Shown: piece by piece, positions 1-64,000 of the stretch
How positions within the stretch are numbered: the stretch's first letter is position 1
Layout of the letters: each line of letters opens with the position of its first letter
Assembly (NCBI RefSeq): GCF_013032855.1
Contig: NZ_WQDA01000002.1
Span: 1-64,000 of the forward strand
Direction: 5' to 3'
From: Ruegeria arenilitoris
GTDB lineage: Bacteria; Pseudomonadota; Alphaproteobacteria; Rhodobacterales; Rhodobacteraceae
DNA: 64,000 nt
Notes under the pieces: model-generated
Databases searched by the model: none
What the model saw: only the letters and a program-made list of their open reading frames with translations
What the model was told of the DNA's origin: nothing
Translations under genes and position numbers: made by a program

Positions 1-7
1 CCTCAGT

Positions 8-82
8 TCCGGCGTAGCTCAGCGGTAGAGCAGTTGACTGTTAATCAATTGGTCGTAGGTTCGATCCCTACCGCCGGAGCCA
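8..82 (+). tRNA. tRNA-Asn (GTT), first copy
   Basis: Cloverleaf can be drawn directly. The 7-bp acceptor stem pairs 8-14 with 72-78, the anticodon loop is 38-44 with anticodon GTT at 40-42, the T-loop reads GGTTCGATCCC, the discriminator base is G79 and CCA is encoded at 80-82. The sequence is identical to the copy at 1920-1994, and the match runs a few bases past both ends of the gene. It lies at the left edge of the window, so its promoter is not visible. Confidence 0.97.
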
Positions 83-340
83 AAATCCTCTGATTTCAGC
101 AGTTTGTGGCGCACCCAACCGCTCACGTCCCGTGTGTAGTCGGTTGCCGATCCCACGCGCGGAGTTTTCAGCCGGTTCAACGCATGCGATCAGACTGCCT
201 CCAAGGACCTGCGCCGTTAGATCGGAGTTGGTCTTTCGATCAGCCCAATCCTGTCAACCACACCCGGGAAACATCAGAGAATTTTCCAGCGCCTGTGACT
301 CAAGTTTGGTCCGCCTTGCATTTGCACAGCAGACCGTCCG

Positions 341-1663
341 CTACAGTTCGTTTTTGTAGATCACCCCGCCTTTCATGATCAGATCGAAGCGCTCTTCGTA
401 TTCGGTCATGACAGACATGTTCTCCAGAGGGTTGCCGTCAATCAGAAGGATATCCGCATGAGCACCTTCCGCAATGACACCCAGCGCCCCGGGATAAGGA
501 TTGCGCGGCCCCGACAAGGCAAGCAACTCGGCTGATTTCGAGGTTGCCTGACGGAGTATTTCGGCATTGTCGAACCATTCCGTTCTCAGAACGAACTCCT
601 CGTTTGCGCGCTTGATCATCTCAGGAGAAGTGATCACGTCCGTGCCGAAGACGATATTCTCGAATCCAAGCTCCTTGGCCATGGTGAACATCTGGTTGAT
701 GCCGTCATAGGCTTCGTCATGCTTGGCTTTTTGTTCGTCGTTGTAGCCTGCCGGATGGAATGTGTAGACGATGACCTGCGGCGACAGCCAGGCATCATGC
801 TCCATCATCACGCGCATGGCCTCTTCGCTCATCAGATTGCCATGCTCGATGGACTTCACCCCATTCTCGACGGCGCGGATGATGCCATCCGAGTTGTAGA
901 CATGGGCGGTAACGTAGGTGTTCCAGTCTTCGGCCGCCTCGACGGCTGCACGGATTTCGTCTTCCGTGTACTGCGTGGTGTCCAATGGATCAGCAAATGA
1001 CCCGGTGCCGCCACCGACCGAAATCTTGATCTGCGAGGCTCTGCGGCGCAACACCTCGCGTACGGTTTTCAGAACCTCGTCACGCCCATCGGCAACTGCG
1101 ACATGGAAGTATTTCATCGGAATGCTGGGCTCGAACACCAATGAACCGGGCTCGTTTGCGTCCGTCCGATGATCCGAGTGGCCCGAGCTCTGCGAGATCA
1201 TGGGACCCGAAGGATAGACCCGAGGCCCCGACAGGATGCCCTCGTCTATGGCGCGTTTCAGTGAAAACGAGTTCCCGCCGACATCGCGGACCGTCGTGAA
1301 CCCCTGCATCAGGTATTGTTCGGCGACGGTTGCGGCAACATAGGCCCAGTATTCGCGATCGGCATTGAATGCGATACCGAACGGCATCTGAAACATCAGA
1401 TGCGCATGCATGTCGGCAAATCCGGGCATCAGGAACCTACCCTGCGCATCGATCACCGTCGCCCCCTCCGGCGCATCCAGATCAGGGCCAATGGCCGTGA
1501 TCATGCCGTCTTGGATCAAAACGTCCTGACCCTCGATCAGGTCGGAACGGACACCGTCGAAAATCCGAGCGCCGGTGATCAGGGTTCCGGCCTCTTGGGC
1601 GATCCCCGGCGCGGCGAGAACAAAGAAGAAAAGCTTCGCTGCAATCCTGCAAGCTGTCCGCAT
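341..1663 (-). CDS. Secreted amidohydrolase (imidazolonepropionase/Xaa-Pro dipeptidase-like)
   Basis: A 440-residue metal-dependent amidohydrolase with an N-terminal signal peptide (cleavage near residue 22), so it probably acts in the periplasm. The family's metal ligands are visible: HxH at H86/H88, a candidate carboxylated Lys at K213 (QIKIS), H254, H274 (EHGN) and D342 (FGTD). Members of this branch hydrolyse the C-terminal residue from dipeptides such as Xaa-Pro or Xaa-Arg/Lys, or related cyclic amides; substrate cannot be told here. The ATG at 1663 follows AAGGAA at good spacing. The gene sits alone between two identical tRNA-Asn genes. Sampled 60-base stretches are only about 52-55% GC, against about 70% for one in the neighbouring dmdB, suggesting transfer. 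Family is confident, substrate unknown. Confidence 0.85.
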   Translation of the reverse strand: MRTACRIAAKLFFFVLAAPGIAQEAGTLITGARIFDGVRSDLIEGQDVLIQDGMITAIGPDLDAPEGATVIDAQGRFLMPGFADMHAHLMFQMPFGIAFNADREYWAYVAATVAEQYLMQGFTTVRDVGGNSFSLKRAIDEGILSGPRVYPSGPMISQSSGHSDHRTDANEPGSLVFEPSIPMKYFHVAVADGRDEVLKTVREVLRRRASQIKISVGGGTGSFADPLDTTQYTEDEIRAAVEAAEDWNTYVTAHVYNSDGIIRAVENGVKSIEHGNLMSEEAMRVMMEHDAWLSPQVIVYTFHPAGYNDEQKAKHDEAYDGINQMFTMAKELGFENIVFGTDVITSPEMIKRANEEFVLRTEWFDNAEILRQATSKSAELLALSGPRNPYPGALGVIAEGAHADILLIDGNPLENMSVMTEYEERFDLIMKGGVIYKNEL

Positions 1664-1919
1664 CTTGGGTTCCTTTCCGATTTCAACAGGTTCACCGAAG
1701 AATGGTGCATTATCGAGAGGCTAGTCTCTTTCTGATCCGGATGAAACGATCACGTCGCGGCCGGTGCGTAGATCAACGCAACGTTTCACTGCCGCACGAA
1801 ACAACAAACCTGTTCACCCCGATTGAAATCCGAAACGGAAACCTGGGGCGCGCAATTCGTCCAAAGAAAGCAATTTTCGTCTGGACCTCGTCTTTGCAGA
1901 TTGGTACACGCCCCTCAGT

Positions 1920-1994
1920 TCCGGCGTAGCTCAGCGGTAGAGCAGTTGACTGTTAATCAATTGGTCGTAGGTTCGATCCCTACCGCCGGAGCCA
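1920..1994 (+). tRNA. tRNA-Asn (GTT), second copy
   Basis: Identical over all 75 bases to the copy at 8-82, with anticodon GTT at 1952-1954 and encoded CCA at 1992-1994. The repeat also covers seven bases before the gene and, allowing one extra A, eight or so after it (1913-2002 matches 1-89). The convergent dmdB gene ends 21 bases downstream. Confidence 0.97.
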
Positions 1995-2015
1995 AAAATC
2001 CTTAGAAATCAAGCA

Positions 2016-3635
2016 TTAACCTGCCAAGGCGTCCTTGAATTCATCCCGCAGTTTGCGTTTCAGGACCTTGCCCGTCGCATTGAGTGGCAGCGCGCCGACG
2101 AAGACCACTTTGTCCGGCACCTGCCACTTGGCAATCTTGCCGTCGAAAAACTCCAGCAGCTCGGCCTCGGACGGATCTTCGCCCTCGGCCTTGACGGCCA
2201 CCAGCAGCGGGCGTTCGTCCCATTTGGGATGCGGCACGCCGATCACCGCCGCGGTGGCCAGTTTCGGGTGCGCTACGGCAATGTTTTCCAGCTCGACCGA
2301 GCTGATCCATTCACCGCCCGATTTGATGATGTCCTTGGAACGGTCGCGGATGGTCATGTAGCCATCCGGGTCCAGCGTGGCCACGTCGCCGGTGGCGAAC
2401 CAGCCATCCTGCAGAAGATCTTGATCCTGCAGCTGGAAATAGCTGTCCAGCACCCAGTGTCCGCGCACCATCAGGTCGCCCTGCGTGACCCCGTCATGCG
2501 GCAGGTCGTTGCCGTCGTCATCGACGATCTTCAGTTCGACCCCAAAAGGTGGACGACCTTGATTCTCGCGCAGTTTGTGCTGTTCCTCGATCCGCAGCTT
2601 GCGATGCTTGGCCAGCGGGATGTTGGCGGTGCCCAGCGGGCTCATCTCGCTCATCCCCCAGGCATGCACGGTGTCGACGCCGTATTTTTCCCGGAAGGTC
2701 TCGATCATCGAGGGCGGGCACGCCGCGCCGCCGATCACCGTACGTTCGAGGCTTTCCAGCTTGGTGCCGCATTTGGCGGCATGGGCCAGCAAACCCTGCC
2801 AGATCGTGGGAACCCCCATCGCCAGAGTCACGCCATAGGTGTCGATCAGGTTCACCAGCGCCTCGCCATGCAGGTCCGGCCCGGGCAACACCATCTGCGA
2901 ACCGGACATGGCGCAGCCATAGGGCGACCCCCAGGCATTGACGTGGAACATGGGCACCACCGGCATCACCACATCTATCGCCGAATACCCGATCACGTCG
3001 CGGGTGTTCGAGGCAAAGCTGTGCAGAACGGTCGAACGGTGCGAATACAGCACGCCTTTGGGGTGGCCGGTCGTGCCCGAGGTGTAGCACAGGCTCGAGG
3101 CGGTGTTTTCATCGAAGACCGGCCATTCGAAATCGGCGTCGCCGGTCTCGATCAAGTCGTCATAGAATTCCAGTCCGGGGATCTGCTGCAGTGCGTCCTC
3201 GTTGCGCGGTCCCATCAGGACGAAATGCTTCACTTCGGTCAATTGATCGCGGATCGCGGCGACCAGCGGGATGAAGGTGGCGTCGAAGAACAGCACCCGG
3301 TCCTGCGCGTGGTTGATGATGTAAACCAGCTGTTCGGGGAACAGGCGCGGGTTGATCGTGTGGCAGACGAAACCCGCACCCGAGGCCGCATAGTAGATTT
3401 CCAGATGCCGGCGGTTGTTCCAGGCCAGGGTGCCGATCCGGTCCTGCGGCTGCAAGCCCAGCTTGGTCAGCGCCGACCCCAGTCGCCGGGCATTGGCGGC
3501 GATCTCGCCCCAGTTCGTCCGGGTGACGGTTCCGTCGGTTTCGACCGACACGATCTCGGTCTGACCATGATAGCGCGCAGCATGATCGATCAGTGACGAA
3601 ATCAACAGCGGCTGCGTCATCATCTGTCCCAGCAT
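2016..3635 (-). CDS. dmdB: 3-methylmercaptopropionyl-CoA ligase (DMSP demethylation pathway)
   Basis: An adenylate-forming acyl-CoA ligase of 539 residues. In DMSP degradation DmdB joins CoA to 3-methylmercaptopropionate with ATP, the step after DmdA. Motifs: YTSGTTGHPKG (residues 184-194), HVNAWG (231-236), YGVDTVHAWGMSE, and the C-terminal catalytic Lys at K523 (NATGK). Numbering from this start puts H231, W235 and K523 where I recall the functional residues of the crystallised Ruegeria DmdB, which supports both the name and the start. The ATG at 3635 lies 6 bases after GGGAGG; a longer frame reaching 3746 lacks such a site. No dmdA, dmdC or dmdD is nearby. Related medium-chain acyl-CoA ligases are the main alternative. 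Confidence 0.85.
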   Translation of the reverse strand: MLGQMMTQPLLISSLIDHAARYHGQTEIVSVETDGTVTRTNWGEIAANARRLGSALTKLGLQPQDRIGTLAWNNRRHLEIYYAASGAGFVCHTINPRLFPEQLVYIINHAQDRVLFFDATFIPLVAAIRDQLTEVKHFVLMGPRNEDALQQIPGLEFYDDLIETGDADFEWPVFDENTASSLCYTSGTTGHPKGVLYSHRSTVLHSFASNTRDVIGYSAIDVVMPVVPMFHVNAWGSPYGCAMSGSQMVLPGPDLHGEALVNLIDTYGVTLAMGVPTIWQGLLAHAAKCGTKLESLERTVIGGAACPPSMIETFREKYGVDTVHAWGMSEMSPLGTANIPLAKHRKLRIEEQHKLRENQGRPPFGVELKIVDDDGNDLPHDGVTQGDLMVRGHWVLDSYFQLQDQDLLQDGWFATGDVATLDPDGYMTIRDRSKDIIKSGGEWISSVELENIAVAHPKLATAAVIGVPHPKWDERPLLVAVKAEGEDPSEAELLEFFDGKIAKWQVPDKVVFVGALPLNATGKVLKRKLRDEFKDALAG

Positions 3636-3757
3636 GGACATCCTCCCATTCATCGCGCCGGCCTGATGCGGCGTCTGTTGCGGCCAGGCGACACGGCGGC
3701 ATGGCCGGCCCCAGGGCTTCTCCTCGGGGCCGATCCTGCCAATCATTTAATTGTCTG

Positions 3758-3794
3758 ACAATAAAAGAATGCGGCCTGCCGTGGCGGCAGGCCG
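3758..3794 (-). terminator. Rho-independent terminator of the zwf-pgl-pgi operon
   Basis: Perfect 9-bp GC-rich stem (3772-3780 with 3786-3794) around a 5-base loop, followed on the minus strand by a T-rich run (CATTCTTTTATT). It lies 17 bases past the pgi stop. Confidence 0.8.
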
Positions 3795-3810
3795 TCAGAT
3801 TTGCAGGGCT

Positions 3811-5421
3811 TCAGCCCCGGTGCCGCAGCGCATAGGCCACAAGTGCGGCGGTCGAGCCGTCCTTGCCCTCGGTGCCCGCATCGCCATCGACGATTGGCCC
3901 CAGCGAGGTGGCCAACTCCTTGCCCAGCTCCACCCCCCACTGGTCGAACGAGTTGATGCCCAACAGCACGCCTTCGACGAACACCCGGTGTTCATACAGC
4001 GCAATGATCTGGCCCAGAACGAAGGGCGTCAGCTGCGGATAGATCAGCGTGGTCGAGGGCCGGTTGCCCGGGAACACGCGATGCCGGGCCTGACGCTCCA
4101 ACTCGTCGCCATGCAGGCCCATCTCGGCCATGCGCGCTCGCGCTTCCTCAAGCGACCGGCCACGCATCAACGCCTCGGACTGAGCCAGGCAGTTGGCCAG
4201 CAGCAGACGGTGATGATGGGCCAGTTCGGGCTCGTGGCCTTCGGCGGCCACCATGAATTCGCAGGGGATCACGTCGGTGCCCTGATGGATCAGTTGGTAA
4301 AACGCGTGCTGCCCGTTGGTGCCGGGCTCACCCCAGACCACCGGCCCCGAAGGCACGCTCAGCGCCGAGCCGTCCATGGCCACCGATTTGCCGTTCGATT
4401 CCATCTCGAGCTGTTGGAAATAGGCCGGCAACCGCAGCAGCCGTTGGTCATAGGGCAGCACCGCGCGGCTGGCATGCCCCAGCACCTGACGGTGCCAGAT
4501 GCCCACCAGAGCCAGCATCACTGGCATGTTCTCGGCCCAGTCCGCGGCGCGGAAATGCACGTCCATCGCCTGCCCGCCGCGCAGGAACGCGTCGAAGGCG
4601 TTCGAGCCCACCGCGATCATCACCGGCAGCCCGACCGGACCCCAGACCGAATAGCGCCCGCCGACCCAATCGGCAAAGCCGAACACGCGGTCCGACGGGA
4701 TGCCGAAATCGGCCGTCTTGTCCACGGCGCTGGACACGGCCGCGAACTGCCGCCCCGGGTCGCCGCCGCCGTCCAGCATCCAGGCCCGCGCCGTCCGCGC
4801 GTTGGTCATGGTTTCGATGGTGGTAAATGTCTTGGACGCCACGATCACCAGCGTTCGCGTCGGGTCCAGTTCGCGCAGCGTGTCGGCGATATGCGCACCA
4901 TCCACGTTCGAGACATAGTGCAGGCGCGGCCCATCGTGATAGGGCGCCAGCGCCAGCGTCGCCATCACCGGCCCAAGGTCCGAACCGCCGATGCCGATAT
5001 TCACCACGTCGGTAAAGCTGCCCCCAGCCCCCTGGGCCGTTCCACCCCGGACCTCTTCGGCGAACACGCGCATGCGCTGCAGGGTGTCCAGAACGTCGGG
5101 CATCACGTCCTGGCCATCAACTTTCACCGGGCCGCCGTCCAGATTGCGCAGCGCCGTATGCAGCACCGCGCGGCTCTCGGTCTCGTTGATCTTGTCGCCC
5201 CGGAACATCGCGTCGCGCCGCTCGGCCAGACCAGCCTGATCACATAAGTCGATCAACGCCGCGCGGATGTCTGTGTCGATCAGGGTCTTCGAATAGTCGA
5301 ACAGCAAATCGCCGGTCGAGGCCGAGAATCTCTGCGCCCGGTCGGGATCCTGCGCGAACAGGTCGAGGATGCGGGTATCCGCCGCCTGCGCGGCAAGGGT
5401 TCTGAGAGTGTCCAGTTGCAT
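3811..5421 (-). CDS. pgi: Glucose-6-phosphate isomerase
   Basis: Interconverts glucose-6-phosphate and fructose-6-phosphate in the cytoplasm. At 536 residues it has the usual bacterial length. Visible signatures are the GIGGSDLGP sugar-phosphate loop (143-151), VGGRYSVWG (253-261), catalytic E341 in MESNGKS, H372 in GTNGQH and K501 in the C-terminal ELGKE. It is the last gene of the leftward zwf-pgl-pgi operon, starting 4 bases after pgl. This linkage suits a Roseobacter that runs hexoses mainly through the Entner-Doudoroff pathway, where Pgi recycles fructose-6-phosphate; that role is inferred from the group, not from the sequence. Confidence 0.98.
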
Positions 5422-5425
5422 GAGA

Positions 5426-6097
5426 TCAATCCGCCCAGTGTACCGTCATTCCATCCAAGACTGCCGCAATTGGCGCCTCCTCGGGCGGCAGGCTCATGGC
5501 ACGCTCAAGCGCTGCGCGCTTTTGTTCACCATAGATGACCAGGTGTTTGGACAGCGCCCCATCCAGAACCGGACCCGTCAGTGTGATGCGCGTTTCGGGC
5601 TGCGTCTGCGGGCGAGCAACGGCCAACGCCGGTGCGTTGCTGGCCAATGCCTGCGCCAGCCCCTCCATCCCCGGAAACAACGAGGCCGTATGCATGTCGT
5701 CGCCCATTCCAAGAACCAGCACCGCCAACGGGCGCAGCGGCTCGATCAGAGCTTCGATTTGGGGCAGAACCTCTTCGGGCGCCTTGCCGGGAACATAGAG
5801 CGGGACATAGTCCGCCGCCGCCGCCCGGTTGGTCAGAAGTCGGTCGCGGATCAGGCGTTCGTTCGACCGGTCACTGTCTGCCGGGACGCAGCGCTCGTCG
5901 GTGGGCAGCACACGGACACGCTCCCATTCAAGGTCCGCGGCGCACAGGCTGTCGAAGATCGGTCCGGGCGTGGTGCCGCCGGGAACCGCAAAAGCCACAA
6001 CATCGTTGTGCAGCAGCGCGGCCTCCAACTCTCCGGCCAGAACGTTGGCAACATCAATGGCCAGCATGTCCCTGTCAGCGTATTCCTGAATCTTCAT
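5426..6097 (-). CDS. pgl: 6-phosphogluconolactonase
   Basis: Hydrolyses 6-phosphogluconolactone to 6-phosphogluconate, between Zwf and either the Entner-Doudoroff or the oxidative pentose phosphate branch. It is 223 residues long from the ATG at 6097. Family motifs are VPGGTTP (38-44), the PTDERCVP block (65-72) and [14 protein letters not shown] (130-143), whose His is H136; the usual DGH in that motif is DMH here. The start overlaps the zwf stop in an ATGA, so translation is probably coupled. An ATG six codons upstream is possible but would extend the overlap into zwf. Confidence 0.96.
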
Positions 6098-7548
6098 GGC
6101 TTGATCCCTTGCCAATGGCGACCGTCGCGTTTCATCAGCAGTTCGGCGTCGCCGGGACCGGTACTGCCGCTGTCATAGGGTTTTGGCACGTCGCCGCGCG
6201 CCTGCCACCCCGCAATGATCGGGTCGGTCCAGGCCCAAGCGGCCTCGACCTCGTCTCCGCGCATGAACAGGGTTTGATTGCCCCGGATCACGTCCATCAC
6301 CAAACGCTCATATGCGTCCGGCGCTTCCTGGTTTTCGGGCCCGAGCGCTTCGGCAAAGCTCATATCCAACGGGACGTCGATCAAACGCATTCCGCCCTGC
6401 CCCGGCTCTTTGATCGTAACTTTCAGCGTTATGCCTTCGTTCGGCTGCAGCCGGATCGAAAGCGTGTTGGCATGCCGACCGGCCTCGGCCCCAAATATGG
6501 AATGCGGGGCGTCCTTGAAAATCACGTTGATGACCGAGGACCGCGCCACCAGCCGCTTGCCGGTGCGCAGGTAAAACGGTGTGCCCGCCCACCGCCAATT
6601 GCTGACATGCGCCCGCAGCGCCACATAGCTTTCGGTGGTCGAGCGCGGATTGCCCACCGCTTCGCGGTAGCCCGGCCCGTCGGGTCCACCCGAATACTGC
6701 CCACGGACGATGTGGTGCGGCTGCACCGGGTCCAGCGCGCGGATCACCTTGAGCTTTTCGTCGCGCACGGCGTCCGAATCGAATTTGGCAGGCGGTTCCA
6801 TCGCGATCAGGCACAACAGCTGCATCAGATGGTTTTGCACCATGTCGCGCATGGCCCCCGCGCGCTCGTAGTATTCTTCGCGCCCGTCCACGCCGACTGT
6901 CTCGGCGACGGTGATCTGGATATGGTCGACATACTGGCTGTTCCACAGCGGCTCGAACAGCATGTTGCCGAACCGGACGGCCATCAGGTTCTGGACGGTT
7001 TCCTTGCCCAGGTAATGATCGATCCGGTAGACTTGGCTTTCGCTGAAATATGAGGCCAGTGTGGCATTCAACGCCCGCGCGCTGTCCAGGTCGTGACCGA
7101 ACGGCTTTTCGACGACGATCCTCGTCTGCTCGTTTGCCAGGCCGTGCTGGCGGATTTTCTCCGCCAACGGGGCGAACAATCCGGGTCCGACCGAGAAATA
7201 GAAGGCGCGGATCCGCGAATCCGTCAACAGCTCTGAAAGGTTTTCCCACCCATCATCAGAACTGGCATCCAACCGCAGATACTGCAGCCGGTTCAGGAAC
7301 CCATCAAGATTGCCCGGATCCGCCGCTTGAGGAGGTGCGTGCTGGGCCAGCGACTCGGCCACGATCGCGCGATAGCCCGCCTGGTCATGCGCGGATCTTG
7401 CTGCGGCAATTATCCGAACATCGTCATTCCACTGTCCCGCGCAATAGCGGCGAAACAAGGCAGGCAAAATCTTGCGCTGCGCCAGATCCCCGGTGCCACC
7501 AAAAATGACCAGATCAAATGGGTCGACGGGTATAACGCGAGAAACCAT
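6094..7548 (-). CDS. zwf: Glucose-6-phosphate 1-dehydrogenase
   Basis: Oxidises glucose-6-phosphate to 6-phosphogluconolactone with NAD(P)+. The 484 residues include the Rossmann motif GGTGDLAQRK (17-26), the EKPFG block (147-151) and the active-site signature RIDHYLGKE (175-183), whose D177/H178 act in catalysis and K182 binds substrate. First gene of the operon zwf-pgl-pgi. The 313-base region upstream carries a perfect tandem 20-bp repeat, described separately. Confidence 0.98.
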   Translation of the reverse strand: MVSRVIPVDPFDLVIFGGTGDLAQRKILPALFRRYCAGQWNDDVRIIAAARSAHDQAGYRAIVAESLAQHAPPQAADPGNLDGFLNRLQYLRLDASSDDGWENLSELLTDSRIRAFYFSVGPGLFAPLAEKIRQHGLANEQTRIVVEKPFGHDLDSARALNATLASYFSESQVYRIDHYLGKETVQNLMAVRFGNMLFEPLWNSQYVDHIQITVAETVGVDGREEYYERAGAMRDMVQNHLMQLLCLIAMEPPAKFDSDAVRDEKLKVIRALDPVQPHHIVRGQYSGGPDGPGYREAVGNPRSTTESYVALRAHVSNWRWAGTPFYLRTGKRLVARSSVINVIFKDAPHSIFGAEAGRHANTLSIRLQPNEGITLKVTIKEPGQGGMRLIDVPLDMSFAEALGPENQEAPDAYERLVMDVIRGNQTLFMRGDEVEAAWAWTDPIIAGWQARGDVPKPYDSGSTGPGDAELLMKRDGRHWQGIKP

Positions 7549-7861
7549 GAGCCGTCCTTAACGCGCCATCGCCGGCATGTCCAATGTTAGCGCAATCATA
7601 TCGTGGACTTTCTCTGATTTTCCAATCTGTGCCAATCGTATGCGCTGCGCCGAATTGCGACCGAAACGCAGAAGAATATTCAACCGCTCAGCAGAATATT
7701 CAACCGCTCAGCGCGTCCGCCGTCAACGGAGTGCCAAGATCAGTTTGTGTTTTGAAATTATGAGAGTGAGTAACCTGCGCCGAAACGCAGGTCGGCATTC
7801 ATTCGATGATCCATCGGCCGGATCAAGGCGCATTGGCCTCGAGCGCAACCTGGCCGAAACG
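7549..7861. promoter_or_regulatory. Intergenic region upstream of zwf
   Basis: A 313-base gap between the zwf start and the usg stop, both on the minus strand. It must hold the zwf promoter and the 3' end of the usg transcript. I find no convincing gene in either strand. The only clear structure is the direct repeat at 7673-7712. Confidence 0.5.
7673..7712. repeat. Perfect tandem repeat, 2 x 20 bp
   Basis: AGAATATTCAACCGCTCAGC occurs twice head to tail (7673-7692 and 7693-7712) with no mismatch. It lies about 125 bases upstream of the zwf start codon. It could be a paired regulator site or a recent slippage duplication. Confidence 0.9.
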
Positions 7862-8131
7862 CTAGTTCAGCCGGTATTCTCCGACGACGTTCCGCCATTC
7901 TCCGGGTGCGATCATCTTGCGGTGGGTAAAGCGCACCGAATGCAGCGGACCCTCGATTTCGCGCTGCCAGAACTCGATGAAATTGAACAGCTTGGGATGA
8001 TCCGGCGCCAAGTCGTAATCCTGCCAGATGAACGTGTTCAGAACATGGATGTAATCCGGCATGCGATAGAAGATTTCAGCCGTTGTCAGGCCATACCCCT
8101 TCAGCATCAATTCGGTTTCGTTTTTCTCCAT
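7862..8131 (-). CDS. usg: Usg family protein
   Basis: An 89-residue acidic-to-neutral cytoplasmic protein matching the alphaproteobacterial Usg family, named from a gene upstream of trpF in Caulobacter. Its molecular function is not known to me. Recognisable features are the GYGLTTAEI segment near the start and the aromatic-rich middle (FIWQDYDLAPDHP, FIEFW). The ATG at 8131 follows GGAGG by six bases. It is transcribed away from gyrA, and no trp gene is close in this window. Confidence 0.85.
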   Translation of the reverse strand: MEKNETELMLKGYGLTTAEIFYRMPDYIHVLNTFIWQDYDLAPDHPKLFNFIEFWQREIEGPLHSVRFTHRKMIAPGEWRNVVGEYRLN

Positions 8132-8251
8132 TCAGACCTCCAGATTTCCTCAAAGGTCCCTTCAGGGTAACATGATTCCTTTTCAATCCGTATTAAAACA
8201 ATGTGTTACCCGAAAAACACCGCGGTTTCAGGCCACTTCCGGGTTGCTTGC

Positions 8252-8281
8252 TTGCACCCTATGTGCCGGGTCTGATAAGAT
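8252..8281 (+). promoter_or_regulatory. Candidate sigma-70 promoter of gyrA
   Basis: TTGCAC (8252-8257) and TAAGAT (8276-8281) are separated by 18 bases and lie about 45 bases before the gyrA start codon. The match is fair, not strong. Confidence 0.4.
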
Positions 8282-8325
8282 GCATCCACAAGATATAGAC
8301 CCAGCACAAAAAACGGGCAGTTTAC

Positions 8326-11058
8326 GTGAGCGATACGCCAGAAATCCCCGAAAACATGGATGAAACCCCGCCCGAGCGCCCGGTTTACGACGGCCCGACG
8401 GTATCCATCGAATCCGAGATGCGGACGTCCTATCTGGACTATGCGATGTCGGTCATCGTGTCCCGTGCGATCCCCGATCTGCGCGACGGCTTGAAACCGG
8501 TGCATCGGCGCATCCTCTATGCGATGCACGAGACCGGGAACACCCACGACAAAGCTTACCGCAAATCGGCCCGTCCCGTGGGCGATGTGATGGGTAAATA
8601 CCACCCGCACGGTGACAGCGCGATCTATGACGCGCTGGTGCGGATGGCGCAGGATTTCTCGATGTCGCTGCCGCTGCTGGATGGTCAGGGCAACTTCGGC
8701 TCGATGGACGGCGACAACCCGGCGGCCATGCGCTACACCGAGGTCCGCATGGACAAGCCCGCCGCCGCTCTGCTGGCGGATATCGAGAAAGAGACGGTAG
8801 ATTTCCAGGACAACTACGACGGCAAGGACAAGGAACCCACCGTCCTGCCCGCGCGGTTCCCCAACATGCTGGTCAACGGCGCCGGCGGCATCGCGGTGGG
8901 TATGGCCACCAACATCCCGCCGCACAACTTGGGCGAAGTGGTCGACGCGACGCTGGCGCTGATCGACGATCCGGACCTGACCAGCGAACAGCTGATCGAA
9001 TACATCCCCGGCCCCGATTTCCCCACCGGCGGCGTGATGCTGGGCCGGTCCGGTGCGCGCAAGGCCTATCTGGAGGGCCGTGGCAGCGTCATCATCCGCG
9101 CCAAAACCCGCGTCGAGGAGTTGCGCAAGGACCGCTATGCCATCATCGTGGACGAGATCCCCTATCAGGTGAACAAGGCCTCGATGATCGAGAAGATCGC
9201 CGAAGCCGTGCGTGAAAAGCGCATCGAAGGCGTCAGCCACGTTCAGGACGAATCTGACCGCAACGGCGTGCGGGTGGTGGTCGAGCTGAAGCGCGACGCA
9301 ACGCCCGAGGTGGTGCTGAACCAACTTTACCGGTTCACGCCGATGCAGACCTCATTCGGCTGCAACATGCTGGCGCTGAATGGCGGTCGCCCTGAGCAGC
9401 TGACCCTGCGCCGGTTCCTGACCAGCTTCATCGACTTCCGCGAAGATGTCGTTGCCCGCCGCACTGCATACGACCTGCGCAAGGCACGGGAACGCAGCCA
9501 TATCCTGTGCGGTCTGGCCGTAGCGGTCTCGAACGTGGACGAGGTCGTTGCCACGATCCGGTCCTCGGCCGACGCGGCAGAGGCGCGCGAAAAGCTGATG
9601 ACCCGCCGCTGGCCCGCAGCCGAGATCGAGAGCTATCTGCGGCTGATCGACGATCCGCTGTCAAAGATGAACGACGACGGCACCTACAACCTGACCGAGG
9701 TTCAGGCCCGCGCGATCCTTGATCTGCGCCTGCAACGCCTGACCCAGATTGGTGTCAAAGAGGTCACGGACGAGCTGGAAGACCTGGCCGCCAAGATCAA
9801 GGAATACCTGGACATTCTGTCCTCGCGCGAGCGCATCATGAGCATCATCGCCGACGAGCTGCGCGAGGTTCGAGAGCAGTTCGCAGTGCCGCGCCGCACT
9901 GAAATCGTCGACTGGTCCGGCGATATGGAAGACGAAGATCTGATCGAGCGCGAGGACATGGTCGTGACCGTGACCTCGGGCGGCTACATCAAGCGTACGC
10001 CGCTGGCCGACTTCCGCGCGCAGAAGCGCGGTGGCAAGGGTCTGTCGGGGATGCAGACCAAGGAAGAGGACGTCGTAACCAATCTGTTCGTGGCGAACAC
10101 GCATACGCAACTGCTGTTCTTCACCACCGATGGGATGGTCTACAAGCTCAAGACATGGCGCTTGCCTCAATCTGGGCGCACCGGCAAGGGCAAGGCCATC
10201 GTCAACATCCTGCCGATTCCCACCGGTGTTTCGATTGCGGCGATCATGCCGGTCGATGTGCCGGATGAAGAATGGGAAAACCTGCAGATCGTCTTCGCCA
10301 CCAGTGCCGGTGACGTGCGCCGAAACGCGCTGAGCGATTTCACCAACGTCAAGCGCAACGGCAAGATCGCGATGGATCTGCCCGAGGGTGTGGAACTGGT
10401 CAACGCGCGCATCTGTTCCGAGGATGACGACGTGATGCTGGTCACCAATTCCGGCCGGGCAATCCGCTTCCCGACCACTGCCGTGCGCGTGTTCAAGGGC
10501 CGCAAATCGACCGGTGTGCGCGGCATCAAACTGACGAATGGCGATCGGGTCGTCTCGATGTCCGTCATTCGCCACTTCGAGGCCACGGCAGACGAGCGCG
10601 CCGCCTACCTGAAGATGCGCCGCCTGATGGCAGGCGTCACCGAAGAGACCGAAACCGACGAAGACGAAGGCAACGCAGACAGCATCCTGCCTCAGGAGCG
10701 CTATGCCGAGATGTCTGCGGCGGAAAACCTTATCCTGACTATCACGGCCGGCGGGTCGGGCAAGCTCAGCTCGTCGCATGACTACCCGGTGCGCGGCCGC
10801 GGTGGAATGGGCGTGATGGCGATGGACAAGGCGATGCGGGGCGGCCCGCTGGTGGCCTCGTTCCCCGTCGAAATCGACGACCAGATCATGCTGGCCACGT
10901 CCAAGGGGCAGTCGATCCGGGTTCCGGTCGACGGTATATCGTTCCGGTCCCGCAGCGCGGGCGGGGTCAAGGTGTTCAATACCGGCAAAGGCGAGGAAGT
11001 CGTCAGCGTCGCCTGGATCGCAGACCAGGGTGACGAGGAAGACGATAGCGAAACGTAA
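8326..11058 (+). CDS. gyrA: DNA gyrase subunit A
   Basis: Breaks and rejoins DNA through a 5' phosphotyrosine to introduce negative supercoils with GyrB. The 910 residues carry catalytic Y137 (AAMRYTEVR), the quinolone-resistance region [10 protein letters not shown] with S98 and D102 (both the usual drug-sensitive residues), and the GyrA box QKRGGKG beginning near residue 566, which separates it from ParC. An acidic insert ([11 protein letters not shown]) lies in the C-terminal beta-pinwheel region. The start is a GTG at 8326 without a strong ribosome site; an ATG at 8356 is the alternative and would remove ten residues ahead of the conserved core. Confidence 0.98.
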
Positions 11059-11062
11059 GGAT

Positions 11063-11083
11063 GGCCGCCACTGATCGGCGGCC
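11063..11083 (+). other. Hairpin just after gyrA
   Basis: Perfect 7-bp inverted repeat GGCCGCC/GGCGGCC with a 7-base loop, five bases past the gyrA stop. It lacks a real T-run, so it may protect the 3' end or assist the stronger terminator that follows. Confidence 0.5.
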
Positions 11084-11100
11084 CTCATTTCAACGACGAC

Positions 11101-11132
11101 GGAGCGGCTCTGCAACAGCAGCCGCTCCTTTT
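11101..11132 (+). terminator. gyrA Rho-independent terminator
   Basis: Stem GGAGCGGCT (11101-11109) pairs with AGCCGCTCC (11120-11128) and is followed by TTTT at 11129. It is 42 bases after the gyrA stop. Confidence 0.85.
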
Positions 11133-11196
11133 CGTTTCGGCGAATGTCGAAGCGTTCTTTCTGGGGTCAAGCCGGGTTTTGCGGTAGGCTCATCCA

Positions 11197-11922
11197 ATGA
11201 GACCCGAACCCAGACTGGACATCATCGGCGCCGCCCTCGCCGACCCAACCCGCGCACGCATCCTGTGCAAACTGATGGACGGGCGGGCGTTCACCAACAA
11301 AGAGTTGTCCTGCGCAGCCAACATAACGCCACCAACTGCAACGGCCCATCTCAAGCAGTTGGAGCGGGCCGGCCTGACCACTTCGATACGCAGCGGCAGG
11401 CATGTCTTTCACCGGATCGCAAGCGCACAGGTCGCATCGGCTTTGGAAAAGCTGTCCACGCTAACTCCCAGCGACCATGTCCGGCGGGCCGCGAAACCGG
11501 ACTCGGGCGTCCTGTTGGCCCGTTGCTGCTATAATCATCTTGCCGGGCGTCTCGGTGTGTGGATCACCTACAACCTGCTGGATACGGGTGTTCTACAACT
11601 GGCACATGGGGCACTGGCGCCGGGTCCGCGATATCACGCGTTTCTGACCGATCTCGACCTGGACCCACCGCGGGTCAGCGCCCACCGGCCGGTCGCCAAA
11701 TTCTGTCTGGACTGGACGGAACGCCGAAATCACATCTCAGGTTCCTTGGGAATCGCGATTCTGGAAAAAGCTCTGAAAGACAAATGGCTGACGCGCCAAA
11801 GGTCCAGTCGCGCCCTGACCATCACGCCGGAAGGCAAGATCGCACTGACTCGCCATTTCGGCTTGTCGGACTCCGCGCTTGATTGCCTCGGGTCGTCGGT
11901 TCGGTCGATGGCGAAGCGATAA
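11197..11922 (+). CDS. ArsR-family winged-helix transcriptional regulator (long type)
   Basis: A 241-residue regulator. Residues about 10-85 form an ArsR/SmtB winged helix (ADPTRARIL, then a recognition helix around TPPTATAHLKQLERAGL). The C-terminal 130 residues are an extension found in a subgroup of ArsR-like proteins, with the pattern LARCCYNHLAGRLGV and a CLDWTERR segment. The vicinal RCC could bind metal or sense redox, but this is only a suggestion. It is followed 56 bases later by a YqfO/CutA-like gene in the same direction. Ligand and targets are unknown. Confidence 0.85.
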   Translation: MRPEPRLDIIGAALADPTRARILCKLMDGRAFTNKELSCAANITPPTATAHLKQLERAGLTTSIRSGRHVFHRIASAQVASALEKLSTLTPSDHVRRAAKPDSGVLLARCCYNHLAGRLGVWITYNLLDTGVLQLAHGALAPGPRYHAFLTDLDLDPPRVSAHRPVAKFCLDWTERRNHISGSLGIAILEKALKDKWLTRQRSSRALTITPEGKIALTRHFGLSDSALDCLGSSVRSMAKR

Positions 11923-11978
11923 GTCACACTCAAGATGCAAACCCGGTCATTCTGACGTTGCTTGGTTAGGAGACTGGA

Positions 11979-12425
11979 ATGACCCAAAAACCACAGGACA
12001 CCGAACGATATCTGACAGACGAAGGTTGGCGCGTGATCGTTCAGGTTCCCGAGGACCGCGCGCAGGCGGTGATTGATGCTGTTCTGGCCGTAGCCAACCT
12101 TGTTTACGGCGATTATGATCGCGTCACCTTCCGGTCGACGCCCGGAACGCAGAGCTTTCGGTCACTCGGGACCGGACGCAATGCCGTCACCTGCGACACG
12201 GTGGATGTTCCCTGCGTCGAAGTCTCGTTCTTTCTGGATGTGTCGGACGGCGTGCGTTCGAAGGTGCTGCGCGCAATCTACGCGGCCCATCCCTATGAAG
12301 AACCGGTGATCCTTCTGCACCCGTGTTTTCGAACGCTGCACATCCGCGGGCAGGACGAAGACAACCCGAACCGGTTCTGGAACCGGCCTCTGGAAGACTG
12401 GGTGCCTGATGCACACCGCAGCTAG
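11979..12425 (+). CDS. YqfO/NIF3-type CutA-like domain protein
   Basis: A 148-residue cytoplasmic protein with the fold of the inserted domain of YqfO/NIF3 proteins, related to CutA1 and PII. The tell-tale HPYEEPV motif is near residues 107-113. Stand-alone copies are widespread and unassigned; some annotations suggest metal tolerance by analogy with CutA. The ATG follows AGGAG at good spacing. Co-orientation with the ArsR-type regulator upstream hints at a two-gene unit, which is inference. Confidence 0.75.
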   Translation: MTQKPQDTERYLTDEGWRVIVQVPEDRAQAVIDAVLAVANLVYGDYDRVTFRSTPGTQSFRSLGTGRNAVTCDTVDVPCVEVSFFLDVSDGVRSKVLRAIYAAHPYEEPVILLHPCFRTLHIRGQDEDNPNRFWNRPLEDWVPDAHRS

Positions 12426-12463
12426 ATGACCCCTATCATACCCATAGCGGTCATCTTTCCAGG

Positions 12464-13933
12464 TCATAGACCGTAGAGCGTGCCGAATTTGTCTTCGAGA
12501 TAAGCCAACAACGGCTCGGGTCCGGGCTCCATGCCGCTGGCGCGGCGGATGACATCGCGTGGGGCATACAGACCGCCATGCTGCTGAACATGCTCGCGCA
12601 GCCAGCCGGTTGCAGTGGCGGTATCGCCCTGCGCCAGTTGATCGTCCAAGCTTGGAACTGCCGCTCGGAGAGCCTGATACAGACAGCCTGCGTACACATT
12701 GCCCAGCGAATAGGTCGGGAAGTAGCCAAACAGACCGACCGACCAATGCACGTCCTGCAGACACCCGTTCGAAGGCTTGTCGACCGCATAGCCGAAATCG
12801 GCATGGAAGCGGTCGTTCCACGCGGCCTCGAGGTCCTTCACCTGTAGATCGCCCGACATAAGTGCGCGCTCCAGATCGAACCGCAGCATGACGTGCAGAT
12901 TGTACTGAACTTCGTCCGCCTCGGTGCGGATGTATCCGTTGTGCACCCGGTTGACGGCGGCATAGAAGGCATCTTCATCCGCGATGCCAAAATCTCCGAA
13001 GGCGTCCGTCATCTGCCGGAACAGCCAGCCCGTGAAGGCCCGCGAGCGGCCCAGCTGATTTTCATAGATGCGGCTCTGACTTTCATGGACGCCCATCGAA
13101 ACGCCCTCACCCAGCGGAGTCAGAGCGTAAGCCGGATCGATGCCCTGCTCATAGCAGGCGTGCCCGACCTCATGGATGGTCGAATAGAAACAGTTGAACG
13201 GGTCGGTTTCGCTGGTCCGGGTGGTGACGCGCACGTCATCGCCGCTGCCGGAACAGAACGGGTGTACGGCCTTGTCCACCCGCCCCCGGTTCAAGTCGTA
13301 CCCGAAAGTCTCGGCCAGCTTTTGCGTCAGCTTCATCTGGGCCGCTTCGTCGAACGTTCCGGTCACGCCCGCGGGGGACGGCCGATCAAGTACCGCGGCG
13401 CGCAGCGCAACCAGACGCGGGCGCATGGCATCAAAGATCGCACCAATCTGGGCAGCGGTCGTGTAGGGCTCGTAATCCTCGACCAGCGCGTCATAGACAT
13501 CGCCGCCCTGCGCCAGAGCCGCCCCTTCCTCGCGCCGCAGCGCCACGACTTCCTCCAGAACCGGAAGAAACGCGGCAACATCCTCGTCGGCGCGGGCCTG
13601 TGCCCACTTGCCCTGCGCGGCCGATGTCACGCGGGCGATGGCCGTGGCCAGATCAGCGGGCACCTTGACCGTGCGCTCGTATGTGCGGCGGATTTCGCGC
13701 AGTTGCGCCTGACCGACCTCGGTGTCGGCATGGGCGTTTTCCAGCCACTCTGCCACGCGCGGATCTGAACGGCGCGCATGCAACACGGCTTCGATTGCGG
13801 CCATCTCCTCGGCGCGCTGGTTGGCGGCCCCGCGCGGCATGACGGTCTCTTGGTCCCAGCCCAGGCGCCCGGCGATCTGTGCCAGTGCCGAGGTTTCGCG
13901 CTGAAAGGCCATCAGGTCATTGAATGCAGTCAT
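12464..13933 (-). CDS. Carboxypeptidase Taq (M32 family metallocarboxypeptidase)
   Basis: A 489-residue cytoplasmic carboxypeptidase that removes C-terminal residues from peptides, with broad specificity in this family. All four M32 motifs are present: HPF (224-226), DxRxT (DVRVT, 233-237), the zinc site HEVGH (254-258) and HESQ (283-286). Length matches the family's roughly 500 residues. It starts 4 bases after the ctaA stop, so it is probably cotranscribed with ctaA. Confidence 0.95.
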   Translation of the reverse strand: MTAFNDLMAFQRETSALAQIAGRLGWDQETVMPRGAANQRAEEMAAIEAVLHARRSDPRVAEWLENAHADTEVGQAQLREIRRTYERTVKVPADLATAIARVTSAAQGKWAQARADEDVAAFLPVLEEVVALRREEGAALAQGGDVYDALVEDYEPYTTAAQIGAIFDAMRPRLVALRAAVLDRPSPAGVTGTFDEAAQMKLTQKLAETFGYDLNRGRVDKAVHPFCSGSGDDVRVTTRTSETDPFNCFYSTIHEVGHACYEQGIDPAYALTPLGEGVSMGVHESQSRIYENQLGRSRAFTGWLFRQMTDAFGDFGIADEDAFYAAVNRVHNGYIRTEADEVQYNLHVMLRFDLERALMSGDLQVKDLEAAWNDRFHADFGYAVDKPSNGCLQDVHWSVGLFGYFPTYSLGNVYAGCLYQALRAAVPSLDDQLAQGDTATATGWLREHVQQHGGLYAPRDVIRRASGMEPGPEPLLAYLEDKFGTLYGL

Positions 13934-13937
13934 TGGG

Positions 13938-15083
13938 TCAAGCTCCGCGCAGCGAGGTTGCGATGGGATAAGCGGTCAGGAACCGGGCGCGCAGGATCAA
14001 GGTCCAGACGACCACGGCCATGAACTGGTGGAAGATGGCGATCTGCCAGGGCGCGCCATAGACCACGGTGAGGATGCCCACGACCACCTGCAGCGACAGC
14101 GCCGCGAACATGGCGTTGAAGGCGAACCGGGTCTGCGGGTGGGCGCTGCTGCTGCCGCGCCGCCAGACGAAGATGCCGAAGGCGAACAGCACATAGCCCA
14201 CGCAGCGGTGGATGAACTGCACCAGCCCCGGACTTTCGAAAAAGTTGCGCCACATCGGTTCAAGCGCGGTGGCGTCCGGCGGCAGCAGTTGCCCGCCGAT
14301 CAGCGGCCAGTCGGTATAGGACCGGCCGGCGTCGATACCCGCCACCAATGCGCCGATCAGGATCTGCAGAAAGGCAAAGTGCAGCAGCCCGGTCGACAGG
14401 GAGAACAGCCGCGCCTCTTTCGCGCGGCGGGCCTGCATCAGGTCGCGTTCCTCGCGCCCCAGCATGAAGATGTACCAGGCCAGAAAGCCCAGGATCACGA
14501 ACGCGAGGCCAAGATGGGTGGCCAGGCGATAGCTGGCAACGGCGGTCATCCCCTCGCCCTGCGTCACGCCCGAGGCCACCATCCACCAACCGACGGCGCC
14601 CTGAACGCCGCCCAGCAGTCCGGGGATCGCAAGGCGCCCGGTCCAGCCTGCGGGGATCTTGCGAAGCACCAGAAAGCCAAAGAACCCAAGCGCCCAGACC
14701 AGGCCGATCACACGGCCCAGCTGCCGGTGACCCCATTCCCACCAGTAGATGGTCTTGAAGTCATCCAACTCCATCCACTGGTTCATGATCCGCCACTGGT
14801 CGATCTGTTTGTACTTGTCGAACTCGGCCTGCCAGTCCGCCTCGGACATCGGCGGGATCGCCCCGGTGACCGGGCGCCATTCGGTGATCGACAGGCCGCT
14901 GTCGGTCAGGCGGGTCAGCCCGCCCACCGCGATCATCACGACGACAAGCACGAACAGGATCATCAGCCAGACGCGGATGGCCTTGCGTGCGCCGCCCCGG
15001 CCGCGGTCGATCATGCCTGGCTGGACCGTTTCCTGCTTTTGTTCACCCGAGACTTCTTCGAAGATGCTGCGCTTGCCGCTCAT
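13938..15083 (-). CDS. ctaA: Heme A synthase
   Basis: A 381-residue polytopic membrane protein (about eight helices) of the COX15/CtaA family, which hydroxylates the C8 methyl of heme O to make heme A for aa3-type cytochrome oxidase. Conserved features include GGLTRLTDSGLSI after the first helix and the heme-ligand His in WEWGHRQLGR. The chosen ATG at 15083 follows GAGGA; a longer frame would need a TTG at 15113. As in other alphaproteobacteria the protein is the long type with a cytoplasmic N-terminus. The M32 carboxypeptidase follows directly. Confidence 0.96.
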   Translation of the reverse strand: MSGKRSIFEEVSGEQKQETVQPGMIDRGRGGARKAIRVWLMILFVLVVVMIAVGGLTRLTDSGLSITEWRPVTGAIPPMSEADWQAEFDKYKQIDQWRIMNQWMELDDFKTIYWWEWGHRQLGRVIGLVWALGFFGFLVLRKIPAGWTGRLAIPGLLGGVQGAVGWWMVASGVTQGEGMTAVASYRLATHLGLAFVILGFLAWYIFMLGREERDLMQARRAKEARLFSLSTGLLHFAFLQILIGALVAGIDAGRSYTDWPLIGGQLLPPDATALEPMWRNFFESPGLVQFIHRCVGYVLFAFGIFVWRRGSSSAHPQTRFAFNAMFAALSLQVVVGILTVVYGAPWQIAIFHQFMAVVVWTLILRARFLTAYPIATSLRGA

Positions 15084-15143
15084 GCCGTCCTCATGTCCTT
15101 GATTTTCCCGCAAGCTAGGGCCAGTGCCCGGGAAGGTCCAGCC

Positions 15144-15887
15144 TCAGCCCTTGTCCTTCCAGCGGACCATCTGACGCATGATCCCGTGCAGCATCTGCAC
15201 ATCGGCCCGCGTCATGCGCATGCGCGACCACAGGTTGCGCAGGTTCACCTTCATCCCTTCGGCCTTTTCCGGCGGGTAGAAGAACCCGGCCTCGTCCAGC
15301 CGCTGTTCGTAGTGTTCGACCAGCTTCTCGACTTCGATTCCCGTGGCCCAGTCGCCTTTGCCCAGATCGGTGGCCGCGTGCACCACGTCGCCGGTCTGGC
15401 GCATCCACTCATATGCGGTCAGCAACACGCACTGCCCCAGGTTCAGCGAGGCGTACTCGGGGTTCACAGGCACCGAGATGATCGCATTGGCCTTGGCGAT
15501 GTCTTCATTCTCCAAACCGGCCCGCTCGGGCCCGAACAGCACGGCCACCTTTTCGCCCGCCGCCACCTTCTGGGCTGCGATCTGCATGGCGCGTTCGGGG
15601 CTGTAGACGGGTTTGGTCAGGCCGCGCTGACGGGCGGTGGTGGCAAACACATATGTGCGGTCGCCCAACGCGCCGGCCAGATCGTCGAACAGCTGCGCCT
15701 CGTCCAGCAGCCGCCCGGCACCGCTCGACATGGCCACGGCCTTGGGGTTGGGCCAGCCGTCGCGCGGGGCGACGATGCGAATACGGTCCAGACCGAAATT
15801 CCACATCGCCCGCGCCGCGGCGCCGATGTTTTCGCCCATCTGCGGGCGGACAAGCACGAATGAGGGCTGGGGTCTGTCGCTGGGCAT
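15144..15887 (-). CDS. trmJ: tRNA (cytidine/uridine-2'-O-)-methyltransferase TrmJ
   Basis: A SPOUT-class RNA methyltransferase of 247 residues. TrmJ methylates the 2'-OH of nucleotide 32 in the tRNA anticodon loop using S-adenosylmethionine. The SPOUT knot signatures are visible: FVLVRPQMGENIGAAARA at the N-terminus, LFGPERAGLEN in the middle and NLGQCVLLTAYE toward the C-terminus. The ATG at 15887 is six bases after GGAG; fifteen extra codons upstream lack support. It lies 60 bases upstream of ctaA on the same strand and may be the first gene of that unit. Confidence 0.92.
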   Translation of the reverse strand: MPSDRPQPSFVLVRPQMGENIGAAARAMWNFGLDRIRIVAPRDGWPNPKAVAMSSGAGRLLDEAQLFDDLAGALGDRTYVFATTARQRGLTKPVYSPERAMQIAAQKVAAGEKVAVLFGPERAGLENEDIAKANAIISVPVNPEYASLNLGQCVLLTAYEWMRQTGDVVHAATDLGKGDWATGIEVEKLVEHYEQRLDEAGFFYPPEKAEGMKVNLRNLWSRMRMTRADVQMLHGIMRQMVRWKDKG

Positions 15888-16049
15888 CCTGATCTCCGAA
15901 AGTTGCGCCTGCCATACTGCCGCCGCTGGCACAGGGCAAGCCCGGCCGCCCTGCCCGATTGCAAATCACGCGGTCTGCGGGCAATAAAGTTTGCTTCGCC
16001 GCCGCAATCGGCTAAACCGCGCCAAAGACCAACCGCGAAGGATCCGCCA

Positions 16050-16679
16050 ATGGACACCCCCGAGCAGCCTCAGATCTATCTGATCACCCCGCCGACCATC
16101 GACCCGGCCACCTTTCCCGACCGGCTGGCCCGCGTTCTGGACGGGACCGAGATCGCCTGCATCCGGCTGGCGCTGGCCGGCAGCGACGAGGACGCCATCG
16201 CCCGCGCGGCCGACGCCTGCCGCGAGGTGGCCCATGCGCGCGACGTGGCGCTGGTGATCTCGAACCATGTCCTGCTGGCGCAACGGCTGGGGCTGGACGG
16301 GGTGCATCTGGAGGATGCGGCCCGCTCGGTCCGGGCCGCGCGCAAAGAGCTGGGTGCGGATGCCATCGTCGGCAGCTTCTGCGAAACCTCGCGCCATGAC
16401 GGGATGACCGCGGGCGAAGCCGGGGCTGACTATGTGGCCTTTGGGCCCGTGGGGGACGTGTCGTTGGGCAAAGGGACCCGCGCCGAGCGTGATCTGTTCC
16501 AATGGTGGTCCGAGATGATCGAGGTTCCGGTTGTCGCCGAAGGCGGCCTGACACCCGAACTGGTTGCCGAACTGGCTGAATGTACCGACTTCTTCGGTAT
16601 CGGAGACGAGATCTGGGCCGCAGAGGACCCGCTAAGCGCCCTGAACACGCTGATCGCGCCGATGAATACCGGCGGTTAG
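16050..16679 (+). CDS. Diverged thiamine-phosphate-synthase-like protein (ThiE/TenI fold)
   Basis: A 209-residue TIM-barrel protein with the ThiE/TenI outline: a start like QIYLITPP, LGLDGVHLE, AIVGSF, ADYVAFGPV and a VVAEGGL phosphate loop. Authentic ThiE joins HMP-PP to THZ-P. Several residues I expect of active ThiE are altered: the NDR loop reads SNH, the GVHLGQ-D motif reads GVHLEDA, and the threonine/lysine loop after the GPV motif is replaced by SLGKGTR. It may be a second, non-canonical ThiE or a TenI-like protein. The ATG follows AAGGA. No other thi gene is nearby. Its stop overlaps that of the convergent membrane protein gene. Confidence 0.75.
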   Translation: MDTPEQPQIYLITPPTIDPATFPDRLARVLDGTEIACIRLALAGSDEDAIARAADACREVAHARDVALVISNHVLLAQRLGLDGVHLEDAARSVRAARKELGADAIVGSFCETSRHDGMTAGEAGADYVAFGPVGDVSLGKGTRAERDLFQWWSEMIEVPVVAEGGLTPELVAELAECTDFFGIGDEIWAAEDPLSALNTLIAPMNTGG

Positions 16680-17812
16680 GACATAACCGCCCAGTACAGA
16701 CCCAAGCCCGCCAACAACAGCGAGGCGACTGTGGAAATACGGCCGCGCAGCCTGGGCGAATCCGGCAAGAGCACGGTCAGGGTGGCGAGGATCAGGATCG
16801 CGACTCCGCTCAGCGCCAACAGGATGCCAGCTGCAAAACCCAGCACCGCCGGCGCGACATGATGCGGCGGCACACCCAGGCGCGACGATGCTTCTGACAG
16901 GGTCAGGCCAAGGACTGCACCGGTCGCCAAAAGGAACAGCACGCGCCAGACCCCCAACCGGTCGGTGACGAGGTTCCAAAGCGCCAACAAGGCGATGGCC
17001 GCCGGCACGACCGGCCACGGCAGGAACGGGCTCGCATTCAACACGTCGAACATCCCAAGCGGCAGCGTCACCAGAACGCCCAGCCCCAGCGCGGCAAGCT
17101 GAACAAGGACCGGGCGCAACTTCAGTGACAAGAAAACCAGCACCGAGGCCAGCGCCAGAAGCTGTGCCCCCGCGCCCGCGACATGCAGCAGCCCGGCCCG
17201 GAAAAAAGCCTCGGCCGCTTGCTGCGCCCCCAGCCCGGCCCCGCCTGCCAAGGGAATGCGAGGACTGACCTCGCCGCCGCTCAGAAACCCGGTATAAGGC
17301 GCCTCGACCCCTTGCTGGCGCAAGACCACGGGGCCGATCCCTTCAGGCCAGGTCAGGCGCAGGCTGCTTGCATCAGGCGGCAGAGGACCGGCCAACAGCA
17401 CTCGAGAAATCCGCGCCACGTCCGGGTTGCCGACCACCGGAATACTTGCGCCTTCATAGGACAACGCAACCGGCCCGTTCACGTCGATCTGCAAGGATTG
17501 CTTCCAATCCGTTACAAAATCGTGGACGTGTTCCTCAAGCTCGGACGAGACAAGCCGGCGCAGCTGTGCGTAGCGCGCGCTCCCGCCGTCGCCGCCCTGC
17601 GCGACTTCTTGCGGATCGAACCCGGCCAGAACGGCCTCGGCGTTCATGGCGATTTCGACCAGAAGCCGACCGTCCCGGACCTGAAAGTCAACGATTGTCC
17701 GTCCGCTTTGTTGCGCCCATGCAGGCATGGCCAAAAAAATAAATGCCAGCAATGGCGCAATTATCCAGGCGCGAAACCGCAGGAAGGTCAGCAAACGGAT
17801 ATTGAGACCCAT
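16676..17812 (-). CDS. HupE/UreJ-like membrane protein
   Basis: A 378-residue protein with a signal peptide (to about residue 33, LAMPAWA), a periplasmic N-terminal half of about 190 residues, and seven or so hydrophobic helices in the C-terminal half. It resembles the HupE/UreJ_2 group, whose simpler members import nickel. No hydrogenase, urease or other nickel gene is in the window, so its cargo is unknown. The start is uncertain: ATG 17812 gives a clean signal peptide but a weak ribosome site, and a TTG at 17884 is an alternative. Confidence 0.7.
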   Translation of the reverse strand: MGLNIRLLTFLRFRAWIIAPLLAFIFLAMPAWAQQSGRTIVDFQVRDGRLLVEIAMNAEAVLAGFDPQEVAQGGDGGSARYAQLRRLVSSELEEHVHDFVTDWKQSLQIDVNGPVALSYEGASIPVVGNPDVARISRVLLAGPLPPDASSLRLTWPEGIGPVVLRQQGVEAPYTGFLSGGEVSPRIPLAGGAGLGAQQAAEAFFRAGLLHVAGAGAQLLALASVLVFLSLKLRPVLVQLAALGLGVLVTLPLGMFDVLNASPFLPWPVVPAAIALLALWNLVTDRLGVWRVLFLLATGAVLGLTLSEASSRLGVPPHHVAPAVLGFAAGILLALSGVAILILATLTVLLPDSPRLRGRISTVASLLLAGLGLYWAVMS

Positions 17813-17955
17813 CCGAAAATATCCAAAAGAACCAAAAAACACTGTGTCCGAGTGTTTCGTCCTTCCAAACAATTGGCAAGCCAAATCGCCGACGTGGACC
17901 CACCCCGCGCAGCTTCCGGCTTGCGCGCGCCCTGCGCCTGCGGCATGACGAGGAA

Positions 17956-18849
17956 ATGACTCAGAACAGCGACATCCTGTGTATCGGATCCGTCCTGTGG
18001 GACGTGATCGGACGATCCGCCAGCCACATGCGGCAAGGATCGGACGTGCCCGGCCGCATCACGCGCCTGCCCGGTGGCGTGGCGATGAACATCGCCATGA
18101 CCCTTGTGCGCTTCGGCATGACCCCGACCCTTCTGACCGCCATCGGCAGCGACCCCGAGGGCGACGAGTTGGTCCATGCCTGCAAGCGGCTCGGTATGGA
18201 CACGACCCATATCTATCGCTCGCAGGACCTGCCCACCGACCGTTACATGGCGGTCGAAGGCGCAAACGGACTGATCGCCGCCATTGCCGACGCCCACTCG
18301 CTGGAGGCCGCCGGCGCCAAGATCCTGCGCCCGCTGATCCATGGCCCGCTGGGCTATGAAAACACCCCGTTCGAGGGGCAGATCGCGCTGGACGGCAACC
18401 TGACGCTGGACCTTCTGGAAGAAATCGCCGTCAGCCCGGCCTTCGCCCGTGCAGACCTGCGCGTAGCCCCGGCCTCGCCCGGCAAGGCCGAGCGGCTGCT
18501 GCCTTTCCTCAAGCACGGCCGGGCCACGCTGTATGTGAACCTCGAAGAAGCCGGGCTGCTGTGCCAGCGCGAGTTCGCCGATTCCGAAACCGCCGCCCGC
18601 GCTCTGCTGGACCGGGGCGCGCTGCGTGCGCTGGTGACCGACGGGGGCAACTCGGCCACCGTGGCCAGTGCCCAGGCGGTGATCACCCAGAAACCCCCGT
18701 CGGTTCTGGTCACGCGCGTGACCGGCGCGGGCGACACGTTCATGGCGGCCCATATCGCCGCCGAAGCCAATGGCGCCAGCATCGACGAGGCGCTGACCCG
18801 CGCCCTGCATGCCGCCGCAACCTATGTATCCGGAGAGACCCCCCTGTGA
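17956..18849 (+). CDS. psuK: Pseudouridine kinase (PfkB family)
   Basis: A 297-residue ribokinase-type sugar kinase. It has the N-terminal GGVAMNIAMTLVRFG substrate segment and the C-terminal TGAGDTFMA signature with catalytic base D260. The overlapping psuG downstream assigns it to phosphorylation of pseudouridine to pseudouridine 5'-phosphate, the first step of pseudouridine breakdown. Its TGA stop overlaps the psuG GTG start (GTGA), predicting translational coupling. Without this context it would be called only a PfkB kinase. Confidence 0.9.
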   Translation: MTQNSDILCIGSVLWDVIGRSASHMRQGSDVPGRITRLPGGVAMNIAMTLVRFGMTPTLLTAIGSDPEGDELVHACKRLGMDTTHIYRSQDLPTDRYMAVEGANGLIAAIADAHSLEAAGAKILRPLIHGPLGYENTPFEGQIALDGNLTLDLLEEIAVSPAFARADLRVAPASPGKAERLLPFLKHGRATLYVNLEEAGLLCQREFADSETAARALLDRGALRALVTDGGNSATVASAQAVITQKPPSVLVTRVTGAGDTFMAAHIAAEANGASIDEALTRALHAAATYVSGETPL

Positions 18850-19760
18850 TCGACATCCAGTATTCCGCCGAAGTGCGCGCGGCCAAGGACGATGGAACCC
18901 CCATCGTTGCCTTGGAAAGCACCATCATCACCCACGGCATGCCCTACCCGCAGAACATCGAGGTGGCGGCCCAGGTCGAGCAGGACATCCGCGATGCGGG
19001 CGCCGTTCCGGCCACGATCGCTGTGATCGACGGTCGGCTGCATGTAGGTCTGGAACCCGATCAGCTGAAGGATCTGGGACAGGCGCAGGGCGTGGCCAAG
19101 ATCTCGCGCGCGGATATGGCGGCCTGCATCGCTTCGGGCGGGACCGGGGCCACAACCGTTGCCGCCACGATGATCGCGGCCCATTTCGCAGGGATCGAGG
19201 TCTTTGCCACCGGCGGCATCGGCGGGGTGCATCGCGGCGCGGAAACCAGCTTTGACATCTCGGCCGACCTGCACGAACTGGCGCAGACCCCGGTCACAGT
19301 CGTGGCCGCCGGGGCCAAGGCGATCCTTGATCTCGCAAAAACGCTCGAAGTGCTGGAGACGCTGGGCGTGCCGGTCATCGCCCATGCCCAGGATGAATTC
19401 CCGGCCTTCTGGTCCGCCAAGTCGCCCTTCGCCGCGCCCTTGCGGATGGACACGGCCGAGCAGATCGCCAAGGCCCATGCGACGCGCCGCGCTCTGGGTC
19501 TGCCAGGCGGGCAGCTGGTGGCCAATCCGATCCCGTTGGCCGATCAGATCCCGTCCGAGGAACTTGACCCGATCATCGCCTCGGCCCAGCAGGACGCCGA
19601 AGCGCATCGCATTACCGGCAAGGCCGTCACGCCCTATCTTCTGCAGCGCATCTACGAGCGGACCGAGGGCCGATCCCTGATCGCCAACATCGCCCTGGTG
19701 CGCAACAATGCGCGCCTTGCGGCTGGCATAGCCAAGGCATTGAAGGCTCAGGCTGACTAA
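18846..19760 (+). CDS. psuG: Pseudouridine-5'-phosphate glycosidase
   Basis: Splits pseudouridine 5'-phosphate into uracil and ribose 5-phosphate, breaking the C-C glycosidic bond. The 304 residues keep the catalytic set known from the E. coli enzyme: E24 (ALESTIITHG), K85 (AKISRAD) and the Schiff-base lysine K158 (AGAKAILD), with the GGIGGVHRGAE loop between them. The start is a GTG overlapping the psuK stop. The E. coli enzyme is 312 residues, so length fits. No pseudouridine transporter or regulator is adjacent. Confidence 0.96.
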   Translation: MIDIQYSAEVRAAKDDGTPIVALESTIITHGMPYPQNIEVAAQVEQDIRDAGAVPATIAVIDGRLHVGLEPDQLKDLGQAQGVAKISRADMAACIASGGTGATTVAATMIAAHFAGIEVFATGGIGGVHRGAETSFDISADLHELAQTPVTVVAAGAKAILDLAKTLEVLETLGVPVIAHAQDEFPAFWSAKSPFAAPLRMDTAEQIAKAHATRRALGLPGGQLVANPIPLADQIPSEELDPIIASAQQDAEAHRITGKAVTPYLLQRIYERTEGRSLIANIALVRNNARLAAGIAKALKAQAD

Positions 19761-19788
19761 GCGCCAAACGGACCTATTGTACCAAGGC

Positions 19789-19812
19789 GCCGGACTGATT
19801 AACTAGTCCGGC
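19789..19812 (+). other. Hairpin between psuG and the DUF502 gene
   Basis: Perfect 8-bp stem GCCGGACT/AGTCCGGC with an 8-base loop. No T-run follows on either strand, so it is not a classical terminator. It ends 18 bases before the next start codon. Confidence 0.4.
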
Positions 19813-19830
19813 AAACCGCTCGGAACCGCG

Positions 19831-20508
19831 ATGAACACACCGTTTGATGAAGAACCCCACCGCCGCCCCGGCCTGCTGTCGCGGCTACGCGCGTCGTTTC
19901 TGACGGGTATCGTCGTCATCGCACCGGTCTGGCTGACGCTGTGGCTGATCCTGTCGGTGGTCGGCTGGATCGACAGCGCGGTCCTGCCCCTGATCCCGCA
20001 CCAGTTCCGGCCCGAACAATATGTGGGTATCAACCTGCGCGGCGTGGGCGTCCTGTTCTTCCTGATCTTCACGGTTCTGGTCGGCTGGATCGCCAAAGGT
20101 ATCCTGGGCCGGTCACTGATCCATTTTGCCGAAAGCCTGGTCAACCGGATGCCCGTCGTCCGGTCGATCTATTCCGGGATCAAGCAGATCTCGGAAACCG
20201 TCTTTGCCCAGACCGAGCGGTCGTTCGAGAAGGCCTGCCTGGTCCAGTATCCTCGCCGGGGCATCTGGGCCATCGGCTTCGTCTCGACCGAGGCCAAGGG
20301 CGAGATCAACAAACGCGCCGAAACCGGCGGCGGCCTGCTGAGCGTGTTCATCCCAACCACGCCGAACCCAACCTCGGGTTTTCTGCTGTTCTTCCCCGAG
20401 GAAGACGTGATCCTGCTGGACATGACGATCGAGGATGCCGCCAAACTGGTGATCTCGGCCGGGCTGGTCTATCCGAACCAGAAAGACCCCACGCAGCCGC
20501 CCGAGTGA
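19831..20508 (+). CDS. DUF502 family membrane protein
   Basis: A 225-residue protein with two hydrophobic helices (about residues 20-45 and 65-90) and a soluble C-terminal domain, matching DUF502. Family landmarks include the conserved YSGIKQ segment and the FIPTTPNPTSG loop near residues 175-185. Function is unknown in bacteria, although plant relatives act as membrane-trafficking proteins. Its TGA is immediately followed by the convergent patatin stop. Confidence 0.88.
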   Translation: MNTPFDEEPHRRPGLLSRLRASFLTGIVVIAPVWLTLWLILSVVGWIDSAVLPLIPHQFRPEQYVGINLRGVGVLFFLIFTVLVGWIAKGILGRSLIHFAESLVNRMPVVRSIYSGIKQISETVFAQTERSFEKACLVQYPRRGIWAIGFVSTEAKGEINKRAETGGGLLSVFIPTTPNPTSGFLLFFPEEDVILLDMTIEDAAKLVISAGLVYPNQKDPTQPPE

Positions 20509-21537
20509 TCAGCCGAACATCGCGGGCAGATCAACGGAGCTTCGCGCACCCAGATCGGGTTTGTGATCGGCCAGAAACTGGTCGGCCGCGGCCCGTCCCG
20601 CCTGTTTCAGGCTGTGCAGAACCACCGGGTTGGGCACTGTCTTGGTCGCCACCGACAGGCTGTTCATCAGCGCGTCATCGGCGATCATGTGCACGAAGAC
20701 CCGGCTCATTTCACCCGCCTTCAGCTTGCCCTTGACCAACAGGCGCTGCACGAAGTTGATCGCCCGCAGCTCGCGCAGAAGGGAAGAATTGAAGCTGATC
20801 TCGTTGATCCGGTTCTGAATCTGCTGCGGGGTCTTGGGAACCTCGTCGCGCTCCAGCGGGTTGATGTTCACGATCACCACATCTTCGGGCAGGCCCGCGT
20901 TGAACAGCGGAAACAGCGCCGGGTTGCCGGTATAGCCGCCATCCCAATAGGCTTCGGTCCGGTCGGTTTCGGGGTCGTGGATTTCAACTGCCTGGAACAG
21001 GTTCGGCAGGCAGGCCGAGGCGAGAATCGCGTCAGTCGTCACCTCATCGCCCGTGAAAACACGGATCTTGCCGCTGCGCACACAGGTGGCGCAGACGAAC
21101 AGGCGTGGCCCCTGATCGGCGCAGACCTCGCCAAAATCAAATGCCTCGACCACCGGGGCCAGCGGATTGCGGTAGAACGGTCCATAGGCATAGGGCGACA
21201 CCATCCGCGACCAGGTATCAGCCACCGAGAACGGCAAAGAATACTCCATCGCCTGCGCGATCTGAGCGGGCTCCATCCCGGCCAGCCAGTTGGCGATGCG
21301 CATGTCGCCCACCGCGCCCATCCTCTCCCACAGGGCGTTTAGGGTCTCGCGCGCGCCATCGCGACCGGCATGAACCATGCCGGCCTTGAACGCGGCTCCG
21401 TTCAGCGCCCCGGCCGAGGTTCCGGTAATCGCCGCAACCTCAATGTCTTCGTCGTCCAGCAGACGGTCCAGCACGCCCCAGGTAAATGCGCCATGCGCGC
21501 CGCCGCCCTGCAGGGCAAGATTGATGCGCTTTACCAT
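20509..21537 (-). CDS. Patatin-like phospholipase
   Basis: A 342-residue cytoplasmic acyl hydrolase with the patatin catalytic dyad: S41 in GTSAG and D199 in the DGG motif (YWDGGYTGN), plus the oxyanion loop GGGAHGAF (11-18). Family members cleave phospholipids, triacylglycerols or, in some bacteria, polyhydroxyalkanoate. It lies 28 bases downstream of bdhA on the same strand, so a role in turning over PHB-type or lipid reserves is plausible; that is inference. The ATG at 21537 is preferred because homology starts there (MVKRINLALQ); upstream sequence is low-complexity arginine/proline. Confidence 0.9.
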   Translation of the reverse strand: MVKRINLALQGGGAHGAFTWGVLDRLLDDEDIEVAAITGTSAGALNGAAFKAGMVHAGRDGARETLNALWERMGAVGDMRIANWLAGMEPAQIAQAMEYSLPFSVADTWSRMVSPYAYGPFYRNPLAPVVEAFDFGEVCADQGPRLFVCATCVRSGKIRVFTGDEVTTDAILASACLPNLFQAVEIHDPETDRTEAYWDGGYTGNPALFPLFNAGLPEDVVIVNINPLERDEVPKTPQQIQNRINEISFNSSLLRELRAINFVQRLLVKGKLKAGEMSRVFVHMIADDALMNSLSVATKTVPNPVVLHSLKQAGRAAADQFLADHKPDLGARSSVDLPAMFG

Positions 21538-21565
21538 GTCCGCCGGCCCCGGCGCGCGCCGCGGA

Positions 21566-22339
21566 TCACAAGGCGGTCCAGCCGCCGTCGACCGAGATCG
21601 TGGTGCCGGTGATCTGGGCCGCGGCGTCCGAGCACAGGAACACGGTGGTTCCACCCAGCTGTTCGACGGTCGCGAACTCTTTCGAGGGTTGCCGTTCGAG
21701 CATGACGTTCTTGATCACGTCCTCGCGGCTCATGTTGTATTCCTTCATCGTGTCGGGGATCTGCGCCTCGACCAGCGGCGTCAGCACATAGCCCGGACAG
21801 ATGGCGTTGCAGGTGATCGGCTCCTGCGCGGTTTCCAGCGCAACGGTCTTGGTCATGCCGACAACCCCGTGCTTGGCCGCCACATAAGCCGCCTTGTAGG
21901 GCGATGCAGTCAACCCATGCGCCGAGGCAATGTTGACGATCCGCCCCCACTCGGCCTTGCGCATCATCGGAAGCGCCGCCGCCATCGTGTGAAAGGCCGA
22001 GTTCATGTTGATGGCGATGATCGCGTCCCATTTCTCGACCGGGAACTGGTCGATCGGCGCGACGTGCTGAATGCCTGCATTGTTGACCAGGATATCGCAG
22101 GCTCCGGCCTGTTCGATCAGCGCGCGGCATTCCTCGCCCTTGGACATGTCGGCCTTGATGTAGCGCGCGTTGGTTCCGGTCTCCTTGCTGATCTCGGCCG
22201 CCAGCGCATGATCTTCATCGCGATCAGTGAACGAGTTCAGAACCACGTCGGCCCCCGCCTTGGCCAATTCGCGCGCGATGCCCAACCCGATGCCCGAGTT
22301 CGATCCGGTGATGATTGCTGTTTTTCCCGACAGGTTCAT
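21566..22339 (-). CDS. bdhA: 3-hydroxybutyrate dehydrogenase
   Basis: A 257-residue short-chain dehydrogenase that interconverts (R)-3-hydroxybutyrate and acetoacetate with NAD(H). The Rossmann motif TGSNSGIG (11-18), NNAG (86-89), and catalytic S139, Y152 and K156 (YVAAK) are all present, and GIQHVAPIDQFP is typical of BdhA within the large SDR family. The ATG follows GGGAGA. First gene of a bdhA-patatin pair. A leftward terminator-like hairpin lies about 125 bases upstream, in the same orientation as bdhA. Confidence 0.93.
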   Translation of the reverse strand: MNLSGKTAIITGSNSGIGLGIARELAKAGADVVLNSFTDRDEDHALAAEISKETGTNARYIKADMSKGEECRALIEQAGACDILVNNAGIQHVAPIDQFPVEKWDAIIAINMNSAFHTMAAALPMMRKAEWGRIVNIASAHGLTASPYKAAYVAAKHGVVGMTKTVALETAQEPITCNAICPGYVLTPLVEAQIPDTMKEYNMSREDVIKNVMLERQPSKEFATVEQLGGTTVFLCSDAAAQITGTTISVDGGWTAL

Positions 22340-22652
22340 TTGGGGTCTCCCACAGACTCATGATTTGGAGACACAGTGCCATGCTGCACCTGCAAAATAA
22401 ACGGGAAAGACCCGGTTGCGGATACGGTCGATTTATGGGCTGGAATCACGGAGCTCGAGGCAGAAAAAAACGCCCGCACGAAGCGGGCGTTAAGTTATTG
22501 AGGCAGGTTTCATACAGGCAAGAAACCTATCGAGCAGTGGAACCTTTATAAGCAATTCCGCGCCGTCATCCAAGCTAAAAGTTTGATAATAAGAAAAATC
22601 ATCGGTACGGTGAATCCCAACAAAATAAGGCCAGAGCAGGATTGTTTCCAAA
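22340..22652. promoter_or_regulatory. Divergent intergenic region between bdhA and the solute-binding protein gene
   Basis: A 313-base gap between divergent starts. It is AT-richer than its surroundings and holds one strong leftward terminator-like hairpin (22464-22491). A leftward frame from 22750 to 22490 (86 codons) ends inside that hairpin and overlaps the start of the rightward gene; I do not accept it as a gene. No clear promoter was assigned. Confidence 0.5.
22464..22491 (-). terminator. Leftward Rho-independent terminator with no obvious upstream gene
   Basis: A 9-bp stem (22469-22477 with 22483-22491, AACGCCCGC/GCGGGCGTT) and a 5-base loop, followed on the minus strand by seven T's (22464-22470 plus-strand A-run). 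It faces left toward bdhA, yet no leftward gene lies to its right. It could end a small RNA or attenuate the bdhA leader. Confidence 0.8.
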
Positions 22653-24479
22653 ATGAGCCCCGATATTCTCCGTCCCATCTGCCCGTTGATCGCGGGAATC
22701 GCTGCCTCGGTTGTCGCCACGTTAGCGCAAGCAGAATCGACCCATGGCATAGCTATGTATGGAGACCCGGCCCTACCACCGGATTTTGTGTCGCTGCCTT
22801 ATGCCAACCCCGACGCGCCCAAGGGCGGCAAGGTCGTGTTCGGCAATACCGGCGGCTATAACAGTCTCAACCCGTTTGTGCAAAAAGGCACCGCCCCTTG
22901 GCAGCTGAGATTTTGGACCCACGAGGGGTTGATGGGCCGTTCGTGGGACGAACCTTTCACTCTTTACGGGCTTTTGGCCGAATCAATCGACACCGCGCCG
23001 GACCGATCCTGGGTCGAATTCACCCTGCGTGAGACTGCCCGATTCTCTGACGGATCGCCGGTCACGGTTGACGATGTGATCTGGTCTTACGAGACCCTCG
23101 GAACGCAGGGGCATCTGCGCTATCGCGGTCTGTGGGCCAAGATCGACAGTATTCAGCAGACCGGACCACACTCGGTCCGGATCATCTTCAACGAGCCAGA
23201 CCGCGAGCTGGCCCTGATCGCAGGGCTGCGGCCGATCCTCAAGAAAGCCCAATGGGAGGGCAAGGATTTCGCCGAGGCATCCCTGCAAGATGTCCCGATT
23301 GGCACCGGCCCCTATGTCATCGATGACTACGAGGCCGGGCGTTTCGTGAACCTCGAACGCAATCCGGATTATTGGGGCAACGATGTCCCGTTCCGCCGGG
23401 GTACCATGAATTTCGACGAGATGCGGTTGGAGTTCTACGGCGACCAGACGGTTCTGTTCGAGGCCTTCAAGGCCGGCGCGCTGTCGGCCGTCCGCGAGTT
23501 CAACGCCGACAAATGGGCCACGCAATACGATTTCCCGGCCGTTCAGCGCGGCGATGTCATCAAAACCGAGATTCCGCATAAAAAGCCCTCGGGCATGACA
23601 GGTCTGGTCATGAACACGCGCAAAGCGCCCTTTGACGATTGGCGCGTACGCGAGGCGCTGACCCTTGCGTTCAATTTTGAATTCATCAACGGCACGATCA
23701 CGGGCGGTGCTCAGCCTCGGATCACCTCGTATTTCTCGGGGTCTGAACTGGCGATGCAACCCGGACCGGCAACCGGTCGGGTGGCTGAGATGTTGCAACC
23801 CTACGCGGCTGATCTGCTGCCGGGAACCTTGGAAGGGTATGTTCTGCCCGAGGGCGACGACTCGGTTCGCAACCGAAGGGACATCCGCAAGGCGGCTGAT
23901 CTGCTGGAGCAAGCTGGATGGACAATCCAGGACGGCGTGTTGAAGAACGCAGCGGGAGAGCCGCTCAAGATAACCCTGGTCATCAGTCAGGGAAGCTTGA
24001 ATGTGGTTCAGAACGTGGATGCGATCGCCGAGATGTATGCCCGCGCGCTGGAACGGCTGGGGATCGAGCTGACCGTCGACAAGGTGGATGACGCACAATA
24101 CACCCAGCGGGTGTCCGAGCTGGATTTCGACATGACCCCGTTCCGCCGCGCGCTGTCGCTGTCGCCGGGCAACGAACAACGCCTCTACTGGGGCAGCGAA
24201 GGCGCGGATACCTCGGGGACACGCAACCTGATGGGGGTCACCTCTCCGGCGGTGGATGGGCTGATCGATGCGATGCTGGCCTCGGAAAGCCGTGAGGATT
24301 TCGTGGCCGCCACCCGCGCGCTGGACAGGGTTTTGACCGCCGGACGGTATGTCATTCCGATCTGGAGCTTTGACGTTGGCCGCATCGCCCATGTGAAGGA
24401 AATGAAGCATCCTCAGATCCTGCCAATCTATGGTGACGGACCGCAGTTCATGCCCGACGTCTGGTGGTACGAGGAGTAG
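22653..24479 (+). CDS. ABC transporter substrate-binding protein, family 5 (oligopeptide type)
   Basis: A 608-residue periplasmic binding protein of the DppA/OppA-like SBP_bac_5 family. It has a signal peptide to about residue 28 (ATLAQA), followed by the family pattern HGIAMYGDPALPPDF and PKGG. Subfamilies with this YejA-like start bind peptides, including microcin C-type compounds in E. coli. No permease or ATPase gene is adjacent, so it is either an orphan or its partners are elsewhere. The ATG at 22653 is 13 bases after AGGA, slightly far. Confidence 0.88.
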   Translation: MSPDILRPICPLIAGIAASVVATLAQAESTHGIAMYGDPALPPDFVSLPYANPDAPKGGKVVFGNTGGYNSLNPFVQKGTAPWQLRFWTHEGLMGRSWDEPFTLYGLLAESIDTAPDRSWVEFTLRETARFSDGSPVTVDDVIWSYETLGTQGHLRYRGLWAKIDSIQQTGPHSVRIIFNEPDRELALIAGLRPILKKAQWEGKDFAEASLQDVPIGTGPYVIDDYEAGRFVNLERNPDYWGNDVPFRRGTMNFDEMRLEFYGDQTVLFEAFKAGALSAVREFNADKWATQYDFPAVQRGDVIKTEIPHKKPSGMTGLVMNTRKAPFDDWRVREALTLAFNFEFINGTITGGAQPRITSYFSGSELAMQPGPATGRVAEMLQPYAADLLPGTLEGYVLPEGDDSVRNRRDIRKAADLLEQAGWTIQDGVLKNAAGEPLKITLVISQGSLNVVQNVDAIAEMYARALERLGIELTVDKVDDAQYTQRVSELDFDMTPFRRALSLSPGNEQRLYWGSEGADTSGTRNLMGVTSPAVDGLIDAMLASESREDFVAATRALDRVLTAGRYVIPIWSFDVGRIAHVKEMKHPQILPIYGDGPQFMPDVWWYEE

Positions 24480-24954
24480 CAGGCAACCGGCAGGGGCTTG
24501 TGCCCCTGCCCATTTCAAGAGATGCACTTCACCCATCGGACGCCGCGCGGGCGTCGGCAATTTTCGGCACATGTGACCAAACACCAAAAAGCGATCAAAC
24601 AACCCCGCTGGGCGCTATTTCTAGAGCACCTGACTACTTGTTGCGGGTGGAGCGCTTGTCACCACGACATCTCGCAATCCAAGTGACAATCGACGCAACG
24701 GACACCCGCACCGAGAAAAGATTTCTTAGATAGATCAAAGCCCTGTATTCGGCGCAGTCCAGAGTGCGAGTATTTGAACGATCGCCAAAACCGACAGGGA
24801 GAGGGAAAACGGGCCGAGCACGGCGTGAAAAACCGCTTTGATTTTCCAGCGCCCTGACCTGCGACATTTTGTCATGTCTTCGCGCGGGCTGCGCGCTCCG
24901 TACGCTGGTCTGGGGAAGAGCAGTCCTGAAACCCGAACCACGGAAGGCTCGCAG
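24480..24954. other. 475-base intergenic region
   Basis: Apart from the terminator at 24489-24515 I see no supportable gene. It is less GC-rich than its neighbours. A leftward frame that covers it (24634-25122) is the shadow of the small protein gene on the plus strand. The last bases carry the ribosome site of that gene. Confidence 0.5.
24489..24515 (+). terminator. Terminator after the solute-binding protein gene
   Basis: Perfect 9-bp stem GGCAGGGGC/GCCCCTGCC (24489-24497 with 24502-24510) and TTGT loop, 9 bases after the stop. Only a short T-run (CATTTC) follows, so efficiency is uncertain. Confidence 0.65.
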
Positions 24955-25182
24955 ATGTTGAACTGGACTGATTTGACACAAGACTGGAGCGCGTCCTACG
25001 CACGTGCCAAGCGCCGTTTTCCGAACCTGCGCGATCAGGATATGGCGCGCGTGAGGACGGACAGGAAACGCTTTGAGGCCTATCTGGCCGAGCGGCACCA
25101 CCTGACGGTGAACGAGGCCCATGAAGAGGTCGAGGATTTCCTTTACACCGAAGGCCTGAACCGCGAACTAGCCCGGCGTTAG
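24955..25182 (+). CDS. Small CsbD/YjbJ-like protein
   Basis: A 75-residue charged soluble protein. The pattern W-x(n)-K-x2-F-x2-L-x-D-x-D, then R-x(n)-L-x-E-R and an acidic A-x-x-E-V-x-D-F segment, resembles CsbD/YjbJ stress proteins in order and spacing, although identity looks low. CsbD members are abundant under general or envelope stress and have no known biochemical role. The ATG at 24955 is chosen because GGAAGG lies about 9 bases upstream and homology begins there. Its stop overlaps that of the convergent XRE-cupin regulator by three bases. Confidence 0.7.
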   Translation: MLNWTDLTQDWSASYARAKRRFPNLRDQDMARVRTDRKRFEAYLAERHHLTVNEAHEEVEDFLYTEGLNRELARR

Positions 25183-25802
25183 GCCAGCGACGTGACCCAC
25201 AGGATGGTCGCGTCCTCATCGCTTACCGAGATCACGTTGTGCCCCATGCTGCCGTCGTAGTAGGCGCTGTCGCCCCGACGCATCTCAACCGGTTCATAAA
25301 ATTCGGTGTACAGGCGGATCACGCCGGTCAGCACATACAGGAATTCTTCGCCATCGTGACGCACCCAGCCGTCGAACTCGTCCATTGACCGGGCGCGCAC
25401 GCGGGCCCGATAGGGCAGCATCTGCTTCTTGGTCAGCGTTTCGGCCAGCAACTCGTGCTCGTAGGTCGTTGTGGCGTGCGCAGTGCCTTCACCCATCTTG
25501 GTCACTGCCATGCGACCGATCACTTGATCCCGCTCGGGCGGGGTGAACAGCTGCGGTACAGAGATTTCGAGACCGATCGCCAGCTTCTTGAGCGCGTCAT
25601 AGGTCGGCGACATTTGGCCATTCTCGATCTTGCTAAGCGTGGACCGGGCCAACCCGGCCTGGTTCGCCGCCTGCTCGAGGGTCCATTTCCGTGCCTTGCG
25701 CAGTTCACGCACTCGGGCACCCAGATCCACCGGCTCCAGCTCGGTGCGGGAACCGTTGTCGCGGGCGATGCGTACGATGGATTTGTGGTCTTTGCTCGTC
25801 AT
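25179..25802 (-). CDS. XRE-family regulator with C-terminal cupin domain
   Basis: A 207-residue repressor type. Residues about 27-82 are an HTH_XRE domain (LGARVRELRKAR, AGLARSTLSKIENG), and residues about 130-205 form a cupin_2 barrel (WVRHDGEEFLYVLTG, RRGDSAYYDGSMGH), the usual ligand sensor. Relatives regulate amino acid, polyamine or acyl-CoA catabolism. It diverges from the acyl-CoA ligase-DsbA pair with only 65 bases between starts, so it may control that pair; no operator was identified. Confidence 0.92.
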   Translation of the reverse strand: MTSKDHKSIVRIARDNGSRTELEPVDLGARVRELRKARKWTLEQAANQAGLARSTLSKIENGQMSPTYDALKKLAIGLEISVPQLFTPPERDQVIGRMAVTKMGEGTAHATTTYEHELLAETLTKKQMLPYRARVRARSMDEFDGWVRHDGEEFLYVLTGVIRLYTEFYEPVEMRRGDSAYYDGSMGHNVISVSDEDATILWVTSLA

Positions 25803-25867
25803 GCGTCATTCTATAGGGCCAGCGCCGCGCGCTTGCAACGCGAGACAAAGGGCAATAGCCAAGGCGC

Positions 25868-27385
25868 ATGTTGTCGATCTTCGATCAGGGGCCGCCGCCG
25901 CCCTGTCCCGCGCCGTTCAACCTGGCCGCCCATGTGCTGCGCCGCGCCGATGCCACGCCCGACAAGGTGGCCCTGTCCGTGCTGCGCCCTGACGGTTCGA
26001 ACGACTGGACCTTTGCGAAGTTGAAATCTGCAGTTCTGGGCACAGGAACCGGGCTGCTGCGTGCAGGCCTCGTGCCCGGAAACATCGTGCTGATGCGTCT
26101 GGGCAATACGGTCGATTTTCCCATCGCCTATCTTGGGGCAATCGCGGTCGGGCTGGTCCCGGTGCCCACCTCCTCGCAACTGACCGAGCCGGAAACGGAG
26201 CGGATGATCCGGGAACTGTCTCCAGCCGCCATTCTGCGCGATCCGTCCGTGGCCTGTGCCGCGCACCCCAACCAGATCGGCCTGGCCGACCTTGCCGCCA
26301 TGCGCGACCTGACGCCCGCGTCGTTCGACATGGGCGATCCGGAACGCATGGCCTATGTCGTCTATACCTCGGGCACCTCGGGCAAACCGCGCGCCGTGGC
26401 CCATGCGCATCGCGCGATCTGGGCGCGGCAGATGATGGTCGATGGCTGGTACGGCCTGCGCGAGGCTGACCGCCTGTGCCACGCGGGCGCGTTCAACTGG
26501 ACCTACACGCTGGGCACCGGCCTGATGGACCCGTGGACCATCGGCGCCACAGCGCTGATCCCCGAACCCGGAACCGACCCGGCCGCCCTGCCCGGGTTGC
26601 TGCGCCGCCACCGCGCCTCGATCTTTGCGGCCGCCCCCGGCGTGTACCGAAAGATGCTGAACGCGGCGGACACGCTGCCCCTGCCCGATCTGCGCCACGG
26701 CCTAAGCGCCGGCGAGAAACTGTCCCGCGCCCTGCACGAACGCTGGGTACAGGCCACCGGGACCGAGCTGTACGAGGCCTACGGCATGTCGGAATGCTCG
26801 ACCTTCATCTCATCCAGCCCGTCCCACCCCGCGCGCGGCGATGCGCTGGGACGGCCGCAACCGGGGCGCCGCGTGGCGATCCTGGGGCCCGACGGGCCGG
26901 TTCCGCAGGGGCAGGAAGGCACCATCGCCATTCACCGCTCGGACCCGGGGCTGATGCTGACCTATCTCAACGCCCCGGACGAGGCCCGCGCGCGCATGCA
27001 GGGCGACTGGTTCCTGACCGGCGATCAGGGCGCGATGGCCGTGGATGGGCAGATCACCTATCTGGGGCGCGACGACGACATGATGAACGCCGGCGGCTTC
27101 CGGGTGTCCCCGATCGAGGTCGAATCCGTCCTGTCGCGGTTTCCCGGAATCGCTCAGGTCGGCGCGGCGGCGGTCGAGGTCAAACCGGACACTTTCGTGA
27201 TCGCCGCCTTCTATTCCGGGTCGGAAAAACTGGACGAAACCGCCCTGCGCGCTTATGTCGAGGCCAACCTGGCGCGCTACAAGCAACCCCGCGCCTTCAT
27301 CCACCTTCCCGAACTGCCCACCGGGGGCAACGGAAAACTCCTGCGCCGCGCATTGCCGGCCTATTTCAAGGCACCCGAAGAATGA
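25868..27385 (+). CDS. Acyl-CoA synthetase (benzoate-CoA-ligase-like AMP-forming enzyme)
   Basis: A 505-residue adenylate-forming ligase that would activate a carboxylic acid with ATP and CoA. Motifs: YTSGTSGKPRAV (about 171-182), YEAYGMSE, the TGD of LTGDQG, the hinge region GRDDDMMNAGGFRVSPIEVE-like around residue 400, and the C-terminal lysine in TGGNGKLLRR. The overall pattern is nearest benzoate/aryl- or short-chain acyl-CoA ligases, but the substrate cannot be read. Its stop overlaps the DsbA-family gene (ATGA), and a divergent XRE-cupin regulator lies upstream. Confidence 0.85.
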   Translation: MLSIFDQGPPPPCPAPFNLAAHVLRRADATPDKVALSVLRPDGSNDWTFAKLKSAVLGTGTGLLRAGLVPGNIVLMRLGNTVDFPIAYLGAIAVGLVPVPTSSQLTEPETERMIRELSPAAILRDPSVACAAHPNQIGLADLAAMRDLTPASFDMGDPERMAYVVYTSGTSGKPRAVAHAHRAIWARQMMVDGWYGLREADRLCHAGAFNWTYTLGTGLMDPWTIGATALIPEPGTDPAALPGLLRRHRASIFAAAPGVYRKMLNAADTLPLPDLRHGLSAGEKLSRALHERWVQATGTELYEAYGMSECSTFISSSPSHPARGDALGRPQPGRRVAILGPDGPVPQGQEGTIAIHRSDPGLMLTYLNAPDEARARMQGDWFLTGDQGAMAVDGQITYLGRDDDMMNAGGFRVSPIEVESVLSRFPGIAQVGAAAVEVKPDTFVIAAFYSGSEKLDETALRAYVEANLARYKQPRAFIHLPELPTGGNGKLLRRALPAYFKAPEE

Positions 27386-28041
27386 CCCAGACCGTCAAGC
27401 TTGATATCCTGTCCGACCCGATCTGCCCGTGGTGCTATATCGGCAAGACCAACCTGGACAAGGCGCTGGCCTCGGTCCCGGACCATCCGTTCGTGATCGA
27501 ATGGCATCCGTTCCAGCTGAACCCAGACATGCCCGAAGGCGGCATGGACAGGCGCGAATACCTGGAACGCAAGTTCGGTGGCAAAGAAGGTGCGGTCAAA
27601 GCCTATGCGCCGGTGGTGGAGCATGCCGAAAAGGCCGGCCTGAACATCGATTTCGAGGCCATGAAGCGCACCCCGAACACGCTGGACGCCCATCGCCTGA
27701 TCCATTGGGCAGGGATCGAGGGTAAGCAGAACCAGGTGGTGGATGCGCTGTTCACTGCGTATTTCGTGCAGGGCCGCGACATCGGCGACCACGAGGTTTT
27801 GGCCGACATCGCCGACAGCGTGGGCATGGACGCCGCAGTTGTTCTGAAGCTGCTGAAATCCGACGCCGACCGGGACGACATTCGTCAGCGGGATACGCAC
27901 TCGCGTGAGATGGGCGTAAACTCGGTCCCCACCTTCATCGTCGCCAACCAGCACGCGGTCCCTGGGGCGCAACCACCGGAATTGTGGGCGCAAGTGATCG
28001 GCGAAATCATGTCTCAGCTTGAGCCTTCCTCTGCAGAATAG
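27382..28041 (+). CDS. DsbA-family oxidoreductase (FrnE-like)
   Basis: A 219-residue thioredoxin-fold protein with the active-site motif CPWC (C15-C18) and no signal peptide, so it is cytoplasmic. It resembles FrnE and 2-hydroxychromene-2-carboxylate isomerase relatives; typical blocks are DPICPWCYIGK, WHPFQLNPDMP and the cis-Pro loop NSVPTFIV near residue 178. It overlaps the acyl-CoA ligase stop by ATGA, implying coupling. Whether it acts in that acid's catabolism or in redox repair is unknown. Confidence 0.9.
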   Translation: MTQTVKLDILSDPICPWCYIGKTNLDKALASVPDHPFVIEWHPFQLNPDMPEGGMDRREYLERKFGGKEGAVKAYAPVVEHAEKAGLNIDFEAMKRTPNTLDAHRLIHWAGIEGKQNQVVDALFTAYFVQGRDIGDHEVLADIADSVGMDAAVVLKLLKSDADRDDIRQRDTHSREMGVNSVPTFIVANQHAVPGAQPPELWAQVIGEIMSQLEPSSAE

Positions 28042-28107
28042 CACAGAGTTCTGTGCGCGATTGCACCTAGCCCACCTTGCCCTGTCGTGTTAGCGCGTTG
28101 GGGCAAG
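28041..28107 (+). other. Two inverted repeats between the DsbA and MFS genes
   Basis: First, a near-perfect palindrome GCACAGA-GT-TCTGTGC (28041-28056) that could be an operator or an RNA hairpin. Second, CTTGCCC (28076-28082) can pair with GGGCAAG (28101-28107), covering the first bases of the AAGGAG ribosome site of the MFS gene at 28118. Either could regulate the exporter; neither is followed by a T-run. Confidence 0.4.
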
Positions 28108-28117
28108 GAGTCCCCGC

Positions 28118-29326
28118 ATGGCTGACCGTATTTCCAAGGCCGAATTCATCGCGCTGATCGCGATGATGTTTGCCACCATCGCATTTTCGATTGATTCAAT
28201 GCTGCCTGCCCTGCCCGAGATCGGCGCGCAGCTCAGCCCTGATGACGTGAACCGGGCGCAGTTGATCCTGACCAGCTTTGTTCTTGGCATGGGAATCGGC
28301 ACGTTCTTCACCGGCCCGATCTCGGATGCGGTCGGACGCAGGCCGGTGATCTTTGCCGGAGCAGCAGTCTATATTCTGGCATCGGCCGTGGCTTGGGCCA
28401 GTTCGTCGCTGGAGTTGGTTCTGGCTGCCCGGGTGGTTCAGGGACTGGGGGCCGCCGGGCCCCGCGTAGTCGCGATGGCGATCATCCGCGATCTGTTCTC
28501 GGGCCGGGAGATGGCGCGGATCGTGTCCATCGCGATGATGATCTTCACCCTGGTGCCCGCCATCGCGCCCATGGCCGGAGCCGCCGTGATTGCCTTCGCC
28601 GGTTGGCGCGGTGTGTTCATGTCGTTTATCCTGTTTGCGTTGGTCATCATTGTCTGGATGGGGTTCCGACTGCCGGAGTCCCTCGCGCCGGAAAATCGCC
28701 GCCCGTTCCGCCTGCCGCTGATGGTCGGTGCCGTGAAAGAGATGTTCGCCCACCCCACCGTGCGCCTGTCGATCTTTGTTCAGACCCTGTGCATGGGCAT
28801 GCTGTTCACCATGCTGACCATGGTGCAGCCGGTCTATGACGTGATCCACGACCGCGCCGACAGCTTCCCTTTCTGGTTCGGGTTCGTGGCGCTGATGTCC
28901 GGCTCGGCCAGCCTTCTGAACGCGGCCGTTGTGGTGCGCGTGGGGATGCGCCGGATGGTGACCTGGGCGCTGGCCGGACAGATCCTGATCACCTCTCTGG
29001 TGATTGCCCTCAACATGTCGAACCTGTCGTCGCAGGCCTCGTTTGCGCTGTTCGTGTTCTGGCAGACCACGGTCTTTTTCATGGCCGGGGTCACCATGGG
29101 CAACCTGAATGCCATCGCGATGGAGCCGATGGGCCATATCGCGGGCATGGCGGCCTCGGTCATCGGGTCGATCTCGACCGTGCTGGCCGCCGCGATCGCC
29201 GCACCGGTGGGGCTGCTGTTCGACGGTACGCTGGGGCCGTTGACCATCGGCATCCTGACCATGTGCGTGCTGGCCTTCGGACTTATGGTCCACATGGGCC
29301 GGATCGAAGACCGCGTCCCCGCCTGA
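28118..29326 (+). CDS. MFS drug-resistance transporter, Bcr/CflA type
   Basis: A 402-residue inner-membrane protein with twelve predicted helices. The motif after helix 2 (GPISDAVGRRPVI) and the helix 4 segment (RVVQGLGAAGPRVVAMAIIRDLF) identify the Bcr/CflA subfamily, which exports bicyclomycin, chloramphenicol, sulfathiazole or dipeptides by proton antiport. Substrate is unknown here. AAGGAG precedes the ATG and may be partly hidden in a hairpin. It stands alone in its direction between the ligase-DsbA pair and the TPR gene. Confidence 0.92.
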   Translation: MADRISKAEFIALIAMMFATIAFSIDSMLPALPEIGAQLSPDDVNRAQLILTSFVLGMGIGTFFTGPISDAVGRRPVIFAGAAVYILASAVAWASSSLELVLAARVVQGLGAAGPRVVAMAIIRDLFSGREMARIVSIAMMIFTLVPAIAPMAGAAVIAFAGWRGVFMSFILFALVIIVWMGFRLPESLAPENRRPFRLPLMVGAVKEMFAHPTVRLSIFVQTLCMGMLFTMLTMVQPVYDVIHDRADSFPFWFGFVALMSGSASLLNAAVVVRVGMRRMVTWALAGQILITSLVIALNMSNLSSQASFALFVFWQTTVFFMAGVTMGNLNAIAMEPMGHIAGMAASVIGSISTVLAAAIAAPVGLLFDGTLGPLTIGILTMCVLAFGLMVHMGRIEDRVPA

Positions 29327-29381
29327 CCTGTGCAGCGCACCCGAACTGCGCTAGGCTCACCCCAGTCAGGGAGGGTTCGGC

Positions 29382-31046
29382 ATGAGCGACTATTACGATC
29401 TGGGCACGCATGGCTGCCCCGTCACCACGTCCTCGGATCAGGCGCAGCTTTGGTTCAACCGGGGCCTTGTCTGGACCTACGGCTACAACCACGAAGAGGC
29501 GGTCGTGTGCTTCCAGCGCGCGCTGGAGCATGACCCGGACTGCGCCATGGCCCATTGGGGCGTGGCCTATGCTGCCGGGCCCAACTACAACCTGCCCTGG
29601 GATCTGCTGGACGACCGCGGTAAGTCCAAGGCCCTGAACTGCGCCTATGACGCAACCCAGTGCGCACTGGCCCTGCTGGATCGCTGCACGCCCGTCGAAC
29701 GCGAACTGATACGCGCCCTGCCTGCCCGCTATCCCCAGCGGGACCCGGCGCCCGACATGCACCGCTGGGACCATGATTTTGCGGACGCCATGCGCGCCGC
29801 CTTCGCGGCCCGACCCGACCATCTGGACCTGCGCACCATCTATGTGGAGTCGCTGCTGAACCTGACCCCCTGGCAGATGTGGGACCTCAGGACGGGCCAG
29901 CCTGCCGAGGGTGCCGCGACGCCTGAGGCGCAGGAGGCGTTGGAATGGGCCATGGCCAACGATCCGGCGGCAATGTCGCATCCGGGTCTGCTGCACCTCT
30001 ACGTGCATCTGATGGAGATGTCGCCCACGCCCGAGAAGGCGTTGAAGGCCGGTGACGTGCTGCGCACGTTGGTGCCGGATGCCGGGCATCTGGTGCACAT
30101 GCCCACCCATATCGACGTGCTGTGCGGCCACTACCAGAACGTCGTCCACTGGAACGAACAGGCGGTCATCGCCGATCTGAAATATTACCAGCGCGAAGGC
30201 GCGTTCAACATCTATACCGGCTATCGCCAGCACAATTACCACTTTGTCATCTATGGCGCGTTGTTCCTCGGTCAGATGGAGCCCGCCCTGCGTGCCAACA
30301 AGGGCCTGTGGGACACCACGCCCGAGGAAATGCTGCGCATCGAAAGCCCGCCGATGGCGGATTACTTCGAAAGCTACATGGCCATGGGGCCGCACATCCT
30401 GATCCGTTTCGGCCGGTGGGAGGAAGCCAAGGCCCTGCCATTGCCCCCCGATCCCAACCTGTATCTGACAGTAACGGCCACCACGCATTACGCCCGCGCC
30501 ATCGCCCATGCCGCCACCGGCGACGTGGCCGAGGCCGAGGCCGAGGAACAGCTGTTCCTCTCCGCCAAAGACCGCGTGCCCGAAACCCGCCTGCTGCACA
30601 ACAACCGCGTAATCGACCTGCTGGAGATCGCCCGCGAGATGCTGCGGGGCGAGATCGAGTATCGCAAAGGCAATTTCGACACGGCCTTCGCCCACCTGCG
30701 GCGCTCGGTCGAGTTGGACGACAATCTGCCCTATGACGAGCCCTGGGGCTGGATGCAGCCCACCCGCCACGCGCTGGGGGCGCTGCTGTTCGAGCAGGGC
30801 CACGTGGCCGAGGCCGAAGCCGTCTATCGCGAGGATCTGGGTCTGGGCGGCACCCTCAGCCGCGCCTCGATCCATCCCGACAATGTCTGGAGCCTCAAGG
30901 GCTTGCACGATTGCCTCAAGGCGCGTGGCGCGGTAGAGGAATTGCAGCTGATCCGACAACGACTTGACCTGGCCCTGGCGCGGGCCGACCGCAGCGTCGG
31001 CGCCTCGTGCTTCTGCGCCCAGGCCGCGATGAGAGCCGCTGAATGA
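29382..31046 (+). CDS. TPR-repeat protein with conserved HMPTHI motif
   Basis: A 554-residue cytoplasmic protein without signal peptide or membrane helix. Degenerate tetratricopeptide repeats occur near the N-terminus (WFNRGLVWTYGYNHEEAVVCF, then DCAMAHWGVAYA) and again after residue 400. A central block has HMPTHID (H239-H243, an HxxxH) and a later HNYHF. I recall related TPR proteins in bacteria and fungi with HMPSHI at this place, none with a known activity. The clustered histidines might bind a metal. GGGAGGG precedes the start. It overlaps the SH3-domain gene by ATGA, so the two form a unit. Confidence 0.8.
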   Translation: MSDYYDLGTHGCPVTTSSDQAQLWFNRGLVWTYGYNHEEAVVCFQRALEHDPDCAMAHWGVAYAAGPNYNLPWDLLDDRGKSKALNCAYDATQCALALLDRCTPVERELIRALPARYPQRDPAPDMHRWDHDFADAMRAAFAARPDHLDLRTIYVESLLNLTPWQMWDLRTGQPAEGAATPEAQEALEWAMANDPAAMSHPGLLHLYVHLMEMSPTPEKALKAGDVLRTLVPDAGHLVHMPTHIDVLCGHYQNVVHWNEQAVIADLKYYQREGAFNIYTGYRQHNYHFVIYGALFLGQMEPALRANKGLWDTTPEEMLRIESPPMADYFESYMAMGPHILIRFGRWEEAKALPLPPDPNLYLTVTATTHYARAIAHAATGDVAEAEAEEQLFLSAKDRVPETRLLHNNRVIDLLEIAREMLRGEIEYRKGNFDTAFAHLRRSVELDDNLPYDEPWGWMQPTRHALGALLFEQGHVAEAEAVYREDLGLGGTLSRASIHPDNVWSLKGLHDCLKARGAVEELQLIRQRLDLALARADRSVGASCFCAQAAMRAAE

Positions 31047-31720
31047 AACTGTTGAACGCTGCGCTGATCGCGCTGTGCTGCGGTCCCGCCTGGGCCGACC
31101 GTCAGACTTTTCCGCCTGTGGACGAGGCCAGCCAAGACCCGGCACTGGAAGCCTTTCGTGCGGACCTGCGCGCAAAGGTCGCCGCCCGCGACCTCGAGGG
31201 CGTGATGGCCGCCACCTGCCCCGAGATCTACACCAGCCACGGCGACGAGGACGGCCCCGAGACTTTCCGCGCCAATCTGACGGTCGATCCCGAAACCCTG
31301 CCCGAGGCCGACCGCCGCCACGCCGCCACCATCCGCGAGGACTACTGGCGCGACCTCGAGACCACGCTGGCCCAGCCCGGCTATTTCGACGAGGATGGCG
31401 AATTCTGGATGCCGCACCAGTGGCGGCTTACCCTGCCAGCGAAGCTGGATCCGTTCACCGCCTATTTCGTGACCGGTCAGGATGTCACCCTGCGCCAGGC
31501 CCCAAACCGCGGCGCGCCCATTCTGGACCTGATCAGCCACGAGGTGGTGATCGTGCCGGACTATCTGGAAGAGGCCGAATATCAGGGCGTCATCCTGACC
31601 GACGGAACGCGCGGCTATATCTATTCCGAATTCCTGTGGTCGATGGTCGGCTATCGCGCGGCCTTCGTGAAGTCGGACAGCGGTGACTGGCAGCTGTGTA
31701 CGTTCGTGGCCGGGGACTAG
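31043..31720 (+). CDS. Exported SH3-domain protein
   Basis: A 225-residue protein with an N-terminal signal peptide (to about residue 18, CGPAWA) and a C-terminal bacterial SH3 region (TGQDVTLRQAPNRGAPILDLIS onward). Such domains often bind peptidoglycan or metal in the periplasm. Its start overlaps the TPR gene's stop (ATGA), yet the partner is cytoplasmic by prediction, so a direct complex is not obvious. It ends 9 bases from the convergent mfd stop. Function unknown. Confidence 0.75.
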   Translation: MKLLNAALIALCCGPAWADRQTFPPVDEASQDPALEAFRADLRAKVAARDLEGVMAATCPEIYTSHGDEDGPETFRANLTVDPETLPEADRRHAATIREDYWRDLETTLAQPGYFDEDGEFWMPHQWRLTLPAKLDPFTAYFVTGQDVTLRQAPNRGAPILDLISHEVVIVPDYLEEAEYQGVILTDGTRGYIYSEFLWSMVGYRAAFVKSDSGDWQLCTFVAGD

Positions 31721-31729
31721 GCCGCGCCC

Positions 31730-36853
<5,124 letters not shown>

Positions 36854-36886
36854 TCCCACGGGACTCCGCGATTTTTCGCCGATCGG

Positions 36887-36908
36887 CCGGCCTTGGCCTG
36901 CCGGTTTT
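36887..36908 (+). terminator. Possible hemB terminator
   Basis: Short stem CCGGC/GCCGG (36887-36891 with 36900-36904) followed by TTTT, 34 bases after the hemB stop. The stem is only five pairs, so the call is weak. Confidence 0.4.
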
Positions 36909-36998
36909 CCCGTGACACCCGACGCCGTTCGGCGTATTCTTGCACACAAGACCGGGACCACCCGGCTTTTCAGGCACATCGACAGAGAAAAAAGAAAC

Positions 36999-37571
36999 AT
37001 GAGCAGTTCCAACACACCACGACTGAGCCGTCGCGGCTTTGCCTTTGGCATGGCCGGACTGACCCTGACCGCCGCTTGCGGCAACGGCGTCGGAAACTCG
37101 AACGCGGCAACGATCGATGCCCGCGTCGATGCCACGCTGACCGAGATGTATACCCGCTACCCGAACACCCAGGAAATCGCCAACAAGGCCAACGGGATGC
37201 TGGTCATGCCGCTGATCACCGAGGCGGGCTTCGTCTTTGGCGGTGGCTACGGAAAAGGCGCCTTGCGCATCAATGGCGCGACGGTCGACTACTACTCGGC
37301 TGTCAAAGGCACCGCCGGGCTGCAGATTGGCGCCCAGCAATACGCCCATGTCCTGTTCTTCATGACCGAGGACGCCCTGAACGATTTCCGCCGCTCAAGC
37401 GGATGGACCGCCGGCGCGGACATTGGATATGTCGTCAGCGACCAAGCGGACCAGTTGTCGACCGACCTGACCACCTTGCGCAAACCCGTGCTGGCGGCGG
37501 TCTTCGGTCAGGCTGGGCTGCAATTGGGCGCAACGGTCGAGGGCATCAAATACACGCGCATTATTCCCTGA
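36999..37571 (+). CDS. SYLF/YSC84-domain lipoprotein with Tat-like signal
   Basis: A 190-residue exported protein. The N-terminus combines a twin-arginine motif (SRRGFAF, R11-R12) with a lipobox ending at C27 (LTAAC), so it is probably a Tat-dependent lipoprotein. The rest is a SYLF (YSC84) domain, known in eukaryotes to bind phosphoinositides and actin; the bacterial role is unknown. The core shows GFVFGGGYGKGAL and a conserved ADIGYVVSD segment. The ATG at 36999 gives the complete signal. It is followed by a strong terminator. Confidence 0.88.
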   Translation: MSSSNTPRLSRRGFAFGMAGLTLTAACGNGVGNSNAATIDARVDATLTEMYTRYPNTQEIANKANGMLVMPLITEAGFVFGGGYGKGALRINGATVDYYSAVKGTAGLQIGAQQYAHVLFFMTEDALNDFRRSSGWTAGADIGYVVSDQADQLSTDLTTLRKPVLAAVFGQAGLQLGATVEGIKYTRIIP

Positions 37572-37593
37572 CCCCCTGACCCCCCTCAAGAAA

Positions 37594-37628
37594 ACTCCGT
37601 CACTGGCCAATGCCGTGGCGGAGTTTTT
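37594..37628 (+). terminator. Rho-independent terminator of the SYLF gene
   Basis: Ten-pair stem ACTCCGTCAC/GTGGCGGAGT with one G-U pair (37594-37603 with 37615-37624), a nested GGC/GCC inside the loop, and a TTTTT run. Confidence 0.9.
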
Positions 37629-37724
37629 CGTTTCAGACGCAGATTCCACGGCGCTGCCTCTTTCGGTCGCCAGAGCCATGAATTAACCTTCGCCTGATCT
37701 GCAAATTCAAATGGTGCGCTGCTG

Positions 37725-40187
37725 ATGGGTGTCGTCTTTCGCTGGTTGATGCGTATCGCCTCGGGTCTGGTCCTGCTGACCCTCGCGGCGATAGGTCTGG
37801 TGTATTTCCTGGCCAGCCAGTCGCTGCCTGACTACGATCAAATGCTGCAGGTCAAAGGCCTGAACGCCCCGGTCGAGATCGTGCGCGACACCGCCAACGT
37901 GCCTCACATTCTGGGGCAGACCGACCCCGACGTGTTCTTCGGTCTGGGCTATGCGCATGCCCAGGACCGGTTGTGGCAGATGACAGTCATGCGCCGGACC
38001 GTGCAGGGGCGCCTGTCCGAGGTTTTTGGCCAGCGAACCGTGCATATCGACAAGCTCATGCGTCGGCTGGATCTATACGGGCTGGCGCATCAGTCCTTCG
38101 AGGTTCAGGACGATTACACCAAGGCCGCTCTTCGCGCCTATGCCGCGGGTGTCAATGCACGGCTGGACGAAATCAACGAAAACGCCTTGGGCCGCGGCGC
38201 GCCCGAAATGTTCTTGTTCAACGCACCGGTTGCTCCTTGGCAACCGGGTGACAGCATAGCCATGATCAAGCTGATGGCGATTCAGCTGTCCGGGCACTTG
38301 CAGGACGAAGTGCTGCGGGCGCGCACCTCGTTGATGCTGAACGATCCGCAGCGGCTTTCAGATATTCTGCCCGAAGTGCCTGGCGCGGGCATTGCAGCGC
38401 TGCCCGAATATGCGGCGTTGTTTCCCGACCTGCCCCGCTATGCCGCCAGTTCTGAACCCGCGGCCGCATGGCTGAACCCGGTCCCGCAGCGCGGGTTGGC
38501 GGGTGCCTCGAATGCATGGTCTGCGGCTCCTTCGCGTTCGGCCACCGGTGGAACCCTGTTGGCCAACGATCCGCATCTGGGCCTGACTGCGCCGGGGATC
38601 TGGTATCTGGCGCGTCTTGAACTGGCGAAGGGCGGCGTGATCGGCGCCACCATCCCCGGCATTCCGGCGGTTATGTCCGGCCGCAGCGACCGGCTGGGAT
38701 GGGGCCTGACCTCTTCCTATCTGGACGATCAGGACGTGCATATCGAAAGAGTGAATCCCGACAACCCCGAGGAATACCTGACGCCCGTAGGCTTCAAACC
38801 CTTCAAGTCGCGCCCTTCAATCATCGAGATCAAGGACGCCCCACCGATCACTCTGACTCTGCGCTGGACCGAGAACGGCCCCGTCCTGCCCGGCACCCAT
38901 TACAACCTGGAAACCATCACACCGCCGGGGCATGTCGCCTCGCTGTCCTGGACGGCGCTCAGCCCGCGCGACACCTCGATCAGCGCGTCGATGGCGCTGA
39001 TGAGCGCGGATACCGTGCGTGAAGCGATTGAAGCTGCCGAGCGGTTCATCGCACCGTCGCAAAACCTGTCGGTGGTCGACAAGACGACCGTCGGCATGAA
39101 ACTCATCGGCGCAATGCCCAGCCGCGACCTCAACAACCAAAGCCGCGGCCGCATCCCGACGCCGGGCTGGATCGCGGCAAACCGCTGGCAGGGGCGTCTG
39201 CCCTATTCCGACAACCCCGAATTCGTGGCCCCCGCCGGCGGCGTTTTGGGCAACACCAACAACAAGATCATCGACCGGCCCTTCCCCCTGCATGTGTCCT
39301 ATGAATGGGGCGATACGCAGCGCGTCCACCGCTGGGAATTCCTGATGCAATCCCGCGAGGTGCACACCCGCGACAGCTTCATCGAGGCGCAGTTGGACAC
39401 GGTCAGCTTCACCGCGCGGTCACTGCTGCCGCTGATTGGGGCCGACCTGTGGTTCACCGGCGAGGCCGCGCCCGAAGGCACCCCCGAACGCCAGCGCCAG
39501 ATCGCCCTGACCCTGCTGGCCGAATGGAACGGCGAGATGAACGAGCACCTGCCCGAGCCGCTGATCTACGCGGCCTGGGTCCGCGCGCTGCAAAAACGCC
39601 TGATCGCCGATGACCTCGGGCCGCTGGCCAAGGAATTCAAGCATGTCGAGCCCCTGTTCATCGAACGCGTCTTCCGCGACATCGACGGGGCCTCGGCCTG
39701 GTGCGACGTCCGGCAGAGCGCACCGGTGGAAACCTGCACCGACATGGCCCGGCTGGCCCTGGACGATGCACTGGTCTGGATTTCCGAGCGTTATGGCAGC
39801 CAACTGGAATCCCTGCGCTGGGGCGATGCCCACCAAGCCACCCATGACCACCCGGTGCTGGGCGAGGTTCCGGTGCTGCGCTATTTCGTCAACATCCGCC
39901 AATCGACCAGCGGCGGCGACAACACCCTGCAGCGCGGACGCACCTCGGGCGAAGGGCCGGACCCGTTCCAGAACGTGCACGGCGCGGGCTATCGCGGGGT
40001 CTATGACTTTGCCGACCCCGACAGTTCGGTCTTCATCACGGCCACCGGGCAATCGGGCCACTTCCTGTCGCGCTATTATGACGATCAGGCGCAACTGTGG
40101 CGCCGGGGTGAGTACATTCCCATGTCGCTGGATCTGGATCTGGCCCGCGCCGCCGCTGTCGGGACCACCCGTCTGATGCCGCAATAG
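37725..40187 (+). CDS. Penicillin acylase family N-terminal-nucleophile hydrolase
   Basis: An 820-residue precursor of the penicillin amidase family, cleaved autocatalytically into two chains. The family's nucleophile is S262 in GASNAW, which becomes the N-terminus of the large chain; about 30 N-terminal residues form a signal or anchor (IASGLVLLTLAAIGLVYFLA). Substrates in the family include beta-lactams and acyl-homoserine lactones, so quorum-signal quenching is possible but not shown. The oxyanion-site asparagine is likely in the later NTNNKI segment. The ATG at 37725 lacks a strong ribosome site. Confidence 0.93.
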   Translation: MGVVFRWLMRIASGLVLLTLAAIGLVYFLASQSLPDYDQMLQVKGLNAPVEIVRDTANVPHILGQTDPDVFFGLGYAHAQDRLWQMTVMRRTVQGRLSEVFGQRTVHIDKLMRRLDLYGLAHQSFEVQDDYTKAALRAYAAGVNARLDEINENALGRGAPEMFLFNAPVAPWQPGDSIAMIKLMAIQLSGHLQDEVLRARTSLMLNDPQRLSDILPEVPGAGIAALPEYAALFPDLPRYAASSEPAAAWLNPVPQRGLAGASNAWSAAPSRSATGGTLLANDPHLGLTAPGIWYLARLELAKGGVIGATIPGIPAVMSGRSDRLGWGLTSSYLDDQDVHIERVNPDNPEEYLTPVGFKPFKSRPSIIEIKDAPPITLTLRWTENGPVLPGTHYNLETITPPGHVASLSWTALSPRDTSISASMALMSADTVREAIEAAERFIAPSQNLSVVDKTTVGMKLIGAMPSRDLNNQSRGRIPTPGWIAANRWQGRLPYSDNPEFVAPAGGVLGNTNNKIIDRPFPLHVSYEWGDTQRVHRWEFLMQSREVHTRDSFIEAQLDTVSFTARSLLPLIGADLWFTGEAAPEGTPERQRQIALTLLAEWNGEMNEHLPEPLIYAAWVRALQKRLIADDLGPLAKEFKHVEPLFIERVFRDIDGASAWCDVRQSAPVETCTDMARLALDDALVWISERYGSQLESLRWGDAHQATHDHPVLGEVPVLRYFVNIRQSTSGGDNTLQRGRTSGEGPDPFQNVHGAGYRGVYDFADPDSSVFITATGQSGHFLSRYYDDQAQLWRRGEYIPMSLDLDLARAAAVGTTRLMPQ

Positions 40188-40219
40188 GCGGGATTTCGGC
40201 GGACCCCCGCCCCTTTTTT
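40187..40219 (+). terminator. Terminator after the penicillin acylase gene
   Basis: GGCGGG (40187-40192) can pair with CCCGCC (40206-40211), followed by six T's at 40214-40219. It begins at the stop codon. Confidence 0.7.
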
Positions 40220-40295
40220 GTCGCCCCGTGGACGTGGCCCCGTGGCTTGGCCTACCATTCCGGAGCGCCCGGACCGCAGCGCGAGGGGGAAAATC

Positions 40296-40691
40296 ATGGC
40301 CAGTTTGCGCGATACCCTGAACAATCTTGCCCGCGACTATGCTATCGCCTGGAGCTCGGGTGACGCCAATGCCGTGGCCGACTTCTTTACGTCGAACGGG
40401 CAGATCACGATCAATCGCGGCGAGCCCATCGTCGGGCGGGCGGCCATCGCGGAAATGGCGCGCGGGTTTCATACCGACTTTCCCGATCTTGAAGTGCGCT
40501 GCGATATGCTGCGATGGGCCGGTCCCCACGCCATTTTCGTCTGGACCCTTGAAGGGCACCATGCAAAGACCGGGAATGCAGTCACCACACGCGGCTGGGA
40601 AGAATGGGAGCTGGACGCGGAGTACAAAATACAGTCGTCGTTGGGCTGGTTTGATGCCGACGACCATCAGCGCCAGATCGACGGGGCCTGA
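40296..40691 (+). CDS. SnoaL/NTF2-like protein
   Basis: A 131-residue single-domain protein of the NTF2-like superfamily (SnoaL or ketosteroid-isomerase-like). The pattern is an N-terminal helix (LNNLARDYAIAWSSGDANAVADFF), then RGEPIVGRAAIAEM and aromatic strands. Such proteins range from enzymes to ligand binders; no active-site set is diagnostic here. GAGGGGGA precedes the ATG at 40296. It ends 3 bases before the convergent hflX stop. Confidence 0.85.
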   Translation: MASLRDTLNNLARDYAIAWSSGDANAVADFFTSNGQITINRGEPIVGRAAIAEMARGFHTDFPDLEVRCDMLRWAGPHAIFVWTLEGHHAKTGNAVTTRGWEEWELDAEYKIQSSLGWFDADDHQRQIDGA

Positions 40692-40694
40692 TCG

Positions 40695-41966
40695 TCAGAG
40701 GCCCGCGAACTGATTCGCCTGCTTGTCGGTCCACAGAACGGTGATCTCGAACCCGTCCTCGGTCTGTTTTTCGCCGCGCACCACGTCCTGCCGGAACAGC
40801 CAGGCGCGTTTGTCGCCGTCGGCAAAGCCCAGCTTCAAAACCTCTTCCCGGCGCACGCCCTGCAGGATCGTGGCGATCTCGGTCAGCAGCGGATCGATCC
40901 CCTCGCCGGTCACGGCCGAGATCGGAAACACCGCCGGATCGCGCTCGGCCCGGGCCTGCACGGCATCGCGGTCCTCATCGGACAGCAGGTCGATCTTGTT
41001 CCAGACTTCAAGCTGAGGGCGGGTATCGTCCACACCCAGCGAGGCCATGATCGTGCGCACATCCTCGGCCTGCTCTTCGGTCTCGGCATGGCTGATGTCG
41101 CGCACATGCACGATCAGGTCGGCGGCCAGAACCTCTTCGAGCGTGGCGCGGAAGGCCGCGACCAGTTCGGTCGGCAGGTTCGAGATGAAACCCACCGTGT
41201 CTGACAGGATCACCTCGGGTCCGTCGGGCAGTTCGATCCGGCGCATAGTCGGGTCCAGCGTGGCAAACAGCATATCTTTGGCCATGACTTCGGCCCCGGT
41301 CAGGCGGTTGAACAGCGTGGATTTGCCCGCGTTGGTGTAGCCGACCAGCGCCACGATCGGATAGGGCACCTTGGCCCGCGCGGCCCGGTGGAGCGTCCGT
41401 GTCTTCACGACCTTCTGCAGCTGACGACGCAGCCGCACCAGTTGATCGTCGATCGCACGCCGGTCGGCCTCGATCTGGGTTTCCCCCGGTCCGCCGACAA
41501 AGCCCAGCCCACCGCGCTGACGTTCCAGGTGGGTCCAGGCTCGCACCAGCCGCGTCCGCTGATAGCTCAGCGCGGCCATCTCGACCTGCAGCACACCCTC
41601 GCGCGTGCGGGCGCGGTCCGAGAAGATTTCCAGAATCAGCCCCGTCCGGTCGAGGATCTTGACCTTCCACGCCTTTTCCAGGTTGCGCTGCTGAACCGGG
41701 GTGACCGGCCCGTCGATCAGAACCAGCTCGATCTCGTTTTCAGCAAAACGCGCGCCTAGCTCCTCGATCTTGCCGCTGCCGAACAGCAGGCCGGGCTGCG
41801 CCCGCGGCAGACGCACGATCTCGGACCCGATCACATCCAGATCGGGCAAAGCGGCAGCCAGTGCCACCGCCTCTTCCAACGCCGGAACGGGGTCGCGGCG
41901 CTGGTCATCTGACTTGATATCGGGATGCAGCACCCAAGCCCGGGTGCGCCTCCGGTCATGTTCCAT
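40695..41966 (-). CDS. hflX: GTPase HflX
   Basis: A 423-residue TRAFAC-class GTPase that binds the 50S subunit and rescues or splits stalled or heat-damaged ribosomes. The HflX N-domain (GSGKIEELGARF) is followed by the RGGLGFVGGPGETQIE segment (151-166), the P-loop GYTNAGKS (209-216), DTVGF and NKID. The start is ATG 41966, which shares its A with the hfq stop (TGATG), so translation is coupled to hfq. Cotranscription with hfq is common in proteobacteria. Confidence 0.97.
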   Translation of the reverse strand: MEHDRRRTRAWVLHPDIKSDDQRRDPVPALEEAVALAAALPDLDVIGSEIVRLPRAQPGLLFGSGKIEELGARFAENEIELVLIDGPVTPVQQRNLEKAWKVKILDRTGLILEIFSDRARTREGVLQVEMAALSYQRTRLVRAWTHLERQRGGLGFVGGPGETQIEADRRAIDDQLVRLRRQLQKVVKTRTLHRAARAKVPYPIVALVGYTNAGKSTLFNRLTGAEVMAKDMLFATLDPTMRRIELPDGPEVILSDTVGFISNLPTELVAAFRATLEEVLAADLIVHVRDISHAETEEQAEDVRTIMASLGVDDTRPQLEVWNKIDLLSDEDRDAVQARAERDPAVFPISAVTGEGIDPLLTEIATILQGVRREEVLKLGFADGDKRAWLFRQDVVRGEKQTEDGFEITVLWTDKQANQFAGL

Positions 41967-42205
41967 CAAGAGGCGTCTTCGCCCTCATACAGGTTGATCG
42001 GCTGCGACGGCATGATGGTCGAGATCGCGTGCTTGTAGACAAGCTGCGACTGTCCGTCGCGGCGCAACAATACGCAGAAATTGTCGAACCAGGTGATGAC
42101 ACCCTGCAATTTCACACCGTTGATCAGGAAAATTGTAACGGGAACCTTTGCTTTCCGTACATTGTTCAGGAAGGCATCCTGAAGATTCTGTCTGTCCGAA
42201 GCCAT
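41966..42205 (-). CDS. hfq: RNA chaperone Hfq
   Basis: A 79-residue Sm-like protein that forms a hexamer and pairs small RNAs with mRNAs. Sm1 ([28 protein letters not shown]) and Sm2 ([13 protein letters not shown]) are intact, with the proximal-face YKH residues. It lacks the long C-terminal tail of enterobacterial Hfq, as is usual in alphaproteobacteria. It sits between trkH (134 bases upstream) and hflX, with which it overlaps by one base. Confidence 0.98.
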
Positions 42206-42338
42206 ATTTTGTTATCTCGCCGTTGTTCTTGCTTACGCGCTGCGGACCAACGCGCTCCCTCCGCGCGAGTATGGAGTGACGCGCAGAGATATTCCAGATG
42301 AAAAATCAGGCAGTAACGTGAAGGCCCGAATTGGCGGT

Positions 42339-43877
42339 TCAATCCCGCCACAGGGCCGGAGTGATCAACGCGATGATCGCCAGAGTCTCTAGCCGGCCGA
42401 TCACCATGCCGGCGCACATGGTCAGCTTGGCTCCGGCCGACAGATCGATCAGACGGATCGGCAGATCGGTGGCCAGTTCGATCAACGGACCGGTCGTGCT
42501 CAGCACCGCGACGCTCAGCACCATGGCGCGTTCAAACCCAACCCCCTCGGCAGCGAGAACGACATCAAGCAACGCAAGCGTCAGCGCGAACATCATCAGA
42601 AAGACCCACGCGATGAAGGCACCCTGGCTTTGGATGCGGCGGTTGCCACCGCCCGCCCCGCTGACCGATGACGGGTGGATCAGCCTGTCCAGTTCACGCG
42701 CGCCATTCAGGTAAAGCGCATAGACCCGCAACAGCTTGACCCCGCCGGCGGTGGTGGCGACCCCGCCCCCGATAAGCGCAAGCCCCATCAACACAAGCCC
42801 CGGTGTTCCCAGGCCGGACAACTGTTGCGCGTCGTTCCAATAAGCGCTTTCGAACCCGGCCGTCGTCAGGAACGACATCACCGTGAACAACATGCCCCAG
42901 ATGACGTTCAGCGTTTGCAGGCCCGTCACCTGCCCGCCGATCTCGGCAACCCCCGCCAGCACTCGGAAGACCAACAGTGCCGCCACGCCGACGACGATCA
43001 TCAGGCCGATCCGGAATTCCGGATCGTGGTCCAACCGGGAATAGCCCGTTGTTGCGGTGTCCTTTGAAAACGTCAGGCGGGACAAGGCAAAGAACAGGAA
43101 CAGAAACAGGATGGCCTCGCCGGTGATCCCGGCGGTGGACCCTTCCAACCCGCCCACTGGCGATATGCCGGACGTGGCCATCACCGACATTGCGTGGCAG
43201 ATGGCCGTCAGGCCCTTTTCTCCGGCGATCAACAGCAAGACCCAGATTACCGCTGTGAGGCTGGCGTAAACCGGGGTCAATGTCGCCGTCACACGGAGCA
43301 GTCGCCCCCGCGGGTCGACCCTTTCGCTCTGGGCTACGCCGGAAACCGGGCGGCCCGGCTGTCCGCGCGCGGTAATCTCGAACCCGCCCAACGATAGAGG
43401 CGCCAGGATCGCAGCCGCCGAGATCCACATCAGCAACCCACCCATCCAGCCGACGAGTGCCCGCCACAGGTGAACCGGCGCCGACAGGCGCTCGGGGTCG
43501 GGAAACAGGTCCGCTCCGGTGGTGGTGATGGCGCTGACCATGTCAAAATAGGCGTTCAGAAAGGTCGTGTTCCCCAACGCGTCATGGACCGGAACGGCCA
43601 GAAACAACGGCAATACCGTCAACGAGCCCAGCAGGACCGCCAACTGCCCCAAGGTTCCGCGCCGCGGTTGCCGGCTGGCCGTCGCCAGACCTACGATCGT
43701 GACCAGGAACAGCCCAACCAAACCCGAATAGAAGAACGACCGCGACGTTGGATGGTCATCCAAGGCAAGGGCGTAGATCGCCGGGATCCACATCGCCAAG
43801 GACACAACCGCCGAGATCAACAGAAACAGCGGCAGCCGCCGAATTACGCTGATTTTGGGTGCGCGGGCGACAGCCAT
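42339..43877 (-). CDS. trkH: Trk potassium uptake protein, membrane subunit
   Basis: A 512-residue K+ channel-like subunit with four pore segments; the filter-like stretches TTTGADLFPDP, MATSGISPVGG, FLTTAGFESAY and LSTTGPLIEL are visible in order and fit the SKT/TrkH family. It works with the cytosolic gate TrkA. Its start shares an A with the trkA stop (TGATG), a coupled pair. The order trkA-trkH-hfq-hflX on one strand is conserved in many alphaproteobacteria. Confidence 0.96.
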   Translation of the reverse strand: MAVARAPKISVIRRLPLFLLISAVVSLAMWIPAIYALALDDHPTSRSFFYSGLVGLFLVTIVGLATASRQPRRGTLGQLAVLLGSLTVLPLFLAVPVHDALGNTTFLNAYFDMVSAITTTGADLFPDPERLSAPVHLWRALVGWMGGLLMWISAAAILAPLSLGGFEITARGQPGRPVSGVAQSERVDPRGRLLRVTATLTPVYASLTAVIWVLLLIAGEKGLTAICHAMSVMATSGISPVGGLEGSTAGITGEAILFLFLFFALSRLTFSKDTATTGYSRLDHDPEFRIGLMIVVGVAALLVFRVLAGVAEIGGQVTGLQTLNVIWGMLFTVMSFLTTAGFESAYWNDAQQLSGLGTPGLVLMGLALIGGGVATTAGGVKLLRVYALYLNGARELDRLIHPSSVSGAGGGNRRIQSQGAFIAWVFLMMFALTLALLDVVLAAEGVGFERAMVLSVAVLSTTGPLIELATDLPIRLIDLSAGAKLTMCAGMVIGRLETLAIIALITPALWRD

Positions 43878-45253
43878 CAGAAAAAGTCGATCGAAACCTG
43901 CATCAGGCGTTCGACCTCGGGTACATCATTGGCCATTGCAAAAATCGCAACCACGTCCTTTTCGTCAATCCGCAGACTGCCAGTGGGCCGCAGGACCTCG
44001 TCGCCCTTGCGCACCGCGCCGACCAGGACGCCTTCGGGAAAGTCGATGTCCCGCAGTTTCTGCCCGGCCATTGGCGAGGTCGACAGCACTTCGGCCTCGA
44101 TCACTTCGGCCTCGGCATCGCCGATCGAATATACCTGTCGCACCCGGCCATGCCGGATATGGCGCAGGATCGAACTGACGGTCGTGGCCCGCGGGTTGAT
44201 ATAGGCGTCAATCCCCAACGGCCCCATCAGGGCCACCATGCTGGGGTCGTTGATCAACGCGATCGCCAGTGGGCAACCTTCGGCCTTGGCCCGGACCGCA
44301 GCCAGCATGTTGGTCCGGTCGTCATCGGTGACGGCCAGCATCGCGTCCGCGCGCTCGATCCCCGCTTCGCTCAACAGCGCGGAATCCAGACCGTCGCCGT
44401 TCAGAACGATCGTACGCTCCAGCGACTCGGCGGCCAGTTCCGCACAGCGCCGGTCACGCTCGATAACCTTTGCACGGATGCGGCCCTCGCGCTCTTCCAG
44501 TGTCCGGGCGACTTCAAGGCCGACGTTCCCGCCACCCACGATGACCACGCGATCCTGCTTTTTCTGTGATTTACCAAAGACCTCCATCGTGCGGTCAACG
44601 TCTTGGACGCTGGTAAAGACATAGCATTCGTCACCGACGAACAATTGGTCCTCGGATTCCGGCGCGAACAGCGTTCCGTCGCGGCGAATACCCACCACGA
44701 TGGCGCTGAGCGTTGAAAACAGGTCTGTCAGTTGGCGCAAGGGCGTGTTGACGATCGGGCAATCCTCGGCGATCCGAATGCCCAGAAGCTGCGCCTTGCC
44801 ATCCATGAACAGTTCCGTGTCAAAAGCCGCAGGCGCCGACAGGCGGCGCATGGCTGCGGCGGCCACTTCACGTTCGGGGCTGATCACCACGTCGATCGGA
44901 AGATGGTCGCGGCGGTACAGGTCGCGATGGATCGCTTCGAGGTAGGATTTCGACCGCAACCGCGCGATCTTGCGCTGGATCGAGAACACCGAATGCGCCA
45001 TCTGGCAGGTGACCATGTTCACCTCGTCAGAATGGGTCGCGGCGATGATCATGTCGGCGTCACGGGCTCCGGCCCGCTCGAGCACGTCGGGATAGCTGGC
45101 AAAGCCGGCGATGCCCTGAACGTCCAGCGTCTCGGTCGCCCGGCGTACCAGGTCAGGGTTGTTGTCCACAACGGTGACGTCATTCAACTCGCCCGAAAGG
45201 TGCCGAGCAATCTGCCAGCCCACCTGGCCGGCGCCACAAATGATGACCTTCAT
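43877..45253 (-). CDS. trkA: Trk system potassium uptake protein TrkA
   Basis: A 458-residue cytosolic gating subunit with two RCK units (each an NAD/ATP-binding TrkA_N plus a TrkA_C lobe); the GAGQVGWQIAR and GGGNVGLEVAR nucleotide motifs start near residues 7 and 240. Length equals the E. coli protein. The ATG at 45253 is chosen because the Rossmann fold begins right there; the open frame runs much further upstream without homology. It overlaps trkH by one base. Confidence 0.96.
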   Translation of the reverse strand: MKVIICGAGQVGWQIARHLSGELNDVTVVDNNPDLVRRATETLDVQGIAGFASYPDVLERAGARDADMIIAATHSDEVNMVTCQMAHSVFSIQRKIARLRSKSYLEAIHRDLYRRDHLPIDVVISPEREVAAAAMRRLSAPAAFDTELFMDGKAQLLGIRIAEDCPIVNTPLRQLTDLFSTLSAIVVGIRRDGTLFAPESEDQLFVGDECYVFTSVQDVDRTMEVFGKSQKKQDRVVIVGGGNVGLEVARTLEEREGRIRAKVIERDRRCAELAAESLERTIVLNGDGLDSALLSEAGIERADAMLAVTDDDRTNMLAAVRAKAEGCPLAIALINDPSMVALMGPLGIDAYINPRATTVSSILRHIRHGRVRQVYSIGDAEAEVIEAEVLSTSPMAGQKLRDIDFPEGVLVGAVRKGDEVLRPTGSLRIDEKDVVAIFAMANDVPEVERLMQVSIDFF

Positions 45254-45349
45254 GCCTTTGGCCTTTCTGCCTGAGCGTTTTGAATGACAGATGCCCACAG
45301 AGCGGTCAATCGAATTGTCATGACGGCCTGTGTGATGCAAGATAAGCGA

Positions 45350-45829
45350 ATGAAAACAGTGCTTCGATTGCTTGTTCCCCTTGCCCTGCTGGCCGGATGC
45401 GGGCCGTTGTCGATGTATTATCGCGAAGGCGAAAGCGTCTCGCGGATGCAGGCAGAAACGACCGAATGCCAAGTGCAGGCGCTGAAGGATGCACCGGTTG
45501 CAAACCAGGTGCGCCAAAGCCCGCCCACCTATTGGCCGGGCCGCACCTATTGCGACGGGCGCGGGCGATGCTACCGCACCGGAGGATGGTGGGAGCCGGG
45601 CCGCGTTTACACCGTAGATGTAAATCAGGGGCTGCGAAACACGGTCGAGGCGCAGTGCATGGCCAAGAAGGGATACCGCCCCATCAGCCTGCCGCCCTGC
45701 AAACAGTCGGTCAAATCGGGCGTTCCGCCGACCCGAACTACCGTCCTGCCGCCGTTGGGCACGGCGTCCTGCTTCGTCAAATTTGACGACGGGTCATTCC
45801 AGATCATCACGCCGGGGTTGCCGGGCTGA
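45350..45829 (+). CDS. Small lipoprotein, function unknown
   Basis: A 159-residue lipoprotein with a clear signal and lipobox ending at C17 (LLAGC). The mature part is rich in cysteine, proline and tyrosine and has the pattern WPGRTYCDGRGRCYRTGGWW, suggesting disulfides in the periplasm. The ATG at 45350 is preferred because it gives a proper signal peptide; the ribosome site is weak. It points right, opposite to its neighbours, and ends 2 bases before the convergent MFS stop. Confidence 0.7.
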   Translation: MKTVLRLLVPLALLAGCGPLSMYYREGESVSRMQAETTECQVQALKDAPVANQVRQSPPTYWPGRTYCDGRGRCYRTGGWWEPGRVYTVDVNQGLRNTVEAQCMAKKGYRPISLPPCKQSVKSGVPPTRTTVLPPLGTASCFVKFDDGSFQIITPGLPG

Positions 45830-45831
45830 CC

Positions 45832-47013
45832 TCAGTCCAGATCGTCGGGTGACGATCGCCGGCGGAGTGACAGGAACAAATGTGCTGCGATGGCGGCCGC
45901 ATAGAATACAAGTACGGCCACAAACATCGAGCCTTCTCCGGCGCGCCAAAGGATTGCAAGCAGAACAGGTGTGCCCAGCAGGTTGCCCGCATTTCCCATC
46001 TGCGCCATCGCCCCATAGCTCAGCGCCTGATCCCGGGCCGAGCCATTCAGTTGAGGAACCGCCGCGAAACTGCCGCCCTGCACCAGGCCCAACACCGCAA
46101 ACAGTGCAATGCCGACAATGGGCAGAGGCGCTCCGAAAAACAGCAGGGCAAGGGCAGCCATCCCGGCCGCAAAACCAAGATTTACAACCGTGACCGCGGT
46201 CAGGAACGTCAAGAGCACGGGTACCGCGATCCACGACAGCACGATACCTGCCAGCGGCATCAGACTGGCTACAAGAACCGACTGATCTTCGGGCATACGG
46301 CCGGGCAGGATCGCCAGCAACGACACGAAGGTCAGTGTGTAGAAGAACCATCCGATCGCCGGTGCTGCCATGCGAGGCGAGCGGTAGGTTTCTAGATGCG
46401 TCTGCAGGATGGATCCCGGCCCCCACCCATGCCGTTCCGTCGCGATGGGCGGAACCTTTGGCGGAAACAGGGCGACCAGTCCTGCAATCAGCGCCATCAG
46501 GAACCCGTGGCCCATGAAGAAATCCGCCAATCCAAAACGCTGGATCAACGGAAGGCCGAACCAAGCGTTCAGCGCAAAGGCAACTCCAAAGAAAGAACTC
46601 CACAACACCATGGCGGCATTGCGCGCGGCTCCGCGTGTGATCTGTGCGATCAGCGTCGGAGCGGCAACCACGATCGCCAGATGCGAAACGCCCTCGATGA
46701 TCCGGCTGCCCAGCATCACGTGAAAACCGGGAATGGTGGACTGGAACACCGATACAACGCCGCCCAGCAGCAAACCGAACACCAGCAGGCGGACCGGTCC
46801 GAACTGCGCGGTAATGGCGCCTGACATGGCCCCCAACACGGCGCCCATCAAACTGATGATCGACAACAACCAGCCGATCGAATCCCCATAGCCTGGGTAC
46901 AATGCACCGACCGCGTCGAAGGCAACGGCGATCTTGGCGAACTGCGTGGCCGCGCCCAGTCCAGCCACCCATAACAGGATCACCTGCAGGAATATGCGAA
47001 AAGATTGAGTCAC
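45832..47013 (-). CDS. MFS transporter
   Basis: A 393-residue inner-membrane protein with about twelve helices of the major facilitator superfamily. Recognisable MFS traits are the helix 2-3 loop (AITAQFGPVRLL) and the helix 4 segment (SRIIEGVSHLAIVVAAPTLI). Substrate is unknown. It starts at GTG 47013 (GAGG about 13 bases upstream). It lies 43 bases downstream of an XRE regulator on the same strand, which probably controls it. Confidence 0.85.
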   Translation of the reverse strand: MTQSFRIFLQVILLWVAGLGAATQFAKIAVAFDAVGALYPGYGDSIGWLLSIISLMGAVLGAMSGAITAQFGPVRLLVFGLLLGGVVSVFQSTIPGFHVMLGSRIIEGVSHLAIVVAAPTLIAQITRGAARNAAMVLWSSFFGVAFALNAWFGLPLIQRFGLADFFMGHGFLMALIAGLVALFPPKVPPIATERHGWGPGSILQTHLETYRSPRMAAPAIGWFFYTLTFVSLLAILPGRMPEDQSVLVASLMPLAGIVLSWIAVPVLLTFLTAVTVVNLGFAAGMAALALLFFGAPLPIVGIALFAVLGLVQGGSFAAVPQLNGSARDQALSYGAMAQMGNAGNLLGTPVLLAILWRAGEGSMFVAVLVFYAAAIAAHLFLSLRRRSSPDDLD

Positions 47014-47056
47014 ACCCGCGTTCTACCCTCGGCCTCCGGCGAGGTGAACGCATATT

Positions 47057-47629
47057 TTATGCGGCGCGTACGCGCGTGCCGCTGACAAGGCGCACTGGGG
47101 TTCCATCGGCCAGATACAGTCGCTCCCATACGATTTGGCCTGCGCTGATGGTGATCTGGTCGTGCACGGCCTGAGAAGTGATGAAAGCTTTGGGATTTGG
47201 CATCTGCAGGTCCCACCAACCCTCGTCCGTCAGCTCCATTTCGGCCTGGCGGATCTCGTCGGTCGCAAACTGCCACAGCGACACCCCCAACAACGAGTGC
47301 TGGCTGGCTGACCAATCCCGTGCGCGGCTGGGTGAATAGGCCAGACAAACATGGCTCGCTTCGTCCACCAGATGGAGACAGGCTTGCGAACTGCCGACAA
47401 GCCGCTTCAGTGCTGCATCGTCGGCGCGGTGATCCGAAAGCGCCGTGAAAACCGCAGCTTGTTGTTCAGGGCTTGGGGTCTGGACCCCGTTTTCCCAGCG
47501 CGACACCGTGGCCTGATCGACCCGCATCACATGTGCAAGCGCCGCCTGCTTCATCCCGGTGGCCCGCCGAAGCCGTTTGAGACGACGAGCAAAGGCTGGA
47601 AATCCCTGCTGGATCATCGATAGCGTCAT
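47057..47629 (-). CDS. XRE-family transcriptional regulator
   Basis: A 190-residue regulator: an HTH_XRE domain at about residues 12-65 (GMKQAALAHVMRVDQATVSRWENG-like) and a C-terminal half that looks PAS-like and may sense a ligand (CLAYSPSRARDWSASQ, then TDEGWWDLQMP). The ligand is unknown. It follows ntrX by 40 bases and precedes the MFS gene on the same strand, so an XRE-MFS unit is likely. This block separates ntrX from trkA. Confidence 0.85.
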   Translation of the reverse strand: MTLSMIQQGFPAFARRLKRLRRATGMKQAALAHVMRVDQATVSRWENGVQTPSPEQQAAVFTALSDHRADDAALKRLVGSSQACLHLVDEASHVCLAYSPSRARDWSASQHSLLGVSLWQFATDEIRQAEMELTDEGWWDLQMPNPKAFITSQAVHDQITISAGQIVWERLYLADGTPVRLVSGTRVRAA

Positions 47630-47669
47630 GGCCGGGCGCCTCCCGTTGACCTGCCGGTATGGCCGGCCC

Positions 47670-49079
47670 CTACTCCGCCGGTTCAGGCTCGTCCAGTTGC
47701 GCCACCCGCGCGCCCGACTTGTTCGACGTCACCACACCCAGCGATTTCAGCTTGCGGTGCAAGGCGCTGCGTTCCATTCCAACGAAACTGGCCGTGCGGC
47801 TGATATTGCCGCCAAAGCGATTGATCTGGGTCAGCAGATACTCACGCTCGAACGCCTCTCGTGCCTCGCGCAGTGGCAGCGTTGCCAAAGCGCCCGACAG
47901 CACGACCCGGCCGGAATCGTCGGCCTTTTCCTCTTCATTCGGCAATTCCCGCGCTTCGATCGGTCCGGTGCCATCACCAAGGATCAAAACCCGCTCGACC
48001 AGGTTCTTCAACTGGCGCACGTTGCCGGGCCAACTCATGGTCTGCAGCAGAGCCACGGCCTCTTCCGACAACTCGCGCACGGGGAGGCCCTGGGTTTCGT
48101 TGCACATCTCGATGAAATGCTTGGCGAGAACAGGAATATCCTCGCGCCGTTCTTCCAAAGACGGCACCGCGATCGGGACGACGTTGAGGCGGTGATACAG
48201 CTCTTCGCGGAACCGGTCCGCGGCAATCTCGGTTTCAAGGTCGCGGTTAGTGGAAGAGATCACACGCAGATCGACACGCACGTTGTCCGAGCCACCCACC
48301 CGCTGAAACTGCTGATCAACGAGGACGCGCAAGATCTTGGACTGCGTGCCCAACGGCATGTCGGCAACCTCGTCGAAATAGACCACACCGCCATGGGCCT
48401 GTTCGAGCAGACCGGATTCAACGCCACGCTCGGCGGATTCACGGCCGAACAAAACTTCTTCCATGCGCTCGGGCTCGACCCCGGCGCAGTTGACTGTGAC
48501 AAAGGGCGCGTTCGCCCGGTTCGAGTGCGCGTGGATGTAGCGCGCGGCGATTTCCTTGCCCGATCCGGCGGGACCACGCAGCATCACCCGACCGTTGGAT
48601 TTGGTCACCTTGTCCAACTGACTCAGCATCGCGCGGAACGCAGCCGACTTGCCGATCATGTCGGAATTGCTGACTTCCTTGCGCTTAAGCGAGGCATTCT
48701 CGCGACGAAGGCGCGACGTTTCCATCGCGCGGCGGATCACCACCATCAACTGGTCGATGTTGAAGGGCTTTTCGATGAAATCATATGCCCCCTGCTTGAT
48801 CGCCGCGACGGCGATTTCGATATTCCCGTGCCCCGATATGATCACCACCGGAACATCCGGATTGTCGCGTTTGACCGCCTTCAGAATGTCGATCCCATCC
48901 ATGCGGCTGTCCTTGAGCCAGATGTCCAGGATCAACAACCCGGGTGGTTCTGCGTTGATCGCGGCCATGCACTCGTCCGAGTTGCCGGCCAGCCGGGTGG
49001 AATATCCTTCGTCCTCCAGAATGTCGGACACCAGTTCGCGAATATCGCGCTCGTCATCTACGATCAGAATGTCGCTCAT
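47670..49079 (-). CDS. ntrX: Nitrogen response regulator NtrX (lacks GAFTGA)
   Basis: A 469-residue response regulator: receiver domain (phosphoacceptor D52, acidic pair D8/D9, K104), AAA+ domain (Walker A GPAGSGKE at 169-176, Walker B VVYFDEVADM at 232-241) and a Fis-type helix-turn-helix at the C-terminus. The GAFTGA loop, which contacts sigma-54 and is expected between Walker A and Walker B, is missing: FGRES is followed directly by AERGVESG. In Rhodobacterales this is known for NtrC and implies sigma-70 promoters. NtrY is the partner kinase; the start overlaps the ntrY stop by ATGA. Confidence 0.95.
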   Translation of the reverse strand: MSDILIVDDERDIRELVSDILEDEGYSTRLAGNSDECMAAINAEPPGLLILDIWLKDSRMDGIDILKAVKRDNPDVPVVIISGHGNIEIAVAAIKQGAYDFIEKPFNIDQLMVVIRRAMETSRLRRENASLKRKEVSNSDMIGKSAAFRAMLSQLDKVTKSNGRVMLRGPAGSGKEIAARYIHAHSNRANAPFVTVNCAGVEPERMEEVLFGRESAERGVESGLLEQAHGGVVYFDEVADMPLGTQSKILRVLVDQQFQRVGGSDNVRVDLRVISSTNRDLETEIAADRFREELYHRLNVVPIAVPSLEERREDIPVLAKHFIEMCNETQGLPVRELSEEAVALLQTMSWPGNVRQLKNLVERVLILGDGTGPIEARELPNEEEKADDSGRVVLSGALATLPLREAREAFEREYLLTQINRFGGNISRTASFVGMERSALHRKLKSLGVVTSNKSGARVAQLDEPEPAE

Positions 49080-51364
49080 CTTTGGCCTGCTTTCAGTGTC
49101 TTGGATTTAATTGCCTGCTTTTGCGGCGCTGCGACCGGGGCCGTATTGGCCTTCGGCAACCGGATCACGGCCATTGCGCCAAAATGGTCCTGTCCGTCGA
49201 ACACGGGCGCATCCTCAAGGGTCAGCGTACCGCCGTGTTCTTCAATAATTTTCTTGACGATGGGAAGGCCCAGGCCAGTCCCTTCGTCGCGCGTCGTCAC
49301 ATAGGGCTCGAACAACCGCGCCCGGTCTTCCGGCAACCCGATGCCGTTGTCCGCGATGGTGATCAGTGTTCCGTCGTCATCCGTGGACAGGCGCACCTTG
49401 ATCTGCGGGCTGAGGTTGTCGGGCGGACCCTTCTTTTTCAGGGTTTCGATCGCTTCGCCGGCGTTCTTGATAAGATTCGTGAGCGCTTGGTTCAACATCG
49501 TCGCGTCCACATCAGCCAATACTGGCTGGTCCGGGATCTCCGCATCGATCTGAACGTCTGGCTGACCGGCCTGCTGCAGCAGAACCGCCTCACGCACCAA
49601 GCCCGCGATGTCTTCCTCGTGACGGTCGGGCTCGGGCATACGGGCGAACTTCGAGAATTCGTCGACGATCCGGCGCAGATCGTTGGTCTGGCGAACGATC
49701 ACGTCGGTCATGGATTCCAGGCTGGCGCTGTCCTCTTCATCCAGCTTCCGCGCAAACTTCCGCCGGATGCGTTCGGCGCTCAGCTGAATGGGGGTCAGCG
49801 GGTTCTTGATCTCATGCGCGATGCGGCGGGCTACGTCCCCCCAGGCCGCCATACGCTGGGCGCTGACCAGATCGGTCACGTCGTCAAAGGCGACCACGTA
49901 ACCTTCCAGCCTGCCGTCCTCGCCGCGTCGGGTTGCCATCCGGACCAGCAGGTTTTCCAACTGTCCCTTGCGGGTGACCTTGATTTCGTCCTGAATTGCT
50001 TCCTGGCTGCCTTCTTTCAGCGCTTCGAACAAAGGCAGGAACTCGGGCACGGCGATGCCGATAGCCAGTTGTTGTTCATGGCCTTTCCAGTCAAGCAAGC
50101 GCTCGGCCGAGCGGTTGACGAATGTCACCTGACCATCCGGATCCACCCCGACCACGCCCGAAGTCACCGAGCTGAGCACGGAGTCGAACAGCCGGCGGCG
50201 GCTTTCGATCTGGCGGGTGTTTTCCAGCAGCGTACCCCGCTGCACCTTCAATTGCCGGGTCATCTGGTTGAAATACCGCCCCAGCATGGCGATTTCGTCG
50301 TCGCTGGCCTCTTCGATGACCTGCACGTCCAGATCACCGGCCCCGACCCGCTGCGCGGCCGTGGTCAGGCGACCAACCGGGCGCGAGAGCCGCTCGGCGA
50401 ACCACATGCCCAGCGAAACGGCCGCCAAGATGAGGATTACCGCGAACCCCAGATACAGCAGCCCGAACTCGAACAGCACCCTGCCCCGTTCGTTTTCCAA
50501 CTGTTGATAGAACTGTGCGGTTTCCTTGGTGTCATCCAAAAGGGTCAACAACTGGCCATCTACTGCGCGGCTGACATACAGATATCGGTCCAGATAGGCT
50601 CGCAGCGGCACCAGAGCCCGGAATTCGTTGTTGGGCCAGTCCGCGATGATCAACAGCCCCTCGTCTCGGGCCTGCTCCAACTGCTCGGGTGTCGGCGGTT
50701 CGTAGTTGAACAGATAAGACCTGTCTCCGCGGGCCCGGATTTCGCCACTGCCGTCAATCACGTAGGCTTCGCGCAGTCCGCGCTGAATCTGTGCCTGCCC
50801 CTGGGCCAGCACCTCGCGCAGCTCGGCATCCGAGATGTAGAAGTCCAGCTTGCGTGCATTGTCCAGAAACCGCGCAAGAACCGTGGCATCCTGCGTCAGA
50901 CCCTGTTCGTGCTCTTGTTCATAGGCCTCGGCCGCCGTCAGCGAAGATCCGACCACCTGCCTGACCCGGTCCGAGAACCATCCTTCAAGCCCGATATTCA
51001 CGGTCAGACCAGCAAAAATCGCAACCGTCACCGTTGGCACCAGCGCCAACAGCGTGAACGCCCCGATCAGCCTCAGGTGTAGGCGAGAGCCCGCCGATTT
51101 GGCTCGACGCGCCGCAACCAGATTGCCCAGCTGTCCAAGAACCAGGGCCGCCACGACCAGGATGTAAACAAGGTCTGCCAGCAGAATCAGCCGAAGCGTG
51201 GGCGCATTCGCACCCAGGTCAAACGGCCCGATAACAAGGTAGGTCGCAAGGGTCAGGACCGGCCCCAACACAACCAGCCCCAAGGTGCCGAAATTGCGCA
51301 GTTTCCGGGACTTACGCCACCGATTCAGGGATAATGCCGGCCGTTTCTGTGCCCGGGATACCAC
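49076..51364 (-). CDS. ntrY: Sensor histidine kinase NtrY
   Basis: A 762-residue membrane kinase. Three N-terminal helices plus one near residues 300-325 frame a periplasmic domain (about 125-295); then come HAMP (about 325-380), PAS (about 385-495), the phosphorylated H517 in [10 protein letters not shown] and the ATPase domain (NLIKNAGEAIE, DNGIGLPE, GTGLGLPIVKK). It phosphorylates NtrX and in related bacteria responds to nitrogen and oxygen or redox state. The GTG at 51364 follows GAGGG. The last bases overlap ntrX by ATGA. Confidence 0.96.
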   Translation of the reverse strand: MVSRAQKRPALSLNRWRKSRKLRNFGTLGLVVLGPVLTLATYLVIGPFDLGANAPTLRLILLADLVYILVVAALVLGQLGNLVAARRAKSAGSRLHLRLIGAFTLLALVPTVTVAIFAGLTVNIGLEGWFSDRVRQVVGSSLTAAEAYEQEHEQGLTQDATVLARFLDNARKLDFYISDAELREVLAQGQAQIQRGLREAYVIDGSGEIRARGDRSYLFNYEPPTPEQLEQARDEGLLIIADWPNNEFRALVPLRAYLDRYLYVSRAVDGQLLTLLDDTKETAQFYQQLENERGRVLFEFGLLYLGFAVILILAAVSLGMWFAERLSRPVGRLTTAAQRVGAGDLDVQVIEEASDDEIAMLGRYFNQMTRQLKVQRGTLLENTRQIESRRRLFDSVLSSVTSGVVGVDPDGQVTFVNRSAERLLDWKGHEQQLAIGIAVPEFLPLFEALKEGSQEAIQDEIKVTRKGQLENLLVRMATRRGEDGRLEGYVVAFDDVTDLVSAQRMAAWGDVARRIAHEIKNPLTPIQLSAERIRRKFARKLDEEDSASLESMTDVIVRQTNDLRRIVDEFSKFARMPEPDRHEEDIAGLVREAVLLQQAGQPDVQIDAEIPDQPVLADVDATMLNQALTNLIKNAGEAIETLKKKGPPDNLSPQIKVRLSTDDDGTLITIADNGIGLPEDRARLFEPYVTTRDEGTGLGLPIVKKIIEEHGGTLTLEDAPVFDGQDHFGAMAVIRLPKANTAPVAAPQKQAIKSKTLKAGQR

Positions 51365-51463
51365 CGTCTGCCCTCATCCTGATGTGCCGCTTTCGCAGCG
51401 TACCGCCATATGTCGTGGTCTTTTCCGGGACTGTGCCCGGATGCCACGGTTTGTGTGGCGAGA

Positions 51464-52831
51464 TTACATCAGTTTGCGCCGACGTGTCACCTGAATATCG
51501 AGATCAGTGATTTTTTTGCGCAGCGTATTCCGATTTATCCCCAGCAAATCGGCACATTTTGCCTGATTTCCTCCGGTCGCATCCAGCGCGATTTCGATCA
51601 GCGGAGCCTCGACCTCGCGCAGAATGCGCTGGTACAGACCCGGTGGCGGCAGCATGTTTCCATGAAGGTCAAAGTAGCGCCGCAGATGCCGCGCAACCGA
51701 CGAAGACAGCTTCTCTCGTTCGCTCCCGCTCAGCAGTGGTTCGGCCTCGGGCTGACTGCCCAAGACGGCCTCGACCTCGGACTTGGTGATTTCGTCGGAT
51801 CGGCTTGTCAGGCTCAGCCGCCGGATAGCGTTTTCCAGTTGCCGCACGTTGCCGGGCCAGGAATACCGGCGCACAAGCTCGATCGCGTCAGGGCCCAACC
51901 GCCGCTTTGTGCCGTTTTCGCGTTCTTCGCGGGCCAGAAAATGCTCGGCCAGCAACAGGATGTCGTCGACCCGCTCGCGCAAGGCTGGCACATGGATGGT
52001 GGCACCGCAGAGGCGGTAATAAAGGTCCTGCCGCACCCGCCCGCTTTCCATCGCCTCGGTCAGGTCCGACTGGCTGGTCGCCATGAAGCGCGGAACGTGG
52101 TCGCCGGGCGTGTCCATCATCCGCACGATCCGGGCCTGGATTTCATCGTCCAGGTCTGCAATTTCGTCGATCAGCAAGGTACCGCCGCGCACCCGGGCCA
52201 TGACCCGGGCCGGACCCTCCAGGTCGCGCAGGTCTGCTGCAGTAGCAGTCACAAAAGGCAGTGTCCGCCGGTCTGAGAAATCGTGAATTGCCCTCGCAAT
52301 CAACGACTTGCCCGTGCCACTTTCACCGGAAATCATGACCGAAAGATCGGTGTTCATGACCCGGGCGACCAACCTGTACAGGGCTTGCATCACCGGAGTT
52401 CGACCGACCAATGGCAACTCGTCGGGGCGGTCTTCGGATGTGTCCGCGGGTTCGATCTGAACCCGCTGCTTGCGGTCCAACGCCCGGGCGGTGCGCTTCA
52501 TCAGATCCGGCAGGTCGAACGGCTTGGGCAGATAGTCATAGGCATCCGCCTCGGCCGCCTGGATCGCCGTCATGATCGTGTTCTGGGCCGAGATCACGAT
52601 CACCGGCAGGCCCGGCCGGTCCTGCGCGATCTTGGGCAGCATTTCCAACCCGTTGCCATCGGGCATGACCACATCCGAGATCACCACGTCGCCCTTGCCC
52701 TCACCGACCCAGCGCATCAGCGTCGTCAGTGACGAGGTCGCATGCACCTTGCAGCCCGCCCGCGTCAGGGCCTGGGTCAGAACCGTCCGGATCGTTCTGT
52801 CATCATCTGCAACCAGTACCGTGCCATCCAT
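51464..52831 (-). CDS. ntrC: Nitrogen regulation response regulator NtrC (lacks GAFTGA)
   Basis: A 455-residue enhancer-binding-type regulator phosphorylated by NtrB on D53. Receiver (1-120), AAA+ domain with intact Walker A GESGTGK (169-175) and Walker B ([12 protein letters not shown], about 216-227), and a C-terminal Fis-type HTH ([15 protein letters not shown]). The GAFTGA loop is absent: between residues 200 and 216 only [15 protein letters not shown] is present. The Rhodobacter capsulatus NtrC also lacks it and activates sigma-70 promoters. AAGGAG lies 8 bases before the ATG. It ends 99 bases upstream of ntrY. Confidence 0.95.
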
Positions 52832-52847
52832 CTGGTGTTCTCCTTGA

Positions 52848-53923
52848 TTATTCTTTGTCCTGCCCTGCCTCGCGCGGCGCGCGGCGCAGCGACAGCCGGA
52901 AGACTGTCCGCCCCGGCACCGACTCGGCTGTGATCCAACCGTCGTGGTCGGACACGATCTTGCTGACCAGCGCCAAGCCAAGGCCGGTGCCGTTTTCCTT
53001 GCCGGATACGAACGGGTCGAAAATATCGCCGCGGATGTCCTCGGGCAGGCCCGGGCCATCGTCGATGATCTCGATCTGCAGCGGTAGCGAGTGGCCCGAG
53101 CCATCACTGCGCCGCAGACGGAAGGAATGTTCGAAATAGGTGTGCAGGCGGATCGTTCCGCCCTCGGGGCCGGCGGCCTCGGACGCGTTCTTGAGCAGGT
53201 TCAGAACCACCTGCAACAGCTGATCCGGATCACCATAGGCCAGTGGCAGCGACGGGTCGTAATCCTCGATGATGGTCATGTCCGCGCCGAAGCCCAGCAG
53301 CGCCGAGCGGCGCGCGCGGTCCAGAACATCGTGGATGTTGACCGGCTTGAACTCGGGCCGCGAGAGGTTTCCGAACTGCTCGACCTGCTCAAGCAGCTTC
53401 ACGATCCGGCGACTCTCGGCCACGATAAGGTCTGTCAACTCAAGATCTTGCGGGCCGATATTCATGCTCAGCAACTGTGCAGCACCGGTGATCCCAGCCA
53501 GCGGGTTCTTGATTTCATGCGCCAGCATCTCGGCCATGCCGATCGCCGACTGCGCCGCCGATTTGACCGTGTTGCCGCGAGTCATGCGGGTTGCCAGTTC
53601 GCGCGGCGAGACGATCATGATCATCGACCCCGGATGCCCCAGCAGAGGCGCGATCTGCAGCGCGCATTGCAGCGGCGCGCGATTGCCCGAACCCACATCC
53701 ACGTCATTCACGAACAACGGCGTGCCCTGCGCGCGGGCGCGCGTGAACGCCTCTTCCAACGGCGCGTCCACGGCGATCTGGTCCCAGACCGGATGCCCGA
53801 CCACCGATTTGCGCGAAGCGTTCAGGAACCCCTCACCCGAGGAATTGACGTCGGCGATGCGGTCCTCGGGGTCGATGATGAAGGCGGGAACCGGCAGCGA
53901 AGCCCAGATGACCTGATCCGAAA

Positions 53924-53927
<4 letters not shown>
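52848..53927 (-). CDS. ntrB: Nitrogen regulation sensor histidine kinase NtrB
   Basis: A soluble 359-residue kinase that phosphorylates and dephosphorylates NtrC under control of PII. It has a PAS domain (about 1-110), the phosphoacceptor H137 in [12 protein letters not shown] and the ATPase motifs [17 protein letters not shown] and GTGLGLALV. The start overlaps the dusB stop (ATGA), and ntrC follows after 16 bases, so dusB-ntrB-ntrC is one operon. No glnB or glnK is in the window. Confidence 0.96.
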
Positions 53928-54940
<1,013 letters not shown>

Positions 54941-55092
54941 ATCGAATCCGGGGCATATGAACAACAAATCCACGACCAGCAAGCCCGCAAAATCATCATA
55001 TGCCTAATTTTTAATCAGCTAGCCGCGAGTGATTGCCTCTGCTTTCACCGCCGCCTAAACACGGAAGCCAAACGAAGGTCGGAAATTCAAAC

Positions 55093-56223
55093 ATGACTAC
55101 CGCCGCCATCATCGTCGCCGCCGGGCGCGGCCTGCGCGCCGGAGGGGGCCAGCCCAAACAGTGGCGCCCCTTGTCCGGGCGGCGTGTGGCCGACTGGACG
55201 ATCGAACGGATCAAGGCGCAGGTGCCGCTGGTCGTGCTGGTCCTGTCCGCCGATGACCCCGAGGCCTGGACGGAATTCGCCGACAGCGGCCTGATTCTTG
55301 CGCCCGGCGGCGCCGACCGCGCCGAGTCCGTGCGCAACGGGCTGCAGGCGCTGGCCGATCGCGGCGTCAGCAAGGTTCTGATCCATGACGTCGCCCGGCC
55401 CTGTGTCAGCGCGCGGGTCATTGGTGACGTGCTGGCGGCCCTCGACACCCACGCCGCTGCGGCGCCGGGGCTGCCGGTCACCGATGCGCTGTGGACCGGG
55501 GCCGACGACCAAGTTACCGGCACCCGAGATCGCGCGGGCCTGTTTGCCGCGCAGACGCCGCAGGGGTTCCGCTATGACGCCATCGTCGCCGCGCATGCGG
55601 TGTATCCCGGTGGGGCCGCCGATGATGTCGAGGTTGCCCGCGCCGCCGGGATCAACGTGGCCATCGTGCCGGGCGACGCGGACAATCTGAAAATCACACG
55701 GCCCGAGGATTTTGCCCGGGCCGAAAGGATATTGAGGTCAGACATGGATGTAAGGCTGGGCAACGGATATGACGTGCACCGGTTCGGGCCGGGCGATCAC
55801 GTGATCCTGTGCGGCGTCGAGGTCCCGCATGATCGGGGGCTGCAGGGCCATTCCGACGCGGATGTGGGCATGCACGCCGTCACCGACGCGATCTATGGCG
55901 CGCTGGCGCAGGGCGATATCGGTCAGCACTTCCCCCCATCCGACCCGCAATGGAAGGGCGCCGCCAGCGAGATCTTTCTGCGCCATGCGGTGGATCTGGC
56001 CACGCGCATGGGCTTTCGCATCTCGAACATCGACTGCACGCTGGTCTGCGAATACCCCAAGATCGGCCCGCACGCTGCGGCGATGCGGCAGAAAATTAGC
56101 GAAATCATGGAGCTGGAGGCCGACCGCGTGTCAATCAAGGCCACCACGTCCGAGCGGCTGGGCTTTACCGGCCGCAAGGAAGGCATCGCCGCTATCGCGA
56201 CCGCCTGTCTGGTGAAACCATGA
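55093..56223 (+). CDS. ispDF: Bifunctional IspD/IspF isoprenoid enzyme
   Basis: A natural fusion of two MEP-pathway enzymes in 376 residues. Residues 1-217 are IspD, 2-C-methyl-D-erythritol 4-phosphate cytidylyltransferase ([23 protein letters not shown]). From M218 comes IspF, 2C-methyl-D-erythritol 2,4-cyclodiphosphate synthase (GYDVHRFG metal site, [29 protein letters not shown]). The intermediate enzyme IspE is not nearby. The fusion is typical of alpha- and epsilonproteobacteria. The ATG at 55093 begins the conserved core. Its stop overlaps pgpA (ATGA). Confidence 0.97.
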
Positions 56224-56717
56224 CCCTGGCGCGCCTGATCGGAACCGTCGGCGGGATCGGTTACCTTCGCCCTGCCCCCGGCACCTGGGGTTCGCTGGCC
56301 GCACTGCCTTTGGCCTTGGCGCTGCATCTGCTGGGCGGCTTCCCGCTGCTGGCCGTCGCAACCGTCGCCGTTTTTGCGGCCGGCACCTGGGCCACGGGCG
56401 TCATGACCGCCGGGCAGGACGATCACGACCCTTCGGAGATCGTCATCGACGAGGTCGCGGGCCAATTCATCGCCATCTGGGCCGTGTCCTATCCCGCCTG
56501 GGCGCATGACATCGCGGTCACCGCCCTATGGCCGGGCTGGATCGCCGCGTTTTTGCTGTTCCGCTTGTTCGACATCACCAAGCCAGGCCCCGTCGGCTGG
56601 GCCGACCGTCGTGGCGACCCCTTGGGCGTGATGCTGGATGACGTGATCGCGGGCGTGTTCGCGGCCGTGGGCGTTCTGATCCTGGCCGGGATCGCACATG
56701 GAGTACTGGGCTTATGA
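56220..56717 (+). CDS. pgpA: Phosphatidylglycerophosphatase A
   Basis: A 165-residue membrane phosphatase that makes phosphatidylglycerol from phosphatidylglycerol phosphate. PgpA signatures are [12 protein letters not shown] at the N-terminus, the acidic helix around [11 protein letters not shown] and the [11 protein letters not shown] segment with DDVIAG. About four helices are predicted. Its start overlaps ispDF and its stop overlaps cinA, both by ATGA, so ispDF-pgpA-cinA is a tight operon with unrelated functions. Confidence 0.95.
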
Positions 56718-57190
56718 CCGTCGCCGAACTGCTCGACCGCGCCAAGGCGCTGAACGTCATGATCGCCACAGCAGAAAGTTGCACGGGCGGCATGGTCGCC
56801 GCCGCGCTGACCGACATTCCCGGCAGCTCGGCCGTGGTTGACCGAGGCTTCGTCGCCTATACCAACGCCGCCAAGCAGGACATGCTGGGCGTGCGTGCCG
56901 AGACGCTGGCGGCCCATGGTGCCGTTTCTGAAGAGGTCGCCCGCGAGATGGCCGAGGGTGCGCTGGCGCATTCCCAGGCGCAGCTTGCGGTCTCGATCAC
57001 CGGCATCGCGGGGCCCGGCGGGTCCGAGTTCAAGCCCGAGGGCCGGGTCTGTTTCGGCCTTGCCGTCACAGGCAACCCCACCCTGACCGAAACCGTCGAG
57101 TTCGGCGCCGCGGGCCGCGCCAACGTCCGACGCGCGGCGCGGGATCATGCGCTGAAACTGCTGGAAAACGGGCTTTCCGAACTCGCCTAA
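56714..57190 (+). CDS. Nicotinamide-nucleotide amidase (CinA C-terminal domain, PncC type)
   Basis: A 158-residue stand-alone CinA C-terminal domain. It deamidates nicotinamide mononucleotide to nicotinic acid mononucleotide for NAD salvage. The motif TAESCTGGMVAA near residues 16-27 carries the catalytic serine region, and SITGIAGPGGSEFKPEG is conserved. The N-terminal CinA domain is absent, so this is PncC (YgaD) type and not full-length CinA. It overlaps pgpA by ATGA. Confidence 0.95.
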   Translation: MTVAELLDRAKALNVMIATAESCTGGMVAAALTDIPGSSAVVDRGFVAYTNAAKQDMLGVRAETLAAHGAVSEEVAREMAEGALAHSQAQLAVSITGIAGPGGSEFKPEGRVCFGLAVTGNPTLTETVEFGAAGRANVRRAARDHALKLLENGLSELA

Positions 57191-57254
57191 TTTTTTGGCA
57201 CCTGCCGGGATACGGCGTACTTTTTGTCACCACTTGGAAAAAGGACGCCAAAAC

Positions 57255-57270
57255 AGGCACCTTTTTCGCA
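57255..57270 (+). promoter_or_regulatory. Candidate sigma-54-like promoter upstream of amtB
   Basis: AGGCAC-N5-TCGCA keeps the essential GG (57256-57257) and GC (57268-57269) at exactly 10 bases apart, with two mismatches to TGGCAC-N5-TTGCA. It lies about 100 bases before the amtB start. The nearby NtrC lacks the sigma-54 contact loop, which argues against a simple NtrC-sigma-54 model. Confidence 0.35.
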
Positions 57271-57370
57271 CCCCGCCTCTTTTTTCCTCGACGTCCGTTC
57301 GGTTGAACCCACGGCACGTCACTCACACCGCGCCCCTTGGCGCAGCTTCAGGAAAGAGGAGAACGGCCCA

Positions 57371-58552
57371 ATGAACGGAGCCGATACCGCCTGGATCATC
57401 GTCGCGACGGCGCTGGTCCTGTTCATGACTTTGCCGGGCCTGGCCCTGTTCTATGGCGGGCTGGTGCGCGCCCGCAACGTGCTGAGCGTTTTCATGCACT
57501 GCTTCGCGATCGCCTGTCTGATGAGCGTCCTGTGGCTGGTTGCGGGTTACTCGATCGCCTTCGGCGACGGCGGCTCGGGCCTTTGGGGCGGACTGGGCAA
57601 GGCGTTTCTGAACGGCGTCGATGCCGACAGCCTGTCGGGCACCCTGCCCGAAGTGCTGTTCTTTGCCTTCCAGATGACCTTTGCCATCATCACCCCGGCC
57701 CTGATCGTCGGTGCCTATGTGGAACGCGTGGGCTTTGGTTTCGTGCTGGTCTTTTCGGGCCTTTGGATGCTGTTGTGCTATGCGCCGGTGGTGCATTGGA
57801 TCTGGGGCGGTGGCATCCTGACCGATGGCGGCATCCTGGGCGAGGTTGGCGTGCGCGACTTTGCCGGTGGCATCGTGGTGCACGAAACCGCCGGTCTGGC
57901 CGCTCTGATCATCGCGTGGGTCCTGGGGCCGCGCAAGAACCGCACCACCCCGCCGCACAACCCCGGATACGTCATGATCGGGGCCGCGATGCTGTGGGTC
58001 GGCTGGTTCGGCTTCAACGGCGGCTCGCAGCTGGCCGCGGATGGCGGCGCGGCCATGGCGCTGACGGTCACGCATATCTCGGCCGCCACCGCATCGCTCA
58101 GCTGGGCGCTTTGGGAGCGGATCAAATACGGCAAGGCCTCGCTGGTCGGTCTGGTCACCGGGACCATCGCGGGTCTGGCCTCGATCACGCCGGCCTCGGG
58201 CTATGTCGATCCTATTCAGGCGCTGATCATCGGCGCGGTCGCCGGCATCCTGTGCCAGGAGGCGGTAAACGTGGTCCGCAACGTGTTGAACATCGACGAT
58301 ACGCTGGACGTGTTCGCCGTGCATGGCGTGGGCGGCATTTTCGGCACCATCATGATCGCCGTCTTCGGCTTGGGCGCCTGGACCGCGCAGTTGGGCGGGC
58401 TGGTGATCGTGGGTGTCTTTACGTCAGTTGTCACGTTTGTGCTGATCAAGGTGGTTGCGCTTGTCATCCCGCTTCGCGTAGACGCCGAGACCGAAACGAA
58501 CGGGCTCGACCTGTCGGTCCACGGCGAACGGGCCTATGACATGAGCAGCTAA
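57371..58552 (+). CDS. amtB: Ammonium transporter AmtB
   Basis: A 393-residue, eleven-helix ammonium channel. The pore residues are present: the twin histidines H171 (VVHETAG) and H318 (AVHGVGG), D163 (VRDFAGG) near the recruitment site, and the conserved LFYGGLVR near the N-terminus. A glnK gene usually precedes amtB, but none is here. The C-terminal tail ([10 protein letters not shown]) is the part that PII proteins contact. GAGGAG precedes the ATG; a perfect terminator follows. Confidence 0.97.
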
Positions 58553-58590
58553 GCCCACCTTGGCTGGCTCGACTGCCCATCCGGGCATCA

Positions 58591-58621
58591 AGCGGACCTC
58601 TTGGGAGGTCCGCTTTTCTTT
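58591..58621 (+). terminator. Rho-independent terminator of amtB
   Basis: Perfect 10-bp stem AGCGGACCTC/GAGGTCCGCT (58591-58600 with 58605-58614), TTGG loop, then a T-rich run (TTTCTTTTG). Confidence 0.95.
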
Positions 58622-58698
58622 TGCGCCAACCCCTCTCGACATCGGGCCGGTCGGCAGGCTATCAGCCCGCAACGTCATTTCAGCGCCGAGGTCCCGCC

Positions 58699-59376
58699 AT
58701 GATCCCCAGTTCCTTTCCCGACAGCACGGAAATCGCCCGCCTGACCGCGCGGATGCTGCTGGAGATCAAGGCGGTGCATTTCAACGCGCGCGAGCCGTTC
58801 ACGCTGGCCAGTGGCCTGCCCAGCCCCACCTATATCGATTGCCGCAGGCTGATCTCGTACCCGCGCATCCGGTCGACCCTTATGGACTTCCTGACGGTCA
58901 CCGTCATGCGGAATGCCGGGTTCGAAGCCTTCGACAACATCGCCGGTGGTGAGACCGCGGGCATCCCCTTCGCCGCGATGGTGGCCGAGCGCATGGCCCT
59001 GCCGATGACCTATGTGCGCAAGAAGCCCAAGGGCTATGGCCGCAACGCCCGGATCGAAGGGGCCATGACCGAAGGCCAGCGCGTGCTGCTGGTCGAGGAC
59101 CTGACCACCGACGGCGGCTCAAAACTGTCCTTCGTGGACGCAATCCGCGAAACCGGCGCCACCTGTGGGCATACGGCGGTGATCTTCTATTATGGCATCT
59201 TCCCCGAAACCGAAAAGACGCTGGGCGATCACGGTGTGCAACTGCACCACCTGTGCACCTGGTGGGACGTTCTGGCCGAGGCCAAGGCACAGGGCACGTT
59301 CGACGCCGAAACGCTGGACGGGGTCGAGGCCTTCCTGAACGACCCGCGCGGCTGGCAGGACGCCAACAAGAGCTGA
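58699..59376 (+). CDS. pyrE: Orotate phosphoribosyltransferase
   Basis: A 225-residue enzyme that joins orotate to PRPP, giving orotidine 5'-phosphate in de novo pyrimidine synthesis. The PRPP loop [14 protein letters not shown] is near residues 130-143, and the flexible-loop region is KKPKGYGR. The ATG at 58699 begins the conserved region. It stands 146 bases after amtB, beyond its terminator, and 201 bases before dnaB, so it may be monocistronic. No other pyr gene is here. Confidence 0.96.
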
Positions 59377-59577
59377 CTGTCGAGCCATTGTTGCCGGCCA
59401 GGAAACACTGGCCGTCAGCCTTGCTACCTATCCACAAGATGTTGACGAATGACCGATCCCTGCGGCAAGATGCAGGAGCGGAAGATATGCACAGCATATC
59501 CCCAGAAAACATACAATTTGCCCCGACTCACGGGGCCGCGATATGACCTTTGTCCCATGGGGACAGCGAGAGCAGCA

Positions 59578-61068
59578 ATGAACGAGATCAGCAGTATCGA
59601 GCAGGCAGCGGCGCAGATTCAGAACGCCGAGACCATGCCGCATTCCATCGAGGCCGAACAGCAGCTTCTGGGCGCGATCCTGACCAACAACGACCTGTAT
59701 GACCGGGTCGCCTCGATCATCGGGCCCGAGCATTTCTATGACCCGGTCCATGCCCGCATCTATGAGGTCGCCGCCGCGCGCATCGCCAAGAACGCGCTGG
59801 CATCGCCGGTGACGCTGAAATCCTTCATGGCCGAGGACGAGGGTTTGAAGGAACTCGGCGGCCCGGCCTATCTGGTCAAGCTGGCCGGGGCCTCGATCAG
59901 CGCCTTCGCCGTGCATGACTATGCCCAGATGATCTATGATCTGGCGATCCGGCGCGAACTGATCCGGCTTGGTCGCGACATCTCGGACAAGGCCGCGCGG
60001 GTCGAAGTGGCCAGTGAGCCCAAGGAACAGATCGTCGAGGCCGAGCAGAAGCTCTACAAGCTGTCCGAACAGGGCCAGACCGAACAGGGGTTCAAATCCT
60101 TCCTCAAGGCCGTGACCGAGGCGGTGAATGTCACCAACGAGGCCTATCAGCGCGGCGGCGGCATGGCCGGGATTTCGACCGGGCTGGTCGATCTGGACAA
60201 ACAGCTGGGCGGGTTGCACCCGTCGGACCTGATCATCCTTGCCGGGCGTCCGTCGATGGGTAAGACCTCGCTGGCGACCAACATCGCGTTCAACGTGGCC
60301 AAAGCCTATAAGCGGGGTCAGCGCGCCGATGGCACCGAGGGTGCGGTGGACGGCGGCGTCGTCGGTTTCTTCTCGCTGGAAATGAGCGCCGAGCAGCTGG
60401 CCGGACGGATTCTGGCCGAGGCGTCCGAAATCTCCAGCCACAAGATCCGTCAAGGCGACATGACCGAGGACGAGTTCCGCCGTTTCGTCGATGCGGCCAA
60501 AGCGCTGGAAGCCTGTCCGCTTTACATCGACGACACACCGGCTCTACCGATCTCACAATTGGCGGCCCGGGCGCGGCGGCTCAAGCGGACGCATGGGCTG
60601 GACCTGCTGGTCATCGACTATCTGCAGCTGTGCCGCGGCATGTCTGACAACCGCGTGAACGAGATCGCCGAGATCTCGATGGGCATGAAGGCCATCGCGA
60701 AAGAGCTGAATATTCCCGTCATCGCCCTGTCGCAGTTGTCGCGTCAGGTGGAAAACCGCGACGACAAGCGCCCGCAGCTGTCCGACCTGCGCGAATCCGG
60801 CTCGATCGAGCAGGACGCCGACGTGGTGATGTTCGTGTTCCGCGAGGAATACTACAAAGAGCGCGAAAAGCCAGGCGATCACGAGCTGGAGAAGATGGAA
60901 GAGTGGAAGCAGGCGATGGAGCGCCTGCACGGCAAGGCCGAAGTCATCGTCGGCAAGCAGCGCCACGGCCCCATCGGCACGGTCGAGCTGTCCTTCGAGG
61001 CGCAGTTCACCCGATTTGGCAACCTTGTCAAACCCTGGCAGCAGGGTGGCCAGATCGAAGGCTACTAA
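59578..61068 (+). CDS. dnaB: Replicative DNA helicase
   Basis: The 496-residue hexameric helicase that unwinds DNA at the fork and interacts with the DnaG primase. N-terminal helical domain (about 20-120, PHSIEAEQQLLG), linker, and RecA-like domain with Walker A GRPSMGKTS near residues 222-230 and Walker B (LLVIDYLQL); the arginine-finger region is SGSIEQDADVVMFVFR. No intein is present. The ATG at 59578 (MNEISS) is chosen over one seven codons upstream because the usual N-terminus starts there. Upstream is a 201-base gap without a visible gene. Confidence 0.98.
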   Translation: MNEISSIEQAAAQIQNAETMPHSIEAEQQLLGAILTNNDLYDRVASIIGPEHFYDPVHARIYEVAAARIAKNALASPVTLKSFMAEDEGLKELGGPAYLVKLAGASISAFAVHDYAQMIYDLAIRRELIRLGRDISDKAARVEVASEPKEQIVEAEQKLYKLSEQGQTEQGFKSFLKAVTEAVNVTNEAYQRGGGMAGISTGLVDLDKQLGGLHPSDLIILAGRPSMGKTSLATNIAFNVAKAYKRGQRADGTEGAVDGGVVGFFSLEMSAEQLAGRILAEASEISSHKIRQGDMTEDEFRRFVDAAKALEACPLYIDDTPALPISQLAARARRLKRTHGLDLLVIDYLQLCRGMSDNRVNEIAEISMGMKAIAKELNIPVIALSQLSRQVENRDDKRPQLSDLRESGSIEQDADVVMFVFREEYYKEREKPGDHELEKMEEWKQAMERLHGKAEVIVGKQRHGPIGTVELSFEAQFTRFGNLVKPWQQGGQIEGY

Positions 61069-61299
61069 GCCCATCAGGCCCGAATCCATGTGCCGCGGCC
61101 CAATGCGCCGGATGAACGATCTGGATCAGCCAACGGTTTTGGCCCGGATAGGCGGACAATGCTGGCAGGCTGTCTTGCCCGCGTTCAAGCCCGCCCGGAC
61201 CTGCGCAACCCGGCTACAAGCCGCCCATGGCAAGGACTTTACGCGCGTTTGCAGCGCATTCCCCCTTGACCTCGTGCGGCGCAATGTCATGAACGGGTC

Positions 61300-62334
61300 A
61301 TGAGTACTGCACGTTTGACGATCAACCTTCATGCGCTGGCCAGTAACTGGCGGGCGCTGGACGCAAAAACCGATGTCGAGACCGGAGCCGTGGTCAAGGC
61401 CGACGCCTATGGTCTGGGCGCCGGACCTGTGGCCAACACGCTGGCCGAAGAAGGCGTCCGCAAGTTCTTTGTCGCCGTTGCCGAGGAAGGAGCCGCCGTC
61501 CGCCAAGCGATTGGCCCCGGCCCCCTGATCTGCGTCTTTTCAGGCCATATGGAGGGCGACGCCGACCTGTTGCGCGATCACGACCTTGTGCCGCTGATCA
61601 ACTCGCCCGAGCAATTCCGACGCCACCTGCAGGCGCTGCCGGTCCATCCGTTCGGGATTCAGTTGGACAGTGGCATGAACCGCCTCGGGCTGGAGCCTTC
61701 CGACTGGGCCGCTCTGCGCAGCCGGGCCGAGGCGCTGAACCCTGTCGTGGTCATGTCGCACCTGGCCTGTTCGGACGAACCGGACCATCCCATGAACCGG
61801 CAACAGCTGAAAACCTTCCGCGAGATGACCGGTGGCGTATCGGCTCCGCGTTCGTTGGCGGCCACCGGTGGCCTTCTGCTGGGGCCGGAATTCCACTTTG
61901 ATTTCTGTCGGCCCGGCATCGGCCTGTATGGCGGCTTGCCCTTTGCGGGCGCCAAACCTGTGGTCACCGTCGATCTGCCGGTGATACAGGTGCGCGACCT
62001 AGCAGTCGGAGAAACCGTCGGCTACGGCAACACGTGGAAAGCCCGGCGCCCCTCGCGGATCGCAACCGTGGCCGCGGGTTATGCCGACGGGCTGCACCGC
62101 GCCATCGGTGGCGGCATCGACACCTTCGCCGGCGACCTGCCCTGCCCCGTCGTCGGACGTATCTCGATGGATCTGATCACCGTCGACGTCACCGACCTAC
62201 CGCACACGCCCGAACGTCTGCGCATTCTGAACGGCCATCAGACGGTGGACGACCTGGCCGAGGCCGCAGGCACCATCGGGTACGAGATCCTGACCTCACT
62301 CGGCAGCCGCTACTCGCGGGGCTATGTCGAATGA
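61300..62334 (+). CDS. alr: Alanine racemase
   Basis: A 344-residue PLP enzyme that makes D-alanine for peptidoglycan. K33 in [10 protein letters not shown] holds the cofactor, Y242 in VGYGNTW is the opposing base, and RPGIGLYGG (204-212) is the usual substrate loop. The start ATG at 61300 has a weak ribosome site. A 231-base gap separates it from dnaB; no gene or RNA is seen in it. Its stop overlaps mlaE (ATGA). Confidence 0.96.
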
Positions 62335-63113
62335 ATCCACTCGCATGGCTTGGCGAACTGGGCCGCGCGGTCCTGAACCTGCTGGCGGCGTTCGGCCGCG
62401 TGGCGCTGTTTGCATTGGATGCTCTGTCACACATCTTTCGACCGCCGTTCTACCCGCGTGAACTGGGCATGGCTCTGCTGAACATCGGCTGGCTGTCGCT
62501 GCCGGTCGTAGGCCTGACGACCATATTCACCGGCGGCGCACTGGCGCTTCAGATCTACGCCGGCGGCGCGCGTTTCAACGCCGAAGCCGTCGTGCCCCAG
62601 ATCGTGGCCATCGGCATGGTCCGCGAGTTGGGTCCTGTCATGGTCGGCCTGATGATTGCGGCGCGCGTCACCTCGTCGATCGCCGCCGAGATCGCCACAA
62701 TGAAGGTGACCGAGCAGATCGACGCCCTGGTCACCCTGTCGACCCACCCGATGAAATACCTGGCGGCCCCGCGCGTTCTGGCCGCATTGATCACCGTCCC
62801 TGTTCTGGTTGCCGTGGGCGACATCATCGGCATCGCGGGCGGCTACGCCGTGGCGACGCAGAACCTCGGCTTCAACCCGGCAGCCTATCTGAAAAACACG
62901 GTCGATTTCCTCGAGCCGCTCGACATCCTGTCCTCGCTAGTCAAAGGAGCGGCGTTCGGCATGATCGCGGCCATCATGGGCTGCTATTTCGGCATGCATT
63001 CGGGACGCGGCGCGCAAGGCGTGGGCCGCGCAACCAAGGGCTCGGTCGAGGCCGCCGCTGTGCTGATCCTTGCCGCCAACTTCGTTCTCACGGGGGTGTT
63101 CTTCTCGCTATGA
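62331..63113 (+). CDS. mlaE: Lipid-asymmetry ABC transporter permease MlaE
   Basis: A 260-residue inner-membrane permease with about five helices, of the Mla system that moves phospholipids between the outer membrane and the inner membrane. The MlaE core ([42 protein letters not shown]) is intact. It overlaps alr upstream and mlaF downstream (both ATGA). Only the permease-ATPase pair is here; mlaD, mlaC and mlaB are not in the window. Confidence 0.93.
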
Positions 63114-63856
63114 TCCGGATGGAGAACGTACACAAGGCCTTCGGCGACAACCACGTGCTCAGGGGCATGAACCTCGAGATTGCCAAAGGCACGTCCATGG
63201 TGATCATCGGTGGCTCGGGCACCGGAAAATCCGTGGCGCTGAAATGCATCCTTGGTCTGATCAAACCCGACAGCGGCAAGATTTTCGTCGATGGGCAGGA
63301 CGCCCAGACCGGTGACCGAGACGCCTTTCTAGCCAGGTTCGGTATGCTGTTCCAAGGGGCGGCCCTGTTTGACTCGTTGCCCGTCTGGCAGAACGTGGCC
63401 TTCCGCCTGCTGCGCGGCTCGCTGAAACGACCGACGGACGAGGCACGTGAAATCGCGATCGAGAAACTGCGCCGCGTGGGCCTGCGCGCCAAGGTGGCAG
63501 ATCTCTACCCGTCCGAACTGTCGGGCGGCATGCAGAAACGTGTAGGTCTGGCCCGCGCCATCGCCGCCGAACCCGAGATCATTTTCTTCGACGAACCCAC
63601 TACGGGGCTGGACCCGATCATGTCGGGCGTCATCAATGACCTGATCCGCGAGATCGTGACCGAAATGGGCGCCACCGCAATGACCATCACGCACGACATG
63701 AGCTCCGTCCGCGCGATTGCCGACAACGTGGCGATGCTGCATGACGGGGTAATCCAGTGGACCGGACCGGTCAGCCAGATGGATTCCTCCGGCGATCCTT
63801 ATGTCGAACAGTTCATCAGTGGGAGTGCGGAAGGGCCGATTGAGGCGGTGCGGTAG
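63110..63856 (+). CDS. mlaF: Lipid-asymmetry ABC transporter ATPase MlaF
   Basis: A 248-residue ABC ATPase that powers MlaE. Walker A is GGSGTGKS (34-41), the Q-loop is LFQGAALFDSL, the signature LSGGMQKR is typical of Mla ATPases, and Walker B is IIFFDEPTTGLD. It overlaps mlaE by ATGA and ends 2 bases before the convergent partial gene at the right edge. Confidence 0.94.
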   Translation: MIRMENVHKAFGDNHVLRGMNLEIAKGTSMVIIGGSGTGKSVALKCILGLIKPDSGKIFVDGQDAQTGDRDAFLARFGMLFQGAALFDSLPVWQNVAFRLLRGSLKRPTDEAREIAIEKLRRVGLRAKVADLYPSELSGGMQKRVGLARAIAAEPEIIFFDEPTTGLDPIMSGVINDLIREIVTEMGATAMTITHDMSSVRAIADNVAMLHDGVIQWTGPVSQMDSSGDPYVEQFISGSAEGPIEAVR

Positions 63857-63858
63857 GT

Positions 63859-64000
63859 CTATTCTACATCCATCCACAGTTTCGCTTTTTCTGAAACATC
63901 ACCGGGCAACACCTCAGCCCGGCGTGTTTCCAAGTTCAGCAAAACACATTTAAACACAGCGGTGAAAGCCGTTTCACCGTCCGCTACTTTTCTAAGCGTG
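63859..64000 (-). CDS. Partial gene, 3' end only: probable hotdog-fold acyl-CoA thioesterase
   Basis: A leftward frame without stops covers the last 46 codons before a TAG at 63859-63861, and runs off the right edge of the window. The visible end reads as a protein C-terminus (VADGETAF, then a VLLNLETRRAEVLP segment) and resembles the tail of 4-hydroxybenzoyl-CoA-type thioesterases. It is convergent with mlaF. Because only the end is present, the family call is tentative; the coding claim is stronger than the function. Confidence 0.55.
   Translation of the reverse strand, partial: TLRKVADGETAFTAVFKCVLLNLETRRAEVLPGDVSEKAKLWMDVE

Follow-up and report, generated by a model that had tools for sequence, protein, structure and literature searches.

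Absence of the GAFTGA loop from NtrC and NtrX in a Ruegeria arenilitoris ntrBC-ntrYX cluster, in a genome without detectable sigma-54

Can the two response regulators of an ntrBC-ntrYX cluster still act on sigma-54 promoters when neither carries the GAFTGA loop, and if not, what might they do instead? The window, i.e. the whole 64,000-nucleotide stretch of Ruegeria arenilitoris DNA analysed here, contains on its minus strand the order dus/nifR3-ntrB-ntrC-ntrY-ntrX, as read from open reading frames (ORFs) and profiles. The upstream end of the cluster is dus/nifR3 (a tRNA-dihydrouridine synthase, 53924..54982; ORF and Pfam), followed by the sensor kinase gene ntrB (52848..53927; PAS, HisKA and HATPase domains; ORF, Pfam and NCBIfam) and by ntrC (51464..52831; 455 amino acids), which encodes receiver, AAA+ and Fis-type HTH domains (ORF; Pfam Response_reg, Sigma54_activat, AAA_lid_14 and HTH_8) and lacks loops L1 (GAFTGA) and L2. 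A second sensor kinase gene, ntrY (49076..51364; NtrY_N, HAMP, PAS, HisKA and HATPase; ORF and Pfam), is followed directly, with a 4-base overlap at its end, by ntrX (47670..49079; ORF, NCBIfam NF051870 and Pfam), a 469-amino-acid response regulator without GAFTGA and with L2, so placed behind a kinase that bears the NtrY_N domain. Gene order in the window, after ntrB and before ntrYX, supports the orthology of ntrC, and in the 30 relatives with extracted NtrC coordinates both genes share a strand, with NtrC placed upstream of NtrX. The cluster is that of ordinary ntrBC-ntrYX nitrogen regulation in a bacterium of the Rhodobacteraceae kind.

Alignment with relatives revealed neither GAFTGA nor a variant of the form G[AS][FY][TS]G[AS] at the aligned L1 columns of NtrC or NtrX, and the deletion has a defined length common to relatives. 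The sequence-only reading was therefore right that the motif is missing from both, and also that Walker A and Walker B are intact in both (in NtrC GESGTGKS, 52304..52327, and TLLIDE, 52163..52180; in NtrX GPAGSGKE, 48552..48575, and VVYFDE, 48369..48386; all on the minus strand, as are the features below). NtrC also has the phospho-acceptor Asp motif DVVMPD (52658..52675) and its arginine-finger segment (52010..52039). At the canonical L1 position (aa 197-217, 52181..52243) the domain is shorter by 18 residues, with 46 residues from the Walker A Lys to the Walker B Asp against 64 in all 14 GAFTGA-bearing NtrC; the spacing of 46 recurs in 56/62 loop-less NtrC, the window copy included. The pre-sensor I loop L2 (aa 238-254, 52070..52120) is missing too, the region being 10 residues shorter than canonical, a loss that the sequence-only reading had overlooked; the Walker B Asp lies 44 residues from the first arginine finger here and in 55/62 loop-less NtrC, versus 54 in 14/14 canonical NtrC. 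Among the features of bacterial enhancer-binding proteins (bEBPs), NtrC thus lacks GAFTGA/L1 and L2 and has Walker A, Walker B and the arginine fingers. It shows the L1 deletion, GAFTGA included, of R. capsulatus-kind NtrC, and in the NtrC tree it sits among the Rhodobacteraceae. Its best NCBIfam equivalog, TIGR01818 (ntrC), was matched with 404.5 bits, below the cut-off of 558.6. Among five AlphaFold models of NtrC, one scored 81 and the rest 66-73; at the L2 site, the helix at 229-239 leads to the strand at 248-253. The modelled AAA+ core (residues 151-350; block pLDDT 79-93, with 81 for the whole model and a pTM of 0.53) matched the NtrC1 ATPase 3m0e with Z 23.9 and an rmsd of 2.0 over 218 residues in a fold search in which matches to the receiver domain alone were ignored.

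The L1 region of NtrX, LFGRESAERGVESGLLEQAHGG (48387..48452), lacks GAFTGA and is 4 residues shorter than canonical. NtrX keeps L2, FQRVGGSDNVRVD (48270..48308), both Walker motifs, the arginine-finger segment RFREELYHRL (48186..48215) and the switch asparagine. Its Lys-Asp spacing is 60 residues (59-64 in 81/81 NtrX), and 54 residues separate the Walker B Asp from the first arginine finger, as in all 81. The protein exceeds the cut-off of the NCBIfam NF051870 equivalog (762.4 bits against 600; residues 1-449 on profile positions 1-452). The losses of the two proteins are unlike: a two-loop deletion (18 + 10 residues) in NtrC, versus 4 residues of L1 in NtrX. A frameshift, pseudogene or assembly artefact behind the missing motif was rejected and has practically no chance of being correct; neither ORF has internal stops, we found no point in favour of this idea, and it is refuted by the recurrence of the same NtrC deletion length across relatives.

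Profile searches of the 9-contig, 99.48%-complete assembly gave no match to either rpoN model (PF04552 and TIGR02395), which both match in four members of a 14-genome control set (E. coli, B. subtilis, Caulobacter and a Bacteroides). Searches with PF00158 and HTH_8, with the sequences then read, identified four NtrC-family regulators, none of which carries GAFTGA. One DctD-like paralogue in the genome, the second one, has lost the Walker A Lys and keeps the arginine-finger segment. By reading, the remaining PF00158 matches were named as ATPases of the ClpA, ClpB and MoxR types. The fifth protein matched by HTH_8, likewise named by reading, is RegA-like, with 189 amino acids, receiver and HTH domains and no AAA+ domain. 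The sigma-54 promoter pattern TGGCAC-N5-TTGCW had 5 matches in this genome versus 4 in the reversed control, and its counts, judged by eye over 390 genomes, overlap between rpoN-negative and rpoN-positive ones. Because GAFTGA is missing from both proteins, rpoN was not detected and none of the four regulators bears the motif, sigma-54 activation is, as judged from sequence, out of reach for NtrC and NtrX in this genome. The double lack in one operon had earlier been held to keep both from opening sigma-54 promoters in the usual way; that outcome stands, now also with no match to two rpoN models, while the idea of a special joint event does not.

Across the order, 99 of 390 genomes have rpoN (E < 1e-20) and about three quarters show none; matches with E above 1e-8 (39/390 genomes; those listed span ~30-40 residues) were treated as chance, weak matches in G162 and G439 were left uncounted, and fragments such as those in G244 and G414 were counted. 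E-x-GAFTGA within a bEBP frame occurs in 41/390 genomes, all of them rpoN-positive, and in 0/291 genomes without rpoN, the latter being a limited test because GAFSGA, GAYTGA and motifs lacking the initial E escape the strict pattern; 58/99 rpoN-positive genomes have no genuine E-x-GAFTGA match. Matches to the GAFTGA DNA pattern in five rpoN-less genomes were only apparent exceptions, none lying inside a bEBP frame. Eight of the 64 DNA-pattern matches are of this chance kind, three of them in rpoN-positive genomes, and the 56 genuine ones were identified through their top BLAST match against a small set of references.

When NtrC and NtrX were aligned across relatives, as the sequence-only reading had suggested, GAFTGA was found in 14/76 NtrC (14/14 in rpoN-positive genomes) versus 0/81 NtrX (named loci plus the window, 5 of the 80 named loci having been dropped before the counts for want of NtrC). 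NtrC is loop-less in 40/40 rpoN-negative genomes with NtrC (window included) and also in 18 rpoN-positive ones, and 36 of the NtrX loci without the motif lie in rpoN-bearing genomes. Two loci of uncertain rpoN status were set aside: L097, with a piece at a contig edge, and L093, whose two weak pieces share one 468-amino-acid frame and may represent an entire rpoN that has diverged. The rpoN counts do not cover L039 and L090. An emphasis on both paralogues of one operon is thus misplaced, since NtrX is without the motif in every alphaproteobacterial locus read, rpoN or not. GAFTGA was likewise found in none of the NtrX of 26 extracted loci of the alphaproteobacterial class (4 of 30 loci not included). 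The phylum sample comprised 40 regions from the listed same-phylum entries, two partial and some lower-ranking ones being left out; among SALHRK-type proteins, 2 of the 23 scored 'none' keep a decayed remnant. Loop-less NtrC (n = 62) have the Walker A Lys in 61 cases, both arginine fingers in 62, the Walker B Asp in 56, the Walker B Glu in 52 and the switch Asn in 2; the corresponding figures for NtrX (n = 81) are 81, 81, 81, 77 and 44. Paracoccus L093 and L103 have a changed Walker B in NtrC, and GAFTGA in neither NtrC nor NtrX.

The NtrC tree requires at least 2 changes of loop state (at the base of core Rhodobacteraceae and in Henriciella) versus at least 12 of rpoN, counts that cannot tell gain from loss and that come from a quick tree with 24/73 inner branches open and long branches for L111, L101, L100 and L097. 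Between the GAFTGA-bearing L098 and core Rhodobacteraceae branch L095 (spacings 60/54; without GAFTGA, L2 length unchanged) and L100 (56/44; both loops shortened), and TIGR01818 scores fall in the same order (L114, 701; L098, 671; L095, 596; L040, L083 and the window, 397-405). L095, the earliest loop-less branch, has no rpoN match, a finding that does not favour a 'loop first' order. By these sequence comparisons, the joint lack in NtrC and NtrX is not one event, NtrC having apparently lost the motif separately, by the bigger two-loop deletion. From the tree and the samples, NtrX would have lost its motif before or during the radiation of the Alphaproteobacteria; in NtrC, L1 would have decayed and L2 next, at the base of core Rhodobacteraceae, within which sigma-54 may have been gained and lost many times, the loop-less NtrC staying.

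L1 and L2 are reported to contact sigma-54 and the -12/-11 DNA (PMC7175178). We consider it probable that this ntrBC-ntrYX cluster, without detectable sigma-54, encodes two former sigma-54 activators that now work on sigma-70 (RpoD) promoters. The analogy first drawn with a sigma-70-using R. capsulatus NtrC is borne out by the literature, in which that protein activates nifA1, nifA2 and anfA with RpoD (PMC6925177; also PMC10274813). By this analogy, control of sigma-70 promoters by a phosphorylated, ATP-bound regulator would be the likeliest mechanism. The receiver would be phosphorylated by NtrB or NtrY; phosphorylation and ATP binding, for which Walker A and the arginine fingers are kept, may set an oligomeric, DNA-binding form, and this form might recruit or stabilize sigma-70 RNA polymerase from upstream sites, in the manner reported for R. 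capsulatus NtrC. In NtrC, ATP hydrolysis may be dispensable or nearly so; NtrX would be an older lineage of its own, independent of sigma-54, that either activates or represses. The stronger constraint on the Lys and fingers than on Walker B and the switch Asn in loop-less NtrC fits the reported requirement of R. capsulatus NtrC for ATP binding rather than hydrolysis (PMC10274813). Dispensable hydrolysis may not generalize, because Caulobacter NtrC, also without GAFTGA, is reported to depend on its Walker B as well as its Walker A residues (PMC10274813), and the Walker B decay of relatives says little about the window NtrC, whose Walker B is intact. Finger conservation may also be structural, because the DctD-like protein keeps this segment without the Walker A Lys. 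A bolder proposition, to which we give slightly less than an even chance, is that both channel loops were cleanly excised from Rhodobacteraceae NtrC, that the nucleotide pocket and fingers are kept only as an ATP-binding-gated assembly switch for sigma-70 activation, and that this rewiring, completed once at the family base, let Gram-negatives with genomes of 2.5-5.8 Mb repeatedly lose sigma-54.

The same residues could be read differently, with NtrC and NtrX as classical dimeric regulators, no longer ATP-driven machines of any kind, in which the AAA+ domain is left as a structural relic and only holds the dimer together. The loss of both loops from NtrC, the variable Walker B Glu and switch Asn of loop-less NtrC, the Lys-less DctD-like paralogue and the altered Walker B of the two Paracoccus NtrC all point that way. 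Full-length Brucella NtrX, too, reportedly binds ATP without ATPase activity or oligomerization. We nevertheless regard this explanation as unlikely: the near-universal Walker A Lys (61/62 loop-less NtrC, 81/81 NtrX) and the fingers kept in all are hard to explain if the nucleotide is irrelevant, and in Caulobacter, mutation of Walker A or of Walker B abolishes growth with ammonium as the only source of nitrogen (PMC10274813).

A comparably small chance is given to loop loss by drift after sigma-54 had gone, NtrC activity being taken over later and present-day rpoN re-acquired. The strict pairing of rpoN-negative genomes with loop-less NtrC, and of GAFTGA-bearing NtrC with rpoN, agrees with drift, as does the missing rpoN of L095, but 18 rpoN-positive genomes have loop-less NtrC, the loop changed only about twice while rpoN changed at least 12 times, the deletion length is fixed, unlike drift, and the 36 NtrX loci of rpoN-bearing genomes are also without the motif. 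Far less probable still is that loop-less regulators continue to work at sigma-54 promoters in mixed oligomers with a GAFTGA-bearing activator. Caulobacter provides a reported exception to the rule of no sigma-54 effect without GAFTGA, in that NtrC mutants in the DNA-binding domain raise sigma-54-dependent flagellar transcripts (PMC12421884), but neither rpoN nor a GAFTGA-bearing partner was found in the present genome.

Sigma-70 control thus remains the preferred reading. The loss of GAFTGA from NtrC and NtrX is confirmed here and was largely already known in relatives; a partial search, outside the subscription literature, found no published account of the L2 loss, its graded order or the scale of rpoN absence. 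Papers on Paracoccus denitrificans continue to call proteins of this kind sigma-54-dependent (NtrC and NtrX, PMC5424462; NtrX, PMC9409073), although neither protein has GAFTGA in the two other Paracoccus loci, L093 and L103. The patchy rpoN described here also qualifies the claim of a nearly absolute conservation of sigma-54 among LPS-bearing diderms (PMC3162934). The natural series from L098 (GAFTGA) through L095 (none) and L100 (both loops shortened) to the core (fixed two-loop deletion) offers material for laboratory tests of how sigma-54 remodelling gave way to sigma-70 activation.

Among known systems, HupR, TyrR, DhaR and VpsR are NtrC-family proteins with a defective GAFTGA that are held to act without sigma-54, as exceptions among GAFTGA-bearing members (PMC3162934), whereas here every member found is loop-less and sigma-54 is undetected. 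Rhodobacter capsulatus shares with this locus the same kind of NtrC loop deletion and ntrB/ntrC nitrogen control; its NtrC and that of other Rhodobacterales lack L1 by a deletion larger than that of Caulobacter (PMC10274813), whereas the L2 deletion was measured in L086 and L088, two loci that carry the name Rhodobacter, and not in R. capsulatus itself. R. capsulatus has rpoN for nitrogen fixation (PMC6925177), unlike the present genome, in which none was detected. Caulobacter crescentus likewise has both paralogues without GAFTGA, and its NtrC acts on sigma-70 promoters; its L1 deletion is described as comprising eight residues (PMC10274813), against 18 in the NtrC analysed here, and it keeps rpoN (the control match) as well as FlbD and TacA with GAFTGA, compared with none of the four regulators here. 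NtrX of Brucella abortus (PDB 5m7n/5m7o/5m7p), a member of another order, is the top PDB hit for this NtrX and aligns with almost all of it (E 2.3e-156), showing the same shortened L1 without GAFTGA.

The ntr cluster of the window is encoded on the minus strand and comprises dus/nifR3 (53924-54982), ntrB (52848-53927), ntrC (51464-52831), ntrY (49076-51364) and ntrX (47670-49079), the products of ntrC and ntrX both being complete response regulators with receiver, AAA+ and Fis-HTH domains. Sequence reading and alignment with other loci bore out the sequence-only reading that neither protein carries GAFTGA, the sigma-54 contact motif of loop L1, and that Walker A and B are intact in both; the phospho-acceptor Asp and both arginine fingers were likewise present in each. 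The interval 45284-47629, which separates ntrX from a trkA-like gene, encodes a helix-turn-helix regulator at 47057-47629 and an MFS transporter at 45832-47013, besides a small ORF; in some relatives trkA and hfq come directly after ntrX. Two tRNA-Asn(GTT) genes are located on the plus strand at 8-82 and 1920-1994, approximately 1.9 kb apart.

The losses in the two regulators are unlike each other. L1 was measured as the number of residues from the Walker A Lys to the Walker B Asp, and L2 (the pre-sensor I loop) as the number from the Walker B Asp to the first arginine finger. All 14 GAFTGA-bearing NtrC proteins gave 64 and 54 respectively (64/54); the NtrC of the window gave 46/44, with exactly 46 in 56 and 44 in 55 of the 62 loop-less NtrC. 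These lengths indicate that it is missing both L1 and L2, described as the loops touching sigma-54 and promoter DNA (PMC7175178). The NtrX of the window gave 60 for the first distance (59-64 across 81/81 NtrX) and the second was 54 in 81/81; its loss is limited to part of L1. The switch-asparagine column of the alignment holds Thr in the window's NtrC and Asn in its NtrX. An AlphaFold model of NtrC (31-sequence alignment; mean pLDDT 81, pTM 0.53; other four models 66-73) was confident over the AAA+ core (pLDDT blocks of 79-93, residues 151-350) and matched the fold of the NtrC1 ATPase domain 3m0e (Z 23.9, rmsd 2.0, 218 residues); the core is whole, with its loops excised. The NtrC AAA+ domain was altered further in two Paracoccus loci (L093 and L103; Walker B IEDP/IENP, lengths 45/49).

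Alignment of a named set (80 named loci plus the window; 81 NtrX, 76 NtrC) extended this pattern, GAFTGA being missing from 62/76 NtrC and 81/81 NtrX. The NtrX proteins came from 36 rpoN-positive and 41 rpoN-negative genomes, two uncertain and two outside the rpoN search (rpoN being the sigma-54 gene). The 14 NtrC with the motif were all from rpoN-positive genomes outside the core Rhodobacteraceae clade of our tree, and the 62 without it came from 40 rpoN-negative, 18 positive, two uncertain and two unsearched genomes. In a class-wide draw, none of 26 NtrX extracted from 30 loci had GAFTGA. Among 40 same-phylum proteins picked outside the class, 24 NtrX-like proteins ending in SALHRK included no GAFTGA and one GAFPGA, 12 ending in SQLHRK comprised six with GAFTGA or GAFSGA and six with GAFPGA, and the last four had no motif. 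From these sequences we infer that the departure of NtrX from sigma-54 would be older than the class or lie at its base. The Thr-to-Pro form GAFPGA (L221, L246, L250-L253 and L260) is a possible intermediate of loop decay.

On a quick tree of concatenated NtrC and NtrX (NtrC loop columns left out; many weak branches), the NtrC loop state changed at least twice (at the base of core Rhodobacteraceae and in Henriciella) and rpoN at least 12 times, repeated gain and repeated loss being indistinguishable. Just outside the core, L098 is intact (64/54), L095 has lost GAFTGA with L2 length kept (60/54) and L100 has both loops shortened (56/44), core NtrC being mostly 46/44. Among the proteins tried, the ntrC family score (cut-off 558.6 bits) drops in step with this series (L114 701, L098 671, L095 596; L040, L083 and the window 397-405 bits). 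Counting against this order of events, L095 itself had no rpoN match, and the tree carries the two limits given above.

The earlier claim that neither regulator opens sigma-54 promoters holds here for a simpler reason, no sigma-54 gene being detectable: neither of two rpoN models matched the window's genome (3.82 Mb, nine contigs, 99.48% complete), both matching in 4/14 control genomes, E. coli, B. subtilis and Caulobacter among them. Two further NtrC-family regulators, C3:477110-477568 (L002) and C3:410991-411392 (L004/L006), read as DctD-like and also lack GAFTGA, so that 0/4 can be canonical sigma-54 activators. The second, located between a sensor kinase and what reads as a TRAP-type binding-protein-like gene, has also lost the Walker A Lys (GPPGSGIS). 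The remaining PF00158 and HTH_8 matches were rejected by reading as enhancer-binding proteins (bEBPs), being ATPases that resemble ClpA, ClpB and MoxR, together with one receiver-HTH protein similar to RegA.

Across the order, rpoN was present (E<1e-20) in 99/390 genomes and absent at this threshold from 291, two of these with weak partial matches; 110/144 genomes of a class draw passed the rpoN cut-off, and the order thus looks unusual within its class. This absence contrasts with a published statement that sigma-54 is nearly always found in LPS-bearing diderms. The E-x-GAFTGA DNA pattern occurred at 64 places in 49 of the 390 genomes, 56 of them in bEBP frames (41 genomes, 41/41 rpoN-positive); the other eight, outside such frames, were discarded as chance. 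By best match, the 56 included only three NtrC orthologues (L132, L184 and L186, which are 69-78% identical to a basal NtrC, that of L098 or L105) and no NtrX. In the Paracoccus genome of L093, counted as uncertain, the only sign of rpoN was a pair of weak partial matches within a single 468-aa frame, possibly a divergent, complete gene. Of the same-genus genomes listed, a single one has a full rpoN (L194, G405:C12:104066-105310), with no E-x-GAFTGA match and, by a crude motif scan, no bEBP within ~9 kb of it.

The 62 loop-less NtrC retain the Walker A Lys (61) and both arginine fingers (62), with the Walker B Glu (52) and switch Asn (2) more loosely kept, as predicted if assembly depends on ATP binding without a need for hydrolysis. 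We consider it most likely that ATP binding would drive NtrC assembly in this way, hydrolysis being unneeded. Reports on R. capsulatus describe an NtrC that depends on binding ATP, not on hydrolysing it (PMC10274813), and that works with RpoD, sigma-70 (PMC10274813; PMC6925177). The arginine-finger segment may instead be structural, since a paralogue in the window's own genome keeps it without the Walker A Lys. NtrX retains the Walker B Glu in 77/81 and L2 length in 81/81, and its mechanism need not therefore equal that of NtrC; R. sphaeroides NtrX reportedly activates, and perhaps represses, envelope genes (PMC7240162). The four exceptions, from Octadecabacter/Pseudooctadecabacter (L068, L069, L091 and L099), have Gly in place of this Glu and a Walker A of GESGTGKE, GEGGSGKE or GEGGAGKE.

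Already in print are the missing L1 loop of Rhodobacterales NtrC and the lack of GAFTGA in both Caulobacter NtrC and NtrX (PMC10274813), the action of NtrC-family members with defective GAFTGA together with sigma-70, and the absence of sigma-54 from Jannaschia sp. CCS1 (both PMC3162934). Our literature search did not find the NtrC L2 deletion, the graded series or the scale of rpoN absence in Rhodobacteraceae. The closest solved protein to the window's NtrX is Brucella NtrX (5m7n), named an "unusual" NtrC family member in the title of its paper. Caulobacter NtrC provides counter-evidence to ATP binding sufficing in NtrC, as it too lacks GAFTGA and yet requires its Walker B (PMC10274813).
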